A DNA stretch of 64,000 nt, taken from contig NZ_QLNP01000104.1 of NCBI RefSeq assembly GCF_003261175.1, positions 1 to 64,000 of the forward strand. Reading direction: 5' to 3'. Shown piece by piece: positions 1-64,000 of the stretch (its first letter is position 1; every line of letters begins with the position of its first letter). This stretch comes from Arthrobacter globiformis. Lineage in GTDB: Bacteria > Actinomycetota > Actinomycetes > Actinomycetales > Micrococcaceae. The notes below the pieces were generated by a model that was given only the letters and a program-made list of their open reading frames with translations, did no database searches and had not been told where the DNA came from. The position numbers were made by a program, and so were the translations under genes.

Positions 1-975
1 GAGGGCGGTGATGACCTCGTCGATTTCGTCGTTGAACCGGAAGGAGCCTTTGAGGTCCAGTTCGCGGGTGATGGCCAGGGAGATCAGGACCGGCTGCGGG
101 CCGGTGGGCAGCAGCCCGACCATGACCACGGTCCCGCCCCGGGCGGCGCCCTGGATCGCGGAGGCCAGGCCGTGGTGGTTCCCGGAGGATTCGATCACGA
201 CGTCGGCCTGCACCCTGGCGATCGCCTCACCATCGGCGGCGTTCAGGGTCTCGTCCGCGCCCACCGCCGTGGCGATCTCCAGGGGTTTGGCGTGCATGTC
301 CACCGCGACGATCCGGGCAGCGCCGGCACGTTTGAGGACCGCGACCACCAACGCCCCGATCGGGCCAGACCCGATCACGAGCGCGGTCTTGCCGGCCACG
401 TCCCCCGCCCGTGCGACCGCGTGCCAGGCCACACTGGCCGGTTCGATCAGGGCCGCGGTGCGCAGGTCCAGGGTTTCGGGCAGGGCCCGGAGCATCCTCA
501 CCGGCAGGTTCACGTACCGGCTGAACGCCCCGTCAGTGTGCGGGAACCGCGCCGCAGAGCCCAGGTACGTGCACCCCGGTGACAGGTTCGGCCGGTCCGC
601 CGGGTACCTTGGCGCGTCCGGGCCCGTCCCGGGGCCCGGGGTGGCCGGGTGCACCGCCACCGGGGTCCCGGCGGCCGGGCCGGAACCGTCCGCGGCAGCC
701 CTGACCACCCGGCCGCTGATCTCATGGCCCAGCACCAAAGGCGCCTTCAGGATCGACTCCCCCGCCGCGCCGTGCAGCCAGTAATGCAGGTCCGACCCGC
801 AAATCCCCCCATACAGCACCTCGATCACGGCCTCGTCCGGGGCCGGGGCCGTCAGCGGGACATCATCGATCCGCAGATCCCCCTTCGCATGCGCGACCAC
901 CGCCGGACCCGACACCGGCAGTTCCGTTGCCGCTGCTGCCGTTGTTTCTGCTGAAGATTCTGTTGTGTGTGTCAT
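1..975 (-). CDS. idnD: L-idonate 5-dehydrogenase, 3' end outside window
   Basis: Zinc-dependent medium-chain dehydrogenase, expected to oxidise L-idonate to 5-keto-gluconate with NAD(P) in the cytosol. The visible 325 residues contain the catalytic-zinc loop GGICGSDLHYW (about 56-66), GHE (83-85), and the nucleotide-binding GSGPIG (202-207). The GGICGSDLHYW context followed by a downstream GHEISG is typical of IdnD. The ATG overlaps the stop of the upstream SDR (ATGA), so the two are translationally coupled, and a 5-ketogluconate reductase next door supports the assignment. Oddity: the lobe that normally carries four structural-zinc cysteines (about 109-140) keeps only C135. The reading frame is open to the window edge, so the C-terminus is not seen. 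Confidence 0.85.
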   Translation of the reverse strand, partial: MTHTTESSAETTAAAATELPVSGPAVVAHAKGDLRIDDVPLTAPAPDEAVIEVLYGGICGSDLHYWLHGAAGESILKAPLVLGHEISGRVVRAAADGSGPAAGTPVAVHPATPGPGTGPDAPRYPADRPNLSPGCTYLGSAARFPHTDGAFSRYVNLPVRMLRALPETLDLRTAALIEPASVAWHAVARAGDVAGKTALVIGSGPIGALVVAVLKRAGAARIVAVDMHAKPLEIATAVGADETLNAADGEAIARVQADVVIESSGNHHGLASAIQGAARGGTVVMVGLLPTGPQPVLISLAITRELDLKGSFRFNDEIDEVITAL

Positions 976-1745
976 CAGACCACCACCGTCATTCCGCCGT
1001 CGATAAAGATTGTCTGCCCGTTCACGAAATCAGACCCGCTGGAGGCCAGCCACACCGCCGGGCCGGCCAAATCCTGCACCGTGCCCCACCGCGCCGCCGG
1101 GGTCCGGCCCAGGATCCAGGCATTGAACTGCTCATCGTCCACCAGGTTCTGCGTCATCTCGGTATGGATATACCCCGGCGCGATCCCGTTGATCTGCAGC
1201 CCCGCACCAGCCCACTCCGCGGTCATCGCCCGGGTCAGGTTCCGCAACCCGCCCTTCGCCGCCACATACGGGGCGATCGTGGGCCGGGCCAGGTCCGTCT
1301 GCACCGAACAGATGTTAATGATCTTCCCGTGACCCCTCGGAATCATGTGCCGGGCCGCCTCCCGGCCCACCAGGAAGGCGCTGGTCAGGTCCGTGGAGAT
1401 CACCCGCTCCCAGTCCTTCACGTCCAGCTCCAGCATCGGCACCCGGTGCTGGATCCCGGCGTTGTTCACCAGGACCTCCAGCGGCCCCACATGCTCCTCG
1501 ACCCAGGCCACCCCGGCCGCGGCCGCCGAATCGTCCGTGACATCAAACGCCACACCGTGCACCCGGCCCGGCGCGTACTCAGCCGCCATCACCGCCTCCG
1601 CAGCCTTCAACCGCTCCGGATTCACCCCGTTCAACACCACCGTCGCACCCGCATCAGCCAACGCCCGAGCCAACGCATTACCAATCCCCCGGCTCGAACC
1701 AGTCACCAAAGCAACCCGCCCGGTCAAATCAAAAAGTGAAGTCAT
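975..1745 (-). CDS. idnO: SDR, gluconate 5-dehydrogenase (5-ketogluconate reductase) type
   Basis: Classical short-chain dehydrogenase of 256 residues. The Rossmann motif TGSSRGIG is at 15-22, NNAG at 94-97, catalytic S147, Y160 and K164. Family knowledge: IdnO/Gno interconverts 5-keto-gluconate and gluconate; with the adjacent idnD this would feed L-idonate into the gluconate pathway. The frame is open about 115 codons further upstream, but I place the start at 1745 because an AAGGAG lies 8 nt before this ATG and the protein then starts just before the Rossmann fold (MTSLFDLTGRVALVTG). The substrate is inferred from the neighbour; other 3-oxoacyl or sugar reductases of this family look similar. 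Confidence 0.85.
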   Translation of the reverse strand: MTSLFDLTGRVALVTGSSRGIGNALARALADAGATVVLNGVNPERLKAAEAVMAAEYAPGRVHGVAFDVTDDSAAAAGVAWVEEHVGPLEVLVNNAGIQHRVPMLELDVKDWERVISTDLTSAFLVGREAARHMIPRGHGKIINICSVQTDLARPTIAPYVAAKGGLRNLTRAMTAEWAGAGLQINGIAPGYIHTEMTQNLVDDEQFNAWILGRTPAARWGTVQDLAGPAVWLASSGSDFVNGQTIFIDGGMTVVV

Positions 1746-1888
1746 GAAGAGCAGCTCCTTCGCCGCGGTCTGCGCAGTGCGCCAAAAATGATGGTTCAGT
1801 TTCGCGCGAACGTACACTTGTGGCCCCATTTGCGGGTCCCATGCCGGGCCGCAACTGTAGGTTCGCGCTTGTTTCGGAAGCTGCTGTC
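1746..1888. other. Intergenic region upstream of idnO
   Basis: 143 bp between the hydroxyacid dehydrogenase stop and the idnO start, both on the minus strand. It holds the AAGGAG ribosome-binding site of idnO and a 10-bp perfect palindrome TTCGCGCGAA at 1801-1810. The size suggests a separate promoter for the idn pair, but I see no convincing -10/-35 pair. Confidence 0.4.
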
Positions 1889-2830
1889 TTAGAAGGGACC
1901 GCGCTGCACGAGGTTGGCCGGGGTTCCTCCCGCGGCCAGCGCTTCGAGCTGCTGCCGCAGGAGCTTCAGGATCCGCGGCTGGAAGGCGGACGCGTTGCCG
2001 CCCACGTGGGGCGTGATGAGGGCGTCGGGCGTGGACCACAGCGGGTGGTCCTGCGGAAGCGGTTCCGGATCGACGACGTCGAGGGCGCACTGCAGGCGGC
2101 CGGAGAGGACTTCCTTGGTCAGGGCTGCGGTGTCCACTACCGGGCCGCGGCCCACGTTCACCACGAGCGCGCCGTCGGGCAGGGCGGCGAGGACTTCCTC
2201 ACCGATCAGGTGGCGGGTGTGGCCGTCCAGGGGCAGCACCGTGACCAGGATGTCGTGGGTCGCCGCGAGCGTGGGCAGGTCCGCCGAAGCGTGGACCTCG
2301 CCGTGCTCGTCGGTCCGCGCCGTGCTTCCCACCCGTGTAACCGTGACCTCGAAGGGCTCCAAGCGGCGGGCGATCTCGTGCCCGATTCCGCCGACGCCCA
2401 CCAGGAGCACGCGGCGGTCCGCGAGGGACTGGCGCCGCTCCGGCCGCCAGAGACCGTACTGCTGGTCGCGGACCGCCTGGTCGATGCCGCGCAGCTTGGC
2501 GAGGATCAGCCCCACCGCCAGTTCCGCCGTCGCCGCCGCGTGCACGCCTGAGGCGTTGGCGACGCCGGCCGCCGGACCGGCGGCTTCAATGACGCCGTCG
2601 TATCCGGTGGACTGTGTCTGGACGAACTTCAGTTCGTCCACCTGGGCGAGCGATCCCAGAACCGCGCCGGCGTTGATGTAAGGGAGGATGACGCCGTCGA
2701 TCTCTCCCAGCGTCCCGCCGTCGGGATCCGATTTCATGTCCCAAACAATTCCCTTGAGCCCTTCGGGGAGGGGCGAGAGATCGGCGAGCAGTTGCCGGTC
2801 GGGGAAGCTGACGGTGCGTACTGGTTGCAT
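1889..2830 (-). CDS. D-isomer-specific 2-hydroxyacid dehydrogenase
   Basis: NAD-dependent 2-hydroxyacid dehydrogenase of 313 residues, a usual length. The nucleotide-binding GVGGIG is at 145-150. The catalytic triad of the family is visible: R228 (NVGRGP), E256 (DPEPL) and H275 (TPHVGG). The family reduces 2-keto acids or oxidises D-2-hydroxy acids; phosphoglycerate dehydrogenase-like and glyoxylate/hydroxypyruvate reductase-like members cannot be told apart here. A hairpin lies between the upstream SDR and this gene, so it may have its own promoter. Its ribosome-binding site is weak. Confidence 0.85.
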   Translation of the reverse strand: MQPVRTVSFPDRQLLADLSPLPEGLKGIVWDMKSDPDGGTLGEIDGVILPYINAGAVLGSLAQVDELKFVQTQSTGYDGVIEAAGPAAGVANASGVHAAATAELAVGLILAKLRGIDQAVRDQQYGLWRPERRQSLADRRVLLVGVGGIGHEIARRLEPFEVTVTRVGSTARTDEHGEVHASADLPTLAATHDILVTVLPLDGHTRHLIGEEVLAALPDGALVVNVGRGPVVDTAALTKEVLSGRLQCALDVVDPEPLPQDHPLWSTPDALITPHVGGNASAFQPRILKLLRQQLEALAAGGTPANLVQRGPF

Positions 2831-2867
2831 CGGAAACCTATCGATTCTGTGGATCTGGGGTGGACAG

Positions 2868-2896
2868 GGTGGGGCCAGTTTTGGGATGGCCCCACC
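2868..2896 (-). terminator. Hairpin between SDR and hydroxyacid dehydrogenase genes
   Basis: Perfect 9-bp stem GGTGGGGCC / GGCCCCACC with an 11-nt loop, 10 bp after the stop of the SDR gene on the minus strand. There is no clear T-run, so terminator function is inferred from position and stem strength; it could attenuate read-through into the dehydrogenase gene. Confidence 0.5.
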
Positions 2897-2905
2897 TTGG
2901 GCAGC

Positions 2906-3661
2906 TTAGGCCTGGCGCCGGTCGAACGTGAGCCCGCCGGGGACCTGGAAGGTGGGCATGAGTTCCATCATGCCCACATTCACGTGGCGCGGTGTTTCGA
3001 TGGCGTAGTCCATGGCGTTGACAATGTCGTCGGTGGTCAGGGATTCGTAGCCCTCGTAGTACGTCTTCCAGGCCTCTTCCATGGCCTCGGGCGAGCCGCC
3101 CATGTTGCGGCCGAAAATCTCCGTCTCGACGCGTCCGGGGCAGATCTCGGTGACGCGGATGCGCTTGCCGACGGTGTCGTTGCGCAGCTGGCGGGAGATC
3201 TGGTGCACGGCTGCCTTGGTGGCGTGGTAGACCGTGTGGCCGTAGAAGTTGTACAGGCCGGCGATGGAGCTGACGTTGATGACGTGGCCGCGGTCGCGTT
3301 CCACCATGCCGGGCAGGACCAGTCGGGTGAGCTGGAGCAGGCCGCGGAGGTTGACGTCAATGAGTTCGTCGATGTCGTTCTCCGAGGAGTTCAGGATGTT
3401 GCCGGGCCGGGATACGCCGGCGCAGTTCACCAGGACGTCGATCTTGAGATGTCCGACGGCGGCCGTCAGGGCCGCGGTGTCGGTCAGGTCAACGACGTGG
3501 GGAATGGCGCCGGTCTTGTCGGCAAGGTCGTTCAGGCGTTCCTCGTTGCGGGCAACGGCGTGGACGGTGAGTCCGCGCTTGGTGAGGCGCTCGGCGATCG
3601 CGGCACCCATCCCGGTCGAGGCACCGGTGACGAGGGCTGTTGAGTAGTCTGAAAACGGCAT
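2906..3661 (-). CDS. SDR family oxidoreductase, 3-hydroxy acid dehydrogenase-like
   Basis: Classical SDR of 251 residues with TGASTGMG (12-19), N-C-A-G at 79-82 (the usual NNAG with the second N replaced by C), S132 in NVSSIAG, and Y145/K149 in YHATK. The overall pattern resembles the YdfG / serine 3-dehydrogenase branch, which oxidises 3-hydroxy acids with NADP; the substrate here is not proven. Good ribosome-binding site AGGAG 6 nt before the ATG. It lies 30 bp downstream of the MHS transporter gene on the same strand and is probably co-transcribed with it. Confidence 0.85.
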   Translation of the reverse strand: MPFSDYSTALVTGASTGMGAAIAERLTKRGLTVHAVARNEERLNDLADKTGAIPHVVDLTDTAALTAAVGHLKIDVLVNCAGVSRPGNILNSSENDIDELIDVNLRGLLQLTRLVLPGMVERDRGHVINVSSIAGLYNFYGHTVYHATKAAVHQISRQLRNDTVGKRIRVTEICPGRVETEIFGRNMGGSPEAMEEAWKTYYEGYESLTTDDIVNAMDYAIETPRHVNVGMMELMPTFQVPGGLTFDRRQA

Positions 3662-3691
3662 GTAAGTCTCCTGTTAGTGCAGTGGTGAGTG

Positions 3692-5071
3692 TTAGGCGTC
3701 GCGCAGCGGCAGGTGCGCGCGGTCCTTGACGGTGCTGACGGCCGCCAGCGTGCCCAGCGCGGTGATGACGGCGTAGAAGGCGGGCATGTAGACGTTGCCG
3801 GTGGACGAGATCAGCCAGGTCATCAGCAGCGGGGCGGTTCCGCCGAAGAGTGCCGAGGAGATGTTGTAGCCCAGACCGTAGGCCGAGTACCGGACGCGGG
3901 TGGGGAACAGTTCCACGATCAGGATGTGGATCACCGCGGTGTGACCGGCGAACACAATGGCCATGATGCAGGCTCCCAGGATGGCCAGGGCCATGTTGCC
4001 GGTGGCGATGAGTGCATAGGAGGGGATGCCGAGGACAGCCATGGCGATTGCCGAGCCGGCGATGACCTTCTTGCGTCCGATGCGGTCAGACAGGGCACCC
4101 ATGAACGGGATGGCGATGCAGATGACCACCAGGCTGCAGGCGGTGACGAGGAGTGCCTCACCGATGGTGAAGTTGAGCTGCTTGCCCTTGAGGAACGTGG
4201 GCATGTAGGAGAACAGGACGTAGTAGCCGGAGCCGTTCATGAGCGGGATGAACAGGGCCAGGAGCATGGCGCGGCGGTGTTCGGCGGAGGCGAAGGCTTC
4301 CTTGAGTGGGTTCTTGGACAGGCCGCCCTCTTCCTTCAGCTTCACGAAGTTGGGGGTGTCCGCGATGGCCTTGCGGATGTACCAGCCGATGACGCCCATG
4401 GGGATGGCGACGAGGAACGGGATGCGCCATGCGAACGAGCCGAAGCCGCCGCCGTCGATCGCTGCTGCAGTGAGCCACGGGGACATCGAGAACGCCACGA
4501 GGGTGCCGGTGAGGAGAGCCGCGAAGGAGGCGATCTGGGCGTAGGACGTGATGATGCCGCGCTTGCCTTCAGGGGCGTGCTCGGCGAGGAAGGTCATGGC
4601 GCCGGCAGCCTCGCCGCCGACGGAGAAACCCTGGAGGAGGCGGAGCAGCACAAGCAGCACGGGGGCTGCGATGCCGATGGCCGAGTAGGCGGGCAGGAGC
4701 CCGATACCGGCGGTGGCGATGCTGATCAGCAGGATGACGAAGACCAGGAGCTTTTGGCGTCCGATCTTGTCGCCCAGGATGCCGCACACGACCGCGCCGA
4801 GGGGGCGGACGAAGAAGGACACAGCGTAGCCGGCGAAGACGAACAGCAGTGCGTTGTCCGGATTGCCGGGTGCCAGGAACACGAGCGCCAGCGTTCCGGC
4901 CATGAAGGCGAAAATGCCGTTGTCGTAGAGCTCAACAAAAATTCCGACGCACCCGGCGGTGACGACTTTCCGGGTCTGCCTCGCATCGAGGCGGTCGTGC
5001 TGCGGTGCAGTCGCACGCGTTGGTGTAGACATTTTCATTCCTAACTTGGACTTAGTTCGAGGGGAGGTCAT
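3692..5071 (-). CDS. MFS transporter, metabolite:H+ symporter (MHS) family
   Basis: Polytopic membrane protein of 459 residues with about 12 hydrophobic segments. The N-terminal part (GCVGIFVELYDNGIFAFMAG) and the GxLxDRIGRKK loop in the middle fit the MHS family of the major facilitator superfamily (relatives of ProP, ShiA, KgtP), which import organic acids and osmolytes by proton symport. The start at 5071 has AAGGAT 5 nt upstream and is 9 bp from the pxpC stop; a second possible ATG at 5032 has AGGA in front. Position directly after pxpABC suggests import of pyroglutamate or a related acid; this is inference. Confidence 0.88.
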   Translation of the reverse strand: MTSPRTKSKLGMKMSTPTRATAPQHDRLDARQTRKVVTAGCVGIFVELYDNGIFAFMAGTLALVFLAPGNPDNALLFVFAGYAVSFFVRPLGAVVCGILGDKIGRQKLLVFVILLISIATAGIGLLPAYSAIGIAAPVLLVLLRLLQGFSVGGEAAGAMTFLAEHAPEGKRGIITSYAQIASFAALLTGTLVAFSMSPWLTAAAIDGGGFGSFAWRIPFLVAIPMGVIGWYIRKAIADTPNFVKLKEEGGLSKNPLKEAFASAEHRRAMLLALFIPLMNGSGYYVLFSYMPTFLKGKQLNFTIGEALLVTACSLVVICIAIPFMGALSDRIGRKKVIAGSAIAMAVLGIPSYALIATGNMALAILGACIMAIVFAGHTAVIHILIVELFPTRVRYSAYGLGYNISSALFGGTAPLLMTWLISSTGNVYMPAFYAVITALGTLAAVSTVKDRAHLPLRDA

Positions 5072-5080
5072 CGGTGATCC

Positions 5081-6094
5081 TTAGCTGCCGGCTGCCGGTA
5101 TAAGTTCCGGCCAGCCGGGCTCTTTTCCGATGCCAAGGAGGGCGAAGATTGTGCTGACGCGGGACCGGAGGTTTTCCAGTTCCCTTATTGCGGCCCGATG
5201 CTTTGCTGTGGCTTCGGGGACGGTGGTTTTGCGGAAAGTGATGGTGTGCCCGGGGCGGGCCTGGGCGAGAGTGTCGAGCGAGCGGCTGGTGACCACTGCC
5301 AGGACGGGGTACCCGGCGGTGACGCCGCGTCCCCGGTGCAGCACCAGCAGCTCTTCCCTGGAGGGAACCTCGATGGCTCCCACCGGAACGCCGCGGGACA
5401 GCACCTCGGCTGACGACTGGCGTTCGGGAAGCGCCCCGCCGAGGCGCAGCCCGATGTGGTTGCTCCGGGCACTGACGGTGTATTCGGTGGTGTACAGCAG
5501 CTCTGCTGTGTCGCCGAATTCTTCAACGTCCGGTCCGTCCGTGACGTCGATGACCGCCCTGCTGCCAAACTCGGGCCGGGTCAGCCCCAGCCGGAACAGC
5601 GGAAGGTCAAAGTATGGCTGCCGGATGGGTCCGACGCTCCTGCCAGTCTTCAGCTCGGTGCCCTCGGAGAGCCGTAGGCCGAAGCCGACGACCGTGTCCG
5701 GGGCGCAGCTTCCCAGCAGTTCCGGAGCCTCCACGGAACCGTGGACCGCAAGGTAGGCGCGGAGGCCGCCGGTGATCCGGCGCGCCGCCACGGTTTCCCC
5801 GGCACGGACGGACACCGGTTCCCACTGCTGGCATTCGCGCCCGCCGACGGTGAGGGTCAGCGGTGCGCCGGTGACAGCGATGAGGAGATCCGTGGTGGCC
5901 TGCATCCGGAAGTCGAGGGCGGTTATTTCCAGCAGCGGGGCGTTGTCGGCGTTGGCGGCGAGGATGTTCGCCGCCCGTGCCGAGAACTGGTCCAGTGCCC
6001 CGTTGACGGGGAGCCCGAACCGGGGTCCGCGGAACCGGCCCAGGTCCGTGACCACCGAGTTTCCGGGCTGCTGGATGATCAGTGACCCGCTCAT
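5081..6094 (-). CDS. pxpC: 5-oxoprolinase subunit C (biotin-dependent carboxyltransferase-like family)
   Basis: Protein of 337 residues with the family's N-terminal pattern of conserved glycines and D (PGNSVVTDLGRFRGPRFGLP, then GALDQFSARAAN). In bacteria PxpA, PxpB and PxpC together open 5-oxoproline (pyroglutamate) to glutamate using ATP; PxpC corresponds to KipA/YbgK. The start overlaps the pxpB stop by 4 bp (ATGA) and has GGAGG 7 nt upstream, so subunits are translationally coupled. Length is normal for the family. Confidence 0.9.
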   Translation of the reverse strand: MSGSLIIQQPGNSVVTDLGRFRGPRFGLPVNGALDQFSARAANILAANADNAPLLEITALDFRMQATTDLLIAVTGAPLTLTVGGRECQQWEPVSVRAGETVAARRITGGLRAYLAVHGSVEAPELLGSCAPDTVVGFGLRLSEGTELKTGRSVGPIRQPYFDLPLFRLGLTRPEFGSRAVIDVTDGPDVEEFGDTAELLYTTEYTVSARSNHIGLRLGGALPERQSSAEVLSRGVPVGAIEVPSREELLVLHRGRGVTAGYPVLAVVTSRSLDTLAQARPGHTITFRKTTVPEATAKHRAAIRELENLRSRVSTIFALLGIGKEPGWPELIPAAGS

Positions 6095-6816
6095 CGTGCT
6101 GCCTCCAGTTTCCGGCCCGCGTACTCTGCGAACTCTTCCGGCTGGATCTGGCGGAACGTCAGGCGGTCGCCGGGAAGGTAGGGAACCAGTGGCTCGCTGG
6201 CGGCGTCAAGGACTGTCAGCGGGGTCTGGCCGATGACGCACCATCCGCCGGGGGCCGCCGCCGGAGCGATGACTGCCTGCCGGCCGGCGACGGCCACGGC
6301 ACCCGCCGGAACGGACAGCCGGGGATCCTTCAGCCGCGGAACGGGGAGAGGAAAGTCGGGGCCGTCCATCATGGGTGAACCCGCGGGGGCACCGAGGCAA
6401 CGGATGACGTAGGACTTGGCCGTGTGGAGCGCGATGATCTCCTCCACGGAGAGCTGCTCGTGCTCGGCAACACGCTCAAGGTCCGGGCCGTATTCGCCGC
6501 CGTAGACCACCGGGACGCTGAAATCGCGGGGGGTGCGGGCGGGTGCACCGACGTGCTCCAGCTGGCGCAGGCCAAGGAGGACGAAGGCCCGGACCTGGCG
6601 CGCAGAGGTGACACCGGGGTCAAATTCCACGAGCAGCGAGTCGTACGTCGGCACTGCGCCGTGTACACCGTCGGCCCCTGCAGTCTCAAGCCACTGCGCG
6701 AGGGCATGGACGGTGGCCCAGTTGGCCTCCGTGTCATCGGAGGAGGCGACGACCCGCAGGGCCGAATCCCCGGACTCGAAGATCTCCACCGGAGTCGGAT
6801 TTGGGGTGGCAGCCAT
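6091..6816 (-). CDS. pxpB: 5-oxoprolinase subunit B (KipI-like)
   Basis: Protein of 241 residues. It shows the family opening ESGDSALRVV and the C-terminal signature PGGWCVIGQTP typical of PxpB/KipI/YbgJ. It pairs with PxpC and PxpA for ATP-dependent hydrolysis of 5-oxoproline; the Bacillus homologue KipI was first known as an inhibitor of the sporulation kinase KinA, so regulatory roles exist in relatives. There is 1 bp between the pxpA stop and this ATG, and a 4-bp overlap with pxpC. Confidence 0.9.
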   Translation of the reverse strand: MAATPNPTPVEIFESGDSALRVVASSDDTEANWATVHALAQWLETAGADGVHGAVPTYDSLLVEFDPGVTSARQVRAFVLLGLRQLEHVGAPARTPRDFSVPVVYGGEYGPDLERVAEHEQLSVEEIIALHTAKSYVIRCLGAPAGSPMMDGPDFPLPVPRLKDPRLSVPAGAVAVAGRQAVIAPAAAPGGWCVIGQTPLTVLDAASEPLVPYLPGDRLTFRQIQPEEFAEYAGRKLEAAR

Positions 6817-6817
6817 G

Positions 6818-7606
6818 TCACGCGACCTTCTCTTTGGCGGCCAGCACCTGCGCGAGCGGGGCGATGGTCACGCCGGCGTTCTCCAGTTCGGCGCGGACCC
6901 GACGGGCCAGCTGCACCGCACCGGGGGTGTCCCCGTGCAGGAGGACGGTGTCGGCAACAATCGGTAGGTCCGTGCCGGCGACGGTTGCAATGAGCCCCTC
7001 GCACACCATGCGGACCGTACGTTCGACGATGACGGCAGGGTCGTGGATCACGGCACCGGGGCGGCCGCGGGGCACCAGGGTGCCATCTGCCTCATAGGCG
7101 CGGTCGGCGATGCCGACGATGCCGACGGGGAGCTGCCGTTCGGCAGCGGCGTCGGCGAGTTCGCCGTCCTGGGCCAGGACGATGAGGCCGGGGTTCAGGC
7201 GGGCGGCGGCATCGGCTACGGCAGCTGCGTAGTCGGCCCGGGTGGCAACGAGGTTGCCCAGGCGGCCGTGCGGCGCAATGTGGGCCACGGTGGTGCCGTG
7301 GTAAGCGGCGAAGGCGCTCAGGGCGCCAAACTGGTACAGGACGTCGTTGCGGACCTCGTCCGCCGTCAGGTCCATGGCGCGCCGGCCAAAACCACGCAGG
7401 TCCGGGAAGCTCGGGTGCGCCCCGACGCTGACGCCGCGGCGGACGCATTCGGCGACCGTGGCGTGCATGATGTCCGGGTCACCGGCGTGGAAGCCGCAGG
7501 CGATGTTGGCACTGGAAACCACCTCGAGCAGGGCAGCGTCGTCGCCCATCGAGTAGGCGCCGAAGCCTTCTCCGAGATCTGCGACGAGATCAACTGTGGG
7601 TCCCAT
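6818..7606 (-). CDS. pxpA: 5-oxoprolinase subunit A (LamB/YcsF family)
   Basis: 262-residue LamB/YcsF family protein. The N-terminus (VDLVADLGEGFGAYSMGDD) and NIACGFHAGDP are family hallmarks. The usual KPHGALYN metal-site segment is present in altered form (APHGRLGN). The frame is open 55 codons further upstream, but the ATG at 7606 has AGGAAGG in front and starts the family domain, so I use it. First gene of a coupled pxpA-pxpB-pxpC unit, converting pyroglutamate to glutamate in the cytosol. Confidence 0.9.
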   Translation of the reverse strand: MGPTVDLVADLGEGFGAYSMGDDAALLEVVSSANIACGFHAGDPDIMHATVAECVRRGVSVGAHPSFPDLRGFGRRAMDLTADEVRNDVLYQFGALSAFAAYHGTTVAHIAPHGRLGNLVATRADYAAAVADAAARLNPGLIVLAQDGELADAAAERQLPVGIVGIADRAYEADGTLVPRGRPGAVIHDPAVIVERTVRMVCEGLIATVAGTDLPIVADTVLLHGDTPGAVQLARRVRAELENAGVTIAPLAQVLAAKEKVA

Positions 7607-7835
7607 TATCTGCCTTCCTGGGGTGGTTAGCAGCGGCCCTGCCCGCCGGGGCAAAGGGATCAGCTGCGCTGGTGATGAGGTGGGTCCGAACTGGCCCCGT
7701 GAGGGCTTCCCGGTTCGGCACTGCCGGGCTACCGGCTTCTGAAAAAAGTCTGACACCGGGATTTGGCTCACACAAAGACGTAATCGGTGTCACGGGATAG
7801 GTGGTGGTTATGACCACCGCCGCAGTGGAGTCCAT
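7590..7835 (-). CDS. Possible 81-aa leader ORF upstream of pxpA
   Basis: Short frame starting MDSTAAVVITTTYPVTPITS and overlapping the pxpA start by 17 nt. Its ATG at 7835 has a strong GGAAGGAG six nucleotides upstream (a second ATG at 7841 is too close to it). I recognise no domain. It could be a small protein, a leader peptide that couples translation to pxpA, or chance. Confidence 0.3.
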   Translation of the reverse strand: MDSTAAVVITTTYPVTPITSLCEPNPGVRLFSEAGSPAVPNREALTGPVRTHLITSAADPFAPAGRAAANHPRKADNGTHS

Positions 7836-8151
7836 GACCATCTCCTTCCCACTTAGGAGGGTTCGACCCTTGCTGGCCCGTCCTCGTTGCATTGAACATA
7901 TGGAGCGTTTATTTCGGGAATGTAAAACAGCTCGCCTATTTCAATAAAATCTATTTCTATGCAAAATGCATCTGGCCCCATCGGGAAATTGCATGTCCCC
8001 CGAGGGGATAGAATGTACCCTTAATGAAATAGCGTTCTGGGTTCAACCTAGTGTCAGCGATGTGGATCACACAAAGACCTATTGCGTGTCCCTCCATAGC
8101 ATCCCGTTATGACCTTTCGGGTTCAGGACGCCGCAAAGAGAGAGGGCGGCC
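7836..8151. promoter_or_regulatory. Divergent control region between pxp operon and LysR gene
   Basis: 316 bp of unusually AT-rich DNA for this window, between the leader ORF/pxpA (minus) and the LysR gene (plus). It carries a perfect inverted repeat ATGCA-AAA-TGCAT at 7959-7971, embedded in T-N11-A spacing, a plausible LysR-type site. No other gene is visible here. Divergent layout with a LysR regulator commonly means that the regulator controls the neighbouring operon. Confidence 0.5.
7959..7971. promoter_or_regulatory. Perfect inverted repeat, candidate LysR-type operator
   Basis: ATGCAAAATGCAT: 5-bp perfect arms around AAA, lying about 180 bp before the LysR start and about 350 bp before pxpA. 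LysR-family proteins bind dyads with T-N11-A spacing. Assignment is by position and symmetry only. Confidence 0.35.
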
Positions 8152-9075
8152 GTGGATACCAGGAAACTGGCGTACTTCGTACAGATCGTGGACTCGGGGA
8201 GCATCACCAAGGCCGCGGCTGCGCTGCACGTGGCCCAGCCGGCCCTGAGCCAGCAGGTTTCGGCGCTGGAGACAGAACTGAAGCAGCGACTGCTGATCCG
8301 CAGCAAGCAGGGCGTGCAGCCTACGGCCGCCGGACACACGCTGTACCGCCATGCCCAGTCCATCCTGCGGCTCGTCGCGCAAGCTCGAGTGGACGTTGCC
8401 AAGTCGGGGGCGGCGCCGTCCGGCCGCGTTTCAATTGCCATAGCGCCCTACAGCATGGCATCGAGCCTGACCCCGCAGATCATCAGCGAAGTGGCCCGCC
8501 GGTACCCGGACATTGTCCTGCACGTCACGGAAATCTACGGTGGAGTCCTGAGCGAGGCCATCAAGAACGGCCGGCTGGACATGGCGCTCATCTATGAGCC
8601 CGGCCCCATCCGCGGCGTCCTCTTCACCACGATGATCGTCGAGGACCTGCACCTGGTGGTCAACGCCGCCAGAGCGGACGTTAACTCGGAGAACGGCGAG
8701 ATCACGCTGGAGGAGGTGGCCCGGCTGGGGCTCTTCCTTCCCGAGAAGATTCACACGCTGCGCCAGGCGGTCGAAGCCGGTTTCGACAGCAAGGGGCTCA
8801 AACTCCATCTCGTGGGTGAGGTGGAATCGGTGCCCTCGCTGACCCGGCTGCTGCGCGCCGACCTGGGGGCCACCATCCTGCCCAAGTCGGCTGCGGACGC
8901 ACTGTTCCACGAGGAGGACTTCCACGTCCTGCGGATTGTGGACCCGGCGCTGCAGTGCAAGATCGCGCTGTGCACACCCGACCACGACCCGCTCTCGGAG
9001 GCGGCATCGGCAGTGCTCCTGGTGCTGAAGGAGATGCTCCAGGAAATGCTTAACGACAAGTACGGCCGCTCATAG
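8152..9075 (+). CDS. LysR-family transcriptional regulator (Nac-like)
   Basis: 307-residue LTTR. The winged HTH spans about 1-60 (KLAYFVQIVDSGSITKAAAALHVAQPALSQQVSALE), followed by a LysR substrate-binding domain of normal length. The sequence resembles the nitrogen-assimilation control protein (Nac) branch, judged by eye only. The start is GTG at 8152 with a purine-rich GAGAGGG 5 nt upstream. It is divergent from pxpABC, so it probably responds to a metabolite of that operon; a nitrogen-linked control would suit pyroglutamate use. The link is inferred from layout. Confidence 0.88.
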   Translation: MDTRKLAYFVQIVDSGSITKAAAALHVAQPALSQQVSALETELKQRLLIRSKQGVQPTAAGHTLYRHAQSILRLVAQARVDVAKSGAAPSGRVSIAIAPYSMASSLTPQIISEVARRYPDIVLHVTEIYGGVLSEAIKNGRLDMALIYEPGPIRGVLFTTMIVEDLHLVVNAARADVNSENGEITLEEVARLGLFLPEKIHTLRQAVEAGFDSKGLKLHLVGEVESVPSLTRLLRADLGATILPKSAADALFHEEDFHVLRIVDPALQCKIALCTPDHDPLSEAASAVLLVLKEMLQEMLNDKYGRS

Positions 9076-9088
9076 GTTTGGCTTATTA

Positions 9089-9123
9089 GGGCACTCATCA
9101 TTTGTCTTAGTAAACGAGTGCCC
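9089..9123 (+). terminator. Hairpin after LysR gene
   Basis: Stem GGGCACTC / GAGTGCCC (8 bp, perfect) with a 19-nt loop, 13 bp after the LysR stop. No T-run. Likely terminator by position. Confidence 0.45.
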
Positions 9124-9199
9124 GTGATTCTAGTATTGGTGGCAAGCCAAGAAATTGCGGTGAATTATATTCCGCAGATAATTCAACGGGGAGCCAGCC

Positions 9200-9433
9200 A
9201 TGAAAAAGATCAGCACCGCCAGGAGAACTTCCGACCCGAGCCTGGGGCTTATGGCCAAAACCGGGTCGCACTGCCCGACCAACGGTTTCTGGCGGCCGGA
9301 GGACCAGTCCGCAGCGCCCATCTTCGTATTCGAGGGCAGCATCATGCCGGTCAGCGGAGGCGGGTCGACGGTCTGGCACCTGGAGGACGCGGTGTTCGGC
9401 GCCCCGGCCTACCCGGTCCCCCACCGCGTCTAA
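9200..9433 (+). CDS. Small conserved-looking protein, function unknown
   Basis: 77 residues, no signal peptide or membrane segment. Good ribosome-binding site GGGGAG 6 nt before the ATG. The central part, G-x-H-C-P-T-N-G-F-W-R-P-E-D then F-E-G-S-I-M-P, resembles a short motif (CP-x-x-G-x-W ... G-x-x-x-P) that I have seen in small domains attached to secretion-spike or toxin proteins, but I cannot name a family. It stands alone, followed by a very long hairpin. Could be a stand-alone small domain protein. Confidence 0.6.
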   Translation: MKKISTARRTSDPSLGLMAKTGSHCPTNGFWRPEDQSAAPIFVFEGSIMPVSGGGSTVWHLEDAVFGAPAYPVPHRV

Positions 9434-9490
9434 AATTTCGTACGACGGCGGAGCTGCCGCGGCTTGGGCTGTCTGCTCACCAAAGCACCC

Positions 9491-9550
9491 AACTGAGTAG
9501 CAGCACAGGGCGTTCTCAGGGCTGGGAACGCCCTATGCTGCTACCCAGTT
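9491..9550. terminator. 60-bp near-perfect palindrome, probable terminator
   Basis: Arms of 25 nt (9491-9515 and 9526-9550) pair with only three mismatches around a 10-nt loop; the core is AGGGCGTTC / GAACGCCCT and the outer part GTAGCAGCA / TGCTGCTAC. It lies 57 bp after the small gene and 97 bp before the DUF222-HNH start. No poly-T follows. It could be an intrinsic terminator or a dispersed palindromic repeat. Confidence 0.6.
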
Positions 9551-9646
9551 TGCGTGCTCGGGTGGACCTAAAAAACTTTTAGATGCCGGCCGCTTCTGGT
9601 GCCTGATCGGCCCTTTATTGTCAGTCCCCCTTGGCAGACTGTGTCC

Positions 9647-11245
9647 ATGGAAGGCATCGGGAATTCGGCACTGACAGCAGCGGCGCCGCGCGTCGTTCTG
9701 CAGGCTACCGCTGTTCCCGACGCCGATTTCCGCTTCGACGCGTACGCGGACGGCGGGTTCCCGTATGACGACGACCTCGACGCCGTATATCCGGCATCGT
9801 TGCCGGAGGACCCGTTTCCTGAGGCTCTGTTCGCAGACCGTCCCTTCGATGAAGACCTCTTGTTTGACGACAGCGTCCCGTTCATCGCTGCTGCAACCTC
9901 GGGCTGGTTTCTCCCGACAGCTGACCTCACGGCAGGCAATGCGGGGCTGATCGACCAGGTCCGCGCCTACGAGAACGTCAAGTGCTGGGCCGCCGGGCAA
10001 CAGGCGAGGCTGTCCGTCACTTTCGAGGCCAGACTCCGCCAGGAATCCGCCGACCGGCGGCCCCTGGCCGCGGAAGACCTGGGCAAGGACCGCGGCAAAG
10101 ACAGTGGCCTGGGCGCGGCTGAACAGATCGCACTGGCCCGAGGCGAGTCCCCAAACCGCGGACAACGGCTGCTCGGCACGGCCAAAGCCCTGGTGCAGAT
10201 GCCCCACGCCCAGGCAGCGCTGGAGAACGGGCAGCTGAACGAAGAACGCGTCACGCACATCGTGAAAGAGACCGCCTGTTTGCGCGTCGAGGACCGGACG
10301 GCCGTTGACGAGGAACTCGCCGCCGACACCGGCACCTTCAACGGTGCCGGGACACGGGCCGTCATCGCCGCTGTCCGCGCCGCAGCGATCCGGCGGGATC
10401 CCCGCTCCGTCGCCCAGCGCGCCAGCCACGCCACATCGGACCGGAGGGTGAGCCTGCGCCCCGCCCCGGACTGCATGACCTATTTGACGGCGCTGCTGCC
10501 CGTCCACGAGGGTGTCGCAGTTCTCGCGGCGCTCACCCGGAACGCCGACTCCCTGCACGCCGCCGGAGACCCGCGCTCCCGCGACCAGATCAAAGCCGAC
10601 ACCCTCGTTGAAAGGACCACCGGCACCCCCGGCGGCATCACCGGCATCGAGCTCAACCTCGTCATGACCGACCGGACACTCTTCCAAGGCGACTCCGAAC
10701 CCGGTCGGATCCCCGGCTACGGCATCGTCCCCGCCAACTTCGCCCGTCACCTGCTCACGCAAGGGCAGGAAGTCCAGGGTCGCGTCCAGCCCGCTGCGCG
10801 CGATTCAGCCAAGGGTCTACAAGAACTCGAGACCTGGGTCCGGCGCCTCTACACTTCGCCTGGTGGCGGCGATTTGGTGGCCATGGACTCGCGGCGGCGT
10901 CTTTTCCCGGCACCGCTGCGCCGCTTCATCCAAATCCGCGACGACACCTGCCGAACGCCCTATTGCGACGCCCCGATCCGCCACCACGACCACATCACCC
11001 CGTGGCACGACGGCGGCCCAACGTCCCTGAGTAACGGCCAAGGACTCTGCGAAGCCTGCAACCACACCAAAGAACTCCCCGGCTGGAAAGCCCAACCCAG
11101 ACCGGGTCCGAGACACACCATCGAACTGACAACGCCCACGGGCCACAGCTACCATTCCACCGCACCGCCGCTACCGGGAACTGGGCTGCCCGGAACCTGG
11201 GTGCGCGAAACACACCAGGCCGAACAGACCGGCCCGGCGCCGTAA
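9647..11245 (+). CDS. DUF222 / HNH endonuclease domain protein (13E12 type)
   Basis: 532 residues from the ATG at 9647; the frame is open to a GTG at 9599, but MEGIGNSAL is a start I associate with such proteins. The N-terminal two thirds is the helical DUF222 region; the C-terminal HNH domain shows RTPYCDAPIRHHDHITPWHDGG then CEACN, giving paired cysteines and the H-N-H metal site. These proteins occur in many copies in actinobacteria; nuclease activity is assumed, the biological role is not known. No partner genes adjoin it. Confidence 0.85.
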   Translation: MEGIGNSALTAAAPRVVLQATAVPDADFRFDAYADGGFPYDDDLDAVYPASLPEDPFPEALFADRPFDEDLLFDDSVPFIAAATSGWFLPTADLTAGNAGLIDQVRAYENVKCWAAGQQARLSVTFEARLRQESADRRPLAAEDLGKDRGKDSGLGAAEQIALARGESPNRGQRLLGTAKALVQMPHAQAALENGQLNEERVTHIVKETACLRVEDRTAVDEELAADTGTFNGAGTRAVIAAVRAAAIRRDPRSVAQRASHATSDRRVSLRPAPDCMTYLTALLPVHEGVAVLAALTRNADSLHAAGDPRSRDQIKADTLVERTTGTPGGITGIELNLVMTDRTLFQGDSEPGRIPGYGIVPANFARHLLTQGQEVQGRVQPAARDSAKGLQELETWVRRLYTSPGGGDLVAMDSRRRLFPAPLRRFIQIRDDTCRTPYCDAPIRHHDHITPWHDGGPTSLSNGQGLCEACNHTKELPGWKAQPRPGPRHTIELTTPTGHSYHSTAPPLPGTGLPGTWVRETHQAEQTGPAP

Positions 11246-11255
11246 CAAAAAGCAT

Positions 11256-11321
11256 CAGGCCACGGTGCTGCTTCCTATTTAAGGGGGCAGCACCGCTTTA
11301 AGGGGGCAGCACCGCGGCCTG
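11256..11321. terminator. Hairpin with tandem 19-bp repeat
   Basis: Outer arms CAGGCC-a-CGGTGCTGC (11256-11271) and GCAGCACCGcGGCCTG (11306-11321) are inverted copies. Inside, the 19-bp unit TTTAAGGGGGCAGCACCGC is repeated exactly at 11278-11296 and 11297-11315, so two alternative right arms exist. It sits between convergent genes (HNH protein on plus, aldolase on minus), the place of a bidirectional terminator. Confidence 0.65.
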
Positions 11322-11336
11322 ATCACGTCTACGCGA

Positions 11337-12014
11337 CTACGCGTGCTCGACGAGCAGGCCCTTAGCCTTCAGTACTTCGGTGAGGTTGCACAGCTCGATG
11401 GTGGTGCCGCCGGCCTTGTAAAGGCCGATGAGCTCGCGCTCGGCGTCGTCGCGTTCCTGCGAGAGGCGGATGACTTCCTCGATCTCGTCCTTGCGGACAA
11501 CCACAACGCCGTCGGCATCGCCGCGGAGGACGTCGCCCGGGTAGATGATTTCGTCACCGAAAACCACAGGGTGGTTGATGGGGCCGATGGTTTCCTTGAC
11601 GGTGCCCTTGATGGAGACGCTTCCCGAGAAGACGGGCAGGCCCAACTCGATGAGGTCCTGGGTGTCGCGGACACCGGAGTCCGTCACCAGGCCCGCGAGG
11701 CCCTTGGCCTTCATGGCGTTGCCGAGGACGTCGCCGAACGTGCCTGCTTCCTCGTACTCCCCCGCCGCGGCCAGGATAACGTCGCCGGCCTCGGCGTAGT
11801 GGATGGCCACCTGCAGCATGAGGTTGTCCCGGGGTGCGCAGCGGACCGTAGTGGCGGGGCCGCAGAAGGACATGCTGCGGTCGATCGGCTTGATCTTGGA
11901 GCTGAGCGCGCCCTTGCGGCCCTGTGCCTCGTGGATGGTGGCTGATGAGAACTGCGCCAGACGGCGGACGGCGTCGGCGTCGGGTCGTTCGATGTTGGTC
12001 TTTACGTGGATCAC
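11337..12014 (-). CDS. RraA-family 4-carboxy-4-hydroxy-2-oxoadipate aldolase-like protein
   Basis: 225 residues, GTG start with AAGGA 7 nt upstream. Fits the RraA/LigK/GalC fold: SSATIHEAQGRKG at the N-terminus, GDVLGNAMKAKGLAGLVTDSGVRD in the middle (the G-x-G-D/N and R-D metal and substrate positions of this family), and GDADGVVVV near the C-terminus. LigK/GalC-type enzymes split 4-carboxy-4-hydroxy-2-oxoadipate into pyruvate and oxaloacetate in protocatechuate or gallate breakdown, and also decarboxylate oxaloacetate. No other ring-cleavage gene is nearby, so the true substrate is uncertain. It is downstream of an aminotransferase gene on the same strand, 51 bp apart. Confidence 0.8.
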   Translation of the reverse strand: MIHVKTNIERPDADAVRRLAQFSSATIHEAQGRKGALSSKIKPIDRSMSFCGPATTVRCAPRDNLMLQVAIHYAEAGDVILAAAGEYEEAGTFGDVLGNAMKAKGLAGLVTDSGVRDTQDLIELGLPVFSGSVSIKGTVKETIGPINHPVVFGDEIIYPGDVLRGDADGVVVVRKDEIEEVIRLSQERDDAERELIGLYKAGGTTIELCNLTEVLKAKGLLVEHA

Positions 12015-12065
12015 AGAATTTTCCTTAATTTAGTTGGGGGTTGGCTGGGGGCCCGCTAGCGGAAC

Positions 12066-13274
12066 TCAGCTGAGGGCGCGGACAGCCTTGTCGATGGCTG
12101 CGATGGACTCTTCAATGACGTCGAGGCTGGTGGCGTAGGAGATGCGGAAGTACGGGCCCAGTCCGTAGGCCGAGCCCTGGATGACGGCGACGGAGGCCGC
12201 CTCCAGAAGGTAGAGCGTAAAGTCCTCGTCGTTGGCGATGACCTTCCCCTCCGGGGTGGTCTTGCCGATGGCACCGCCGCAGTTGACGTACGCGTAAAAG
12301 GCACCTTCCGGCGTCGCGCATGAAAGGCCGTCGACGGCGTTCAGCGCGGCTACCGCAGCGTCGCGCCGGTTGCGGTAGACCTCGACGCTCTCCCGGACGA
12401 AGGACTGGTCGCCGGTGAGCGCGGCAGCGCTGGCGGCCTGGCTCACCGAGGACGGGCAGGAGGAGATCTGAGACTGGAGCTTGTTGATTGCAGCGATCAG
12501 GGGCGCGGGGCCGGCGGCGTAACCGAGCCGCCACCCCGTCATGGCGTAGGCCTTCGAAACGCCGTTGACGGCAAGGATGCGGTCCTTGAGTTCCGGAGCA
12601 ACCTCCACCAGGCTCTGAATCCGACCGGAGCCGAAGTAGATCTGGTCGTAGATCTCATCCGTCAGGACATAAACCCGCGGGAAGTTCGCGAGGACATCCG
12701 CCAGCGCCCGGAGTTCGGACCGGGAGTACACGGCACCCGTGGGGTTCGACGGGGTGTTGAGGATGACCCACTTGGTCCGCTCGTTGAGGGCGCCGGCCAA
12801 TGCTTCGGGGGTGAGCTTGAATCCCGACTCCTCGCCGCAGGCGACAATCACCGGCGTGCCCTCGTTCGCGAGCACCATGTCCGGGTAGGAAACCCAGTAC
12901 GGCGCGGGAACCACAACCTCGTCGCCGGCGTCCAGGGAGGCCATGAACGCCATGAAGATCACCTGCTTGGCACCGCCGCCGATGGTGATCTCGGCCGGCG
13001 TGTAGTGGACGCCGCTACGCAGCTCGATGGTCTGGAGGATCGCCTTCTGCAGTGCCGGCGTGCCGGTGACCGAGGTGTACTTCGTCTCCCCCTTGCTGAT
13101 GGCCTCAACCGCTGCCGCCTTGATGTGCTCAGGGGTATCGAAGTCCGGCTCACCGACCGTCAGGTCCAGGATCCGGCGCCCTTCTGCCTTCAGCTCACGC
13201 ACGCGGGCCGCTGCGGCCACGCTGGCAGATTGCTTGATGCGGGACACTCGCGATGCAGGTTCAAATTCAGACAT
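12066..13274 (-). CDS. PLP-dependent class I aminotransferase
   Basis: 402 residues, aspartate/aromatic aminotransferase fold type I. Seen: NPTG (177-180), DEIY (206-209), the PLP lysine K241 in NGVSKAYAMTGWRLGY, and a C-terminal FRISYA segment with the carboxylate-binding arginine. Good ribosome-binding site GGAAG before the ATG. Likely cytosolic aspartate-type transaminase linking 2-oxo acids with glutamate. With the aldolase downstream (products pyruvate/oxaloacetate) it could make aspartate; this is inference. Confidence 0.88.
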   Translation of the reverse strand: MSEFEPASRVSRIKQSASVAAAARVRELKAEGRRILDLTVGEPDFDTPEHIKAAAVEAISKGETKYTSVTGTPALQKAILQTIELRSGVHYTPAEITIGGGAKQVIFMAFMASLDAGDEVVVPAPYWVSYPDMVLANEGTPVIVACGEESGFKLTPEALAGALNERTKWVILNTPSNPTGAVYSRSELRALADVLANFPRVYVLTDEIYDQIYFGSGRIQSLVEVAPELKDRILAVNGVSKAYAMTGWRLGYAAGPAPLIAAINKLQSQISSCPSSVSQAASAAALTGDQSFVRESVEVYRNRRDAAVAALNAVDGLSCATPEGAFYAYVNCGGAIGKTTPEGKVIANDEDFTLYLLEAASVAVIQGSAYGLGPYFRISYATSLDVIEESIAAIDKAVRALS

Positions 13275-13343
13275 GGTCTCTTCCTAGGGAGTCAGGACGA
13301 AGCTATATTCGTTCCTTCGACACTAGGGAATCCCGGCCGGTCT

Positions 13344-13384
13344 GGATAAGACCTAATCTGCGTGGACGGATAAGCGTCTCTTAT
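13344..13384. promoter_or_regulatory. Repeated GGATAAG sites upstream of aminotransferase
   Basis: GGATAAG occurs at 13344-13350 and 13368-13374, 24 bp apart, and the second is part of an inverted repeat ATAAG-N5-CTTAT (13370-13384). Located 70-110 bp upstream of the minus-strand aminotransferase start and 140 bp before the divergent gene. Possible operator; no regulator is identified. Confidence 0.3.
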
Positions 13385-13522
13385 GGACCGCCGTCGTCCT
13401 TCTGCCTAAGCACCCAACCCAAACTAATTGATTATGGCTCCACGCAGTATAGGTATTTCCGCCCCTCCGTCCGTTCTGCCTAGCCTTCTAGGTGAGTCGT
13501 AAATCCGATCCGAGGAGTGCTG

Positions 13523-14056
13523 TTGGAAATTCTGCACCGTGATGACCGCGGCGACGGCTACTACCGCTACCGCTACCGGGGGACGGCGAAACCCGACAAG
13601 GCCGCTGTCCAGGCGGAAAAGACGCGCAAGCTGCTCCGGGACAGCCGGCAGCGGATTTCCTTCAATGCCACCAGCATGCGCGCCCTCTCGGTCCGGCTGA
13701 ACCAGCAGATCGCGCAGGCACTGTGCGACGGCATGAAGGTCACCCGCCTTGCAGAAGCCGCGGAACTCTCCCGTTGGGCGGTCCGCACCGTGGGCCTGTC
13801 GTCCGACGACCTGCTCCCTTCCGGGGCGCCGGCGGAGCAGCACCTCGCCTCGATCCGCCAGCTAAAGTCGGAGCTGGCTGAACTTGAACATTCCAAAACC
13901 GCTCTGGAAGACCGCCGCCTGAACATTTTGGCAGCAGCACGACGGCGGGGAGTCCTGGATGACTACGAGCTCGCCGCCCTCAGCGGGCTGCAGCGGGAGA
14001 CCATCCGGAAGATGACGTGGGGCGTCCACCCCGAATCCGGGGCGATCCCGGCGTAA
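13523..14056 (+). CDS. Unknown protein with helical and HTH-like segments
   Basis: 177 residues from a TTG at 13523 with GAGGAG 5 nt upstream; a GTG at 13517 in the same frame overlaps that ribosome-binding site. Contains a helical segment rich in charged residues, QALCDGMKVTRLAEAAELSRWAVRTVG, which looks like a helix-turn-helix, then a predicted coiled coil (QLKSELAELEHSKTALEDR) and a second HTH-like piece (YELAALSGLQRETIRKM). Probably a DNA-binding protein; I cannot name a family. Divergent from the aminotransferase gene, so it might regulate it. Confidence 0.65.
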   Translation: MEILHRDDRGDGYYRYRYRGTAKPDKAAVQAEKTRKLLRDSRQRISFNATSMRALSVRLNQQIAQALCDGMKVTRLAEAAELSRWAVRTVGLSSDDLLPSGAPAEQHLASIRQLKSELAELEHSKTALEDRRLNILAAARRRGVLDDYELAALSGLQRETIRKMTWGVHPESGAIPA

Positions 14057-14155
14057 GTCTCCATCCGGCGTCGTGCGAGTCAAGCCCTAGCTAGGCGTAG
14101 CGCGCAAGCGTAGCGTCGAACTGGACGCTGTTGCTGGTTGCTCGGAGGTGGCGCA

Positions 14156-16333
14156 ATGGCTGGATGGAATGCTGATACGGCGGCGGGCCCGTTGGGGCCC
14201 GGGACGGTCACCTTGGTCGAGGGATCGTCCTTCTGCATTTCCCTGCCGAACGGCGACATCAGCGCCGACCATCCGCATGGCCTCTTTGTGCAGGACGCCC
14301 GCATCCTCTCGGGCTGGAGCCTGACAGTCGACGGCCTGGCGTTGGAGCCGCTGGCGGCAGAGACGAAGGAGCCCTACCGGGCGCTGTTTGTGGGACGGGT
14401 TCCCCGCTCGGACGGCTACGCCGACAGTCCCCTGATCGTGGAGCGGCTGCGGGAGGTGGGGGCCGGCATCCAGGAGCAGGTCACGGTCCGGAACTTTTCC
14501 CTCGAGCCGGTCGACTGCATGATCGCTCTGAAGATCGGGGCAGACTTCGCGGACCTATTCGAGGTGAAAGAGGCCCGGATCCTGCGGCGCTGGGACGAAA
14601 AGCGGCAGGCCGACGGCGGCGCGCTCACCATTCGGGCGGGGTGGCAGGACGTCCGGAAGGGCGTGGTAATCCAGGCACCGGGTGCGGACATTTCCGCGGA
14701 CGCCGTGACGTACCGGGCAACAGTTCCAGCGCACGGACACTGGAGCACGGTCCTGACAGTGCTGCCCAGCAGCGAGGAATCCGATGCGGCGGTGGCTTTC
14801 GTCCATTCCGAAGGGGACGGATTGTCCCCCAGGGACCTCCGCCGTCGGGATTGGGTGGCGAAGATTCCGGTCCTGCAGATGGGCAACCGGTCGGTTGAAC
14901 GGACCCTGCGCCGCAGCTACGACGATCTGGGTGCCCTGCGGATCGAGGACCCCGAGCATCCTGAACGTGTTGTGGTGGCCGCCGGGGCGCCCTGGTTCAT
15001 GACCCTGTTTGGCAGGGACTCGCTCTGGGCTTCGGTCATGGCGATGCCGGTGGACCCGTCCCTGGCCCTGGGCACGCTGCAGACCCTGGCCGACCGGCAG
15101 GGATCCGTCGTGGACCCGATGACCGAGGAGGAACCGGGCAAGATCCTCCATGAGGTCCGGCTCGACGTTTCCAGCGGGCTGTCCCTGGGCGGCAAGTCGG
15201 CCTACTACGGCAGCGTCGACGCGACCCCCCTGTTCCTGATGGTGCTCGGTGCGGTCAGCCGCTGGGGCTTCGCCGCGGACACCATCGCTGCTTTGCTGCC
15301 CCACGCGGACCGCGCACTCGAGTGGATCATGAAATACGGGGACAGGGACGGCGACGGCTTCGTCGAGTACGAGCGCCTCAACGACCAGGGCCTGATCAAC
15401 CAGGGCTGGAAGGATTCGTGGGACGGGATCAACTTTGCCAATGGCACATTGGCCGAGCCGCCGATCGCACTCTGCGAGGTCCAGGCCTACGTGTACGTCG
15501 CTTACCTTTCGCGCGCGTGGCTGGCGTACGACGCCGGGGACACGGCTTTTGGTAATGAGCTCGCCGACCGCGCGGCCCGGCTGAAGAAACAATTCAACGA
15601 ACAGTTCTGGATCCCTGAACGCGGGTACTACGCCATTGCCCTGGACGGGAAGAAAAGGCAGGTGGATGCCTGCGCTTCGAACATGGGTCACTGCATGCTG
15701 CAGGGCCTCATTGACGAGGACAAGGCCCCTCAGGTGGCCGAACGGCTGATGTCCCCCGAGATGTTCAGCGGCTGGGGCGTGCGAACCCTGGCCAGCGACA
15801 TGGGCGCCTACAACCCCGCCAGCTACCACAACGGATCGGTGTGGCCGCACGACAACGCCATCGTCGCGGCCGGGCTGCTCCGCTACGGCTTCGTCGAGGA
15901 GGCGCAGCGGATCGCCACCGGCATGATGGATGCTGCCGAATACTCCGACGGCCGGCTCCCGGAGCTGTTCTGCGGTTTCAGCCGTGAGCAGCTCGCCGCC
16001 CCCGTCCCGTATCCGACGGCGTGCTCGCCGCAGGCCTGGGCAGCGACCGCACCCATCCAGCTGGTGACAAGCCTGATGCGGTACGACCCCGTCGTTTCCG
16101 CGGGCGGCGTCTGGATGGACCCGGTTCTTCCTCCGTCCTTTGGGGACCTGCACATCACCAACGCTCCCCTGGGCGGCGGCCGCATCACCATCGACATCGC
16201 CAATTCCGTCCCGTCGGTCCAAGGGCTGTCTGAGGGGATGACGCTTCACCAGGGGCACCGGCCGTGGATGGTCGAACTGGTCCAGCAGGCCGATCACCGT
16301 CGCAGGGAGCGGTTGGAAAACTGGGGCAGGTAG
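14156..16333 (+). CDS. Glycogen-debranching-type amylo-alpha-1,6-glucosidase family protein
   Basis: 725 residues, start ATG 14156 with GGAGG 7 nt upstream. N-terminal beta domain (GDISADHPHGLFVQDARILSGW, the glycogen-debranching N-terminal domain) followed by an (alpha/alpha)6 glucosidase domain with the run FGRDSLWASVMA, DSWDGINF and YHNGSVWPHDNAIVAAG typical of GH15/GH133-like barrels. No signal peptide, so cytosolic. Such proteins act on branched alpha-glucans or small glucosides; exact specificity unknown. Stands alone. Confidence 0.82.
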   Translation: MAGWNADTAAGPLGPGTVTLVEGSSFCISLPNGDISADHPHGLFVQDARILSGWSLTVDGLALEPLAAETKEPYRALFVGRVPRSDGYADSPLIVERLREVGAGIQEQVTVRNFSLEPVDCMIALKIGADFADLFEVKEARILRRWDEKRQADGGALTIRAGWQDVRKGVVIQAPGADISADAVTYRATVPAHGHWSTVLTVLPSSEESDAAVAFVHSEGDGLSPRDLRRRDWVAKIPVLQMGNRSVERTLRRSYDDLGALRIEDPEHPERVVVAAGAPWFMTLFGRDSLWASVMAMPVDPSLALGTLQTLADRQGSVVDPMTEEEPGKILHEVRLDVSSGLSLGGKSAYYGSVDATPLFLMVLGAVSRWGFAADTIAALLPHADRALEWIMKYGDRDGDGFVEYERLNDQGLINQGWKDSWDGINFANGTLAEPPIALCEVQAYVYVAYLSRAWLAYDAGDTAFGNELADRAARLKKQFNEQFWIPERGYYAIALDGKKRQVDACASNMGHCMLQGLIDEDKAPQVAERLMSPEMFSGWGVRTLASDMGAYNPASYHNGSVWPHDNAIVAAGLLRYGFVEEAQRIATGMMDAAEYSDGRLPELFCGFSREQLAAPVPYPTACSPQAWAATAPIQLVTSLMRYDPVVSAGGVWMDPVLPPSFGDLHITNAPLGGGRITIDIANSVPSVQGLSEGMTLHQGHRPWMVELVQQADHRRRERLENWGR

Positions 16334-16433
16334 CCGGAGTAAAGGTCACACCGGGAGGAGGCGAACGCCGTCGCGGTTCCCGTACGTCTTGGAGTCGACG
16401 CGGCCTTGACCTTGGCCACGCCGCCCCCCCCTG

Positions 16434-16949
16434 TCATGCGACGCCCTCCAGGATTTTGACCCGTGGCTGCACGGAGACGTAGTCACCCTTGAAGAAGAGG
16501 AGGGGATCGACGTCGGAACGGGCGCTGAGCGCGCGGACCGCCGCCACCACGATGGTGTGGTCGCCGCCGTCGTACTCCTGGTGCAGCTCGCAGTCCACCC
16601 AGGCCAGGGCGCCGTCAAGGACCGGGTTGCCGAGCGGCGAGGGCGTGTGGTCGACGCCGGCGAACTTGTCCGCACCGGACCGCGCAAACTGGGCCGCCAG
16701 ATGCTGGTGGTCGGCGGGAAGGATGTTGACGGTGAAGCGGCCCACCTGACGCAGCAGCGGCCAGGTGCTGGAGGTCCGTGCCGGGCTAAAGGTCACCAGC
16801 GCCGGTTCCAGTGAGAGGGACGCAAAGGACTGGCAGGTGAACCCGGCAGGGCCGTTCTCCGTGGCAGCGGTGATCACGGTCAGGCCTGTGGCGAAGTGGC
16901 CCAACACGTTGCGGATCCGGCGCGGGCTGAGGTCTGAGAGTTCCGTCAT
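16434..16949 (-). CDS. Flavin reductase family protein
   Basis: 171 residues from the ATG at 16949 (AAAGGA 6 nt upstream; ten extra codons are open upstream). Flavin reductase-like split-barrel: IRNVLGHFATGLTVITA at the start, GFTCQSFASLSLEPALVTFSPA, and the C-terminal FFKGDY motif. Members supply reduced FMN/FAD to two-component monooxygenases or act as NAD(P)H:flavin reductases. No monooxygenase gene is adjacent, so its partner is unknown. Confidence 0.85.
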   Translation of the reverse strand: MTELSDLSPRRIRNVLGHFATGLTVITAATENGPAGFTCQSFASLSLEPALVTFSPARTSSTWPLLRQVGRFTVNILPADHQHLAAQFARSGADKFAGVDHTPSPLGNPVLDGALAWVDCELHQEYDGGDHTIVVAAVRALSARSDVDPLLFFKGDYVSVQPRVKILEGVA

Positions 16950-17187
16950 GGCGAGTCCTTTCGAAGCGTGTAGACCCAATCAAGCATCTCTCTGGCGGCT
17001 TCCCAAGCCCGGCTGCAACGTACTGACGCGCACTGAAACGCAGCTTCACCGGCCGAAGCGGGGCGTAACAAAACCGGCTAACTTCCGGGTCGGTCGCTTG
17101 GTGTTCTGCAGCCGCTCCGCTCTTATTGTGTTCCGAATTTGCGGAAGAAACTCCCATTAACAGCCGCAGATAGTGGATTATGGTGAC

Positions 17188-17598
17188 ATGCCGAAAATCC
17201 GGATCTCCGAAGCCGCTCGCTTTCTGGGCGTCAGCGACGACACCGTCCGCCGCTGGACCGAGAACGGGATGCTGACCCCGGTCAAGGACGCCTCCGGCCG
17301 GCTGGCCGTCGAGGGGCTCGAACTCGCCCACCTCGCCCGCAACCAGGCGCAGCTGCCCGAGGACCCCACCCGGGTAGGCAGCTCGGCGCGCAACCGGTTC
17401 GTTGGCCTGGTCACCGGCATCACCGCCGACAAGGTCATGGCCCAGGTGGAGCTGCAGTGCGGCCCGTTCCGCGTTGTCTCCCTGATGAGCAGCGAAGCCG
17501 TCCGTGACCTCGGCCTTGAACTCGGGTCCGTGGCCACCGCCGTCGTCAAAGCCACCACCGTCATCATCGAAACGCCGCAGGGAAAGAGCATCACATGA
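17188..17598 (+). CDS. HTH and TOBE (molybdopterin-binding) domain regulator of mod operon
   Basis: 136 residues: MerR/excisionase-type HTH at the N-terminus (ISEAARFLGVSDDTVRRWTENG) and a Mop/TOBE domain in the C-terminal half (ARNRFVGLVTGITADKVMAQVELQCG ... SEAVRDLGLELGSVATAVVKATTVIIE). TOBE domains bind molybdate or tungstate, so this is probably the molybdate sensor and regulator of modABC. I use ATG 17188; a GTG 15 nt upstream is possible. A GATTAT -10-like element at 17176-17181 lies directly before the ATG, hinting at a leaderless transcript. Its stop overlaps modA by 4 bp. Confidence 0.85.
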   Translation: MPKIRISEAARFLGVSDDTVRRWTENGMLTPVKDASGRLAVEGLELAHLARNQAQLPEDPTRVGSSARNRFVGLVTGITADKVMAQVELQCGPFRVVSLMSSEAVRDLGLELGSVATAVVKATTVIIETPQGKSIT

Positions 17599-18398
17599 GC
17601 ACCATCCGCGTGCGCATCGGCGCCCTGCTGGCCGCCGGAGTCCTTGCCGCCGGTCTGGCCGGCTGCGCCGCCTCCAACACTGCGGCCGGCAGAACCCAGA
17701 GCGGCAGTTCGACGGCGGCCGGCACCGGCACCCTGACCGTTTTCGCCGCCGCGTCCCTCAAGCCGACGTTCACCAAGATCGCCTCCGAGTTCGAGGCCGC
17801 AAACCCGGGCACCAAGGTCACGCTCAACTTCGCCGGGTCCTCGGACCTGGCCACGCAGATCACCCAAGGCGCCCCAGCCGATGTGTTCGCCTCCGCCGAC
17901 ACCAGGAACATGGCCAAACTCTCCGACGCGAAGCTCATCGACGGAACGGCAAGCAACTTCGCCACGAACGTCCTGGAGATCGCCGTCCCGCCGGGAAATC
18001 CGGCGTCGGTCAGTTCCTTCGCCGACCTGGCGAAGCCGGGCGTCAAGGTGGTTGTCTGCGCACCCCAGGTTCCCTGCGGCGCCGCCACCGAGACCGTGGA
18101 ACAGGCCGCCGGAACCACCCTGAAACCCGTCAGCGAGGAATCCTCCGTGACCGATGTGCTCGGCAAGGTCACGTCCGGGGAAGCCGACGCCGGGCTGGTC
18201 TACGTCACCGACGTAAAAAACGCAGGCGACAAGGTCCAGGGCATCCCGTTCAGCGAATCAGGCAAGGCAGTGAATACCTACCCGATCGCCACCGCGGGCA
18301 GCAGCAGGAACAAGGAACTGGCCAGGGCCTTCATCGCCACGGTCACCGGCAGCGAAGGCAGGAAGGTCCTCAGTGAGGCCGGTTTCGGCACCCCGTAG
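17595..18398 (+). CDS. modA: Molybdate ABC transporter substrate-binding lipoprotein
   Basis: 267 residues. Lipoprotein signal with lipobox LAGC (C24), then [21 protein letters not shown], the family opening with the oxyanion-binding A-A-S-L, and [22 protein letters not shown]. Binds molybdate or tungstate outside the membrane and hands it to ModB. First codon overlaps the regulator stop (ATGA). Confidence 0.93.
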
Positions 18399-19236
18399 CA
18401 AGGCCGGGACAGCCCGCAAAACTAACCGGCGGGACACCGGCTACACCGGCGTCCCGCCGTGGGTCTTCGCCCTCGCGGCAGCGGGAACGCTGTTTGTCCT
18501 GCTTCCGCTGGCCGCCATGGTGGCCAAGGTCAACTGGGGCCAGTTCATCCCGCTCATCACCTCCGAATCCTCCCTCACCGCGCTGGGCCTGAGCCTGCGG
18601 ACCTCGGCCGCCAGCACGGTGCTGTGCATAGTGCTCGGCGTGCCGCTGGCCCTCGTCCTGGCCCGCGCCAGTTTTCCGGGCCAGCGCCTGCTGCGGGCCT
18701 TCGTGCTCCTCCCCCTCGTGTTGCCGCCGGTCGTCGGCGGCATCGCCCTGCTGTACACGTTCGGCCGCCAGGGCATGCTCGGGCGCAGCATCGAATTGGC
18801 GGGGATCCAGATCGCCTTCTCCACCACCGCCGTCATTCTTGCCCAGACGTTCGTGGCGCTGCCGTTCCTGGTGGTCAGCCTCGAGGGCGCCCTGCGCACC
18901 GCGGGCACCAAGTACGAGGCGGTCGCTGCGACCCTGGGCGCCCGTCCCACCACGGTGCTGCGCCGCGTCAGCATCCCGCTGGTCCTGCCCGGGCTGGCTT
19001 CCGGTGCCGTGTTGTCGTTCGCGCGCTGCCTGGGTGAGTTCGGCGCCACCCTGACCTTCGCCGGCAGCCTCCAGGGCGTCACGCGCACCCTGCCCCTGGA
19101 GATCTACCTGCAGCGGGAAACCGACGCCGATGCCGCCGTCGCGCTTTCACTGGTGCTCGTCGCGGTGGCGGTCGCCGTCGTCGGGCTTTCCTACCGGCGC
19201 CCCCGGGCCCTGGCGGCGGAGGCAGGGACAGGATGA
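18373..19236 (+). CDS. modB: Molybdate ABC transporter permease
   Basis: 287 residues with about six membrane segments and the binding-protein-dependent permease EAA-like loop ([37 protein letters not shown]). Probable GTG start at 18373, inside the end of modA (26-bp overlap), with GGAAGG 6 nt upstream. Forms the channel of the molybdate importer. The long N-terminal basic stretch before the first helix makes a later start possible. Confidence 0.92.
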
Positions 19237-20282
19237 CCTTCACGCTCAACGCCGCGCTGCACGTGCGCAACTTCGACGTTTCCCTCACGCTTGGACCCGC
19301 CGAAACCGTTGCCGTGCTGGGCCCCAACGGTGCCGGCAAGTCGACACTGCTGGGGATCATCGCCGGGCTCCTCCGCCCGGACAGCGGGCACGCCGTGCTC
19401 GGACAGAAAACGCTGTTCAACCTCGACGGCGGGAACAGCCACTTCCTGCCGCCGCACACCCGGGGAACAGCGCTGCTCGCACAGGAACCGCTGCTGTTTC
19501 CGCACATGAGCGTGCTGGAGAATGTCGCCTTCGGGCCGCGGGCAGCCGGCGCGAACCGGGCAAGTGCGCTGCAGACGTCGCGGCACTGGCTGGCCGAGGT
19601 GGAGGCCGCGGAGTTCGCGGACCGGCGGCCGGGCCAGCTCTCTGGCGGCCAGGCGCAGCGCGTCGCCATCGCCCGTGCCCTGGCCACAGACCCCGAACTG
19701 CTGCTGCTCGATGAGCCCATGGCGGCCCTCGACATCCATGCCGCCCCCATGCTCCGCAGGCTGCTCAAGCGGGTCCTCGCCAACCGCCGGGCCATCATCA
19801 TCACGCACGACGTCCTGGACGCCCTGATGCTCGCCGACCGGGCCGTCGTCCTCGAGAGCGGACGGATCACGGAGGAAGGGCCCACGCGCGCGGTCCTGGA
19901 GAAACCGCGCAGCAAGTTCGCCGCCGGTTTGGCGGGCATGAACCTGCTCCCCGGCACCATCACCGGCCGTGGGCTAACGTCCGACGGCGGACTGGACATC
20001 ACTGCCCACCCCGAGGACGGTGCCGTCCCCGGCCAGGACGGCGTCGCCGTATTTTCGCCGACCGCGGTCTCGGTCTTCCTCAGCGCTGAGCACGGCAGCC
20101 CGCGGAACTCTTTCGCCGTCACCATCACGGACCTTGAACCCCACGGCGACCAGATCCGCGTCCACGCCGGCGGCTTGTCCGCGGACATCACCCCGGCAGC
20201 GTCGGCGGACCTGGGACTCACGCCGGGGATGACCGTCTACTTCGTCATCAAGGCCACGGCCATCGCGGTTTATCCGGCGTAG
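19233..20282 (+). CDS. modC: Molybdate ABC transporter ATP-binding protein
   Basis: 349 residues. Walker [10 protein letters not shown] (30-38), signature LSGGQ (136-140), Walker B LLLLDEP (156-162), H-loop ITHD. The C-terminal third is a TOBE domain ([23 protein letters not shown]), as in ModC. Energises molybdate import with ModB. Start overlaps modB by 4 bp. Together with the HTH-TOBE gene this is a four-gene coupled operon. Confidence 0.93.
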
Positions 20283-20323
20283 GTTGGCGGAACGCGGCTC
20301 GGCGGCTGCTCCGACCCCCAGCG

Positions 20324-20380
20324 CGAACTGGCAGCTAATGCCCGCAAAATCCAATTTTGGGGTCATTACATGCCAGTTCG
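20324..20380. terminator. Imperfect 57-bp palindrome between convergent genes
   Basis: Outer arms CGAACTGGCA (20324-20333) and TGCCAGTTCG (20371-20380) are perfect inverted copies; inner pairs TAATG / CATTA and AAAA / TTTT also match. It lies 42 bp after modC and runs into the last codons of the convergent MFS gene, whose stop is 20366-20368. The AAAA/TTTT inner part suits a bidirectional terminator. The sequence also looks like a dispersed intergenic palindrome. Confidence 0.6.
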
Positions 20381-21637
20381 ACGGGGTAAGTCCGCCATTC
20401 GTTTGGCCAGCACCGCCGACAGCGTCAGAACCAGGAGTCCGGCCAGCGGCACCACGAAGAGGCCGGCGCGCAGGCTGGCGGCATCCGCGATGGCGCCCAC
20501 GACGGGCGGGGACACCAGGAAGCCCACGCGCATCAGCCAGCTGACCATGGTGAGCCCGGTTCCGGGCCGCAGCCCGGGTAGTTCGTCCGCGGCGTGCATG
20601 GCCGCGGGAACGAGCGTTGCCACGCCGAGGCCGGCGGCCGCGAAGCCGAGAATCGTTCCCGGGATGCTCGGAACGGCCAGGGCGGTACCCATGCCGACGG
20701 CGGCGATGATCCCGCCGGCTCGCGCAACCGTCCGCTGGCCGAAGCGGTCCACGAGCCGGTCACCCATCAGGCGGCCTACGAACTGCGCGGCCGTCAGCGC
20801 CACGAAGCCGAACCCTGCGAGTGTGGTGGCCGCGCCGAGGCTGTCGCTGAGGTAGATGGCGGACCACGAACTGCCGGCATCCTCCACCAAAGCCCCAGCC
20901 GTTGCGATGAGCACCAGCGCAGCCAGGACCCCGTACTTGGCGACTGTTCCCCGGGCGGTGGACGGCTCCGAGCCAGGTGCCGCTGTCCCGTCCGCAGCAT
21001 CAGCGGCGGCGAGCTCGCCGTCGTCGTCCGATTCCGGCCCGGCCAGGAGGAAGCGGCAGCAGCACAGCGTCAGCGCCGCGAACAGTGCGGCGGAGATGCT
21101 GAGGTGGATTCCGGGCGCAAGATCCAGGCCCGCCGCAGCGGCCCCCATCAGGCCGCCCAGCACGGCTCCGATGCTCCACACCGCGTGCAGCGAGTTGATG
21201 ATGGAGCGCTGGTACAGCCGCTGGACACGCAGCCCGTGGGCGTTCTGGGCCACATCGGTGACGGCGTCCATCGCTCCGGCGAAGAACAACGCGGCGGCGA
21301 GCATCGCCCAGGACGGCGCCATGCCCGCGCACAGGATCCCGAGGCTGGTCAGGATGGTGCCCGCGACCGCGACCCGCGAGGACCGGAAGCGGCGGATCAA
21401 CGCGCCCGACGCGAGCCCCGCAATCAGCGCACCCAGCGGGAAGGCCGCCACAGCAAGCCCGAACTGGGCGTTGCTCAGACCCAGCTCCGCCATGATGGTC
21501 GGGTACCGGGGCACCAGGTTGGCGAAGAGCGCTCCGTTGGTGAGGAAGAGGATGGCGACGGCGGCACGCGCCTTGCCGGGCCCGGCCGGGGCGGTGATCG
21601 CGGCGGCGGACGGCGCCGCGGTTGAAGAGTTGTTCAC
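20366..21637 (-). CDS. MFS transporter
   Basis: 423 residues with about 12 membrane segments. Family features: NGALFANLVPRYPTIMAELGLSNAQFGL near the start and the GALIRRFRSSRV loop between helices 2 and 3. Resembles the YbjJ-like branch of drug/sugar-type facilitators, substrate unknown. Its ATG overlaps the TetR stop by 4 bp, so export or uptake of the ligand sensed by that regulator is likely. Confidence 0.85.
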   Translation of the reverse strand: MNNSSTAAPSAAAITAPAGPGKARAAVAILFLTNGALFANLVPRYPTIMAELGLSNAQFGLAVAAFPLGALIAGLASGALIRRFRSSRVAVAGTILTSLGILCAGMAPSWAMLAAALFFAGAMDAVTDVAQNAHGLRVQRLYQRSIINSLHAVWSIGAVLGGLMGAAAAGLDLAPGIHLSISAALFAALTLCCCRFLLAGPESDDDGELAAADAADGTAAPGSEPSTARGTVAKYGVLAALVLIATAGALVEDAGSSWSAIYLSDSLGAATTLAGFGFVALTAAQFVGRLMGDRLVDRFGQRTVARAGGIIAAVGMGTALAVPSIPGTILGFAAAGLGVATLVPAAMHAADELPGLRPGTGLTMVSWLMRVGFLVSPPVVGAIADAASLRAGLFVVPLAGLLVLTLSAVLAKRMADLPRRTGM

Positions 21638-22179
21638 TGCGGAGTCACTATTCTGTTCACGGCGTCGCGAACGGTCTCAACGGACATGGGTTCCAGGGCC
21701 AGCGCCCGGTGGATGGAGAGGCCCTCAATCAGGGCGTCCAGCATCACCGTTGTGGCCGGATCGAAGTGCCGCTCCAGGGCGGCGCGGCTCCTGGCCATCC
21801 AGGTATCGGTCACCCGGCGCAGGTCCGGGCGGCGCGCGGCCAGGGCGTAGAGCTCGTAGGTGAGCAGGATGTTCCGGCGTTCCCCGAGCAGCTCCCCCGC
21901 GATGAGGCCCACCACGGCTTCCCGGGCCCCGTCCCGCCCGTGCGCTCCGGCCAGGGCCGCCTCGAACCCGTCCGCCGTGTCGTCGGCGAGCTTCGTGAAG
22001 GCGGCCGCGAACAGATCGTCGAGGCCCTTGAAATGGTAGGTCAGCGAGCCGAGGGGCACGTCCGCTGCCTCGGCGACTTTCCGGTGGGTGGTGGCGGCAA
22101 CGCCGTGTTCGGCGATGACGTCCAGGGCCACCTCGATGAGCCGCCGCCGGCGGTTGGGGTCGTGGCGGCGCACGCTCAT
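21634..22179 (-). CDS. TetR-family regulator
   Basis: 181 residues. N-terminal HTH about 10-57 (RRLIEVALDVIAEHGVAATTHRKVAEAADVPLGSLTYHFKGLDDLFAAAF). The C-terminal ligand domain is short but complete. Middle gene of a coupled operon: it overlaps the acetyltransferase stop by 4 bp and the MFS start by 4 bp. Two identical-type palindromes before the operon are probably its operators, giving autorepression. Confidence 0.9.
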   Translation of the reverse strand: MSVRRHDPNRRRRLIEVALDVIAEHGVAATTHRKVAEAADVPLGSLTYHFKGLDDLFAAAFTKLADDTADGFEAALAGAHGRDGAREAVVGLIAGELLGERRNILLTYELYALAARRPDLRRVTDTWMARSRAALERHFDPATTVMLDALIEGLSIHRALALEPMSVETVRDAVNRIVTPQ

Positions 22180-22754
22180 ATGCTGCGGATGACGCGGGCG
22201 GGGTTGCCGACGGCGACGACGTTAGCCGGCACGTCCTTCGTCACCACGGCCCCGGCGCCGATCACCGAGTTCTCCCCCACGGCCACGCCGGGCAGGATGA
22301 TCGCGCCTCCGCCGATCCAGACGTTGTTCCCGATGGTGATGGGCTGCGCTGCCTCGAGCTTGTCCCGGCGCGGACCGGGCTCCACGGGATGGGTGGGCGT
22401 TAGCAGCTGGACGTTGGGACCGATCTGCACGTCGTCGCCGATGGTGATGGGAGCAACGTCCAACGCCGTGAAGTTGAAGTTGATGAAGGTCCGGGCACCG
22501 ATCCGGATGTACTTGCCGTAGTCGACAAACAGCGGCGGCCGGATGTCCGTGCCCTCGCCAACCGCGCCGAGGAGGTCGGCCAGGATCCGCTTCGCCTCAT
22601 CCCGGTCCCCCGCCCACGTCCTGCCGTAGCGGTCAGCGAGCTCCATGCCGCGGGCGTTGTCGGCGGCGAGGTTCGGATCGTCGGCGATGTACAGGTCTCC
22701 GGCCTGCATCCGTTCCTGCATCGTCCTGCTGTCACCGGCAAAGTACTGCTCCAC
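22176..22754 (-). CDS. Maltose/galactoside O-acetyltransferase family (hexapeptide repeat)
   Basis: 192 residues. N-terminal mac domain (MQERMQAGDLYIADDPNLAADNARG) and left-handed beta-helix hexapeptide repeats from about 75 on, with the catalytic H of TPTHPVEPGPR and the trimer-forming end IGAGAVVTKDVPANVVAVGNPARV. Transfers acetyl from acetyl-CoA to a sugar hydroxyl. With an MFS transporter and a TetR in one operon it may serve in modification and export of a sugar compound, like LacA; inferred. Confidence 0.9.
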   Translation of the reverse strand: MEQYFAGDSRTMQERMQAGDLYIADDPNLAADNARGMELADRYGRTWAGDRDEAKRILADLLGAVGEGTDIRPPLFVDYGKYIRIGARTFINFNFTALDVAPITIGDDVQIGPNVQLLTPTHPVEPGPRRDKLEAAQPITIGNNVWIGGGAIILPGVAVGENSVIGAGAVVTKDVPANVVAVGNPARVIRSI

Positions 22755-22778
22755 AATAAATCCCTCCGAAAGGCGTTA

Positions 22779-22813
22779 TGTACAAACGTACATTCTTTGT
22801 GTACGGATGTACA
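22779..22813. promoter_or_regulatory. Two palindromic operators TGTAC-N4-GTACA
   Basis: TGTACAAACGTACA (22779-22792) and TGTACGGATGTACA (22800-22813) share perfect 5-bp arms with 4-nt spacers and lie 21 bp apart, two helical turns. They are nested in a larger inverted repeat 22772-22820 (GGCGTTATGTAC ... GTACATAACGCC). Located 25-60 bp upstream of the acetyltransferase start, they are the likely binding sites of the TetR protein of this operon. Confidence 0.75.
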
Positions 22814-22846
22814 TAACGCCCTCCGAAGGTCCTGAGCGGGAAGGGA

Positions 22847-24385
22847 TCACTTCTTCACCACGTCCAGCTCGACGACGGCCCAGGACAGCGCCGGCAGGCT
22901 CAGCCGGAGTTCGGAGCCGCTTGCCTTCGCGCCTTCGAGGGGCTTCAGGCCCACGCGGTCCGGGCTCTCCTGGGCGTTGATCGTGAAGCGGTCGCCGCCC
23001 TCCGGAATTTCCAGGACCTCGGCGCGGCGCACCTGGCGGGCATCGAAACCGCGCAGGGCAACCTCGACGTCGGCCGCCTCCTCCAGGCCGCGGTTGGCGA
23101 AGAACAGCGCCACCCTGCCCGTTTCCTCGTTCCACGTCGCACTGACGTCCACGAGGTCGGTGTCGCCGAACCGAGCATTACCGTACTTGTCGGAGTCGAC
23201 GGACAGGCGCAGGATCTGACCTTTCGCCAGTTCGGCCATCCGGGCGAAGGGGTGGAAGATGGTCTGCCGCCAGGCCGGGCCGTTTTCCTCGCTGAAGATC
23301 GGCGCGATCACGTTGACCAACTGCGCCTGGTTGGCGATCTTGACCCGGTCGCCGTGGCGGAGCAGCGAGTTGAGCAGTGTGCCCACGACGACGGCGTCCG
23401 TCACGTTGTACTTGTCCTCAATGACCCGCGGGTGCTCGCGCCAGCCAGCCTTGGTCACGTTGTGCGGCTGGTCCTCGGTGTCGAGGCCCCGCTGGTACCA
23501 GACGTTCCATTCGTCGAAGGACAGGTTGATGTGCTTCTTGTGCTTGCCCTTGGCGCGGACGGCGTCGGCCGTGGCGATCACCGACTCGATGAAGTAGTCG
23601 GTGTCGACGGCGCTGGCCAGGAAGCTGCCGACGTCGCCGTCGTGCTCCTGGTAGTAGGCGTGCAGCGAGACGTAGTCCACTTCCTCGTAGGCGTGGGTCA
23701 GCACCGTCTGCTCCCAGGCCCCGAAGGTGGGCATGCCGGAGTTGGAGCTGCCGCAGGCCACCAGTTCGATGTCCTGGTCCACGAACCGCATCGCCTTGGC
23801 CGCCTCCTGGGCCAGCCGCCCGTATTCCTCGGCGGTCTTGTGGCCGATCTGCCACGGCCCGTCCATCTCGTTGCCGAGGCACCACAGCTTGATGTTGAAC
23901 GGGTCCTTGTGCCCGTTCTTGGCGCGCAGGTCGGACAGGTAGGTGCCGCCGGGGTGGTTGGCGTACTCCACGATCTCGCGGGCCGCGTCCACTCCCCTGG
24001 TGCCCAGGTTGATGGCCTCCATGATTTCGGTGCCCGCCTGCCGGGACCAGTCGACGAACTCGTGCAGGCCGAAGGCGTTGGTTTCCAGGGTGTGCCAGGC
24101 GCCGTCGAGCCGCCGGGGGCGGTTTTCCCGGGGGCCGATGCCGTCCTCCCAGTTGTAGCCGGAGACGAAGTTGCCGCCGGGGTAACGGATGACGGTGGCG
24201 CCGAGCTCCTTGACGAGCTTGAGCACGTCCTGCCGGAAACCGTTCTCGTCGGCCTCCGGGTGGCCGGGCTCGTAGATGCCGGTGTAGACACAGCGGCCCA
24301 TGTGCTCAACGAAGGAGCCGAAAAGGCGGCGGGGTACTTCCCCGATGGTGAAGTCGCGGTCGAGGGTGATCCTTGCGCGGGACAT
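22847..24385 (-). CDS. GH51 alpha-N-arabinofuranosidase
   Basis: 512 residues, usual GH51 length. Acid/base E173 in WCLGNEMDGPW and nucleophile E292 in LSFDEWNVWY, on a TIM barrel followed by a C-terminal beta domain. No signal peptide: intracellular, acting on imported short arabino-oligosaccharides to release L-arabinose. Last gene of the operon with two permeases and a binding protein, which fits uptake then hydrolysis. Confidence 0.93.
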   Translation of the reverse strand: MSRARITLDRDFTIGEVPRRLFGSFVEHMGRCVYTGIYEPGHPEADENGFRQDVLKLVKELGATVIRYPGGNFVSGYNWEDGIGPRENRPRRLDGAWHTLETNAFGLHEFVDWSRQAGTEIMEAINLGTRGVDAAREIVEYANHPGGTYLSDLRAKNGHKDPFNIKLWCLGNEMDGPWQIGHKTAEEYGRLAQEAAKAMRFVDQDIELVACGSSNSGMPTFGAWEQTVLTHAYEEVDYVSLHAYYQEHDGDVGSFLASAVDTDYFIESVIATADAVRAKGKHKKHINLSFDEWNVWYQRGLDTEDQPHNVTKAGWREHPRVIEDKYNVTDAVVVGTLLNSLLRHGDRVKIANQAQLVNVIAPIFSEENGPAWRQTIFHPFARMAELAKGQILRLSVDSDKYGNARFGDTDLVDVSATWNEETGRVALFFANRGLEEAADVEVALRGFDARQVRRAEVLEIPEGGDRFTINAQESPDRVGLKPLEGAKASGSELRLSLPALSWAVVELDVVKK

Positions 24386-24448
24386 GTGGGGTATCTCCTT
24401 GGTTGTGGAACAGGTTCAGTGAGAGGAATGAAAAGCGAAGGTGCCGCG

Positions 24449-25345
24449 TCAGGTGCCGGCGAGTCCCGTCGTCGCAACGCCCTTGATGATCTGGCGCTGG
24501 AAAAACAGGAAGACGAGGATGAGCGGCAGCGCCGCGAGCAGTGCGGACGCCATGTTCTGCGCGTACTGGATGCCGTAGGCGCTCTTGATGGTCTGCAGCC
24601 CGACCGGCAGGGTCAGGATGGAGCCGTCGTTGGTGGAGATGAAGGGCCAGAGGAAGTTGTTCCAGGCGCCGATGAACACGAAGATCGCGACGGCGGCCAG
24701 GATGGGCCGTGAGAGCGGCAGGACGATCTGGGTGAAGATCCGCATCCGACTGGCGCCGTCCATCACCGCGGCCTCCTCGAGCTCGCGCGGGATCTGGTCG
24801 AAGAACTTCTTGAGCACGAACACCATGGCCGGGTGAATGACCTGCGGCAGGATGATGGCCCACGACGTGTCAATCATGTGCAGCGCCACCATCTGGTAGA
24901 ACAGCGGGATGATCAGCACCGGCGGCGGAATGATGATGGAGGCGATGATCACCGTCATCAGCACTTTCTTGCCGCGGAAGTCGATGCGAGACAGGGCGTA
25001 GGCCACCAGCGCGGAGATAGCCAGCGTAATCGCGGTGATGGCAGCGGAGGTGTAGAGCGAGTTCCAGGTCCACAGCGGGATGTTGCCGTCCTGGAACACC
25101 TTGATGAACGCGTCGGCAGTAAAGCCCGACGGCGGGATCCAGCTTACTTTCGGCGCTGCGGCGTCCGTTTCGCTCTTGAAAGCGGTGACCGTGGCCCAGG
25201 CGAAGGGGATCAGCCACAGGACGGCGAGGATCGCGGCCACCGCCAGGACGGCGGCCCTGCCGGCGGTCATCTTCTTGCGGGGCTGGCGGAGATGTGTGGC
25301 GGACGTGCCGCGAAGGGCGGGACGGGTGAGGGTCTGGGTTGCCAT
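24449..25345 (-). CDS. Carbohydrate ABC transporter permease (MalG type)
   Basis: 298 residues from ATG 25345; the frame runs far upstream inside the other permease gene but that part is not protein-like. Six membrane segments and the EAA loop ELEEAAVMDGASRMRIFTQIVLPLSRP. Inner-membrane partner of the next permease for import of arabinosides. Two bases separate it from the upstream permease stop. Confidence 0.92.
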   Translation of the reverse strand: MATQTLTRPALRGTSATHLRQPRKKMTAGRAAVLAVAAILAVLWLIPFAWATVTAFKSETDAAAPKVSWIPPSGFTADAFIKVFQDGNIPLWTWNSLYTSAAITAITLAISALVAYALSRIDFRGKKVLMTVIIASIIIPPPVLIIPLFYQMVALHMIDTSWAIILPQVIHPAMVFVLKKFFDQIPRELEEAAVMDGASRMRIFTQIVLPLSRPILAAVAIFVFIGAWNNFLWPFISTNDGSILTLPVGLQTIKSAYGIQYAQNMASALLAALPLILVFLFFQRQIIKGVATTGLAGT

Positions 25346-25347
25346 GA

Positions 25348-26340
25348 TTATGCACTCCTGCGGCGAGTGATGAAGAACTGCATGACCGAGACGGCCACGA
25401 TCAGCCCGAAGAAGATGTAGGAGATGGCTGCGGAGTAGCCCAGCCGGTAGCCGGTGAACCCGGTTTCGAAGATGTACTGCACCACGGGCCGGGTGGAACC
25501 CGCGGGGCCGCCGGCCGTCATCTGGTACACCTGATCGAAAATCTTGAGCGAGGCCAGGATCTGCAGGAGCACGATCATCACGGTGGTGGGCGTCAGTTGC
25601 GGCAGGGTGATGGAGAAGAACTGCCGCCAGGCGCCGGCACCGTCCAGCGACGCAGCCTCGTAGTGCTGGGCGGGGATGTTCTGCATGGCGGCCAGGTACA
25701 GCAGGAAGTTGAACCCCACCGTCCACCACAGCGTGGCGATGACGATGGCCCACATGGCCACGTTCGGGTCGTTCAACCAGGCCACCTTGGGAAGCCCGAT
25801 CTTCGCCAGCGAGTCATTGATCAGGCCCAGCTGCGGGTTGTACATCCAGGAGAAGAAGAGGGAGACCACTGTGGACGCGAGCAGGTACGGGGCGAAGTAG
25901 GAGAGCCGCCACAGCCACTGGGCCGGCAGCCCGACGTTGACCAGTGCTGCCATAACGAGGGCGACGAGTACCAGCGGAACCGTACTGATCACCGTGAAGT
26001 AGAGCGTGTTGCCGAGCGAGTGCCACATGTCGGCGTCGGCCAGCGCTTCGGCATAGTTGGCCAGGCCGATCAGGCTGTCATTCGCGCCAGTGAGGGACTT
26101 GCCGGTGAGGCTCATGTACACGCCGTACAGCAGCGGCCAGACGAGGAAGACCAGGAAGAAGGCCAAGAACGGGGCGGCGAAGCCCCAGCCGTTGAGGTTG
26201 TCCCGGGTCCGGCGGGGACAGGACTGCGATGCGTTGGGCCGGCCTGTCCCGGACGGTCTTTTGCGGGACGGGTTGCTGCGGAGCTGGCCGGGCAAGGACG
26301 GCGCCTGCTCAGCACTTTCGGATGTTGCTAAGGAACTCAT
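25348..26340 (-). CDS. Carbohydrate ABC transporter permease (MalF type)
   Basis: 330 residues. About 45 polar residues precede the first helix (GWGFAAPFLAFFLVFLVWPLLYGVY). EAA loop: YEAASLDGAGAWRQFFSITLPQLTP. Forms the translocation pore together with the MalG-type subunit. No ATPase gene is present in the operon, so a shared MsiK-type ATPase elsewhere in the genome is probably used. Confidence 0.92.
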   Translation of the reverse strand: MSSLATSESAEQAPSLPGQLRSNPSRKRPSGTGRPNASQSCPRRTRDNLNGWGFAAPFLAFFLVFLVWPLLYGVYMSLTGKSLTGANDSLIGLANYAEALADADMWHSLGNTLYFTVISTVPLVLVALVMAALVNVGLPAQWLWRLSYFAPYLLASTVVSLFFSWMYNPQLGLINDSLAKIGLPKVAWLNDPNVAMWAIVIATLWWTVGFNFLLYLAAMQNIPAQHYEAASLDGAGAWRQFFSITLPQLTPTTVMIVLLQILASLKIFDQVYQMTAGGPAGSTRPVVQYIFETGFTGYRLGYSAAISYIFFGLIVAVSVMQFFITRRRSA

Positions 26341-26357
26341 TGGGGACTCCTTTGTCG

Positions 26358-26408
26358 CTCAGTGGTCTCAGATGCTCAGTGCTCTCAGATACTCAGTGGC
26401 CTCAGACC
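26358..26408. repeat. Three imperfect 17-bp tandem repeats
   Basis: Units CTCAGTGGTCTCAGATG (26358-26374), CTCAGTGCTCTCAGATA (26375-26391) and CTCAGTGGCCTCAGACC (26392-26408), each with ten or more identical positions. They fill the gap between the binding-protein stop (inside unit 3) and the permease start. Probably slippage-derived; no role is known. Confidence 0.7.
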
Positions 26409-27751
26409 GGGTTGGGCCGGGAAAGAAGGGTGTTGGTGCGGCGGACAAAGGCGTCCCAGCCGTCGTCGGCCTTGTCGCGGCCGAGGAGTACGTTCTGCAC
26501 GTTTTCCGCAAAGTACGTCTGCCAGTCGGAACCCGAGCCGCTGAACCAGGACTCGGGGTCATAGGCGATGATGTCCGCGGCGTTGGCGTAGTGGATCTGG
26601 GGCGTGAGATCCCGGTAGGCCTGAGACTGCACAATGGGCTTGTAGGCCGGGATGTGGCCGGCTTCGGCCCAGGACAGTGACCCCTTGAGGATGTCGCTGA
26701 CGAACTTGTACACGTCGCGCCGTTTCCCGTCGTCGACGTTCAATTGGCGCGGCAGGACGAAGGAGTGCGAGTCCGCGTACGACGCCGGCGTCCCGTAGAG
26801 CGTGGGAATGGTGGCGGCGTCGACGGGCAGCTCGGCCTTCTTGAAGGTGGGGAGTTCCCAGACGCCGCTGAACAGCATCCCCGAACCGCCGCGGGCGAAT
26901 TCGGCGATCCCGGTGCCGATGTCCCCGCTCTTTGCGGCGACGGTGTCATCGAAGAGCGAGGCCATGAATTCCAGGGATTCGACCGCGGCCTCCCGGTCGG
27001 CCTTCATCGGCTGGCCGGGCGTGAGTTCGATGTCGGCCCCGTGCTGCTTGTAGAGCGTGTAGAAGAGGCGCCACATCTGCGAACCGCTGCCCAGGTAGCC
27101 GAAGGACAGGCCGTGCGCCTGCGTCACCTTCTGCATCTCACGGGCCATGGCGAGGAAGTCCTGCGGGGAGCTCACCTCCTCCAGCTGGCCGTTGGCGGCG
27201 AGCAACCCTGCCTTGCCTGCGACGTCGGTGTTGTAAAACATGACGAAGGGGTGGGAATCCAACGCGATGGAGAACACCTGGCCGCCGTGCTGGCTCTTGT
27301 CCCAGATTCTCGGCGCGAAGCTCTCCGCCGTCACGCCGTACTCAGCCAGCAGGGACATGTCCCACGGGTCGATGAGCCCGCCCGGCGCGTACCCGGGGAC
27401 CCGGCTCGCGTGCATGATGGCCAGTTCCGGCGGCCTGCCGCCCGCCGACGCCATGGCCAGCTTGGTGTAGTACGGCGGGCCCCAGGCCAGGACGGTCGGA
27501 TGGACCTTGAAGCCGGGGTTGGCCCCGTTCGCCGCGCTGATCATGGCCTGCATCTTGATGCCGTCGCCGCCGGACAGCAGATGCCAGAACGCAATGTCCC
27601 GAACAGCCGCCGCGGAGGCGGTTCCGCCACAGCCCGTGAGTCCGGCGGCGGCAAGGACGCTGCCCAGGGCCGCGGTTCCTGCCAGTAACTGTCGCCGGGA
27701 AACCTGTCTGCCAGGCAACTGATTCCCCGCGAAAAAATCAAACTGCTTCAC
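26402..27751 (-). CDS. Extracellular sugar-binding lipoprotein of ABC transporter
   Basis: 449 residues. The N-terminus has SRRQLLAGTAALGS followed by lipobox LTGC (about C41), suggesting Tat- or Sec-exported lipoprotein. Family 1 solute-binding fold with the usual IAFWHLLSGGDG opening and many aromatic residues. Position before two sugar permeases and a GH51 enzyme indicates arabinoside binding. First gene of the operon. Confidence 0.9.
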   Translation of the reverse strand: MKQFDFFAGNQLPGRQVSRRQLLAGTAALGSVLAAAGLTGCGGTASAAAVRDIAFWHLLSGGDGIKMQAMISAANGANPGFKVHPTVLAWGPPYYTKLAMASAGGRPPELAIMHASRVPGYAPGGLIDPWDMSLLAEYGVTAESFAPRIWDKSQHGGQVFSIALDSHPFVMFYNTDVAGKAGLLAANGQLEEVSSPQDFLAMAREMQKVTQAHGLSFGYLGSGSQMWRLFYTLYKQHGADIELTPGQPMKADREAAVESLEFMASLFDDTVAAKSGDIGTGIAEFARGGSGMLFSGVWELPTFKKAELPVDAATIPTLYGTPASYADSHSFVLPRQLNVDDGKRRDVYKFVSDILKGSLSWAEAGHIPAYKPIVQSQAYRDLTPQIHYANAADIIAYDPESWFSGSGSDWQTYFAENVQNVLLGRDKADDGWDAFVRRTNTLLSRPNPV

Positions 27752-27866
27752 CCGTCACTCCTTTGGATGGGTCCGCTGAAAGTAATCCTTGTGGCACCGC
27801 GCCAGGCGTTCCGGTCCGCTGCATTTCGGGGCCCGGCAGAGGCTGGCGTGTGATGCAGGCCTCACA

Positions 27867-27916
27867 TTACATCGTTGTAAAACCCGGCACAAGAGAAAAT
27901 TGTTAGCGCCAACAAT
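27867..27916. promoter_or_regulatory. Two LacI-type operator candidates before arabinoside operon
   Basis: TTACATCGTTGTAA (27867-27880; arms TTACA/TGTAA) and ATTGTTAGCGCCAACAAT (27899-27916; arms ATTGTT/AACAAT around a central GCGC). LacI-family regulators bind such dyads. They lie 116-165 bp upstream of the binding-protein gene and just downstream of the lacI-type gene. Confidence 0.55.
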
Positions 27917-27934
27917 GTGATGGGGTGGTCTCGT

Positions 27935-28936
27935 TTAGGTGCCGGTGCTGTCCCGTTCCACAATCCTGTAATCCACGGTCACCACTTGCTGCTCGCTGGC
28001 ACGGTCCGCCATCCGCGCGGTGAGGAGGCGCAGGGCCTCGCTGGCCACCAGGCGCTTGTCGAAGGAAACGGTGGTCAGCGACGGGACGGCATACTGCCCG
28101 TCGGCGATGTCGTCGAAGCCGGCCACCGCGATGTCCTCCGGAACCTTGATTCCGCGCTTCCACAGCACGCTGAGCGCGCCGATGGCCATGGAGTCGGTGA
28201 AGCAGAACAGCGCGTCCGGGAGCGGGTGCGCGTCCAGGTAGGAGGCGAGTGCGTCCGCAGCCGCCTGGGGCGTCCACTTCTCGCAGGGGATCAGCAGCGA
28301 GTCATCAGGATAAATGCCGAGTTCATCCAGCGCGGCCTGGTAGCCGCGGGTGCGCAGAACTGCCGCTGCCGAGTGCCGGCCTTCTGCAGTTCCCAGCACG
28401 GCGATGCGGCGACGGCCTGTCCGGGCGAGCGCGCGGGTCATGTCGCGGGCGGCGGCAACGCTGTCCACCCACACGCGGTCGGCCAGCTGCTGGGAGACCT
28501 CCCCCAGCAGGACCACCGGCGGCAGGGAGACGCCCACTTTAACGGCACTTTCATCGAGCACCACGGGGTTGAGGATCAGGCCGTCGACGAGGTTGGACCG
28601 CGCCCGGGACATGAGTTCGTATTCGCGCCCGGGATCGGAGCCGGTTTCCTCGATCTGGACGCTCCAGCCCTGTTCGTGGGCGACCTCCACCACGTGGTGC
28701 GCGATCTCCGCAGAGTAGGGCGTGGCCAGGTCCGGCAGCGCCAGGGCAATGACGCCGGACCTGCCGTTGCGCAGGCCCCGGGCGGAGAGGTTGGGCACGT
28801 AGTCGAGTTCGAGGATGGCCTGCTCCACCTTGAGCCGGGTGGATCCGCTGACCGGCACCACGCCGTTCATCACGTTCGACACAGTCTTGGGTGAAACTCC
28901 GGCACGGCGCGCGACGTCCTTGACGGTTGCGCGCAC
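27935..28936 (-). CDS. LacI-family transcriptional regulator
   Basis: 333 residues. N-terminal HTH and hinge helix: VKDVARRAGVSPKTVSNVMNG then LNYVP-like LDYVPNLSARGL. Periplasmic-binding-like sensor domain follows, normal length. Encoded upstream of the arabinoside operon on the same strand; with operator-like dyads on both its own promoter side and the operon side it is the probable sugar-responsive repressor. Confidence 0.92.
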   Translation of the reverse strand: MRATVKDVARRAGVSPKTVSNVMNGVVPVSGSTRLKVEQAILELDYVPNLSARGLRNGRSGVIALALPDLATPYSAEIAHHVVEVAHEQGWSVQIEETGSDPGREYELMSRARSNLVDGLILNPVVLDESAVKVGVSLPPVVLLGEVSQQLADRVWVDSVAAARDMTRALARTGRRRIAVLGTAEGRHSAAAVLRTRGYQAALDELGIYPDDSLLIPCEKWTPQAAADALASYLDAHPLPDALFCFTDSMAIGALSVLWKRGIKVPEDIAVAGFDDIADGQYAVPSLTTVSFDKRLVASEALRLLTARMADRASEQQVVTVDYRIVERDSTGT

Positions 28937-28957
28937 TGCTCCCCTTTCAACGACGGA

Positions 28958-28973
28958 TGTGAACGATGTTACA
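28958..28973. promoter_or_regulatory. Candidate autoregulatory operator of LacI-type gene
   Basis: TGTGAACGATGTTACA lies 22-37 bp upstream of the regulator start and shares the 8-bp core AACGATGT with the inverted operator at 27867-27880. Supports one regulator acting on both promoters. Confidence 0.45.
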
Positions 28974-28978
28974 GCCCG

Positions 28979-30202
28979 CTACCGCGCCTGGCTGGCGCCG
29001 GCAGCCAGTGCGGCCTTCCGGCGTCGGCCCTTCGCCAGCATCAAAGCAACGACGGCGACGACGGCGGCCGCCGCTCCGCCGGCCAGTGCGGGCAGGGCGT
29101 TCCAAGAGCCGGCGGCTGGCTGTGCCGCCGTTTCGGCGGCCGGGGTTGCGGCCGGTGCAGCCGCCGTCGGCTCCAGCGACGCAGGCGGCGCTGACGCCGT
29201 CGAACCCTGCGACGCCGCTGCCAAGGCTTCCGCGGAGTACCGGACCACCGCGCCGCCGGAGCCGGAGCCGGAGCCGGGGCTGATGACAATGACAGAGCCG
29301 TCGGGGGCCACCGCCAGGTGGCCGGGGCCGCCGTCGGTGGGGACGGAGCCCGCCACCTCCGTGGCCTGCGGACGGATCATGGACAGCTTCTGGTTCAGCA
29401 GGCTCGTCACGTACAGGGAGCCGTCCGGCGCAGCGGCGATGTCCTGCGGCCCGCCCTCGACGAAGATCCGCTCAGCCACGGTGCTGGCGCCCGGTTTGAT
29501 GACGGCGACGTCATTGGACTTGATGTTGGCTACGTAAACGGTTCCGTCGGGTCCTGCCGCAATGCCGTGCGGTTCCTGGGACGTCCCGGTGTCCGAGACC
29601 AGTTCGATGGTCTTTGAGACGGTGTCCGCCCCGGCCTGGATCACAGAGACGGAGCCGGTGGTTTGGTTGGTCACAAACGCGGTTCCGTCCTTCCCTACCG
29701 CTATTTCCGACGGGCGCGCTCCCACTTTGATTGTCCGGTCCACTGCGGTGCCGTTCGGTGCAATGACGGAGACGGTGTTGCGCTCGGGGTTGGCCACGTA
29801 CACCGTTCCATCTGGTCCGGCGGCAAGCGGGTGAAGCCCGGCGGAAACCGGGATGCTCCGTGCCATGGCTGCGTCCCCGGCCGGAATGACGCCGACCGCG
29901 CTCTGGTCCCCGTCTGCCATGGCCACATAAAGCGTGCCATCCGGACCGAGCGCGAGCCCGGTGGTGGAGTGGCCTCCCGTACTGATAGTGCGGCTAGCCC
30001 TGGTCGCACCGGCGGGAACCACGAAGACACCACCACCCTGGCCGTAATTGCCGAGGTAGGCCGTGCCGTCGGCAGCAATGGCCACCCGGACCGGGGTGCC
30101 GTAGATGGAGATGGCTTTCCCGGGCGCTGCCACGGCAGCCGCCGTCCCCAGGCACAGGAATGCCCCAACCATGGCGGTGATAGCGGCCCAGCGGTACTTC
30201 AT
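28979..30202 (-). CDS. Secreted beta-propeller (YVTN/NHL-like) protein with C-terminal anchor
   Basis: 407 residues from ATG 30202 (GGGGGA 7 nt upstream; an upstream in-frame start is less likely). Signal peptide (KYRWAAITAMVGAFLCLGTAAAVAA), then about seven repeats of the type GPDGTVYVAN-x-x-x-x-x-VSVI, a bacterial beta-propeller as in YVTN/Vgb-type proteins. An Ala/Pro-rich linker leads to a C-terminal membrane helix (ALAGGAAAAVVAVVALMLA) and a basic tail. Surface-exposed; binding partner unknown. Confidence 0.85.
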   Translation of the reverse strand: MKYRWAAITAMVGAFLCLGTAAAVAAPGKAISIYGTPVRVAIAADGTAYLGNYGQGGGVFVVPAGATRASRTISTGGHSTTGLALGPDGTLYVAMADGDQSAVGVIPAGDAAMARSIPVSAGLHPLAAGPDGTVYVANPERNTVSVIAPNGTAVDRTIKVGARPSEIAVGKDGTAFVTNQTTGSVSVIQAGADTVSKTIELVSDTGTSQEPHGIAAGPDGTVYVANIKSNDVAVIKPGASTVAERIFVEGGPQDIAAAPDGSLYVTSLLNQKLSMIRPQATEVAGSVPTDGGPGHLAVAPDGSVIVISPGSGSGSGGAVVRYSAEALAAASQGSTASAPPASLEPTAAAPAATPAAETAAQPAAGSWNALPALAGGAAAAVVAVVALMLAKGRRRKAALAAGASQAR

Positions 30203-30320
30203 GAAATTTTCCCCCAACAGATTCCCCAATAGCGCTTCGACGCGAAGCCAACCCAAGAAGCCTACTAGTCACCGGGACAGGCCCATTGACCGCCGGCAGC
30301 GGAGTCCCAATAGTGGGGGC

Positions 30321-30965
30321 ATGGCAACAGGGATTTCCGATGCAGAGTTCTCATCCGCCGACGGTGTGGCTGAGTGGCGCGTGCTCTTCTGGGGTGCGAA
30401 AACCCTCTACGAGACGGGTGACTTCGCCACCGGCGCCAAGTTCGTTGCCGCGATCGCGGAGGTTGCCGAAACCCTCGGCCATGCCCCACTGGTGGACCTG
30501 CGGCCGGACACCGTCACGGTCCAGGTCATCACGCCGGGCGTCGGGCTGAGCGACCGGGACCTCGAGCTTGCCCGCAGCATCTCCCGCGTTGCGGACCGGC
30601 TGGGGCTGAAACCGGATCCGTCGGCCGTGCAGCACGTCCAGCTGGCGTTCGACGCCGAGGACCGGCCGGCCGTCATGGAGTTCTGGCGTGCCGCCCTGGG
30701 TTATGTCGCGGTCGGGGACGAGGACCTGATCGAACCCAACCTCATCGGGCCGCCCGCGTGGTTCCAGGACAAGAAGTTCGTCCCGCCGCGCAACCGCATC
30801 CACATGGATGTCTCGGTCCCGCATGACCAGGCGCAGGCGCGCATCGACGCAATCCTGGCCGCCGGCGGCCGCGTCCTGGGCGACCGCTATGCCCCCGCTT
30901 GGGTGTCCCTCATCGACCCGGAGGGCAACGTGGTGGACATTTGCACGTGGCAAGGACGGGACTGA
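30321..30965 (+). CDS. PCD-like domain fused to a VOC (glyoxalase) domain
   Basis: 214 residues from ATG 30321. Residues about 15-95 resemble pterin-4a-carbinolamine dehydratase (FATGAKFVAAIAEVAE, then GHAPLVDLRPDTVTVQV, then GLSDRDLELARSI). The HHP pair of the active site is H-A-P and the third catalytic His is replaced (IT-P), so dehydratase activity is doubtful. Residues about 105-214 are a VOC-fold domain (VQHVQLAFDAEDRPAVMEFWRAALGY ... VSLIDPEGNVVDICTW). Probable metal-dependent or binding role; stand-alone gene with no obvious partner. Confidence 0.8.
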   Translation: MATGISDAEFSSADGVAEWRVLFWGAKTLYETGDFATGAKFVAAIAEVAETLGHAPLVDLRPDTVTVQVITPGVGLSDRDLELARSISRVADRLGLKPDPSAVQHVQLAFDAEDRPAVMEFWRAALGYVAVGDEDLIEPNLIGPPAWFQDKKFVPPRNRIHMDVSVPHDQAQARIDAILAAGGRVLGDRYAPAWVSLIDPEGNVVDICTWQGRD

Positions 30966-30999
30966 TGTCCCACCAACCACCAATCCGTGAGGAAGCACA

Positions 31000-31910
31000 A
31001 TGAGCAACGAAGGTCCAGTACTCGTCGTCGGCGGCACCGGCATGCTTGGCGGCAAGGTAATCTCCGCGTTACAGGCGAACGGAAAGCAGGTGCGGGCTTT
31101 GGTCCGGCCCGGTTCAGACACTGCCGGGCTTCAGCGCGGCGGCGTGGAGGTTGTCCGCGGAGACATGATGGACCCGGAATCCCTGCTCCGCAGCATGCAG
31201 GGGGCTGACGCCGTCATCACCACGGCGGCCGGATACACCCGGCACCGCAAGGGTGACACCGCCGCCATTGACATCACCGGCAACGCCAACCTTGCCGACG
31301 CCGCCTCCCGCGCCGGCGTCCGCAGATTCGTGCTCACCAGCATCCTCACCTGCGACCAGACGCCAGGTGTCCCGCATTTCTGGCACAAGAGGCTCGCAGA
31401 AGACCGGCTGGAACAGCTGCAGGTGCCGTTCGTGGCGCTCCGGCCGGCGCCTTCCTGGACCAGGTCACCCGGTTCGGCGGTGACCCGATCGCGAAGCGAC
31501 GGCTGACCTGGTTCGGCTCGGACCAGGTTCCGATGACCTTCGTGCTGATGTCCGATCTGGCTGGCTATCTCGCAGCCGCCGTCGACGCGGACGTGGCGCC
31601 CGGATCACGGATCGATATCGGCTGGGACCGCCCGGTGTCCATGCACCAAATTGCCGATATCGCCGGCCGCCTTCTCGGGGAGCGGATCAGCGTCCGCTCC
31701 ATCCCCGCCGGCCTCCTGCGCACTGCCGGCAAGGTCCTCGGGCCTGCGGTTCCCCTGGCCCGCGACATGAGCGCCATGATCGACTGGTTCCAGACCGGCA
31801 AGTATGTCGCCGACACCACCCGCCAGCAGGAGGTCTTCGGTCCGCCGCCTACGGCGGATGATGCCGTGGCCAGGTTCCTGAGCAGCCTCGGACATACCGT
31901 CCGGAAATAG
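31000..31910 (+). pseudogene. NmrA-like NAD(P)-binding SDR, frameshifted
   Basis: Two frames make one protein. The first (31000 to about 31447) carries the Rossmann motif VLVVGGTGMLGGKV and ends FVALRP; the second continues GAFLDQVTRFGGDP ... to 31910 with MTFVLMSDLAGYLAAAVDA. Inserting one G near 31447 (CGGCCGGCGCC read as CGGCCGGGCGCC) restores an uninterrupted protein of about 303 residues of the atypical SDR (NmrA-type) family. Either a recent one-base deletion in a GC-rich run or a sequencing error. It follows the PCD-VOC gene by 34 bp. Confidence 0.85.
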
Positions 31911-31924
31911 TTCCGCGGGCCGCC

Positions 31925-31957
31925 GTCGGGAACGGTCGACGGCGGGAGGTTCCCGAC
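31925..31957. terminator. Hairpin between convergent genes
   Basis: Perfect 9-bp stem GTCGGGAAC / GTTCCCGAC with a 15-nt loop, between the frameshifted SDR (plus) and the alpha/beta hydrolase (minus). Likely bidirectional terminator; no T-run. Confidence 0.55.
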
Positions 31958-31971
31958 GTCGTCGTCCTGCC

Positions 31972-32757
31972 TTAGGCGTCCAAAAAGCGCTGTAGGAACG
32001 GGAGGGTCGCGAGCATCGGCTGCAGGTCGCCGTCGCTGGCGGCGAGTTCGCCGAGGTAGTCGCCGTGGCCGCCGGGCACGATCAAGAGCCGGCAACCGGG
32101 GATGGCGCGGGACATCCGCACGGCGTGCTCGGGGCCCATCACGTCCTGGTCGGCGCAGAGCACCAGGGTTGTCGCGGTGATCCCGGCGAGGTCCTGCTCG
32201 GACCAGCCGGGGAAGCTGACGATGCGCTGCCGGTCCAGCTCGAACAGCCGCTCAAGGTGCCCGGGTTCAGGGCTGAGGCTGCGGTCGGCGTCCTGGTACA
32301 CGGCGGGCATGTTGTCGAGAGTGGCAGTTTTCATGCCCTCCCAGAACTCGTCGGGCACGGCGTCCCGGCTGAAGAACGTGGAGGCGGCGATGAGGCGGCG
32401 CACCCTGGCCGGGTGCTGCAGGGCCAGGGCGAGGGCGGTGTGGCCGCCGGCGCTGAAACCGAGCACGTCCACCGAATCCAGTTGCAGCTCGTCGAGGACC
32501 GCCAGGACGTCTCCGGCGGAATTCTCGGCCGTGAGGGGGCGATCGGTCGCGGTGGTGCGGCCGTGGCCTTCCTCGTCGACGGCGATCACCTGCCTCTGTG
32601 CGGCCAGCAACGGAATGAGGCTGGCGAAGTTCGTCTGGATGGTGGAGCCGCCGCCGGGGATGAGGAGCAGCGGCGTCTTGCCTAGTGCTGGCGGGCCGTG
32701 AACCTCGTAATACATGCGCAGGTCGCCGTTGGCCGCGTATCCATGGGTGAAACTCAC
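31972..32757 (-). CDS. Alpha/beta hydrolase
   Basis: 261 residues from a GTG at 32757 (AGGAT 5 nt upstream; the longer frame overlaps the divergent gene). Catalytic triad visible: nucleophile S in GFSAGG, D in LCADQDVMG, H in GGHGDY. Oxyanion region LLIPGGGST. Cytosolic esterase or peptidase-like enzyme, substrate unknown. Divergent from another alpha/beta hydrolase 94 bp away. Confidence 0.83.
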   Translation of the reverse strand: MSFTHGYAANGDLRMYYEVHGPPALGKTPLLLIPGGGSTIQTNFASLIPLLAAQRQVIAVDEEGHGRTTATDRPLTAENSAGDVLAVLDELQLDSVDVLGFSAGGHTALALALQHPARVRRLIAASTFFSRDAVPDEFWEGMKTATLDNMPAVYQDADRSLSPEPGHLERLFELDRQRIVSFPGWSEQDLAGITATTLVLCADQDVMGPEHAVRMSRAIPGCRLLIVPGGHGDYLGELAASDGDLQPMLATLPFLQRFLDA

Positions 32758-32851
32758 AGGGCATCCTAACGCCCGGTGGCTTCGGGTGGGTAGGGTTCCC
32801 GTCCGGTCCTCCCCCGGCTCCGAATACCTTCCAGAGACCCAGGAGCAGCAG

Positions 32852-33787
32852 ATGACCATCAGCATTCAGCAGGAAACCGCCCGCACCGGAGCACCCGCGC
32901 TACAGCGGCGCGTTGTTTCCACGGAGCTGGGTCTTGTCTCCGTGCGTGTCCAGCAGAGCGCCGGAGGTGTTCACGCGGCGCGCGGGTTCCCGGCGCGCTC
33001 GGCAGCGGAGGTCTACCTGCACGGTGCCGCGGGATCTTGGACCACCTTCCGGCCGCTGCTGTCCAAGGCGCCGGACACTGACCGCGTACTTATCGATCTG
33101 CCGGGCTGGGGTGCATCCACGGCGGGCGTCCGGCTGGAAGAGCTCAGCGTCGAAACGATGGCGCGCGCCGTCGTCGAGATACTGGATTCGCTCGGATACC
33201 AGCAGTGGAACCTGGTGGGCCATTCGATGGGAGGCTTCCTGGCATTGCACCTGGCCGCGAGGTGGCCGGAGCGCGCTGCCAGCGTCGCAGCCATTTCGGC
33301 CACCACGTTCGCCGTGTCCGAGGCGGCGCGGCGGCCGCTTCGGAGCCTCTCAAGATTCCCGCCGTTTGTCGGCATGCTGCTCACCATGCGCTCCATGGCA
33401 GCCTTCGGCCCGTCCGGGACGGCCGTGATACGGGCAGTCGGCACCACCCCGGTGATGGGACTGCTGATGTCACCGTTCTTCCGCGACCCGGCAGCTGTCC
33501 CCGGCCATGTGATCCGCGGGCTTGCGCTCGATGCCCGGCCCGCCAGCTTCGCCGCGGCTGTCCGGGGTGCCGGGGCCTACGACTTTGGCCAATGGCGCTC
33601 CATCCGCTGTCCGGTGCTGGCAACGCGCGGGGACAGTGACGTGTTCACGCCGCCGTCTGACCTGTTCCGGCTGGCCGCCGTCGTCCCGCACGTCCGGCTG
33701 GAGACCATCCCGCGTTGCGGCCACTTCGCCAACATTGAGCAGCCGGAGCATGTACAACGGCTGCTCGATGCCCTTCGATCTACGTGA
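32852..33787 (+). CDS. Alpha/beta hydrolase
   Basis: 311 residues from ATG 32852 (AGGAG 6 nt upstream). Triad: S in VGHSMGG, D in TRGDSDVF, H in RCGHFANIEQP. Has the YLHGAAGS oxyanion loop. General hydrolase-fold enzyme with the lid region PFVGMLLTMRSMAAFGPSG; substrate unknown. It precedes the phoD operon by 156 bp. Confidence 0.83.
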   Translation: MTISIQQETARTGAPALQRRVVSTELGLVSVRVQQSAGGVHAARGFPARSAAEVYLHGAAGSWTTFRPLLSKAPDTDRVLIDLPGWGASTAGVRLEELSVETMARAVVEILDSLGYQQWNLVGHSMGGFLALHLAARWPERAASVAAISATTFAVSEAARRPLRSLSRFPPFVGMLLTMRSMAAFGPSGTAVIRAVGTTPVMGLLMSPFFRDPAAVPGHVIRGLALDARPASFAAAVRGAGAYDFGQWRSIRCPVLATRGDSDVFTPPSDLFRLAAVVPHVRLETIPRCGHFANIEQPEHVQRLLDALRST

Positions 33788-33851
33788 GGTTCTCTATTAC
33801 CAGAGCAGTTCAAGGTTGTGGACCTCACATTCCCGATTACCCCCCAGTAAC

Positions 33852-33884
33852 GTTCGGGCCGCGTTCACCGGACATTCATGATCC
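33852..33884 (+). promoter_or_regulatory. PHO-box-like triple 11-bp direct repeat
   Basis: Three adjoining 11-nt units GTTCGGGCCGC, GTTCACCGGAC and ATTCATGATCC at 33852-33884, 60-92 bp before the phoD start. Actinobacterial PhoP sites are direct repeats of 11 nt with GTTCA at the unit start, so phosphate-starvation control of the following secreted phosphatase operon is expected. The third unit is degenerate. Confidence 0.6.
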
Positions 33885-33943
33885 GATCAGGTGCCCTTGC
33901 CTGAATGGACGGGACCATCCCCGTCACTGTTTCAGGAGACACC

Positions 33944-35479
33944 GTGTCCCGTTCCTTCACCACGTCCCGCCGCGGATTCCTCGCGGCAACCGGCGGCGCC
34001 GTCGCGGCTGCCGCCGTCTACGGCTTTTCCGCAGCCCCCGCCTGGGCGGATCCGCGTTTTCCGCAGAACCCCTTCACTCTGGGCATCGCCTCTGGCGACC
34101 CCACCCCGGACGGCATCGTGCTGTGGACCCGTCTGGCGCCTGAACCGCAGGCCGCCGACGGGATGGGCGGAATGCCGCCCTACCAGGTCCAGGTCAACTG
34201 GCAGGTTGCCACGGACCCGGGCTTCCGCAACGTGGTCAAGGCCGGCAGCGAGCGCGCCACACCCGAACTTGCCCACTCCGTGCACGCCGAGGTCAGCGGG
34301 CTGCGGCCGTCAGCAGACTACTGGTACCGCTTCCGCGTGGGCAACGAGGAAAGCCCGGTGGGTCACACGCGCACGGCCCCGGCCGCCGGCTCGGACCCCA
34401 GCCGCGTCACCTTTGGCCTGGCGTCCTGCCAGTCCTGGGCCGGCGGCCGCTACGCTGCGTACCGCACGATGGCCCAGGAGGATCTTGATCTCGTGGTGCA
34501 CGTGGGCGACTACACCTACGAGGGCAGGAACCACGAATCCCTGGCCGATTTCCGCAACAACCACGCCAAGTACAAGAGCTCCGTGGACCTGCAGGCCGCG
34601 CACGCCAAATTCCCCTTCGTCGTGACGTTCGATGACCACGAGGTCGAGAACAACTGGGCCGACGGCATATCGCAGCCGGACAACGAGTCTTCCAATGATC
34701 CGGAGCGTTTCCTCCAACTGCGGGCCAACGCCTTCCAGGCCTACTACGAACACCTTCCGCTGCGCCGCCCGCAACGCCCGACGGGCCCGGACATGGTCCT
34801 GTACCGCCGGCTGGACTATGGGAACCTCGCCAGGTTCCACGTCCTGGACACCAGGCAGTACCGCTCGGACCAGCTGACTGAGAACTTCCCCGGCGGCCCG
34901 CAGCACCCGGACGTGTATGACCCTTCCCGCACGCTGATGGGCGGCGAGCAGGAGCAGTGGCTGTTCCAGGGGCTGGCTTCCTCGCCCGCCGGCTGGAACG
35001 TGATCGCCCAGCAGACGATGATGGCGCAGTACGACTACGACCCCGGTGAAACCCTGTCGGTCAACCACGACCAGTGGGACGGCTACGTGATCTCCCGCAA
35101 CAGGCTCACGAACTTCATCGCCCAGCAGGCACCGGCCAACCCCGTCGTCCTCAGCGGAGACTGGCATGCCGCCTTCGCTAATGACCTCCTTCGCGACTAC
35201 GCCAACCCGGCCTCGAAAGTGGTGGCCACCGAATTTGTCGGAACGTCGATCAGCTCAGGCTGCGGTTGGGCGCAGGCCATCAAGAACGGCCTGCCGGCGA
35301 ACCCGCACACCCGCTATATCAACCCGGATAAGCGCGGCTGGACCCGCTGCACCGCGACGCCCGAGGGGTTCCGCAGCGACTACCTCGTGGTGGAATCCGC
35401 CGCCGATACGGTCTCGCCCGCCGTCGTCGATGCTTCCTTCAGGGTCCGGAACGGACACGCAGGGGCGGAGCGCATCTGA
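33944..35479 (+). CDS. phoD: Secreted PhoD-family alkaline phosphatase / phosphodiesterase
   Basis: 511 residues from GTG 33944 with AGGAG 5 nt upstream. Twin-arginine signal TTSRRGFLAATGG and a cleavage site after AWA. PhoD N-terminal domain (NPFTLGIASGDPTPDGIVLWTRLAP) and metallophosphatase core with HVGDYTYEG, DDHEVENNW and SGDWHAAFANDL, giving the metal ligands. Folded and exported by Tat, it releases phosphate from phosphoesters outside the cell. First gene of the three-gene operon; two bases separate its stop from the next start. Confidence 0.93.
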   Translation: MSRSFTTSRRGFLAATGGAVAAAAVYGFSAAPAWADPRFPQNPFTLGIASGDPTPDGIVLWTRLAPEPQAADGMGGMPPYQVQVNWQVATDPGFRNVVKAGSERATPELAHSVHAEVSGLRPSADYWYRFRVGNEESPVGHTRTAPAAGSDPSRVTFGLASCQSWAGGRYAAYRTMAQEDLDLVVHVGDYTYEGRNHESLADFRNNHAKYKSSVDLQAAHAKFPFVVTFDDHEVENNWADGISQPDNESSNDPERFLQLRANAFQAYYEHLPLRRPQRPTGPDMVLYRRLDYGNLARFHVLDTRQYRSDQLTENFPGGPQHPDVYDPSRTLMGGEQEQWLFQGLASSPAGWNVIAQQTMMAQYDYDPGETLSVNHDQWDGYVISRNRLTNFIAQQAPANPVVLSGDWHAAFANDLLRDYANPASKVVATEFVGTSISSGCGWAQAIKNGLPANPHTRYINPDKRGWTRCTATPEGFRSDYLVVESAADTVSPAVVDASFRVRNGHAGAERI

Positions 35480-35481
35480 CC

Positions 35482-37152
35482 ATGCCCATCCTCAACCGCC
35501 GCCTCAGCAGGACCGCCATCGCCGCCCTGGCTTTGGGACTCCCCGTGGCCTGCCTCATCGTCCCCGCCGGTCCTTCCACCGCCGCGCAGTCGAACCCGGC
35601 CCACGAAGCCGTCGCGCCTGTGGCATCCGGCAACCTCGCCCTTGGCGCCGCAGACTTGCCCGAGCTGCGGACCGCAACCACCCTGGCGCCCGGCCTGACC
35701 CGGACATCGATCACCCGCGGGGCCCCCAACCCGAACCTGCAGTGGACCGCCGAGGTGGCCACCCCGTCGGTGTCCCCCGACCCCGACGCGCCCGCGTCAG
35801 CACTCTCCACTGAGGCGCAGGCCCGTTCGGTGGCCGGCAAGCTCCAGGCAGCAGGCATTCCCGCCCGCATCGAGCATGTCCGGTCCCCGCAGCTGGCCGA
35901 TGCCGGCGGAGACCTCGGCTACCGGGTGCGCGTCGGGCAGTTCCCGGCCAAAGCCGACGGGTCCGCCACCGTCGCGGAGATCAAGGCCGCCGGCTACGCG
36001 TCCTCCGTGATCTACACCGGCTGGGACGGCGACGCTGGCACCAGCGATAACACCCGCGGACAGTGGAAGCTGGAGGTCCTCACCATTGATCCGAAGGTGT
36101 TCCGCGGAGACCTCACTTCCTCCTTTGGCCCGAACCTCCAGGACCGGGAAACCACCAGCCAGCTGGGATCCGCCGCGGGAGCCCTCGCCGCCGTGAACGG
36201 CGGCTACTTTGTGCTGGACCCGAAGGCCGGAGCCCCCGGCGACCCCGCCGGCACCGCAGTCCGGGACGGCAAGGTGCTCAGCGAACCTGTCGGCGACCGG
36301 CCCTCCCTGGTCATTGGCGCAAGGAACGGGAGTTCCATCCAGCGCCTGCACTGGGACGGCTCGGTTACCGCTCTTGGGAACGCCGGAAAACTGGCCCTGG
36401 ACGGCATCAACCGCGTGCCCGGCCTGATCCGGAACTGCGGCGGCACCGACGATACCCCCACGTCCCTGCCGCTGCACGACTTCACCTGCAGGGACGCGGA
36501 CGAGATTGTGGCCTTCACGTCCGAGTTCGGTTCCTCAACGCCGTCCGGCCCCGGGCTGGAGGTTGTTCTGGATGTCCAGGGGGTGGTCACAGCCGTCAAC
36601 ACCATCCGCGGCACAGCTGTCCCTGCCGGCGGGCACACCCTGCAGGCCATCGGCGCGGACGCGGACAGGCTCGCGGGTCTGGCCAAGGTGGGCTCCCGGC
36701 TGCAAGTCGCAACGGACCTCATCAACGGCGACGGCAAGCCCCTTAGGACCGGCGCCACCACCGACGTCGTCAACGGCGGTCCCGTGCTGGTCGAGAACGG
36801 CAGGGAACACGTGACGGCTGCCCGGGACGGCATGGTCCGCTCCGGCGACAGCAACAGTTTCTACTACGGCTGGGTACACAAGCGGAACCCGCGCACCATT
36901 GCCGGTGTCGACGCCGCAGGCCGCACGCTGCTGGTGACCGCCGACGGACGCCAAACAACGTCCCTTGGCCTGAGCATCAAGGAAGCGGCGGACGTTGCCC
37001 GCTCGCTCGGCATGGTCAGCGCCATCAACCTCGACGGCGGCGGGTCCACCACCATGGTCCAGGACGGCCAGGTTGTGAACTCGCCCTCCGATGCCACCGG
37101 TGAACGGCCGGTGGGCGACGCCCTGCTCCTTCTTCCCGGCCGCAGGTCCTGA
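35482..37152 (+). CDS. Secreted SPOR-domain and phosphodiester glycosidase (NAGPA-like) protein
   Basis: 556 residues. Signal peptide (RTAIAALALGLPVACLIVPAGPSTA). Middle part has a SPOR-like repeat (ALSTEAQARSVAGKLQAAG, then YRVRVGQFPAKADG). The C-terminal half is the phosphodiester glycosidase (NAGPA, formerly DUF2233) domain with GALAAVNGGYFV and INLDGGGSTTMV. NAGPA uncovers GlcNAc from phosphodiesters; here a secreted enzyme removing sugars from wall phosphodiesters or teichoic-acid-like polymers is plausible. SPOR domains bind denuded peptidoglycan, which would place it at the wall. Second operon gene. Confidence 0.85.
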   Translation: MPILNRRLSRTAIAALALGLPVACLIVPAGPSTAAQSNPAHEAVAPVASGNLALGAADLPELRTATTLAPGLTRTSITRGAPNPNLQWTAEVATPSVSPDPDAPASALSTEAQARSVAGKLQAAGIPARIEHVRSPQLADAGGDLGYRVRVGQFPAKADGSATVAEIKAAGYASSVIYTGWDGDAGTSDNTRGQWKLEVLTIDPKVFRGDLTSSFGPNLQDRETTSQLGSAAGALAAVNGGYFVLDPKAGAPGDPAGTAVRDGKVLSEPVGDRPSLVIGARNGSSIQRLHWDGSVTALGNAGKLALDGINRVPGLIRNCGGTDDTPTSLPLHDFTCRDADEIVAFTSEFGSSTPSGPGLEVVLDVQGVVTAVNTIRGTAVPAGGHTLQAIGADADRLAGLAKVGSRLQVATDLINGDGKPLRTGATTDVVNGGPVLVENGREHVTAARDGMVRSGDSNSFYYGWVHKRNPRTIAGVDAAGRTLLVTADGRQTTSLGLSIKEAADVARSLGMVSAINLDGGGSTTMVQDGQVVNSPSDATGERPVGDALLLLPGRRS

Positions 37153-37188
37153 AATTTTCCATCCCCTCACATCGACTGGAGAACAACC

Positions 37189-38277
37189 ATGAAGTACACC
37201 AGGCTGCTGACCGCGGCTGCACTGTCCGCCGGACTGGCCCTGGGAACATCCCTCCCGGCCCAGGCAGCGGACACCAACCCCAACGGCGTGGACAACCACT
37301 TCGACCTGCAAGCACACCGCGGCGGACTCGGCCTCACGGTCGAATCAACCCTCGCTTCCTTTGCCAAGGGACTGCAGGTCGGCGTGAGCACCCTCGAGCT
37401 TGACCTGCAGATCACCAAGGACGGCCGTGAAGTCATCACGCACGACCGCAGGATCAGCGGCGAGAAATGCCAGGACACTGCCCCCGTCACCCCGGGGGAC
37501 CCGCGGTACCCCTACGTCGGGAAGTACATCAAGGACCTCACCTTCGCCCAGGTCCGCAGCCTGGACTGCGGCTCGCGGACCCTGGCCAAGTTCCCCGGCC
37601 AGCAGGCCTCGCCCGGCGCCAAGATGCCCACCCTGGCCGAGGTCTTCGACCTGACGGAGCGTTACCGCGCCAGCCAGGTCAAGTTCAACATCGAGACCAA
37701 GGTCGAAGCAGGAGCGCCCGAGCAGACCGCGCCGCGGGAACAGTTCGTCGACGTCGCCCTGCGCGAAATCAAAGCCGCCGACATGCAGCACCGCGTCTCC
37801 ATCGAGAGCTTCGACTGGGGCGCGCTGCGCCTGGTGAAGGAACGCGAACCCGGCATCCGGACCGTCGCCCTCACGAACAAGGACTTCCTGCAGGCCGGCC
37901 AGCCCGGCGCCTCACCGTGGCTGGGCGGCATCGACTCCGACGACTTCGGCGGCGACCTCGTGGACGCGGCTGCCTCGCTCGGCTTCGACGCCATCTCCCC
38001 GGTCCACGGCACACCCCAGGACGGAAAAGTCACCGACGCCGGCTACGTCCCCTACGTGACAGCTGACATGGTGAGCCGCGCCCATGCTAAGGGCATGCAG
38101 GTCATCCCGTGGACGGTGGACGACAAGCCGACGATGCGCGCACTGATGGACGCCGGGGTGGACGGCCTGATCACGGACTACCCGGACAGGCTCCGCGACG
38201 TCATGGCGGAACGGTCGCTGAAGCTACCCAAGCAATACACGCTGGAACCCCGAGCGTCGAGCGCCGCAACCAACTGA
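37189..38277 (+). CDS. Secreted glycerophosphodiester phosphodiesterase
   Basis: 362 residues. Signal peptide ending PAQAA. GDPD signature: LQAHRGGLGLTVESTLASFAKGLQVGVSTLELDLQITKDG, including the H-R and E-x-D catalytic and metal residues and the second H of THDR. Cuts glycerophosphodiesters to glycerol-3-phosphate and an alcohol outside the cell. Follows the phosphodiester glycosidase by 36 bp with GGAG 7 nt before the ATG. Together with PhoD the operon can strip phosphate from lipids or teichoic acids. Confidence 0.92.
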   Translation: MKYTRLLTAAALSAGLALGTSLPAQAADTNPNGVDNHFDLQAHRGGLGLTVESTLASFAKGLQVGVSTLELDLQITKDGREVITHDRRISGEKCQDTAPVTPGDPRYPYVGKYIKDLTFAQVRSLDCGSRTLAKFPGQQASPGAKMPTLAEVFDLTERYRASQVKFNIETKVEAGAPEQTAPREQFVDVALREIKAADMQHRVSIESFDWGALRLVKEREPGIRTVALTNKDFLQAGQPGASPWLGGIDSDDFGGDLVDAAASLGFDAISPVHGTPQDGKVTDAGYVPYVTADMVSRAHAKGMQVIPWTVDDKPTMRALMDAGVDGLITDYPDRLRDVMAERSLKLPKQYTLEPRASSAATN

Positions 38278-38312
38278 CCCTAGTTCCAGCTGTTCAAGCG
38301 TTACAGCTGCTG

Positions 38313-38349
38313 AAAGGCCCTGTTCCGGTTCGCCGGGGGCAGGGCCTTT
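38313..38349 (+). terminator. Terminator of phoD operon
   Basis: Ten-base stem AAAGGCCCTG / CAGGGCCTTT with a 17-nt loop, 36 bp after the GDPD stop, ending in CTTTC. A rho-independent-type terminator; the A-rich left and T-rich right ends fit. Confidence 0.8.
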
Positions 38350-38438
38350 CGCATTCAGCCTCGTTGGTCAAGATGAATGTTGGATGAATGGTCTGGGAAT
38401 CCCGGCCGGGCACAGGGTCCCGTGGCTATTCTTGGCCC

Positions 38439-38855
38439 ATGGTTCTCCAAACATCCGAGGTGCTGATCAATGCACGGTTATCCACAGTGTGGGACGTGCT
38501 CACGGACTCGGGCAACATGGCCGTCTGGAACTCTGGTGTCACGGAAATCGAAGGGGACCTGCGGGACGGTGAAACGGTCCGCATCACCACATTGGGGCAC
38601 GACCGTCCGGTCCGGGCACGGGTCCGGCAGGACACGGGCGAGGTCATGACCTGGACCTCCGAGTTGCCGATGCGGCTGCTCCGGGTCGTCCGTTCATTTA
38701 GCCTCATACCCGTCTCAGGACGGACCCTCCTGAAGGTAACCGTCGAAGCATCGGGCCTGCTCCTGCGCTGGTCCTCGCCTGCCACGCAACAGGATCTGGA
38801 CGATTTCGTGGCCGCGGCCCGGCACCGCGCCGAACTGCTCGACAGGACGTCGTGA
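38439..38855 (+). CDS. SRPBCC family protein
   Basis: 138 residues from ATG 38439. START/SRPBCC fold pattern: SEVLINARLSTVWDVLTDSGNMAVWNSGV at the N-terminus and a C-terminal long helix (QQDLDDFVAAARHRAELLD). Small ligand-binding or polyketide-cyclase-like protein, ligand unknown. Overlaps the next gene by GTGA. Confidence 0.8.
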   Translation: MVLQTSEVLINARLSTVWDVLTDSGNMAVWNSGVTEIEGDLRDGETVRITTLGHDRPVRARVRQDTGEVMTWTSELPMRLLRVVRSFSLIPVSGRTLLKVTVEASGLLLRWSSPATQQDLDDFVAAARHRAELLDRTS

Positions 38856-39571
38856 CCGTGGCGGAGCAGCAACATGTCAGTCCTTTGAAGAGCCAAGCGA
38901 ATGCGCATCCGGAGTGGACCCTGATGTACCGCAAGGGCCTGTCCAGGAAGAAAATCGCCGAACTGGCCCGGGTCAAGGTCTCGGCCGTCACGTCCCACGT
39001 CACGGCAGCCAAGGCCGCAGATCCCGGTCTGAAAGCCGAGCACCGGGCAGCAGTGGACGATGCCGCCAGGAACGCGGCGCCCGGCATCAAACGGCTATAT
39101 CAGCTGCTCGCCATGGTCGAGGCGACGGGCCGTTTCCCTTCACGCAGCGCCGAGGACAAGGCGGAGCGGGAACTCGCCGAGTGGCTTCGGCGCCGCCGCC
39201 GTGATGCGGACGCCGGCATCCTGAATCCTGTCATCGGCGCAGGCCTGTCCGTCCTGCCCGACTGGCGGCGCAAGCCCCGCGAGGCCCGGGAAGATCAGCA
39301 ATGGCAGGACCACCTGCAGCAGCTGGCCGCGTACACGGCCGCCGGACATCCTTGGCCCCGCGCCACTCCCGGCGTGACTGGGCTGGAAAAGGATCTCGGT
39401 GGGTGGCTACGCAGCCAGCGGTATAAGTTCCGCCACGGCGACCTCTCCCCCGCACGCTCAGATGCGCTGGACGCCGCTGTGCCAGGATGGCTCACCGGCC
39501 GCAAGGCAGCGGCAGAACCCTCCGACGACGACGTGGACCAGAGCAGGGCGGGAATGTTCCGTACGCGTTGA
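38852..39571 (+). CDS. Helicase-associated (HA) domain protein
   Basis: 239 residues with GTG start overlapping the SRPBCC stop. N-terminal HTH (LMYRKGLSRKKIAELARVKVSAVTSHVTAA) then two W-L-R/G-x-W-L-R-SQR type segments (ELAEWLRRRRRDADAG and LGGWLRSQRYKFRHGDLSPAR), the three-helix helicase-associated domain common in actinobacteria. Probably DNA-binding; function unknown. Confidence 0.78.
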   Translation: MTVAEQQHVSPLKSQANAHPEWTLMYRKGLSRKKIAELARVKVSAVTSHVTAAKAADPGLKAEHRAAVDDAARNAAPGIKRLYQLLAMVEATGRFPSRSAEDKAERELAEWLRRRRRDADAGILNPVIGAGLSVLPDWRRKPREAREDQQWQDHLQQLAAYTAAGHPWPRATPGVTGLEKDLGGWLRSQRYKFRHGDLSPARSDALDAAVPGWLTGRKAAAEPSDDDVDQSRAGMFRTR

Positions 39572-39621
39572 GGGGCCCCGCCCTGGACATTATCGGCACA
39601 GGTGTGACCTGATCTCCGGCG

Positions 39622-40134
39622 TCAGGGCCGGGACGACGCGGTTAGGGCCGGGACGACAATCACCAAACGGCGCTGGATCCGCGTAAGCCGGGCGGACACG
39701 GACGGCTCCAGCAGCCTGCTGAAGCTGGCACGGGCGCCGTAGCGCGGACCTCCGACGACGATGGCGGAGGCCCCGATGCTGTCGCCCAACCGAGCCAGGG
39801 CCTCCGGGACTGCACCGTTCAGCACGCGGAGGGACCAGGTTTCTCCGGGGCTGCCCAGGACCGCTTCCAGCACTGACCGCACCTCCGCTGCCGGGAACAG
39901 CGACTCCAGATTGGGCTGCGGGTCAATTGAGCCCGCCGTCCTCGTGCTTGCGGCATCGAATTCGGCCAGGTACCCGGACGGGTCCACGAACGCGCAGACA
40001 AGGTGCACGTCCAGGCCGTCCGCGAGTTCGGAAGCGCGCGCAATCAGCCGCTGCGGCGGCGCCCATGGCACGCCGACGATAAGGGGTCCGCGTGTCCACG
40101 CAGAGCCCTCGTCTCGGTCAAAGGGATCACCCAT
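39622..40134 (-). CDS. Universal stress protein (UspA) family
   Basis: 170 residues. Rossmann-like fold with LIVGVPWAPPQRLIARASELADGLDVHLVCAFVD and GASAIVVGGPRYG near the C-terminus; the usual G-x2-G-x9-G-S/T nucleotide motif is only partly present. Cytosolic stress protein, ligand unclear. The start at 40134 is 17 bp downstream of the VOC gene stop, so the two probably share a transcript. Confidence 0.8.
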   Translation of the reverse strand: MGDPFDRDEGSAWTRGPLIVGVPWAPPQRLIARASELADGLDVHLVCAFVDPSGYLAEFDAASTRTAGSIDPQPNLESLFPAAEVRSVLEAVLGSPGETWSLRVLNGAVPEALARLGDSIGASAIVVGGPRYGARASFSRLLEPSVSARLTRIQRRLVIVVPALTASSRP

Positions 40135-40151
40135 CGGATCACCCGATGCCG

Positions 40152-40556
40152 CTATGAAGTGGCGGGGTCCAGGTGCTCGCTCTTGACCTCCGGGTGTGTT
40201 GCGCCCTGGAGAACCCAGCGGTTGCCGTCCGGGTCGCTGAGGAAGGCGAACTGAACCCCGCCCATGTCTTGGACATCGCTGATGCCGGCGCCGCGCTCCA
40301 GCAGTTCGGAGCGCACCGCGTCAATGTCGGGGACGACGAGCTGCAGCCCCTCCAGGCTCCCCGGCGCCATACTGGTCATTCCGGTGCCGATGACGATCGA
40401 GGCGGCGGATCCCGGGGGCGTCAGCTGCACCACCCTCATGCCGGGGATGTGTTCCACATCGTGGTCCAGGACAAAGCCCAGCTTCTCCACGTAGAACGAC
40501 TTCGCCGCGTCCACATCAGCGACCGGCACTTGCACAACTTCAAGGCGCATCTCCAT
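40152..40556 (-). CDS. VOC (glyoxalase/bleomycin-resistance) family protein
   Basis: 134 residues with two beta-alpha-beta-beta-beta units: RLEVVQVPVADVDAAKSFYVEKLGF and the C-terminal GVQFAFLSDPDGNRWVLQ. Metal-binding family of diverse enzymes and drug-binding proteins; no specific role. Just upstream of the UspA gene on the same strand. Confidence 0.87.
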   Translation of the reverse strand: MEMRLEVVQVPVADVDAAKSFYVEKLGFVLDHDVEHIPGMRVVQLTPPGSAASIVIGTGMTSMAPGSLEGLQLVVPDIDAVRSELLERGAGISDVQDMGGVQFAFLSDPDGNRWVLQGATHPEVKSEHLDPATS

Positions 40557-40613
40557 GCGCCCACCCTACCGCCGCCCGGGCAGCGTATACGCTTATTTTC
40601 GTCCCTGACCGGC

Positions 40614-40871
40614 TCAGCTGGCGGACGGGAGTGCCGGCGGTTTCGACTCCGAACGACGCCTGGCAGCCTTGAGGCCACGCTTCCGTGCCAGAACAGCCCG
40701 CTTTGGGACGTGGCTCCTGTGGCTATCGCGCTCCTTCATCCTCAGCGCCTTTCTCTGCTGCCGCCAGGCCCGCCGCGCATCCCGGTTAATCCTGGAGAGC
40801 AGCAGCACCGGAACAGCGAGCCAAAGCAGCGCCACCGCGAACACCAATACGATCGACACCAGCGGTTCCAT
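40614..40871 (-). CDS. Small membrane protein, unknown
   Basis: 85 residues: one N-terminal membrane helix (LVSIVLVFAVALLWLAVPVLLL) followed by a strongly basic arginine- and lysine-rich tail. No strong ribosome-binding site. Probably a real small membrane protein; no function. Confidence 0.5.
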   Translation of the reverse strand: MEPLVSIVLVFAVALLWLAVPVLLLSRINRDARRAWRQQRKALRMKERDSHRSHVPKRAVLARKRGLKAARRRSESKPPALPSAS

Positions 40872-40948
40872 GCAACAAGTTTAGGGGCGTCCACCGTGAG
40901 TGGTAAGTAAACTTATCAATTCGTTATAGGGTGGCCCGTTAGCGCTGG

Positions 40949-41833
40949 TCACCGCCCCAGGACCTGCCGGAGTCCAAACTCCCCCACGGAGAACATCGGC
41001 GGGTTGTCGTCGGAGTTGCTGAGCATCGCGGTGGACAGGACGAGTGCCCAGCCGCGGGCGCGCATCCAGGTGTTCCGGTCCACTGCGGAGCCAAAGGCGC
41101 CGATGAAGCGCTGGCGGGCGCCGGCGTCGAACATCAACCATCCCGCCGCAAGGTCGACGGCGGGATCCCCGGCCCCCACATCGCCAAAGTCGATCACACC
41201 GGCCAGCGACCCGTCAGCGGCCAGCAGAACGTTGGCCGGATGCAGGTCCCCGTGGAGCATCATCGCCGGGCCGTCCCAGACGGGAGCTGCGCAGTACTGC
41301 GCCCATGCCGCCCCCAGCTCCGCCGACTGCGGGTAGCGGTCCCGGTCCGCTAGCCGCTCCAGCACCACCGCGTTCCGATCCATCAGCGGCACCCCGCGGA
41401 CAGGATTCACCGGAACTCCCGTTTCGGCGGGCACGTGGAGCGCCTTGAGAAAGGCGGCCAGGCCGTCAACGGCCGGCGCGCGGTCCGCCGGTCCGGCGTC
41501 CACAGCGGCGGTGCCGGAGACATACCGGACTATGCTCCACGGCCAGGGAAAGTCCGACGCCGGCCGGCCGGCATGGACGGGCACAGGAACCGGAACCGGC
41601 GACCGGCGGGCGATGCCGGGAAGGTACCGCTGCTCGTGCACGATCAGCGGTACTGCCTCGGCCCGGCGGGGCAGCCGGACCGCCAGATCGTCACCGAGCC
41701 GGAAGGTCGCGTTGTCCCAGCCGTTGGCCACCCGCACCAGGGAGCGGCCGGCAAGGTCCGGCCGCTGGTCCCGGATGAGGGCATGGACGACGGCGGCACT
41801 CACCTCCACCGTGGCCGGCGGCATTCCTGCCAT
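40949..41833 (-). CDS. Aminoglycoside phosphotransferase family protein
   Basis: 294 residues, protein-kinase-like fold. Brenner motif HGDLHPANVLL with catalytic D, and VIDFGDVGAGDPAVDLA with metal-binding D. Nucleotide region NATFRLGDDLAVRLPRR. Such proteins phosphorylate antibiotics or, more often in environmental bacteria, metabolites; substrate unknown. Downstream (20 bp) of the IclR gene on the same strand, so it could be a target of its control. Confidence 0.87.
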   Translation of the reverse strand: MAGMPPATVEVSAAVVHALIRDQRPDLAGRSLVRVANGWDNATFRLGDDLAVRLPRRAEAVPLIVHEQRYLPGIARRSPVPVPVPVHAGRPASDFPWPWSIVRYVSGTAAVDAGPADRAPAVDGLAAFLKALHVPAETGVPVNPVRGVPLMDRNAVVLERLADRDRYPQSAELGAAWAQYCAAPVWDGPAMMLHGDLHPANVLLAADGSLAGVIDFGDVGAGDPAVDLAAGWLMFDAGARQRFIGAFGSAVDRNTWMRARGWALVLSTAMLSNSDDNPPMFSVGEFGLRQVLGR

Positions 41834-41853
41834 GGGACCTGCCTTTCTGTCCG

Positions 41854-42651
41854 TTAGTAGACGCTGCCCTCCAGCAGTTCAGCGAGCCGGGCTGCAGCGC
41901 GGCGAAGTTCCGGCACCCCTGCCTGGAGCCCCTCCTCGGTGGCCGCCTCCACCGGGCTGGTCAGGGCTACGGATTCGCTGGGCAGCCCTGACCTGCTGAT
42001 TGCCATCGCCACCGAGAGCACTCCGGTGGCGCGCTCATCGGCCGAGTAGGCATAGTCGGTTCCCGGCTCGGGCAGGCGGGCCTTGAGCTCAGCCAGGCTG
42101 AAGCCGGCCTCTTCGTGCCCTGCTGCCACCGCCCCCTTCACCACCTCCTGGAGATGTTCGTCCGGCGCCCCGGCCAGCAGGATTTTGCCGGCGGCGCCGA
42201 CGGTCAGGGGTAGCCGTTTGCCCAGCGGCATGTCATACCGCAGCGGGGCATCGCCGTCGACGCGGACCACCAGGATGCGCTCAAAACCCAGCCTGGTGTA
42301 CAGGGACGCGGTCATTCCGGTCTGCGCCGCCACCTGCTGGAGCACCGGACGCGACACCGTGACCAGCGGATCGTTCTCGATGTAGCTGCGCGCCGCGGGC
42401 AGCACGGCCGGGCCGATCCGGTACGTCTTGTCGGTCTGACTGACCATGCCAAAATCCTGCAGCACGCGCAGGATCCGCAGGGTGGTGGGAAGGCTCATCC
42501 CGCAGTTCCGCGCCAGGTCGCTCAGCCGCTGGGGCCGGTCGGCCCGCTGGAGTTCGGCGAACACCTCCATGGCCCGCGACAGCGAACGCATGTTGGAGGG
42601 CTTGCCGCCATCGTCCGCTGCGGTGCCGGGCTGCGTATTGGTGACCGTCAT
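41854..42651 (-). CDS. IclR-family transcriptional regulator
   Basis: 265 residues. N-terminal winged HTH (SLSRAMEVFAELQRADRPQRLSDLARNCGMSLPTTLRILRVLQDFGMV) and a C-terminal IclR effector domain (PLGKRLPLTVGAAGKILLA). Divergent from the TctBAC operon; a 17-bp site overlaps its own ribosome-binding region and another lies at the operon promoter. Hence it likely represses both genes until an acid ligand binds. Confidence 0.92.
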   Translation of the reverse strand: MTVTNTQPGTAADDGGKPSNMRSLSRAMEVFAELQRADRPQRLSDLARNCGMSLPTTLRILRVLQDFGMVSQTDKTYRIGPAVLPAARSYIENDPLVTVSRPVLQQVAAQTGMTASLYTRLGFERILVVRVDGDAPLRYDMPLGKRLPLTVGAAGKILLAGAPDEHLQEVVKGAVAAGHEEAGFSLAELKARLPEPGTDYAYSADERATGVLSVAMAISRSGLPSESVALTSPVEAATEEGLQAGVPELRRAAARLAELLEGSVY

Positions 42652-42652
42652 T

Positions 42653-42669
42653 CTTTCATTCTATGTAAC
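42653..42669. promoter_or_regulatory. IclR operator copy 1 (autoregulation)
   Basis: CTTTCATTCTATGTAAC, 15 of 17 positions equal to copy 2 at 42738-42754. It begins 2 bp upstream of the IclR start codon and covers its ribosome-binding region, so binding would block the regulator's own expression. Confidence 0.6.
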
Positions 42670-42690
42670 TTCTACGCGCCGCCACCCCGC

Positions 42691-42719
42691 TTGACAGCAC
42701 CTGTGGGCCGTGTCACTAT
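42691..42719 (+). promoter_or_regulatory. Candidate sigma-70-type promoter of tct operon
   Basis: TTGACA (42691-42696) is a perfect -35 box; 17 bp later CACTAT (42714-42719) is a weak -10 match. The predicted start site falls just before operator copy 2, suiting repression by IclR. Confidence 0.4.
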
Positions 42720-42737
42720 TTCTTCTGACGTAAGAGA

Positions 42738-42754
42738 CTTTCATTCTATGAAAG
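42738..42754. promoter_or_regulatory. IclR operator copy 2 (tct operon)
   Basis: CTTTCAT-TCT-ATGAAAG, a perfect 7-bp inverted repeat with a 3-nt spacer, 19 bp before tctB. Same sequence class as copy 1. Confidence 0.65.
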
Positions 42755-42772
42755 CAATTGGAAGGCATTTTG

Positions 42773-43276
42773 ATGACAACGGAGTCGACCATGACCCAGT
42801 CCCCCACCCGGGCGAGGCCAGCGCGCAGCGTCCTGGCCGGGATCGCCGCCGTCGGGGCACTGGGCGCCTACGTACTTGTCAGCTCGGTGGGCCTCGGCCT
42901 GTGGACCTCGCTGGGTCCCGGCCCCGGGCTGTTCCCGTTCGCCATGGGCGCGGTGCTCGCCGCAATGTCGGTCCTGTGGCTGCTTCAGGAGCTCAAGCGC
43001 CCCAGCACAACGGGTGAAGGGGCCGACGGCGGGCTGGTGCTCGCCGTCGTCGTCAGCCTTGTGCTGCTGGCAGCGCTGCTGGACCTGCTCGGCTTCCAGC
43101 TGAGCATGTTCCTCTTCCTGATGTACCACCTGAAGATCCGGGGGAAGCGGGGCTGGCTGTCCGCCCTCCTGACCGCCCTGGCCGGAAGCGTCGGCGCCTT
43201 CTACGCCTTCAACTACGGACTGAACGTGGCCCTGCCTGTCTCATCTATTCCCGTCCTGAACCTGATCGGACTCTAG
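42773..43276 (+). CDS. tctB: Tripartite tricarboxylate transporter small permease (TctB)
   Basis: 167 residues from ATG 42773 (GGAAGG 7 nt upstream). Four membrane helices, e.g. LAGIAAVGALGAYVLVSSVGLG and LVLAVVVSLVLLAALLDLLGF; the loop GPGPGLFPFAMGAVLA is typical of TctB. Membrane partner of TctA in a secondary organic-acid importer. Its stop is 2 bp before tctA. Confidence 0.88.
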   Translation: MTTESTMTQSPTRARPARSVLAGIAAVGALGAYVLVSSVGLGLWTSLGPGPGLFPFAMGAVLAAMSVLWLLQELKRPSTTGEGADGGLVLAVVVSLVLLAALLDLLGFQLSMFLFLMYHLKIRGKRGWLSALLTALAGSVGAFYAFNYGLNVALPVSSIPVLNLIGL

Positions 43277-43278
43277 AC

Positions 43279-44778
43279 ATGGACACCCTCAACGAACTGC
43301 TGAACGGCTTCGCGGCCGCGCTGACCTGGCAGAACCTCATCTTCGCGTTCCTGGGCTGCCTGCTGGGCACCGTGATCGGCGTCCTGCCGGGCATCGGCCC
43401 GGTGGCCGGCGTTGCCCTGCTCATCCCGCTCACGCTGAACATGGACCCGACCGGCTCGATCATCATGCTCTGTGCCATCTTCTACGGCACGGCGTACGGG
43501 GGAACCATCACCAGCGTGCTGCTGAACACCCCGGGTGAGGCGGCATCGGCCATCACCACCATCGACGGCCACGCGATGACAAAGATGGGCAAGGCCGGCG
43601 CGGCCCTGACCATCGCCGCCATCGGCTCCTTCGTCGGCGGCACCATCGCCACCCTCGGACTCGTCGCCGCCGCCAAGCCCCTGGGCGAACTCGGCCTGCT
43701 CGTCGGTCCCCCGGAGTTCTTCGCCCTGATGGTTGTCGGCATCTCCCTGCTCGTGGCGCTGGCCGGCAAATCGATGGTCAAGGCCCTGATCTCCGGAGCC
43801 CTGGGCCTGCTGATCTCGATGGTGGGCATCGACCCCGTCGCCGGCGCACCCCGCTTCACGTTCGGCATGGATCGGCTCCTGGACGGCGTGAGCTTCGTGG
43901 CCGTCATCGTCGGCGTCTTCGGCCTGTCCGAGATCCTGTCCTACCGCAAGGGCGAGTCGACCGTGGTGCACGCCCCCGGTTTCCGTTCGCTGCTGCCCAC
44001 CCGGAACGAATGGCGCCGGAGCGCTCCTTCCATGGCCCGCGGAACCGGCATCGGCTTCGGCCTCGGCCTGATCCCCGGCATGACCGGCTCTGTCGCGTCC
44101 CTGCTCTCCTACGGCGCCGAGAAGAAGTTCTCCAAGCACCGCAACGAACTGGGAAAGGGCGCCGTCGAAGGCGTTGCCGGACCGGAAACGGCCAACAACG
44201 CGCACGCCAACGCCGCGCTCATCCCGCTGTTCACCCTGGGGATCCCCGCCTCGCCCACCATCGCCGTCCTCATGGGCGCCTTCCTCCAGCAGGGCCTGAC
44301 GCCGGGACCGACGCTGTTCACGGAGCACTCCGAAATCGCCTGGGCCATCATCGCCAGCCTCTTCATCGGCAACCTCCTGCTGGTGCTGCTCAACGTCCCC
44401 CTGGTGGGTCTCTGGACCTCGATCCTGCGGGTCCCGGCTCCGATCCTGACCGCGCTGATCCTGCTGTTCATGGTCATCGGCGCCTACACCATCAACTTCA
44501 GCGTCTTCGACGTCTTCGTGATGATCGGCTTCGGCCTGCTGGGCCTGGCCCTTCGGCACCTGGAGATCCCGCTGGCCCCCATGGTCCTCACCCTGGTCCT
44601 GGGCCCGCTGATGGAGCGGTCGCTGCGCGAATCGCTGGAAATCTCCCAGGGTGACTTCAGCATCTTCCTCAACCGCCCCATCTCGGCCGTGCTCATCGCG
44701 CTGGGCCTCCTGATCATCTGCAGCCCGCTGCTGAAGCTCCGCAAGCCCAAGGCCCTGACCGACGACCCGGAAACCTAG
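43279..44778 (+). CDS. tctA: Tripartite tricarboxylate transporter large permease (TctA)
   Basis: 499 residues with about 12 helices. Hallmark N-terminal motif GTVIGVLPGIGPVAGVALLIPLTLNMDP and FYGTAYGGTITSVLLNTPGEAASAITTIDGHAMTKMGKAGAAL, which is highly typical. Moves the substrate delivered by TctC using an ion gradient. The second half repeats the fold (LGLIPGMTGSVASLLSY). Confidence 0.95.
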   Translation: MDTLNELLNGFAAALTWQNLIFAFLGCLLGTVIGVLPGIGPVAGVALLIPLTLNMDPTGSIIMLCAIFYGTAYGGTITSVLLNTPGEAASAITTIDGHAMTKMGKAGAALTIAAIGSFVGGTIATLGLVAAAKPLGELGLLVGPPEFFALMVVGISLLVALAGKSMVKALISGALGLLISMVGIDPVAGAPRFTFGMDRLLDGVSFVAVIVGVFGLSEILSYRKGESTVVHAPGFRSLLPTRNEWRRSAPSMARGTGIGFGLGLIPGMTGSVASLLSYGAEKKFSKHRNELGKGAVEGVAGPETANNAHANAALIPLFTLGIPASPTIAVLMGAFLQQGLTPGPTLFTEHSEIAWAIIASLFIGNLLLVLLNVPLVGLWTSILRVPAPILTALILLFMVIGAYTINFSVFDVFVMIGFGLLGLALRHLEIPLAPMVLTLVLGPLMERSLRESLEISQGDFSIFLNRPISAVLIALGLLIICSPLLKLRKPKALTDDPET

Positions 44779-44835
44779 ACCCCCTCCCGCATTCCCCGCT
44801 AACCAACAAACAAACCTCTTCGAAGGAGAAGACAC

Positions 44836-45837
44836 ATGTCTCGCAAGAAAGTAACCGCGGCCCTTGCCGCAGCCGCCCTGCTCGCGCTCACGGGGTGCGG
44901 TGCCAACGCCGGCGCAACCTCCGCCGCCGGCGAAGACTTCCCCAAGAAGGGCAAGACGATCGACCTCGTCGTCGCATTCTCCTCGGGCGGGGCCGTGGAT
45001 ACCGCAGCCCGCCTGGTCCAGCCCGTGCTGGAGAAGGAACTCGGCACCAACGTCGAGGTCATCAACAAGCCCGGCGCCGGCGGCCAGATCGGCTACACCC
45101 AGCTGACCAGCGCCAAGCCCGACGGCTACACCATCGGCGCCACCGGTTCCCCGTCGGTCGTCGTGTCCCCGCTGGACCCGGCCCGCGGCGCGAAGTACAC
45201 GCGCAGCAGCTTCCAGCCGCTGGGACGCCAGGTCATCGACCCGGCCGTCATCGCCGTCCAGCCGGACAGCCCGTACAAGACGCTGAAGGAACTGCTGGAC
45301 GCGGCCAAGGCCAAGCCCAAGTCCATGACCGCCAGCGCCACCGGACTGCAGACCGGCGAGCACTTCGCCCTGGCCCAGATCCAGGAGACCACCGGCGCCG
45401 AATTCGCACCGGTCCACTTCTCCGAAGGCGCATCGCAGGCCACCACGGCATTCCTCGGCAAGCACGTCGACATCCTCGTGGCCAACGTCAGCGACGTCAC
45501 CGACCTGACGAAGCAGAACAAGGCCCGGGTGCTGGGCATTATGACCGCCGAGCGGTCCCCGTCGCTTCCGGACGTCCCGACGTTCAAGGAAAGCGGTTAC
45601 GACGTCGAAGCCGGTACCGCCCGCGGCTACTCCGCCCCCGCCGGCCTGCCGGACGCCGTCGCCAAGAAGCTCGAAGCCGCCCTCCAGAAAGCCATCGAGG
45701 ACCCGGAGGTCGTCAAGAAGATGAACGACCTCGGCCTGCAGACCAGCTACCTCTCCGGCAAGGACTACGAGACGTTCTGGGCCGGGCAGGAGTCGGACTT
45801 CAAGAAGGTCCTGCCGATGGTGCAGAAAAAAGACTGA
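44836..45837 (+). CDS. tctC: Tripartite tricarboxylate transporter binding lipoprotein (TctC)
   Basis: 333 residues. Lipobox LTGC near residue 20, then FPKKGKTIDLVVAFSSGGAVDTAARLVQPVLEKELGTNV, the usual opening of Bug/TctC proteins, and DVPTFKESGYDVEAGTARGYSAPAG near the C-terminus. Binds a carboxylate outside the membrane; the ligand is not predictable. Strong ribosome-binding site GAAGGAG. Confidence 0.93.
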   Translation: MSRKKVTAALAAAALLALTGCGANAGATSAAGEDFPKKGKTIDLVVAFSSGGAVDTAARLVQPVLEKELGTNVEVINKPGAGGQIGYTQLTSAKPDGYTIGATGSPSVVVSPLDPARGAKYTRSSFQPLGRQVIDPAVIAVQPDSPYKTLKELLDAAKAKPKSMTASATGLQTGEHFALAQIQETTGAEFAPVHFSEGASQATTAFLGKHVDILVANVSDVTDLTKQNKARVLGIMTAERSPSLPDVPTFKESGYDVEAGTARGYSAPAGLPDAVAKKLEAALQKAIEDPEVVKKMNDLGLQTSYLSGKDYETFWAGQESDFKKVLPMVQKKD

Positions 45838-45908
45838 GTCCAGAAGAAGGACGAGCCCACACACACCGCCCGTTCCAGCCCACCAACACCATCAGGGAAG
45901 ACACCGCC

Positions 45909-46535
45909 ATGACCACCCCCGCCCTTCAGGACACCTCCTTTACCCGCCCGGACCAGGAACTGGTCGGCCGGCTGGCCAAGCTGCCTGCCGCGAACATCGG
46001 TGACGCGATGGACCGGCTGGGAGTTGCCGACTCCGCGATCCAGGCGATCTGGCCCGGGGCGAAAATCGCCGGGCCCGCCTTCACGGTCTGGACCCGCCCC
46101 GGGGACAACCAGGGCATCCACGAAGCTCTGAAACTGGCCAAGCCGGGAGATGTCATCGTGGTTTCCGGCGGCGGCGACGAGTCCCGCGCGCTCCTGGGCG
46201 AACTGATCGGCGAGCGCGCCATCAACCTCGGCATCGCCGGCTTCGCACTTGACGGTGCGGCACGCGATGCCGAGGCCCTCGGCGAGATCGGCATGCCGGT
46301 CTTCGCCCGGGCGGTCACCCCTGCAGGCCCGTACAAGAACGGGCCGCACCGCATTGGCGGTCCTGTCGCCTTCGGCGGCGTTCCCGTCCTGCCTGGCGAC
46401 ATCATCATCGGTGACTCCGACGGCGTCGTGGTAATCCCCTCGGAGCAAGCGGAGGCCGTGGCGGAAGCGGCCGAAGCGGTCTTCGCCGACGAAACCAACC
46501 GCCGGGCGTCCATCGTCGCCGCCCGCGGCCAGTAA
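45909..46535 (+). CDS. RraA-family protein (aldolase/decarboxylase type)
   Basis: 208 residues from ATG 45909 (AGGGAAG 8 nt upstream); the much longer open frame before it is a shadow of tctC. RraA/HMG-CHA aldolase fold: LPAANIGDAMDRLG, then GELIGERAINLGIAGFALDGAARDAEAL with the G-E-L and R-D metal-site residues, and GDIIIGDSDGVVVIP. Expected to split or decarboxylate a hydroxy-oxo acid to pyruvate-type products. It is the second such protein in the window. Confidence 0.85.
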   Translation: MTTPALQDTSFTRPDQELVGRLAKLPAANIGDAMDRLGVADSAIQAIWPGAKIAGPAFTVWTRPGDNQGIHEALKLAKPGDVIVVSGGGDESRALLGELIGERAINLGIAGFALDGAARDAEALGEIGMPVFARAVTPAGPYKNGPHRIGGPVAFGGVPVLPGDIIIGDSDGVVVIPSEQAEAVAEAAEAVFADETNRRASIVAARGQ

Positions 46536-46552
46536 GTAAGGAAACACATCCC

Positions 46553-47332
46553 ATGACAAAGTGCACCATCATCGGCCTGGGCGAAGCAGGTGCGGCTTAC
46601 GCGGAAGCACTCGCCGCAGCGGGCCACCAAGTCACCGGGTTTGACCCCGTTGCCGCCGCCACCCCGGCGGGAACCCTGCGGGCAGCCACCGCCGCGGAAG
46701 CCTGCGAGGGCGCAGACGTCGTCCTGGTCCTCACCGGCGCGGCCGCTGCCCGCAGCGTCGCCAAGGAGTGCCTGCCGGTCCTTCCGGCAGGCAGCACCTA
46801 TGCCGACTTCACGTCTTCATCCCCCGCTGTGATGCAGGAGCTCGGCCAGGTGCCCACCCAGGCGAGCTTTGCCGACGTCGCGATCCTTGGGCCCGTCGCC
46901 GCCCTGGGCGCCAAAACGCCGCTCATGGTCAGCGGCCCCGGATCCACCGCGGTGGCGCAGCTGCTGACGCCCCTGTGCGTCGACGTCGAAATTGCTGACG
47001 GCGGGCCGGGGGCGGCCATGTCCCACAAGCTGCTGCGCAGCGTCCTGATGAAGGGCATGGCATCGGTGGTGGTGGAAGCGGTCACCGCCGGCCGGGCGGC
47101 CGGACTGGAAAGCTGGATCCGGGAGCAGATCGCCCGGCAGCTCGCCGGCGACGGCCACGCCGTCATCGACCGGTTCCTCGCAGGAACGTCGAAGCACGCC
47201 GTGCGCAGGTCCCGGGAAATGCAGGACACCGCGGAATACCTGGCCGAGCTCGGCGTCCCCGCGGAAATGACGGAAGCCTCGGCGGCAGCGCTGACGCGGA
47301 TCGCAGCGGCACCGGAGGCCGCCCTGCGCTGA
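46553..47332 (+). CDS. NAD(P)-dependent 6-phosphogluconate-dehydrogenase-like oxidoreductase (DUF1932 type)
   Basis: 259 residues. N-terminal Rossmann CTIIGLGEAGAAYAEALAAAGHQVTGFDP; C-terminal helical region starting GGPGAAMSHKLLRSVLMKGMASVVVEAVTAGRAAGLE, typical of the DUF1932 C-terminal domain of beta-hydroxyacid dehydrogenase relatives. The catalytic lysine of the family is at SHKLLRS. It likely oxidises a hydroxy acid made from the transported substrate. Confidence 0.85.
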   Translation: MTKCTIIGLGEAGAAYAEALAAAGHQVTGFDPVAAATPAGTLRAATAAEACEGADVVLVLTGAAAARSVAKECLPVLPAGSTYADFTSSSPAVMQELGQVPTQASFADVAILGPVAALGAKTPLMVSGPGSTAVAQLLTPLCVDVEIADGGPGAAMSHKLLRSVLMKGMASVVVEAVTAGRAAGLESWIREQIARQLAGDGHAVIDRFLAGTSKHAVRRSREMQDTAEYLAELGVPAEMTEASAAALTRIAAAPEAALR

Positions 47333-47370
47333 ACGCGCATGAGGCAGAATCAATGAACAGGGAGTCAACG

Positions 47371-47415
47371 ATGAATCCGGAAGCAAACCAACACCCCGAA
47401 GGAGCAGCCCGATGA
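47371..47415 (+). other. 14-codon leader ORF before DctM-like gene
   Basis: MNPEANQHPEGAAR with GGGAG 6 nt before the ATG; its TGA overlaps the next ATG (ATGA). Probably a coupling leader or the leftover of a lost small transporter subunit. Could be chance. Confidence 0.3.
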
Positions 47416-48761
47416 TCGGCATCTGGGCACTGGGAGCCTACCTGGCTGTCATCCTGCTCTGGACGACTGTCATCAAGCGCAGTGTGGGCGAAGCGATGCT
47501 CCTAGGGTTCCTCGTTGTCCTTCCGTTTACCGGGGCCGCCGCCCAGACCGGCTGGAACGCGCTCTACGATGCCATCACCGATGAGATCGTGTACGCCACC
47601 ATGGCGTTCGTCTTCATGGGGTACCTGCTGGAGCGGACCGGCGTGCTGGACCGGCTCATCGACCTGCTGAACTCCCTGATCGGCGGAGTCAAGGGCGGCC
47701 CGGCCTGGGTCTCCACTGTCGCGTCGGCCGGCCTGGGCGGCGTGGTGCACAACCAGGCCGCGATCGCCGCCACCGTGGGTTCGGTGACCATCCCGTGGAT
47801 GGAAAGGTCCCGCCTCGACAAGCCATCCGCGGCCACATTGGTAGCGGGCAACGCGGGCATGGGCATCACCTTCCCGTTCAGCGCCTCGATGTTCGTCCTC
47901 GTGGGATCCTCGACTGTCGGGCCGCTGCTGAAGGTCAACGACCTCGTCCTTCCCCTGCTGCTCGGCGGGCTGTGGTGCTTCCTGCACCGCCTGATCGTCA
48001 CCTATGTGCTGATCCGCAAGAGCAACATGGCACCCCTCGATGCGGCCCACCGGACACCCGTCCGCCGGGCCTTCGCCCAGGGCTGGGCCACCATGATCCT
48101 GTTCGTGGTGGTGGCCGTCCCGCTGATCCTCACCTCAGGCGCAATCGCCGATGCTCTGTCGGACTGGACGGGCTCGGACGTGGCCAAGACGGTCAGCGTC
48201 ATCGTCTGGATCCCCGTTGTCCTGATCCTCACGGGACTCATACTGGGACGGAAACGGCTGCCCCGCGGCGGGAAAGCGTACTGGGACTTCCTGCAGCAGT
48301 CCGCGCCGCGCTTCGGCGTCGTCGGCGTTACCGTGGTTTTCGCCTTCGCGGGCGCCAACGCCCTGGCCGCCACCGGGCTGCCCAAGCAGATGACGGCACT
48401 CCTGAACCAGTTCAACCTGCCGCTGTGGCTGCTGGCCATCCTGATCGGCCTGATTGTCATCGCCGTGGCCGCACCCCTGTCCGCGACGGCGACCATGGCC
48501 GCCGTCGGAACCGTGGGCGTGGCCACACTGGTGGCCGCCGGCGTGCCGGCCACCACGGCGGCAGTCGCGGTGCTGGTCTTCTCCTCCTGCGAGGCAGCCG
48601 TGCCGCCCGGCGGCGCTCCGCTTTACGTCGCGTGCGGCATCGCCGACGTAGACCCGTACAAGACGTTTGCCCGCCTGTTCGTCCTCTACGCCCTGCCGCT
48701 GCTGGCCATCGGCGTGCTGATCGCCGTCGGCGTCCTGCCGATCGGTGTCCTGCCTACCTAG
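47412..48761 (+). CDS. TRAP/DctM-like large permease
   Basis: 449 residues, about 12 helices. The segment FVFMGYLLERTGVLDRLIDLLNSLIGGVKGGPAWVSTVASAGLGGVVHNQAAIAATVGSVTIP reproduces the DctM pattern; GITFPFSASMFVLVG and VPPGGAPLYVACGIADVDPY match the second half. No DctP binding protein or ordinary DctQ is encoded here, so it may act alone, with the small protein that follows, or with another binding protein. AAGGAG before the ATG. Confidence 0.82.
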   Translation: MIGIWALGAYLAVILLWTTVIKRSVGEAMLLGFLVVLPFTGAAAQTGWNALYDAITDEIVYATMAFVFMGYLLERTGVLDRLIDLLNSLIGGVKGGPAWVSTVASAGLGGVVHNQAAIAATVGSVTIPWMERSRLDKPSAATLVAGNAGMGITFPFSASMFVLVGSSTVGPLLKVNDLVLPLLLGGLWCFLHRLIVTYVLIRKSNMAPLDAAHRTPVRRAFAQGWATMILFVVVAVPLILTSGAIADALSDWTGSDVAKTVSVIVWIPVVLILTGLILGRKRLPRGGKAYWDFLQQSAPRFGVVGVTVVFAFAGANALAATGLPKQMTALLNQFNLPLWLLAILIGLIVIAVAAPLSATATMAAVGTVGVATLVAAGVPATTAAVAVLVFSSCEAAVPPGGAPLYVACGIADVDPYKTFARLFVLYALPLLAIGVLIAVGVLPIGVLPT

Positions 48762-48773
48762 GGAAGCGTGGAA

Positions 48774-49031
48774 ATGCAGAAGCTACGACACACTACCAAC
48801 GCCGTCTTCGTGATCAGCCTGGCGGTACTCCTCATCGCCGGAATAGTTTTCGTGGCCGGGCAGGCGCTCGCCTTGGTCACCGGGCAGGGCGGGTGGCTCG
48901 CAGTCCTCAACGAAGCCGTCAAGGGCCCGGCGTGCATCGCCGCGTCCGTCTGTGCCCTCGCCGGATTCCTGCTCAGTTACAAGACCTCCGCGAAACAGAA
49001 CAACCCGCAGCAGGAAGCACGCACCCCATGA
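48774..49031 (+). CDS. Small two-helix membrane protein next to DctM-like permease
   Basis: 85 residues from ATG 48774 (GGGAAG 7 nt upstream; an upstream GTG at 48768 is too close to it). Two helices: AVFVISLAVLLIAGIVFVAGQALALV and GPACIAASVCALAGFLLSY. In place of a DctQ-type small subunit it is very short and comes after, not before, the large subunit. Overlaps the cyclase gene by ATGA. Probably a partner of the DctM-like protein. Confidence 0.7.
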   Translation: MQKLRHTTNAVFVISLAVLLIAGIVFVAGQALALVTGQGGWLAVLNEAVKGPACIAASVCALAGFLLSYKTSAKQNNPQQEARTP

Positions 49032-50017
49032 CCTCCACGGAATCCGGCACAACCTATCCGTCCTATGAGGCCCTGCTGGAACGGGAAGGGCGCCTCTCGG
49101 GTACATCCTGGGACCTGTTTCCCGACAGCGACCGCGGCACCCCGTCCTTCATCCGGCCCGATTCCGTCCGGGAAGCCGCGGGCTGCGTCCGGACCGGAAC
49201 CGTCTTCGGCCTCGACTACCCCGCCGACGCCTTCGACCCCGGCATGTCCCTGAAACGGAGGGCTCCGCGGCACACGATCTACTCGGCGCACCCCGCCCAC
49301 CGCGACGATTTCCTCGACGGGTACTACCTGCAGGGCTCCAGCCAGATCGACGGGCTCCGGCACCGCCGGGCGGACGACGTCGGCTTCTACAACGGGACCC
49401 CCGACGACGAGATCCGGGAGGGAACCGCTGCCCTCGGAATCCAGGCCTGGGCCGAGCAGCCCATCGTCGGACGGGGCGTGCTGGTGGATCTCGACGGATA
49501 TTGCCGGGGCCAGGACACGCCGATCGACCATGCGGCCGGGCAGCCTCTTGGGCTTGGCCTGGTTCAGGCCGCAGCCGAGGCCCAGTCTCTGATTCTGCGG
49601 TCCGGCGACATCCTCATGCTGCACACGGGGTGGTCCGAGTGGTTCCTCGCGCTGCCGGCCGGGGAGAAGGAGAGCCTGCGCGCCAGCCGCCGGGCCAGCG
49701 GCATCGAACAATCGGCAGAGTTTGTCGCCTGGGCCTGGGACAACCAGCTTTCCGTCATCGCCGCAGACAACTTCGCCGTGGAGTGCCTGCCGCCGGTCTC
49801 CTCCAGCCCGTTCCGGAGCACGGCGCCCAATGACCACGGCATGATGCACCAGCAGTTGCTCGCAAAGCTCGGCCTGCCGCTGGGGGAACTCTGGCAGCTC
49901 GGCCCGCTCAGCCGGCATATGAAGGCCACCGGCAACTGGGACGCGCTGGTTACCGTGAAACCGCTGAACATCACGGGAGCGACCGGCTCCCCGGCCAACG
50001 CGACAGCGGTGACATAA
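49028..50017 (+). CDS. Cyclase family (kynurenine-formamidase-like) metal hydrolase
   Basis: 329 residues. Cyclase (PF04199-type) motif appears in the variant GYYLQGSSQIDGLRHRR, where the usual H-x-G-T-H-x-D is changed to G-S-S-Q-I-D; IVGRGVLVDLDGYCRGQDTP and DILMLHTGWSEWF fit the fold. The family hydrolyses amides, lactones or cyclic acids; here it may open a lactone or imide to the acid used downstream. Last gene of the operon. Confidence 0.85.
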   Translation: MTSTESGTTYPSYEALLEREGRLSGTSWDLFPDSDRGTPSFIRPDSVREAAGCVRTGTVFGLDYPADAFDPGMSLKRRAPRHTIYSAHPAHRDDFLDGYYLQGSSQIDGLRHRRADDVGFYNGTPDDEIREGTAALGIQAWAEQPIVGRGVLVDLDGYCRGQDTPIDHAAGQPLGLGLVQAAAEAQSLILRSGDILMLHTGWSEWFLALPAGEKESLRASRRASGIEQSAEFVAWAWDNQLSVIAADNFAVECLPPVSSSPFRSTAPNDHGMMHQQLLAKLGLPLGELWQLGPLSRHMKATGNWDALVTVKPLNITGATGSPANATAVT

Positions 50018-50107
50018 CTAGCCCACCGGTTTGGGCATGAAGAACTTCGTGGCGAGGCACAAGGGGCTGACCTGCACACCGGTGCGGCCAAGCGGACGGT
50101 ACTCCAT
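50018..50107 (-). pseudogene. N-terminal remnant of a second aldo/keto reductase
   Basis: Begins MEYRPLGRTGVQVSPLCL, the classical start of aldo/keto reductases of the GTM-x-F-G branch, with a perfect AGGAG 5 nt before the ATG, but stops after 29 codons (ending FFMPKPVG). The rest of the enzyme is missing and the cyclase gene follows on the other strand. A truncated gene left by a deletion. Confidence 0.75.
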
Positions 50108-50128
50108 GGTGACTCCTACTTCTTTGTT

Positions 50129-51016
50129 TCAGGCTTCGGGGATCACCATGGCGAAGCGCTCAATGCGGGCCTCGTCCGGGTCCGGTCCGTTGCGCACCCC
50201 GGCGTCGAGTGCGTCGATCGAGGCGAGTTCCTCGGCGCTGAGCTCGAAGTCGAAGACGGCGAAGTTCTCCGCGATGCGTGCCGGGTTGGTCGATTTCGGG
50301 ATCGCCGAGCGGCCCTGCTGCAGGTGCCAGCGCAGCATCACCTGGGCAGGGCTCTTGCCGTGTGCGTGCCCGATAGCGGCGATCGCGGGGTCTTCCATCA
50401 CGTTGCGGCGGTCCTCGCCCCAGCCGGGGTAGAAGGTGATGCCGCCGATGGGTGACCAAGCCTGGGTGAGGATGCCGTTTTCGGTGTCGGCTGCCTGGAC
50501 GTCCCGCTGGGTGAAATAGGGGTGCAGCTCGATCTGGTTCACCGCCGGGACGATGTGGGTAGCGGCGAGCAGCTGTTCCAGGTGGTGCGGCATGAAGTTG
50601 CTGACGCCGATCGCCCGGACGCGCCCGTCAGCGAGCAGGGTCTCCAGCGCCTTGTACCCCGCGATGGTTTTCTCGAACCGGTCGGGTGCCGGCTGGTGCA
50701 GAATGAGCAGGTCGAGGTAGTCGACGCCGAGCTTGCCCACTGCTTTCTCCCAGGCATGCAGGGTCTCGTCGTAGCCGTAGTCGCTGACCCACACCTTGGT
50801 CTCGATGAACACGTCCCCCCGATCGACCCCGGAACTGCGGATGCCTTCGCCGACCTCCCGTTCGTTGCCGTACGCGGCGGCGGTGTCGATGTGCCGGTAG
50901 CCGGCCGCCAGCGCGGCCTCGACCGCCGCCGTCGTCTGCTCCTGAGGGCTTTGGAAAACGCCCAGACCGAGGGCGGGCATCGTGATGCCGTTGTTGAGTG
51001 TAAGTTCAGGTTTCAT
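50129..51016 (-). CDS. Aldo/keto reductase
   Basis: 295 residues from ATG 51016. Start MKPELTLNNGITMPALGLGVFQ, catalytic Y in DTAAAYGNE, K in ETKVWVSD, H in LLILHQPAP: the complete AKR triad, and the NADPH-binding AIPKSTNPARIAEN at the C-terminus. NADPH-dependent reduction of carbonyls, 2,5-diketo-D-gluconate reductase-like. A GGAGG sits only 1 nt before the ATG, so a slightly different start is possible. The gene is divergent from a MmyB-like regulator. Confidence 0.9.
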   Translation of the reverse strand: MKPELTLNNGITMPALGLGVFQSPQEQTTAAVEAALAAGYRHIDTAAAYGNEREVGEGIRSSGVDRGDVFIETKVWVSDYGYDETLHAWEKAVGKLGVDYLDLLILHQPAPDRFEKTIAGYKALETLLADGRVRAIGVSNFMPHHLEQLLAATHIVPAVNQIELHPYFTQRDVQAADTENGILTQAWSPIGGITFYPGWGEDRRNVMEDPAIAAIGHAHGKSPAQVMLRWHLQQGRSAIPKSTNPARIAENFAVFDFELSAEELASIDALDAGVRNGPDPDEARIERFAMVIPEA

Positions 51017-51118
51017 GCCTCCAATGCAACCGTGATTTCCCAGGGGCCGGGAGTTCCTGTCGTTCCGGGTAACGCCAGTGCCTCCCTCGCTCCGGGACCG
51101 CCGCGTAGCGTTGGTGCC

Positions 51119-52000
51119 ATGACACACAGCGACGACGTGCGGAAATTCCTGACCTCCCGGCGGGCCAGGATCACGCCCGACGAAGCCGGCTTACCGGTCT
51201 ACGGCGGGAACCGGCGCGTCGCCGGGCTGCGCCGCGAGGAAGTCGCCATGCTCGCCGGAATGAGCATCGATTACTACATCCGCCTGGAGCGCGGAAACCT
51301 CTCCGGCGCCTCGGACAGCGTCATCGAGGCACTCGCCCGGGCCCTGAAGCTCGACGACGCCGAAACGGCCCACCTCTCCGACCTTGCCCGTGCGGCCACC
51401 GCCTCCCCCCGCGTGCGGCGCAAACGCAGCCCCCAGACAGTACGGCCGAGCGTGCAGCGGGTCATAGATGCGATTACGACGGCGCCGGCCTGGGTCCGCA
51501 ACGACCGCGGGGATGTCCTGGCCGCCAACGAACTCGGCCGGGCGCTGTACCTGGACCTGATGGCGGAACAGGTCACCCCGCCGAACAGCGCGCGCTTCAC
51601 CTTCCTGAACCCGAAGGCGCGGAAGTTCTTTGCCGACTGGGAGCGCGCCGCGGACGACATCGTCGCGGTCCTGCGCTCCACCGCGGGGAAGAACCCCTAC
51701 GACAAGGACCTCACGGATCTGATTGGTGAGCTCTCGACCCGCAGCGAGGAGTTCCGCATCCGGTGGGCCCGGCACGACGTGAAGTACCACCGCACCGGCC
51801 GCAAACAGCTCCACCACCCGGTCGTCGGGGACCTGGACCTGAGCTTCGAGGCGCTCGAGCTCCCCGCTGACCCCGGGCTGCGGATCAACGTGTACACGGC
51901 AGAGCCCGGGACCCCGTCCGAGGATGCGCTGAAAGTCCTCGCGAGCTGGGCCGCCACCCAACGGGCAACGGCAGAAATCCCCGTTGAGGAGAAGAAGTAA
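51119..52000 (+). CDS. XRE-family regulator with MmyB-like ligand domain
   Basis: 293 residues from ATG 51119. HTH (RVAGLRREEVAMLAGMSIDYYIRLERGNLSGASDSVIEALARAL) followed by the MmyB-type PAS-like domain (PAWVRNDRGDVLAANELGRALY ... FLNPKARKFFADW). This group in actinobacteria often regulates an adjacent oxidoreductase gene; the divergent aldo/keto reductase 102 bp away is the probable target. Confidence 0.9.
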   Translation: MTHSDDVRKFLTSRRARITPDEAGLPVYGGNRRVAGLRREEVAMLAGMSIDYYIRLERGNLSGASDSVIEALARALKLDDAETAHLSDLARAATASPRVRRKRSPQTVRPSVQRVIDAITTAPAWVRNDRGDVLAANELGRALYLDLMAEQVTPPNSARFTFLNPKARKFFADWERAADDIVAVLRSTAGKNPYDKDLTDLIGELSTRSEEFRIRWARHDVKYHRTGRKQLHHPVVGDLDLSFEALELPADPGLRINVYTAEPGTPSEDALKVLASWAATQRATAEIPVEEKK

Positions 52001-52111
52001 CCGGCCGTCGCTCCAGCCCCGCAGGCCGCCGACTTGTTAGCTACGTCACATTCGTCTATCGTAGTCGGGGGCCACAGCGTGGTGGCCCTTTCTAAATTGG
52101 GGAGAAAATTA

Positions 52112-52471
52112 GTGAACGAGAAGCTGCGGGTGCTGGTCAGCGTTGACCTCGACGGCGCCAAGGCCCAGGTCAAGACCCAGGGTCACGTGACTGTCCAAAG
52201 CATCCAGGGCCTGTACGACGTGATGAAGCGTGCCGACGCGCTGGTCCCGGGGCTGGCACTGGAGCTGGACATGACCCTGGCCGAGGTGGAACCACAGGCC
52301 ATGGAGGAGCTCCGCGGCTGCGCCCGCTCCCATCACCTTCCTCTGCAGGTCGATCCGCTGCAGCGCAACTACCGGTTCAGCATCCTGGCACCGAAACTCC
52401 CCGCACCGAAGATCGCAGCGCCGAAACTGGTAACCCTCCCGGTCGCCGCACCTGTACTGGCAGCCGCCTGA
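52112..52471 (+). CDS. STAS-like protein
   Basis: 119 residues from GTG 52112 with GGGGAG 7 nt upstream. LRVLVSVDLDGAKAQVKTQGHVTVQSIQGLYDVMKRADALVPGLALELDMTLAEVEPQAMEEL resembles a STAS (anti-sigma antagonist) fold by secondary-structure pattern, followed by a Pro/Ala/Lys-rich tail. Conserved phosphorylatable Ser is not evident. Convergent with the VWA gene, whose stop is 2 bp away. Confidence 0.65.
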   Translation: MNEKLRVLVSVDLDGAKAQVKTQGHVTVQSIQGLYDVMKRADALVPGLALELDMTLAEVEPQAMEELRGCARSHHLPLQVDPLQRNYRFSILAPKLPAPKIAAPKLVTLPVAAPVLAAA

Positions 52472-52472
52472 G

Positions 52473-54479
52473 CTAAATACCGGCGGCCCAGTCGTCGTCG
52501 TAATAGCGGCTGCGGAAGTGGGCACGGAGGTACTCCCCCACAACCGCGGCGCCAAGGTCCCCGGTGTCTGGTGCGACCACCCGGCCGTCGATTCTGCGGG
52601 CCAGCCGCCGGACGAACCGTTCAAGACCCGGGTCGTCGCCGAGCCGGAAGAACGTGGCCTGCGTGCCCGCGCGCCCGAGCCGGTCCAGTTCCGCGACCGT
52701 GACGCGGATGGTCTCCGGGTCCGGCGGCCAGCAGAACCACGACTCGCCGTCGCCCAGCAGGTGCGCGGTGGGCTCGCCGTCGGTCACCACCAGCAGGACG
52801 GGCTGCATCGACGGGTGCTGGCGGAAGAACCGGCCGGCCAGCAGCAGGCCGTGGTGCAGGTTGGTTCCCTGCTCGCGAAACGCCGGCAGGGCCGTGAGCT
52901 CGCCGATGTCCATCAACTGCGCGTAGCGGCCGAACGTGATCAGCTGCAGCCGGTCTCCGCGGAACCGGGTGGAGACGAGGTGGTGCAGGGCCAGCGCCGT
53001 GCGTTTCATCGGCACCCATCGCCCCTCGGCGGCCATCGAGAAGGACACGTCGGCCAGCAGGACGACGGCGGCCTGGGTACGCGCCTCCGTCTCCGTCACC
53101 TCGATGTCCCCCACCGCCAGACGCAGGCCGCGGCCCGGATCACCGCCGTCGGCCATGGTGCGCCGGATGGCATTGGTGATGGTGCGGGTGACGTCCCACG
53201 GTTCGGCGTCGCCGAACTCCCACTGCCGGCTGGAGCCGGTCTGCTCGCCGGCGGCCCCGGCGACGCGCGTGTCCCGGCCGCCCTGCCGGCCGGACAGCTG
53301 CTTGGCGGTGTCCCGCAGCAGCGACTTCCCGAGCCGCCGCATGGCCTGGGGCGACAGCCGGAGGTCGCCGTCGGCCCCGCGGCGCAGGTAGCCGCCGTCC
53401 TGCATCGCCCGCTCGATCTCCGCGAGGGTCCGGGCCGTCACGGCGGCGTTCTGCCCGAGCTGGCGGGCCAGGGCGTCCAGGTCCAGGTCGTCGAGGGTGG
53501 ATCCGTTGTAGTGCTGGGAGAGCTGTTCGGACAGCTCGTCGAGTTCGGCGATGTCCTGCAGCACGCCGGTGCCGTCACCCAGCCCGAGTCCTTCCTGGCC
53601 CCCGAACCGTTCGGAGCCGCTCCAGTCCTCACCGGGGCGCAGGGCCCGCAGGCTGTCGTCGAGCTGGTTGAGCTGGGCCATGAGGTCGGCCGAGCCGAAC
53701 GCCTGGGCGGACAGCCGCATCAGCTCTTCGCGCTGCTCCGGGGACATCGATTGCAGCATCCGCTGGGCCGCGGCGGCGCGCTTGGCGAGGGCGTCCACCA
53801 GCTCCTCGACGGACTGCGGATTCTCCGGGAAGTAGTCACCGTGTTTGGCCATGAACTCCCGGAAATCCGCATCCGTGTCCTCGCCGCGGCGGTGCTTGCC
53901 GAGCAGTTTGTTGAGGTCACGCAGCATCTCGCTCACTGCTTCGCGGTCCTTGTCGGTGGCGTTCTCCAGCGCCTGCTTCATGCCGGCGAACCGCTGGTCA
54001 AGGACTTCGCGGCCGAGCAGGTCCTTGATCCTTTCGTAGGCTTCCCGGGCGCTGCTCGACTGCCAGTCGTAGGATGCGAGCTCGTTGACCGCGGCCGCCG
54101 TGGACTGCGGGAGGTTCTGCAGCTGCATCTCGCGGAAGGCGCGGTCGTTGTTGTCCATCATGGCGTCGCGGGCGAGCTGTTTGCGCTCCTCTAGGACGGC
54201 AGTGTCCAGCAGCTTCCTGACCTCGTTAAGGGTGCCGTCCAGCTTATGGCGGCCCAGCAGTTCACTCCGCCGCTGCTGGACCCGGCGGGCCAGGTTGTCG
54301 AGCCCGTCGCGGTTCCGGCCGCCGCGCCGCAGGAACTCCTGCAGGGCATGCCGCGGCGAGTAGCCTTCCATGACGTCCTCGGCGATGGCTTCCAGCGCCT
54401 CCGCCAGGTCAACCGGCGGGGCAAGCGGATCCGGACCTCCGGCGTACCGGCCATACCTGGACCGGTTGTGCAGGGTCAT
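52473..54479 (-). CDS. VWA-domain protein (magnesium chelatase D-like)
   Basis: 668 residues. N-terminal long helical part rich in Asp, Glu, Arg; C-terminal VWA domain with MIDAS motif D477-x-S479-x-S481 (LADVSFSMAAEG), T539 and D567 (VVTDGE). Forms a partner pair with the upstream MoxR-type AAA gene on the same strand (44 bp apart), like Mg-chelatase BchD/BchI or other MoxR/VWA chaperone pairs. No tetrapyrrole genes nearby, so the target protein is unknown. Confidence 0.87.
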   Translation of the reverse strand: MTLHNRSRYGRYAGGPDPLAPPVDLAEALEAIAEDVMEGYSPRHALQEFLRRGGRNRDGLDNLARRVQQRRSELLGRHKLDGTLNEVRKLLDTAVLEERKQLARDAMMDNNDRAFREMQLQNLPQSTAAAVNELASYDWQSSSAREAYERIKDLLGREVLDQRFAGMKQALENATDKDREAVSEMLRDLNKLLGKHRRGEDTDADFREFMAKHGDYFPENPQSVEELVDALAKRAAAAQRMLQSMSPEQREELMRLSAQAFGSADLMAQLNQLDDSLRALRPGEDWSGSERFGGQEGLGLGDGTGVLQDIAELDELSEQLSQHYNGSTLDDLDLDALARQLGQNAAVTARTLAEIERAMQDGGYLRRGADGDLRLSPQAMRRLGKSLLRDTAKQLSGRQGGRDTRVAGAAGEQTGSSRQWEFGDAEPWDVTRTITNAIRRTMADGGDPGRGLRLAVGDIEVTETEARTQAAVVLLADVSFSMAAEGRWVPMKRTALALHHLVSTRFRGDRLQLITFGRYAQLMDIGELTALPAFREQGTNLHHGLLLAGRFFRQHPSMQPVLLVVTDGEPTAHLLGDGESWFCWPPDPETIRVTVAELDRLGRAGTQATFFRLGDDPGLERFVRRLARRIDGRVVAPDTGDLGAAVVGEYLRAHFRSRYYDDDWAAGI

Positions 54480-54523
54480 GATGCCTCCTGTACTCGCTAA
54501 TCTGCACCCGGCAGAAACTGTAC

Positions 54524-55924
54524 TTAGCCGTAGACCGTTGCCTCGTCGTCGGACTCCTTGGAGATCCGCCGGGCGAGGTAGAGGCCTTCCAGCGCAAGTT
54601 CGACGGCGGCGGCGCGCTGCCCGTCGTTTTTCGCGCCCAGGCGCTCACTGATTTTGTCGTAGAGACTTGACCCGTTCCCGGACCCGTTGAGCGACGGGAG
54701 ATTCTCCAGGAACTCTCGCGCCGTGACCTGGTCACCGGTGGTCACGGTGGTGTGGCCGTCGAGCGCGGCCACGAGCGGGCCCATCTCGATCCCCTTGAAA
54801 TGCGCCCGCACGGCTTCAGCCGTGGCTGTGCGCAGCAGGTGGTCGAGGATGCCCTGTTCGCGCCCTTCCTCGCCCGACTCAAACTCGATCTTGCCCGTGA
54901 GGACCTCGACGGCGGTCTCCAGGTCGATGATGCGTGCGACAGCCTGGTCCTCCCCGCGCACGCTGGCCCGGCGCAGGGCCGCAGCGGCGACGGTCTCGGC
55001 GCCCGCGATGCCGAAGCGGGCGGAAACGCCGGAGGTCTGGTTGATGGCCGGGGACTGCCGCAGCGCCCGGGTGTAACGGGCGAGGATCTCGAGGATGACG
55101 GGCGGGACGTCGGCCACCAGCTTCCCCTCCTGCCGGATGACGGAGACCTCGTCATCCAGCTCAATCGGGTAGTGGGTGCGGATCTCGGCGCCGAAGCGGT
55201 CCTTCAGGGGTGTGATGATCCGGCCGCGGTTGGTGTAGTCCTCGGGGTTGGCTGACGCGACGACCAGCACGTCCAGCGGAAGCCGCAGCACGTATCCGCG
55301 GATCTGGATGTCGCGTTCCTCCATCACGTTAAGCATTGACACCTGGATCCGCTCGGCAAGGTCGGGCAGCTCGTTGATGGCGATGATGCCCCGGTTGGAG
55401 CGCGGGACCAGTCCGTAGTGGATGGTTTCGGGGTCCCCGAGCCGGCGTCCTTCGGCAACCCGCATCGGGTCGACGTCGCCAATGAGGTCGGCGACGGAGG
55501 TGTCCGGCGTCGCGAGCTTCTCGACGTAGCGCTCCGAGCGGTGGCGCCAGGCCACCCGCATCCGGTCCCCTTCGGTGAGGGCACGGGCGCGGGACTGCTC
55601 GGTGATCGGGTCGTACGGGTGCTCGTTGAGTTCCGAGTCCTCGATCACCGGCGACCACTCGTCCAGCAGACCGGCCAGGGTGCGGAGCAGCCGGGTCTTG
55701 CCCTGCCCGCGTTCGCCGAGGAGGACGACGTCGTGCCCGGCGATCAGCGCGCGCTCAAGCTGGGGAAGGACGGTCCGACTGAACCCGTATAGTCCGGGCC
55801 ATGGATCGAGCCCGGCGGCGAGCGCCGCGATCAGGTTGTCGCGGATTTCGTGGCGCAGGTCCTTGTGGACATGGCCCGATGCACGCAGTTCGCCAACGGT
55901 GAAGATATCTGGACGATCACTCAC
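54524..55924 (-). CDS. MoxR-type AAA+ ATPase (magnesium chelatase I-like)
   Basis: 466 residues. Walker A GERGQGKT (70-77), Walker B region GIIAINELPDL (180s) with N-E in place of the usual D-E, sensor segments VVASANPEDYTNRGRIITPLKDRFG with the arginine finger-like R. Opens with an extra helical domain. Acts with the VWA partner to remodel proteins or insert metal. Start 55924 precedes the window's MSMEG_4193-type gene divergently. Confidence 0.88.
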   Translation of the reverse strand: MSDRPDIFTVGELRASGHVHKDLRHEIRDNLIAALAAGLDPWPGLYGFSRTVLPQLERALIAGHDVVLLGERGQGKTRLLRTLAGLLDEWSPVIEDSELNEHPYDPITEQSRARALTEGDRMRVAWRHRSERYVEKLATPDTSVADLIGDVDPMRVAEGRRLGDPETIHYGLVPRSNRGIIAINELPDLAERIQVSMLNVMEERDIQIRGYVLRLPLDVLVVASANPEDYTNRGRIITPLKDRFGAEIRTHYPIELDDEVSVIRQEGKLVADVPPVILEILARYTRALRQSPAINQTSGVSARFGIAGAETVAAAALRRASVRGEDQAVARIIDLETAVEVLTGKIEFESGEEGREQGILDHLLRTATAEAVRAHFKGIEMGPLVAALDGHTTVTTGDQVTAREFLENLPSLNGSGNGSSLYDKISERLGAKNDGQRAAAVELALEGLYLARRISKESDDEATVYG

Positions 55925-56058
55925 CCCTCTACGTTAGTCCTCGACTGTGCGGGGAATCGAGAGATTCCCTCCGATTCCTACCCGCCAGAACGATAGCGCT
56001 CCGCGGCCCCCCACCCTCGCAAGCTCGGGCGGGGTCCCCTGCCGCTACGCTTATTGCT

Positions 56059-56709
56059 GTGACCGCAGAATCACCGCCGTCGAAACCGGAAAGCACGCTT
56101 CTCCTTCTGGTGCGCCACGGGGAAACGCCCACCACCGGCATGGTGCTGCCCGGGCGGACGCCGGGACTGCATCTTTCCGACCGGGGCCGGGCCCAGGCCG
56201 AACGGGTGGCGGAACGGCTCGCGGGCCTTAAGGTCGACGCCGTCTACTCCTCGCCGTTGGAGCGCACCTGCGAGACGGCGGAACCCACGGCGGCCGCTGT
56301 GGGACTGGCGGTGCGCGAGGAGCCCGGTCTGCTCGAATGCGACTTCGGTGAGTGGACTGCCGTCGCCCTCGCCGAACTGTCCGGCCTGCCGGAATGGCAG
56401 ACGGTGCAGCAGAACCCCTCGGCCTTCCGCTTCCCCGACGGTGAGAGCTTCACGGAGATGCAGGCGCGGATCGTGGGGGCGCTCGAGGGGCTGGGGACAG
56501 CACACGCCGGGGGCGTCGTCGTCTGCTTTTCCCACGCCGACCCGATCAAGGCGGCAGTGGCCCACGCCCTGGGCACGGATCTTGACCACTTTCAGCGGAT
56601 TGTCATCAGCCCGGGGTCCGTCTCGGCCATCTCTTACGCAGACGGCCAGGCGCCTGCCGTGCACATGGTGAATTCGACGTCGGAACCGCTGAGCGGGCTG
56701 CGGGCGTGA
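56059..56709 (+). CDS. MSMEG_4193-family histidine phosphatase
   Basis: 216 residues from GTG 56059. Catalytic RHGE (H20) in LLLVRHGETPT, second His in CFSHADPIKAAVAHALG, and SSPLERTCETA. Phosphoglycerate-mutase-like fold; the MSMEG_4193 branch is conserved in actinobacteria. A TACGCT -10-like element lies right before the GTG, so the mRNA may be leaderless. It is followed 18 bp later by the SCO1664 gene. Confidence 0.87.
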   Translation: MTAESPPSKPESTLLLLVRHGETPTTGMVLPGRTPGLHLSDRGRAQAERVAERLAGLKVDAVYSSPLERTCETAEPTAAAVGLAVREEPGLLECDFGEWTAVALAELSGLPEWQTVQQNPSAFRFPDGESFTEMQARIVGALEGLGTAHAGGVVVCFSHADPIKAAVAHALGTDLDHFQRIVISPGSVSAISYADGQAPAVHMVNSTSEPLSGLRA

Positions 56710-56727
56710 AGGTCATGGTGCCGTGAC

Positions 56728-57435
56728 ATGGCTGTGTGTGGACGCGAGCTGACGCTCCTGAACGAGGGCCAGGTCGAGCTGCTGGGCCGCATCCCTCGCA
56801 GCAGCAACGAGACGTTCCTTGTGGAGATTTCCGGCGCGGACGGCTCCGGCTTTGCGGTCTACAAGCCGGAAGCGGGAGAACGGCCGCTGTCCGATTTTGA
56901 GCCCGGGCTGTACCGGCGGGAGCGCGCGGCGTACCTGCTCAGCGAGTCCTTGGGCTGGGGATTCGTGCCGACGACCGTGATCCGCGAGGAGGCACCCTTG
57001 GGAGTCGGGTCGCTGCAGTGGTTCATCGACTGCGACTTCGGCGAGCATTACTTCACGCTGTACGCCGACATCCCGGAGACGCACCCGGACCTGGCACGGA
57101 TCGCACTGTTCGACTACGTCGCCAACAACACGGACCGCAAAAGCGGGCACGTGCTGCGCGGCGACGACGGCCGGGTGTGGGGCATCGACCACGGGCTGTG
57201 CTTCTCGGCAATCTTCAAACTGCGCACCGTGATCTGGGACTTCGCGGGCGACCCCATCCCGGAGGCCCTGCTCGAGGACATCGCTCCGCTCGCCGAGTCC
57301 GTGCCCGACGACGTGGCCGAACTCCTCGACGGCTCGGAGGTCACCGCCCTGCAACGCCGCGTGCGGCGCCTGCTGCATGAGCCCGTGCTGCCAGTGGACC
57401 GCACCGGCATGCGGTACCCGTGGCCGCTGGTGTAG
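56728..57435 (+). CDS. SCO1664-family protein
   Basis: 235 residues. Kinase-like (PI3/PI4-kinase-related) fold: FAVYKPEAGERPLSDFEPGLYRRERAAYLLSE, GVGSLQWFIDCDFGEHYF, FDYVANNTDRKSGHVLR and WGIDHGLCF with catalytic-type D residues. In other actinobacteria this gene usually travels with MSMEG_4193 and a DUF3090 gene; the DUF3090 gene is not in between here. Role unknown. Confidence 0.85.
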   Translation: MAVCGRELTLLNEGQVELLGRIPRSSNETFLVEISGADGSGFAVYKPEAGERPLSDFEPGLYRRERAAYLLSESLGWGFVPTTVIREEAPLGVGSLQWFIDCDFGEHYFTLYADIPETHPDLARIALFDYVANNTDRKSGHVLRGDDGRVWGIDHGLCFSAIFKLRTVIWDFAGDPIPEALLEDIAPLAESVPDDVAELLDGSEVTALQRRVRRLLHEPVLPVDRTGMRYPWPLV

Positions 57436-57486
57436 GCGAGTGTTTGCTGCAGGAAGCTCTGGGCCCGTGCAGCCTTAGGTGCATTT

Positions 57487-58500
57487 TCAGATGGTGAGCA
57501 CTACCTTGCCGGACACCTGGCCGTTTTCCAGGAAACGGATCGCGTCCTGAGCCTCAGCCAGCGGAAAGGTCCGGTCGAGGGCTGGCGCAATTTTGCCGGC
57601 CTCGATGAGCGGGGCAAGGTCCTGCAGTTCGGGGGCGCGGACGAGGCCGAGGAACGTGGTCAGCCGTTGGCTGATGAAGGGTGACAGCGCCAGGGCGCCG
57701 AGTTGGCGGTGCAGGCCTCCGGTCAGCTTCCCGCCGCCCTCACCGCCGGTGATGACCGCGGTTCCAGTACGGGTTAGGGCGCGGCGCAGGCGGGAGATTG
57801 ATGGGTTTCCGGCGATGTCCAGGATGAGGTCGTACGGGCCGGCGTCTGCGAAGTCCTCACGCGTGTAATCGATGACGTGGTCGGCGCCGAGGGTACGGAC
57901 AAACTCGACCTTGCCGGTACTGCAGGCTCCGATGACCTGGGCACCGTAGGCTTTGGCCAGCTGGACCGCGTAGCTGCCGACGCCGCCGGACGCTCCGGTG
58001 ACAAGCACCTTCTGCCCCTCCCGGATCTTCCCGGCGCGCAGGCCCAGGAGAGCAGTGACCGCGGAGACCGGCACCGCCGCGGCCTGCTCGAAGGAGAGGG
58101 CGCGGGGCTTCGCGGCCAGTTTGGTCTCGGACGCAATAGCGTATTCCGCGTAGGAGCCGCGGCCGCTGCCGTACACCGCGTCGCCGACGGCGAACCGCGT
58201 GACGTCGGGACCTACGGCTTCTACTGTCCCCGCGAGATCCAGGCCCAGAACAGGGTCCTTCGGTTTCCGGACTCCGAATGCCAAACGGCCGAGGTAAGGC
58301 AGACCGGTCATCAAGTGCCAGACTCCGCGGTCGACGCCGGCAGCCCTGACGCGGATGAGCACGTCGTCGCCTTTGACAAGAGGGCGGGGCACCCGATCCA
58401 GGCGCAGCACCTCCGGCCCTCCGTAGGTTTCCCGAACGACAGCGCGCATGTCGTCCACCGTCCCGGTGCCCTTTCGTTGAGGATGCTCCTGCGTTTTCAT
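57487..58500 (-). CDS. NAD(P)-dependent quinone-oxidoreductase-like medium-chain dehydrogenase
   Basis: 337 residues from ATG 58500 (AAAGGA 5 nt upstream). GroES-like N-terminus (VLIRVRAAGVDRGVWHLMTG), GDAVYGSG, and Rossmann VLVTGASGGVGSYAVQLAKAYGAQVIG. The zinc-binding cysteines and the GHE motif are absent, so it is a zinc-free quinone/enoyl reductase type. Controlled by the divergent TetR, perhaps for detoxification of an enone or quinone. Confidence 0.9.
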   Translation of the reverse strand: MKTQEHPQRKGTGTVDDMRAVVRETYGGPEVLRLDRVPRPLVKGDDVLIRVRAAGVDRGVWHLMTGLPYLGRLAFGVRKPKDPVLGLDLAGTVEAVGPDVTRFAVGDAVYGSGRGSYAEYAIASETKLAAKPRALSFEQAAAVPVSAVTALLGLRAGKIREGQKVLVTGASGGVGSYAVQLAKAYGAQVIGACSTGKVEFVRTLGADHVIDYTREDFADAGPYDLILDIAGNPSISRLRRALTRTGTAVITGGEGGGKLTGGLHRQLGALALSPFISQRLTTFLGLVRAPELQDLAPLIEAGKIAPALDRTFPLAEAQDAIRFLENGQVSGKVVLTI

Positions 58501-58530
58501 AACGTTCCTTTCTGTTCTTGCAGGGAGTGT

Positions 58531-58569
58531 TTCGTACAATGTACGAACAGGGTATCGTACGGCGTACGG
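58531..58569. promoter_or_regulatory. Two TetR operators between QOR and TetR genes
   Basis: TTCGTACAATGTACGAA (58531-58547, perfect 7-bp arms) and TCGTACGGCGTACGG (58555-58569, one arm mismatch), centres 23 bp apart. Both share CGTAC-N3-GTACG. They lie between the divergent genes, 31-69 bp from the QOR start. Confidence 0.7.
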
Positions 58570-58596
58570 AAGCGGAAGGGCTGGGAGGAGCAAATA

Positions 58597-59259
58597 ATGA
58601 AGGACGCAGGCGCGGGCGGCAGGGACCGGCCGGGGCTCAGCCGGGAGAAAGTACTGCGGAAGGCTCTGGAGTTGGCGGACAGGGACGGTATTGCTGCCCT
58701 GTCGATACGTGCGCTCGCCCAGGGGATGGGCACCAAACCGATGACGCTCTACTACTACGTGGCCAACAAGGACCAGATCCTTGACGGCCTCGTGGACCTC
58801 GTCTTCACCGAGATCGACACGCCGGAGGCCGGAGGTGAGTGGAAGGAACAGATGCGACGACGGGCCCACTCGGCGCGGGAAGCGCTGCGCCGTCATCCAT
58901 GGGCGGTCGGACTGCTCGAATCCCGCAAAGCCCCCGGCCCGGCAACGCTAAAGCACCACGAGGCAACCCTGGGAACACTGCGCGCAGCGGGCTTCACCGT
59001 CCAACAGACCGCCCGGGCGTACTCGCTACTGGACAGCTACATCTACGGGTTCGCCCTCCAGGAAGCCGCACTGCCCATAGCAGGGCACGAGCCGATGGCG
59101 GAGGTGGCCGGTCCCATCATGGAACGGTTCGCGACCGGTGAATACCCGCACATGGTCGAGATCGCCACGCAGGTTGTCATGCAGCCCGGCTACGACTACG
59201 GCAACGAGTTCGCCTACGGGCTGGAGTTGATCCTCAGCGCGCTGGAACCGGCTCAGTAG
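58597..59259 (+). CDS. TetR-family regulator
   Basis: 220 residues from ATG 58597 (GGGAGGAG 6 nt upstream). HTH: REKVLRKALELADRDGIAALSIRALAQGMGTKPMTLYYYVANKDQILDGLVDLVF, with TetR_C_1-like C-terminal domain. Divergent from the quinone oxidoreductase gene; the shared palindromes indicate control of both. Confidence 0.92.
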   Translation: MKDAGAGGRDRPGLSREKVLRKALELADRDGIAALSIRALAQGMGTKPMTLYYYVANKDQILDGLVDLVFTEIDTPEAGGEWKEQMRRRAHSAREALRRHPWAVGLLESRKAPGPATLKHHEATLGTLRAAGFTVQQTARAYSLLDSYIYGFALQEAALPIAGHEPMAEVAGPIMERFATGEYPHMVEIATQVVMQPGYDYGNEFAYGLELILSALEPAQ

Positions 59260-59281
59260 CCTAGTGAACCCGGGCCGCCGA

Positions 59282-60250
59282 TCAGGAACTGTAGTGCTCG
59301 GTCAGCCTCGCCAGGCCCTCGTCCAGCGAGACGGCAGGCGTCCAGTTGAGGAGTTCCTGGGTCTCGCGCTGGTCGAACCAGTGGGCGGTGGAGAGCTGCT
59401 CAGCAAGGAACCTGGTCATCGGCGGCTCATCTTTCCGGCCGGCCCACGTCCAGAGCTTCTCCACCACCGCTCCCGCCGCCCGTGCCACCCCGCCCGGCAC
59501 ACTCCACGACGGCGCGGGCACGCCCCCCGCCGCGCAGATACCGGCCAGCAGCTCGCCTACCGGGCGGGGCTCGCCGTTGCTGACGACGAGCGCCCGGCCG
59601 TGGATGTTCTCCATGCGGTGCAACGCGGCGACGATGGCCGATGCGGCGTTGTCCACATAGGTGGTGTCGATCAGCGCCGCCCCGGCGTCGAGCAGCGGCA
59701 GCCGGCCGCGGCCGGCGCGTGCCAGGACCCGTTCCACCAACTGCGTGTCACCCGGGCCCCAGACGATGTGGGGGCGCACAGCCGCGACCCGAAATTCCGG
59801 AGCGTCCTCTGCCAGGGCCAGCAGTTCCGCCTCGGCCTTGGTGCGGGAGTAGTCACCGTGCGCACGTTCCGGGTCAGCCGGCTCCGCGCCCAGCCCGGCG
59901 ATGGCGGCGCCGGAGTTGGCCACGGACGGGGAGGACACGAACACCACATCCCGCACCCCTGCTTCGCGGGCGGCCCGGAGCAGGCGGCGCGTGCCTTCGA
60001 CGTTCACCTCGTCGAATTCCGCGGCACGGCCTGTAAAAGAGACTTTCGCGGCCAGGTGGATGACGGCCTCGGCGCCTGCTACCGCGCGATGGACGGCGTC
60101 ATCGTCCGTGACGGACCCGCAGAAGTCCGCAGCGCCGTCGACTCCTGAGGGGCGCCGCTGGAACGTGGCGACCTCGTGGCCCTGGCGCACCAGCAGCCGG
60201 GTCACCTCCCGCCCGAGCAGCCCGCTTGCGCCGGTGACGAGGACCCTCAT
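59282..60250 (-). CDS. oleD: OleD, 2-alkyl-3-ketoalkanoate reductase
   Basis: 322 residues, extended SDR. TGASGLLG (6-13), HLAAKVSF, S in VFVSSPSVAN, Y-x3-K in DYSRTK. In olefin synthesis OleD reduces the 2-alkyl-3-ketoacid made by OleA to the beta-hydroxyacid with NADPH. Start overlaps the oleBC stop by 4 bp; order oleA-oleBC-oleD in one operon supports the assignment over other 3-beta-HSD-like enzymes. Confidence 0.9.
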   Translation of the reverse strand: MRVLVTGASGLLGREVTRLLVRQGHEVATFQRRPSGVDGAADFCGSVTDDDAVHRAVAGAEAVIHLAAKVSFTGRAAEFDEVNVEGTRRLLRAAREAGVRDVVFVSSPSVANSGAAIAGLGAEPADPERAHGDYSRTKAEAELLALAEDAPEFRVAAVRPHIVWGPGDTQLVERVLARAGRGRLPLLDAGAALIDTTYVDNAASAIVAALHRMENIHGRALVVSNGEPRPVGELLAGICAAGGVPAPSWSVPGGVARAAGAVVEKLWTWAGRKDEPPMTRFLAEQLSTAHWFDQRETQELLNWTPAVSLDEGLARLTEHYSS

Positions 60251-62943
60251 GGCTGGCCCGGCCGCCCGCCGGCCAGCACCCGCGAAGCCCAGCGGGACAG
60301 GCGCGTCCTGTCGATCTTGGCGTTGTGCCGGATGTCGGTGGGCTGCGCGGTCACAGCGAGCACAGCGGAGACACTGACGCCCGCCGCAAGGGCCGCCCCG
60401 CGGACACGTCCGGCAAGCTGCGGCGCAGCGGGGCCCGCTTTGCGGGCGGGAGGTACGGTCTCGACGACGGCGACGACGGCCTGCGTTCCGGACGGACCCA
60501 CCCCGACGACGGCGGCCAGCCCGACGTCGTCCAGGCGTTCGATGGCCTGCTCAGCGCCCACGGGCGTGACCACGGCACCGGGCGACGTCACGACGTGCGC
60601 GAGGCGTCCTTCCACCCAGAGACGGCCGGCGGCGTCGAAGTGCCCGACGTCGCCGGTCCGGTGCCATCCGGGCAGGCTGCTGCTCTCCAGCTGGGTCAGC
60701 CAGAGCCTGTCGTAAGCTTCCTTGACGTGCGGGGAACTGACGAGGATCTCGCCGGTCACGCCGGCTTCTGTCACTGGCTCGGTCACGGGTGCGGTGCCAT
60801 CCGCCGCCAGCGGGATGACGGCCACACGGGCGCCGTGCACGGGCCGGCCTACGCACACGCCATCGCCCGCTCCCGCAACAGTGCCGGCAGCAGCGTCGGC
60901 GTCGGCTGCCTGGATTTGTTCGAGGCTGATGTCGGTGACCGGCAGTGCCTCGGTCATCCCGTACGGCGTGTGCAGCGAGGCCCGGGGCAGCAGCCGCTGC
61001 ACCTCCGCCAGGAGCGGTTCGGGGACGGGGGCGCCGGCAGACAGCAGCAACTCGACACCTTCCAAGGCCTTACGCCCTCCCCCACTCACGCCGTCCCGGG
61101 TGGCAAGGACGTTGCGCAACGCCGCCGGCGAGGCAAAAACCACGGTAGCGTCTATGGCCGCGGCGGCGTCCGCCAGAGCGCGGGCCGTCAGGGTGCGGGG
61201 CGCAGTGACATCCATGGCAGGCGTCACCGAAACCGCTCCAAGCGCCGGACCCAGCAGGGCGAACGGCGCGAAGCCCGCCACCAGCCGGGCGCCCGGGCTG
61301 ATCCCGAAAGTTTCGGCCACCGTCTCCCGCATCGCGGCCAGCTGCCGGTGCGTGTAGAGCACGCCCTTTGCGGGACCGGTGGAGCCGGACGTGAAGAGCA
61401 CGGCGGCGTCCGCATCCGGGTCCGGAGCATGGGCCGGACCCCGGCAAGGGAGCTTCGGGCTGACGCCGGATCCGCGCCGGGCGAGGGCGGCCAGGGAGGT
61501 TTCGACGCCGAGAAGCCGACGGCGGCCGGCCCGCAGGTCCTGCACACTGATGCGCCGTCCCGGCCAGCCGAGCACCGCGGCAGCCGCCAGTGCCTTGTCG
61601 ATTCCGATCAGGAAATCCGGGGTGGCGCCCTTCACGGCACGGCTCAGTCCACGGCGGCCAAGCCCGGCGTCGGCCACGACCACCACGGCCCCCAACCGCA
61701 GGCAGGCGTAGAGGGCCACGGTCAGGTCCACGCCCGGCGGAACCATCAGGCTAACCCGGCTGCCATGCCCTACGCCCGCTTCCGTCAGACCGGCGGCGAG
61801 GGCGTCGATGCCCTGTTCCAGCTCCCGCCAGCTGAGTGAGCGGGCGACTTTGCCGTCCGCGGCCATTTCCGCGACGGCGGTGTCCCCGCCGGCGGCTCCT
61901 GCCGCCAGCTCGATGAGCGGCGCCCACAGCGGCGGGACGCCGTCGGCCGGAACGTTTGGCCGTTGAAGCTCAGGTCCGCCGTCCCGGCCCAGCTCGGCAA
62001 GCCAGTCGAAGACAGGCGTGGCGATGTCCCGGTCTTCCGCGACCAGGTGGCCCGCACCCTCGAAGCGGTGCACTTTCGCGTGCGGCAGCCGGCCGATGAG
62101 GTCCTTGAGGTACCGGTCGGAAAAGATCGGGTCCCGCGGGCCCCAGAGCATCAGGGCCGGAACCTCCAGCCCGCGGAGCCCTTCGGCGACGCCGCTAAGC
62201 GCTGGGAAGCTGGGATGCGACGCGTCGACGGGAATGTCCGCGACGAAGTTTCCCACGCCGGCGCGGCGGCCGGCACCACGGTAAGGGGCCATGAAGGCGC
62301 TCCGGACATCGGCGGCGAGCGGCGGGTGGGCCAGGGAGTGCGTCACGCGCAGGAAGGAGTCCGACGTCGTCGTTCCCCAGCGGTGCACGGCCGGGTGCAG
62401 GGCAAGCCGCAGCGCCGGCGGGATGGACGAGCCGGAGGGCTGGTGGACGGCGGTGTTGGTCAGCACCACGCCGGCGAGCTGCTCCGGATGTGCCAGGGCC
62501 CAGCCCAAACTGATCACGCCGCCCCAGTCGTGGCCCACCGAAACGACCGGCACGTCCAGGCCGAGTGCATCGGTAAGGTCGCCCAGGTCGTTGATCCGGT
62601 CGGCCAGGCGCCGGAACGTGCCGGTGCGCTCAGAAAAGCCCATGTCCAGCTGGTCCACCGCCACCACGCGCCACGGACGTGCGGAGTCGGATCCGGCGGC
62701 CAGCAGGGTCCGCCACAGGTAGGACCAGGTCGGGTTGCCGTGCACGCACAGCAGGGTGCCGGCGGGAGTCAGCCCGCGGCCGGAGAGCTGGGCGCCATTG
62801 TCCAGCAGATGCCAGCGGCGCACGGTTCCGGGGTCATCCGCGGCGGAGGTGGACGCCACCGCGATTTCCCGCGACCATTCGGGGTCGACGCCCGGCCAGC
62901 CGGCACCGGGCCAGTCGGCGCCGGGCCAGTCGGCGGCTACCAA
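60247..62943 (-). CDS. oleBC: OleBC, fused beta-lactone decarboxylase and beta-lactone synthetase
   Basis: 898 residues from TTG 62943; the longer frame beyond is the shadow of oleA, and no in-frame ATG/GTG lies between. This TTG overlaps the oleA stop and has GGA 6 nt upstream. Residues about 60-315: haloalkane-dehalogenase-like OleB with nucleophile D139 (VGHDWGG), D271 and H299 (GAGHL). Residues about 340-898: OleC, an adenylate-forming domain with TSGSTGPAKG (518-527) and DLFGRDRI-like C-terminal core (VEGRLAHVV, KIDRTRLSRW). OleC makes the beta-lactone with ATP and OleB decarboxylates it to the alkene. The fusion is known in actinobacteria. Confidence 0.9.
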   Translation of the reverse strand: MVAADWPGADWPGAGWPGVDPEWSREIAVASTSAADDPGTVRRWHLLDNGAQLSGRGLTPAGTLLCVHGNPTWSYLWRTLLAAGSDSARPWRVVAVDQLDMGFSERTGTFRRLADRINDLGDLTDALGLDVPVVSVGHDWGGVISLGWALAHPEQLAGVVLTNTAVHQPSGSSIPPALRLALHPAVHRWGTTTSDSFLRVTHSLAHPPLAADVRSAFMAPYRGAGRRAGVGNFVADIPVDASHPSFPALSGVAEGLRGLEVPALMLWGPRDPIFSDRYLKDLIGRLPHAKVHRFEGAGHLVAEDRDIATPVFDWLAELGRDGGPELQRPNVPADGVPPLWAPLIELAAGAAGGDTAVAEMAADGKVARSLSWRELEQGIDALAAGLTEAGVGHGSRVSLMVPPGVDLTVALYACLRLGAVVVVADAGLGRRGLSRAVKGATPDFLIGIDKALAAAAVLGWPGRRISVQDLRAGRRRLLGVETSLAALARRGSGVSPKLPCRGPAHAPDPDADAAVLFTSGSTGPAKGVLYTHRQLAAMRETVAETFGISPGARLVAGFAPFALLGPALGAVSVTPAMDVTAPRTLTARALADAAAAIDATVVFASPAALRNVLATRDGVSGGGRKALEGVELLLSAGAPVPEPLLAEVQRLLPRASLHTPYGMTEALPVTDISLEQIQAADADAAAGTVAGAGDGVCVGRPVHGARVAVIPLAADGTAPVTEPVTEAGVTGEILVSSPHVKEAYDRLWLTQLESSSLPGWHRTGDVGHFDAAGRLWVEGRLAHVVTSPGAVVTPVGAEQAIERLDDVGLAAVVGVGPSGTQAVVAVVETVPPARKAGPAAPQLAGRVRGAALAAGVSVSAVLAVTAQPTDIRHNAKIDRTRLSRWASRVLAGGRPGQP
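62891..62935. repeat. Three 15-bp tandem repeats at oleBC N-terminus
   Basis: CCCGGCCAGCCGGCA (62891-62905), then two exact copies of CCGGGCCAGTCGGCG (62906-62920, 62921-62935). They encode three A-D/G-W-P-G pentapeptides at residues 4-18 of OleBC and lie right after the oleA stop. Likely slippage-prone. Confidence 0.7.
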
Positions 62944-63989
62944 ATGATTTCCATCATGGCGGTGTTCAGGCCGGAACCGACGCCCATGCACAGCACGCGG
63001 TTCCCGGTCTCGAGGGTTTGCGCCTCGGCGGCGAGGGTCATGGGGAGGGACGCCGGTCCCACGTTGCCCCAGTGCGGGAACGTGATGGGCACCCTGTCCG
63101 GGTCCAGGTCGATGGCGTCGATGATGGCCTTCGTGTAGACATTGCTCACCTGGTGCGTGACGTAGCGGTCCATCGACCCCCAGTCCCACTCGGGCTGGGC
63201 CTCGTGCCAGGCGTCCACCACGAGTTGCAGGCCGCCGTCGAGCAGGCCCTTGGTGTCGGTGGCCATGCCGTCGATGCCGCCCACACACAGTTCATGGTGC
63301 TCAGTGCCGGCCCGCACCACACCGCCCACGATCCGGTGCGCGCCGGGGTGCTGGTCCGCCGGACCCAGCACCGCCGCGGCGGCACCGGAGCCCAGGGTGA
63401 GGGTGGCGAACTCGCGGCTGAAGTCCTCGCGGGTGGTCTCGGGCCGCTGCAGCCTGGCCAAGGTGGCCTCCTGCGTGGCCTGGGCATCCTCACCGTTGAC
63501 GATCATCGCGTACTTGATCTGCCCGGAGTCAATCATGTTGGCCGCCAGGGTCATGCCGTTGACGAATCCAAGGCAGGCGTTGGCCAGGTCGAAGTTCATG
63601 GCCGACGACGGCAGGCTTAGTCCGTGGTGGATCTTCACCGCGACGGACGGTTCGAGGTTGCGCCGCGTGACCGAGGTGTTGATCAGCAGGCCGATTTCGG
63701 ACGCTTCGACGCCGGCCTCGGCGAGGGCCTTCGCGCCCGCCTCGACGGCGGCATCATCGAACGAAGTCCCGGCGGCCCACCAGCGGCGGTGCGTGATGCC
63801 GGCAACGCGCTCAAGCAGCCGCGGCGGGAACTTCAGCCGCTGCAAGGTCGAAGCCAGCCTCCGGTCGAAATCTGTGGAACTCACGATCTTCGGAGCCTCG
63901 ACACTGCTTACCGAAAGTAGCGCGGTGTTGCTATGCCGGAAGGTTGCATTCCCTGCCAATTCAAGCCCCTGTTCGTTTCTGTCCTGCAT
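62937..63989 (-). CDS. oleA: OleA, thiolase-like acyl-CoA condensing enzyme
   Basis: 350 residues. Thiolase/KAS III fold: active Cys C139 in NFDLANACLGFVNGM, H279 in THQVS, N309 in PHWGNVGPAS, and E113 in RRNLEPSV as the OleA-specific base. OleA joins two fatty acyl-CoAs by non-decarboxylative Claisen condensation to a 2-alkyl-3-ketoacid. The ATG at 63989 has no clear ribosome-binding site, and similarity to family starts begins near NATFRHSNTA, so an alternative TTG start further in is possible. Its upstream region is beyond the window end. Confidence 0.92.
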   Translation of the reverse strand: MQDRNEQGLELAGNATFRHSNTALLSVSSVEAPKIVSSTDFDRRLASTLQRLKFPPRLLERVAGITHRRWWAAGTSFDDAAVEAGAKALAEAGVEASEIGLLINTSVTRRNLEPSVAVKIHHGLSLPSSAMNFDLANACLGFVNGMTLAANMIDSGQIKYAMIVNGEDAQATQEATLARLQRPETTREDFSREFATLTLGSGAAAAVLGPADQHPGAHRIVGGVVRAGTEHHELCVGGIDGMATDTKGLLDGGLQLVVDAWHEAQPEWDWGSMDRYVTHQVSNVYTKAIIDAIDLDPDRVPITFPHWGNVGPASLPMTLAAEAQTLETGNRVLCMGVGSGLNTAMMEIIW

Positions 63990-64000
63990 TCATGCGGTGA

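Follow-up and report, generated by a model that had tools for sequence, protein, structure and literature searches.

A conserved Arthrobacter operon joins TTT and DctM-like transport genes to a putative hydroxy-acid degradation pathway

The window analysed, a stretch of 64,000 nt from contig NZ_QLNP01000104.1 of Arthrobacter globiformis to which all coordinates refer, carries eight closely packed plus-strand genes and, divergent from them, a gene for an IclR-family regulator. The features are:

41854..42651, minus strand: IclR-family regulator, 265 aa (Pfam IclR_C 1.8e-18, HTH_IclR 4.2e-12)
42653..42669, no strand: second, imperfect palindrome copy adjoining the iclR start (2 mismatches to CTTTCATNNNATGAAAG; pair kept in relatives)
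42738..42754, no strand: perfect palindrome CTTTCATTCTATGAAAG, probable IclR operator upstream of tctB (pair kept in relatives)
42773..43276, plus strand: tctB, TTT small membrane subunit, 167 aa (Pfam TctB 1.6e-20, 74 bits)
43279..44778, plus strand: tctA, TTT large membrane subunit, 499 aa (Pfam TctA 1.1e-148, 496 bits)
44836..45837, plus strand: tctC, TTT solute receptor, 333 aa (Pfam TctC 4e-47, 162 bits; lipobox LTGC)
45909..46535, plus strand: RraA-family protein, class II pyruvate aldolase/decarboxylase-like, 208 aa (Pfam 8.8e-46, 156 bits)
46553..47332, plus strand: DUF1932 dehydrogenase-like protein (dh), 259 aa (Pfam DUF1932 7.4e-12, 46 bits; NAD_binding_2 9.7e-10)
47412..48761, plus strand: DctM-like permease without binding protein, 449 aa (Pfam DctM 2.3e-41)
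48774..49031, plus strand: two-helix (2-TM) membrane protein, tm2, 85 aa (two hydrophobic segments; no Pfam or NCBIfam match)
49028..50017, plus strand: cyclase-family (PF04199) hydrolase-like protein, 329 aa (Pfam 8.3e-09)

All nine genes, from iclR through the cyclase gene, are intact ORFs. Refined starts are ATG 42773 for tctB, 45909 for rraA, 48774 for tm2 (GTG 48768 is possible) and 49028 for the cyclase gene, and the successive gaps from tctB to the cyclase gene measure 2, 57, 71, 17, 79, 12 and -4 bp, the last being an overlap of the cyclase start with the tm2 stop. The families that the first-pass annotation had assigned to this set, eight same-strand genes plus iclR, are borne out by Pfam except for the small protein, which has no match. 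Its placing of a TTT system and a DctM-like permease in one packed same-strand unit also stands, with Pfam matches to TctA, TctB, TctC and DctM, so that all three TTT subunits are present. PDB relatives of tctC include BugD, Bug27 and a terephthalate-binding protein. A promoter and terminator scan gave 6 terminator-like sites versus 3.8 in shuffles, the two on the plus strand lying within tctB and tm2, and no promoter-like sites.

The palindrome TTTCATTCTATGAAA is present twice in the gap between iclR and tctB; 0.02 matches to CTTTCATNNNATGAAAG at 2 mismatches are expected per window. Genome-wide, TTTCATNNNATGNAA occurs with zero mismatches only at these two sites. With one mismatch it has 19 strand matches, versus 6 for its backward control: 4 fall at the operon, and the remaining 15 are spread over 13 places elsewhere. 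Inspection by eye of the ORFs listed at six of these 13 places revealed no conspicuous pathway gene. One of the six, C32:126187, is symmetric except for one base and lies at the start of a membrane-protein ORF, which we take to be FUSC-like. Among 49 named loci fetched for comparison (numbered with L), the paired palindrome precedes the operon in 34, including L028 and L030, which have no TTT, and is absent from 15, the most distant ones included. A predicted palindromic site repeated at the regulator and at the target promoter is what an IclR regulon would show, and the palindrome is probably the operator of this regulator. The nearest NCBIfam models for the regulator itself are PcaR/PcaU/PobR and BhcR, and it scores far under the cut-off of both.

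The neighbourhood comparison suggested in the first-pass annotation finds the set conserved: tctBAC occurs in 37/49 loci, and all 37 also carry dh and the cyclase gene. In a genus sample of 61 genomes, which overlaps the named loci, the same 18 carry orthologous tctA, dh, dctM and cyclase genes, and none has orthologous tctA without dctM. Because the gene order is the same in relatives and presence in the genus is nearly all-or-nothing, the set is more than a chance assembly. The conserved palindrome and this mode of inheritance also mean that the substrate could be found through simple growth or induction screens in Arthrobacter.

TTT and DctM are separable nevertheless. L028 and L030 keep DctM and have no TTT, while L105 keeps tctB and the cyclase gene and has no middle of the operon. 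In L055, L057, L060, L063 and L099, DctM and the 2-TM protein stand beside dh and RraA without TTT. A permease tree of 48 rows, from which L058, L064 and L065 were excluded because their dctM is short, fragmented or cut off, requires 4 changes in TTT presence and gives L070 and L066/L068 long branches. The older importer may be DctM together with the 2-TM protein, with TTT as an addition. It could be argued instead that TTT-RraA-dh and dctM-tm2-cyclase are functionally separate modules merely in tandem, for in L028 the palindromes are followed by the second module alone, dh and dctM are 79 bp apart, and L061, L062, L066, L068 and L070 have dctM and the 2-TM gene without dh-RraA. We consider this very improbable, given the joint presence in 18/61 genomes and the five loci without TTT in which dctM and the 2-TM gene adjoin dh and RraA. 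Between dh and dctM, moreover, scans that find little above chance gave neither a terminator-like nor a promoter-like site on the plus strand.

The DctM-like permease scores 142.5 bits against Pfam PF06808 (cut-off 23.8), but only 70.4 bits against NCBIfam dctM TIGR00786 (cut-off 268.45). When its profile is compared with the PDB, TRAP permeases rank first and all other matches have E of 0.012 or worse. Neither DctP nor a TAXI-type receptor is found by Pfam among the operon's proteins. Searches of the genome gave one DctP match, on contig C46 beside the best DctM match, and one DctQ match in that same other TRAP locus, and no match to either outside it. The first-pass description of a lone DctM lacking DctP thus stands as to DctP, which the genome searches found at the C46 locus only; "lone" does not, since the 2-TM gene is a constant partner, lying immediately 3' of dctM in 48/48 testable loci. 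The 2-TM protein has no Pfam or NCBIfam match and in a PDB profile search only matches of E 0.15 or worse. Compared with single sequences, it shows no detectable likeness either to the genome's DctQ, the TRAP small subunit with 4 TM (hhalign probability 0.3), or to TctB. In a phylum survey that scored up to 4 candidates per genome, the permease subfamily occurs in at least 3 of 396 genomes at E up to 1e-30, its own genome counted.

It had been suggested that the DctM protein carries a second substrate or serves to export a product. This is not favoured, because inspection by eye of the ORFs listed for four loci without TTT (L057, L060, L063 and L099) revealed no transporter beside dh and RraA other than DctM with its 2-TM protein. 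An export reading, in which the pair expels an end product or swaps it for the TTT substrate and the two systems move different compounds, would explain why one operon has two carriers and why a binding protein is dispensable, an exporter having no use for one; the overlap of the tm2 stop by the cyclase start also suits it. The same four loci speak against it, however, since their pathway needs an importer. DUF1932 genes elsewhere, too, accompany many transporter types: TTT, ABC, TRAP (P, Q and M), a cation:dicarboxylate symporter, a citrate symporter and SLC13-like carriers. We judge export improbable. The substrates of the pair appear to vary, because its neighbours differ: a CoA-transferase (CoA-transferase III) and an HpcH/HpaI lyase in L062, a lactonase and a class II aldolase in L066. 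Somewhat short of an even chance, in our estimate, DctM and the 2-TM protein form an undescribed class of two-subunit, binding-protein-independent TRAP-type carriers for hydroxylated carboxylates, found here and there across Actinomycetota and linked to a dehydrogenase-aldolase pathway (its two enzymes fused in some cases) for an acid yet to be named. According to a review (PMC5812351), TRAP systems cannot do without DctQ, and those that have been characterised depend on a binding protein. If the proposal is true, a conserved DctM relative with a constant 2-TM partner in place of DctP and DctQ would be a natural minimal system for probing the roles of those parts.

The dehydrogenase combines an N-terminal NAD-binding domain, DUF1932 and a conserved lysine, as a beta-hydroxyacid dehydrogenase/DUF1932 protein does. 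It is related to PDB 3qsg (5.5e-24), and the motif K-L-[LIV]-R-S is kept in 43/43 relatives, fusions counted; its lysine is presumably catalytic. In L055, L060, L063, L065 and L099, dh and RraA are fused as one ORF (checked with Pfam on L099 only). RraA matches the HMG/CHA aldolase structure PDB 3noj at 1.2e-28 and keeps Arg40, Asn71, Gly101, Arg123, Asp124, Gly144, Lys147 and Glu199 of the P. putida HMG/CHA aldolase in 42/42 relatives, residues whose roles are given in excerpts of PMC5065237. Catalytic Arg123 and the metal ligands Asp124 and Glu199 are kept in 42/42 relatives and 5/5 fusions, with four of the fusions counted in both sets. Asp102, by contrast with the CHA aldolases, is Glu in 41/42, Thr145 is Pro in 42/42 and Arg195 is Val, Lys or Ile in 42/42, and the NCBIfam CHA aldolase cut-offs are missed (PRK09262, 145.1 vs 179; ligK_PcmE, 134.4 vs 304.5). 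Because of these differences and missed cut-offs, the substrate is probably not that of the CHA aldolases.

Annotated plasmid regions around DUF1932 relatives contain an RraA-family or CHA-aldolase gene in 11/14 cases and in 8/14 also ring-cleavage or 4-oxalomesaconate genes; the other 3/14 have no RraA gene. RraA is common without a DUF1932-type dehydrogenase: the fusion query matches 1077 plasmid records, only 2 of which cover 80% of it, and two RraA plasmid regions viewed have no annotated DUF1932 gene. Both the occurrence of dh and RraA as one fused protein and the repeated pairing of DUF1932 genes with CHA aldolases point to a dehydrogenase step, as yet unassigned, close to a central node in the breakdown of aromatic acids.

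The cyclase-family protein scores 36.2 bits against Pfam PF04199 (cut-off 23.1) and is related over residues 27-328 to PDB 5ibz (7.5e-26). The metal motif of kynurenine formamidase is HxGTHxDxPxH. At this position 40/41 relatives instead read Q-[GS]-[ST]-[ST]-Q-[IV]-D-G-L-R-H, the L057 cyclase being unmatched by that search pattern, and 5ibz reads QGSTQWDALSH. That the protein opens a cyclic precursor is plausible. L060 and L063 yielded no cyclase, which is thus not essential to the core.

The earlier idea that a single unit serves to take up and degrade a hydroxy or oxo acid, with the dehydrogenase acting before RraA, gains support from the fusion in five loci and the kept RraA active site. 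With modest confidence, we favour a catabolic operon under IclR control that serves to import and degrade a hydroxylated di- or tricarboxylate, with two carriers, lactone opening, oxidation to a 2-oxo acid and cleavage to pyruvate. TTT, with the TctC receptor and TctBA, and DctM with the 2-TM protein would both bring one substrate into the cell, or else its lactone form and its acid form. The cyclase-family protein would open the lactone (or an ester or amide), the NAD-binding DUF1932 dehydrogenase would oxidise a hydroxyl to give the 2-oxo acid, and RraA, as an enzyme resembling class II pyruvate aldolases, would cleave this to pyruvate and an oxo acid. A 2,4-dihydroxy acid lactonises readily, and its oxidation yields a 4-hydroxy-2-oxo acid; such a compound fits the cyclase, dehydrogenase and RraA steps. 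An apiose-type sugar-acid pathway was considered and set aside; a literature search on it gave unrelated work.

Alternatively, the same operon logic could serve other chemistry, a malate-type hydroxy acid being oxidised to an oxaloacetate-type beta-oxo acid and RraA acting as a decarboxylase, not an aldolase. The permease of L062 adjoins CoA-transferase III and an HpcH/HpaI lyase, a pairing as for malate-like acids, and RraA retains the catalytic core with changes at positions 145 and 195. Decarboxylation of oxaloacetate, via the same pyruvate enolate, is a further activity of HMG/CHA aldolases (PMC5065237). On the other hand, DUF1932 relatives are found beside CHA aldolases in operons for ring cleavage, in which the aldolase acts on a 4-hydroxy-2-oxo acid. 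We hold the decarboxylase alternative to be unlikely, if a serious contender.

Compared with known systems, the operon shares with TRAP (DctPQM) a permease that matches Pfam DctM and ranks TRAP permeases first in the PDB. It departs from TRAP in having no DctP or DctQ, in a 2-TM partner with no detectable DctQ likeness and in a permease under the NCBIfam dctM cut-off. From TctABC systems, all three subunits of which it has, it differs only in gene company. RraA resembles HMG/CHA aldolase in its catalytic and metal residues (roles as excerpted from PMC5065237) and differs in D102E, T145P and R195V and in falling under the CHA aldolase cut-offs. Protocatechuate 4,5-cleavage and gallate clusters of Acidovorax, Sphingopyxis, P. 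oryzihabitans, Rhizobium, Agrobacterium and Thioclava likewise pair a DUF1932 gene with a CHA aldolase, and that of R. daejeonense also has TTT. Unlike these, the Arthrobacter operon has no ring-cleavage, tautomerase or hydratase gene; the genome has no LigB match and one PrpF-family match, away from the operon. The Azospirillum TSH58 cluster (TctC, RraA, dehydrogenase, TctB, TctA) shares TTT, RraA and a DUF1932-like dehydrogenase. It differs in its additional mandelate-racemase-type gene and CHA aldolase, and no DctM, 2-TM or cyclase gene is annotated within the 14.5 kb viewed. The first-pass annotation knew of no described pathway with this gene set, and our literature search, judged by titles and abstract openings, met none either. 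Related sets do recur, in the ring-cleavage clusters and, as TTT with RraA or CHA aldolase and a DUF1932-type dehydrogenase, in Azospirillum and Rhizobium, and the set is less isolated than was thought.

All genes of the region 41854–50017 are intact ORFs, and every family assignment passed the Pfam cut-off except that of the 85-residue two-helix protein (Tm2), which matched no family in Pfam or NCBIfam. From tctB through the cyclase gene the spacings are 2, 57, 71, 17, 79, 12 and −4 bp, the cyclase start overlapping the tm2 stop. The features are:

40949–41833: flanking gene, presumably phosphotransferase-like; relatives in 5 of 49 compared loci at 70% coverage
41854–50017: iclR and, on the plus strand from the gap it shares with tctB, the genes tctB, tctA, tctC, rraA, DUF1932 dehydrogenase, DctM-like permease (dctM), tm2 and cyclase-family gene
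42653–42669: second palindrome copy, 2 mismatches
42738–42754: CTTTCATTCTATGAAAG, a perfect inverted repeat
50129–51127: flanking gene, presumably aldo/keto-reductase-like; relatives in 2 of 49 loci at 70% coverage

Beyond the window, some 45 kb off on this contig, there is another TctA gene with 39% identity (G000:C73:90182–91645).

Scanning of named genomes with the permease yielded 49 loci (L022–L070). The tripartite transporter genes tctBAC (TTT) are present in 37, always with the dehydrogenase and cyclase genes, and 35 of the 37 keep the tctB-to-cyclase order of the window; among the 37, rraA of L041 and dctM of L064 are not full length and are present in pieces. The TTT genes of L048 and L051 sit on the opposite strand, and must therefore be transcribed separately from the enzyme–permease genes. 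TTT is absent from 12 loci (L028, L030, L055, L057, L060–L063, L065, L066, L068 and L070), of which L065, L066 and L068 are contigs of 4.9–11 kb where absence means little. We also searched 61 genomes of the genus with TctA, dehydrogenase, permease and cyclase, a sample overlapping the named loci so that the counts are not independent (G009 is the genome of L028, G002 of L023 and G473 of L066, among others). Orthologs, some in two pieces, were at least 88% (tctA), 78% (dehydrogenase), 82% (dctM) and 68% (cyclase) identical. Those of tctA and the dehydrogenase occupy an identical set of 18 genomes; dctM occurs in these and G009, and the cyclase in these, G009 and G465; G451 and G452 have cyclase fragments. 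Orthologous tctA without dctM was found in none of the 61, and an additional dctM match in G473 is merely 43% identical. G465 (locus L105) has retained iclR, tctB and the cyclase gene and lost the middle. The two cyclase fragments (74–75%; L107:7282–7617 and G452:C1:4202407–4202739, in L106) lie in genomes without the other three searched proteins and are probably remnants of operon loss.

The palindrome is the probable IclR binding site. Matches expected by chance in the window amount to 0.02. Without mismatch, TTTCATNNNATGNAA has copies in its own genome at this operon only, and with one mismatch it recurs at 13 other places, above the backward control. Two sites close together ahead of the operon, each within 2 mismatches of TTTCATNNNATGAAA, occur in 34 of the 49 named loci, including the TTT-less L028 and L030, separated by 73–86 bp in 32 and by 89 bp in L048 and L051. 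An extra site between iclR and rraA in L051 would place both separated units under one regulator; the site there in L048 has 3 mismatches. The pair is missing in 15 loci (L047, L050, L053–L057, L060–L063, L065, L066, L068 and L070), of which L047 has three sites spaced wider and L050, which lies at a contig start, has one. A one-mismatch near-copy, matched on both strands, is found where what we take to be a FUSC-like membrane-protein ORF begins (G000:C32:126187–126201, in L076), a possible second target of the regulator.

A small two-helix ORF lies directly 3′ of dctM in all 48 loci with downstream DNA present (45 by ORF scan, L054 and L063 by sequence reading, L064 by tblastn; the start is cut short in L058, and L065, ending within dctM, was left out), and also in L099, from a genome of the same class. 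Across 19 relatives, 19–62% identical to the window protein, Phe12, Gly23 and Gln30 are invariant. The neighbours of the pair differ widely: by Pfam, CoA-transferase III and HpcH/HpaI lyase genes in L062, and seven-bladed lactonase and class II aldolase genes in L066; by eye, L061 and L068 are alike. Nonomuraea has a weaker pair (dctM 45%, tm2 35% over 40 residues), which by eye also comes after a CoA-transferase-like ORF. The permease is predicted to act as a TRAP-related secondary carrier. It falls short of the definition of a TRAP transporter, since the single DctP and DctQ matches of the genome both adjoin the best DctM on contig C46, the permease scores 70.4 against the NCBIfam dctM cut-off of 268.45, and no likeness of Tm2 to DctQ or TctB was found. 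In Rothia aerolata (L055:8334–11577), a dehydrogenase–RraA fusion precedes a tandem of two DctM-like permeases with 39% and 65% identity to that of the window; the first is followed by a small ORF with weak likeness to Tm2 (21%), the second by a two-helix ORF.

Dehydrogenase and RraA form one ORF in L055, L060, L063, L065 and L099 (449–537 residues as predicted), and in L099, on which Pfam was run, both domains were found. Four of the five lack TTT within the stretch examined, L065 being too short to tell. Such fusion argues strongly that the two enzymes catalyse consecutive steps. In the permease tree, L060, L063 and L099 form a group, starred in the tree, apart from the TTT-bearing loci. L028 and L030 are nested inside the latter, so TTT was evidently lost there; L055 and L057 fall among or beside them, which makes further losses likely. 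The simplest reading, an older dehydrogenase–RraA–DctM–Tm2 core to which TTT was added later, is tentative because the tree is drawn with a midpoint root and contains several long branches.

The key residues of the P. putida HMG/CHA aldolase, as named in PMC5065237, were mapped onto 42 RraA relatives; four of these are fusions, and that of L030 (62%) is a likely paralogue. Arg40, Asn71, Gly101, Arg123, Asp124, Gly144, Lys147 and Glu199 are retained in all 42 and His75 in 40, whereas position 102 (Asp) is Glu in 41 and Asp in L030, 145 (Thr) is Pro in all, and 195 (Arg) is Val in 37, Lys in 3 and Ile in 2. By these residues, RraA has likely retained the pyruvate-enolate chemistry (aldol cleavage or decarboxylation) with a changed substrate.

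DUF1932 relatives were read in 14 annotated plasmid regions, one unannotated region being dropped. Eleven contain an RraA-family or CHA-aldolase gene; none was found in those of Methylobacterium, Roseinatronobacter and A. brasilense. Ring-cleavage or 4-oxalomesaconate genes also occur in 8 (Thermus, A. vitis, R. daejeonense, Thioclava, Acidovorax, Sphingopyxis, P. oryzihabitans and Rhizobium Q54). The transporters vary (ABC; TRAP with P, Q and M; cation:dicarboxylate symporter; citrate symporter; SLC13-like; TTT), TTT being annotated in R. daejeonense and Azospirillum TSH58. The converse fails, since RraA is common without the dehydrogenase (two such regions were viewed). Within the genus, dehydrogenases 40–43% identical lie near RraA relatives with PrpF-family and glyoxalase-fold genes (L092–L094; Pfam on L094), and others, 29–33% identical, with LigB-type genes (L095–L097; Pfam on L097). 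LigB has no match in the window's genome, so the acid is presumably imported here rather than produced by LigB-type ring cleavage. A second dehydrogenase–RraA pair (53%, 62–65%) on the Arthrobacter contig of L030 (L030:15231–21334) accompanies ABC-importer-like ORFs, an HD-domain protein and another IclR, a further rraA adjoining an aldehyde-dehydrogenase-like ORF. In A. liuii (L028:3383–6406), a DUF1932 protein is encoded together with an HMGL-like lyase and a CoA-transferase-like ORF close to the permease locus.

In the proposed pathway, an acid would enter via TTT and via DctM/Tm2, the cyclase would hydrolyse a lactone or similar compound, the dehydrogenase would oxidise the product, and RraA would cleave it to pyruvate and an oxo acid. 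All these steps are compatible with a 2,4-dihydroxy di- or tricarboxylate, because such acids form gamma-lactones and are oxidised to 4-hydroxy-2-oxo acids. Alternatively, a malate-type acid may be oxidised and then beta-decarboxylated, for which the same enzymes would serve. Within the proposed pathway, the cyclase step is the weakest: the cyclase motif Q-x-x-x-Q-x-D-G-L-R-H, present in 40 of 41 relatives, differs from the histidine motif of kynurenine formamidase and resembles that of the uncharacterised protein of PDB 5ibz. More distant cyclase relatives (36–38%) occur in clusters that also encode CoA-transferase, a mandelate-racemase-like ORF, zinc alcohol dehydrogenase, SDR and thiolase (L101:3243–10504, and likewise L100 and L103; Pfam on L101), perhaps an unnamed alicyclic-acid pathway. 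Another lies near ring-hydroxylating and catechol dioxygenase genes on a Rhodococcus plasmid.

In the literature searched, with most subscription journals outside its coverage, no description of the combination, the DctM/two-helix pair or the dehydrogenase–RraA fusion was found; the component families are already known. The window RraA does not reach the NCBIfam cut-offs for CHA aldolase.
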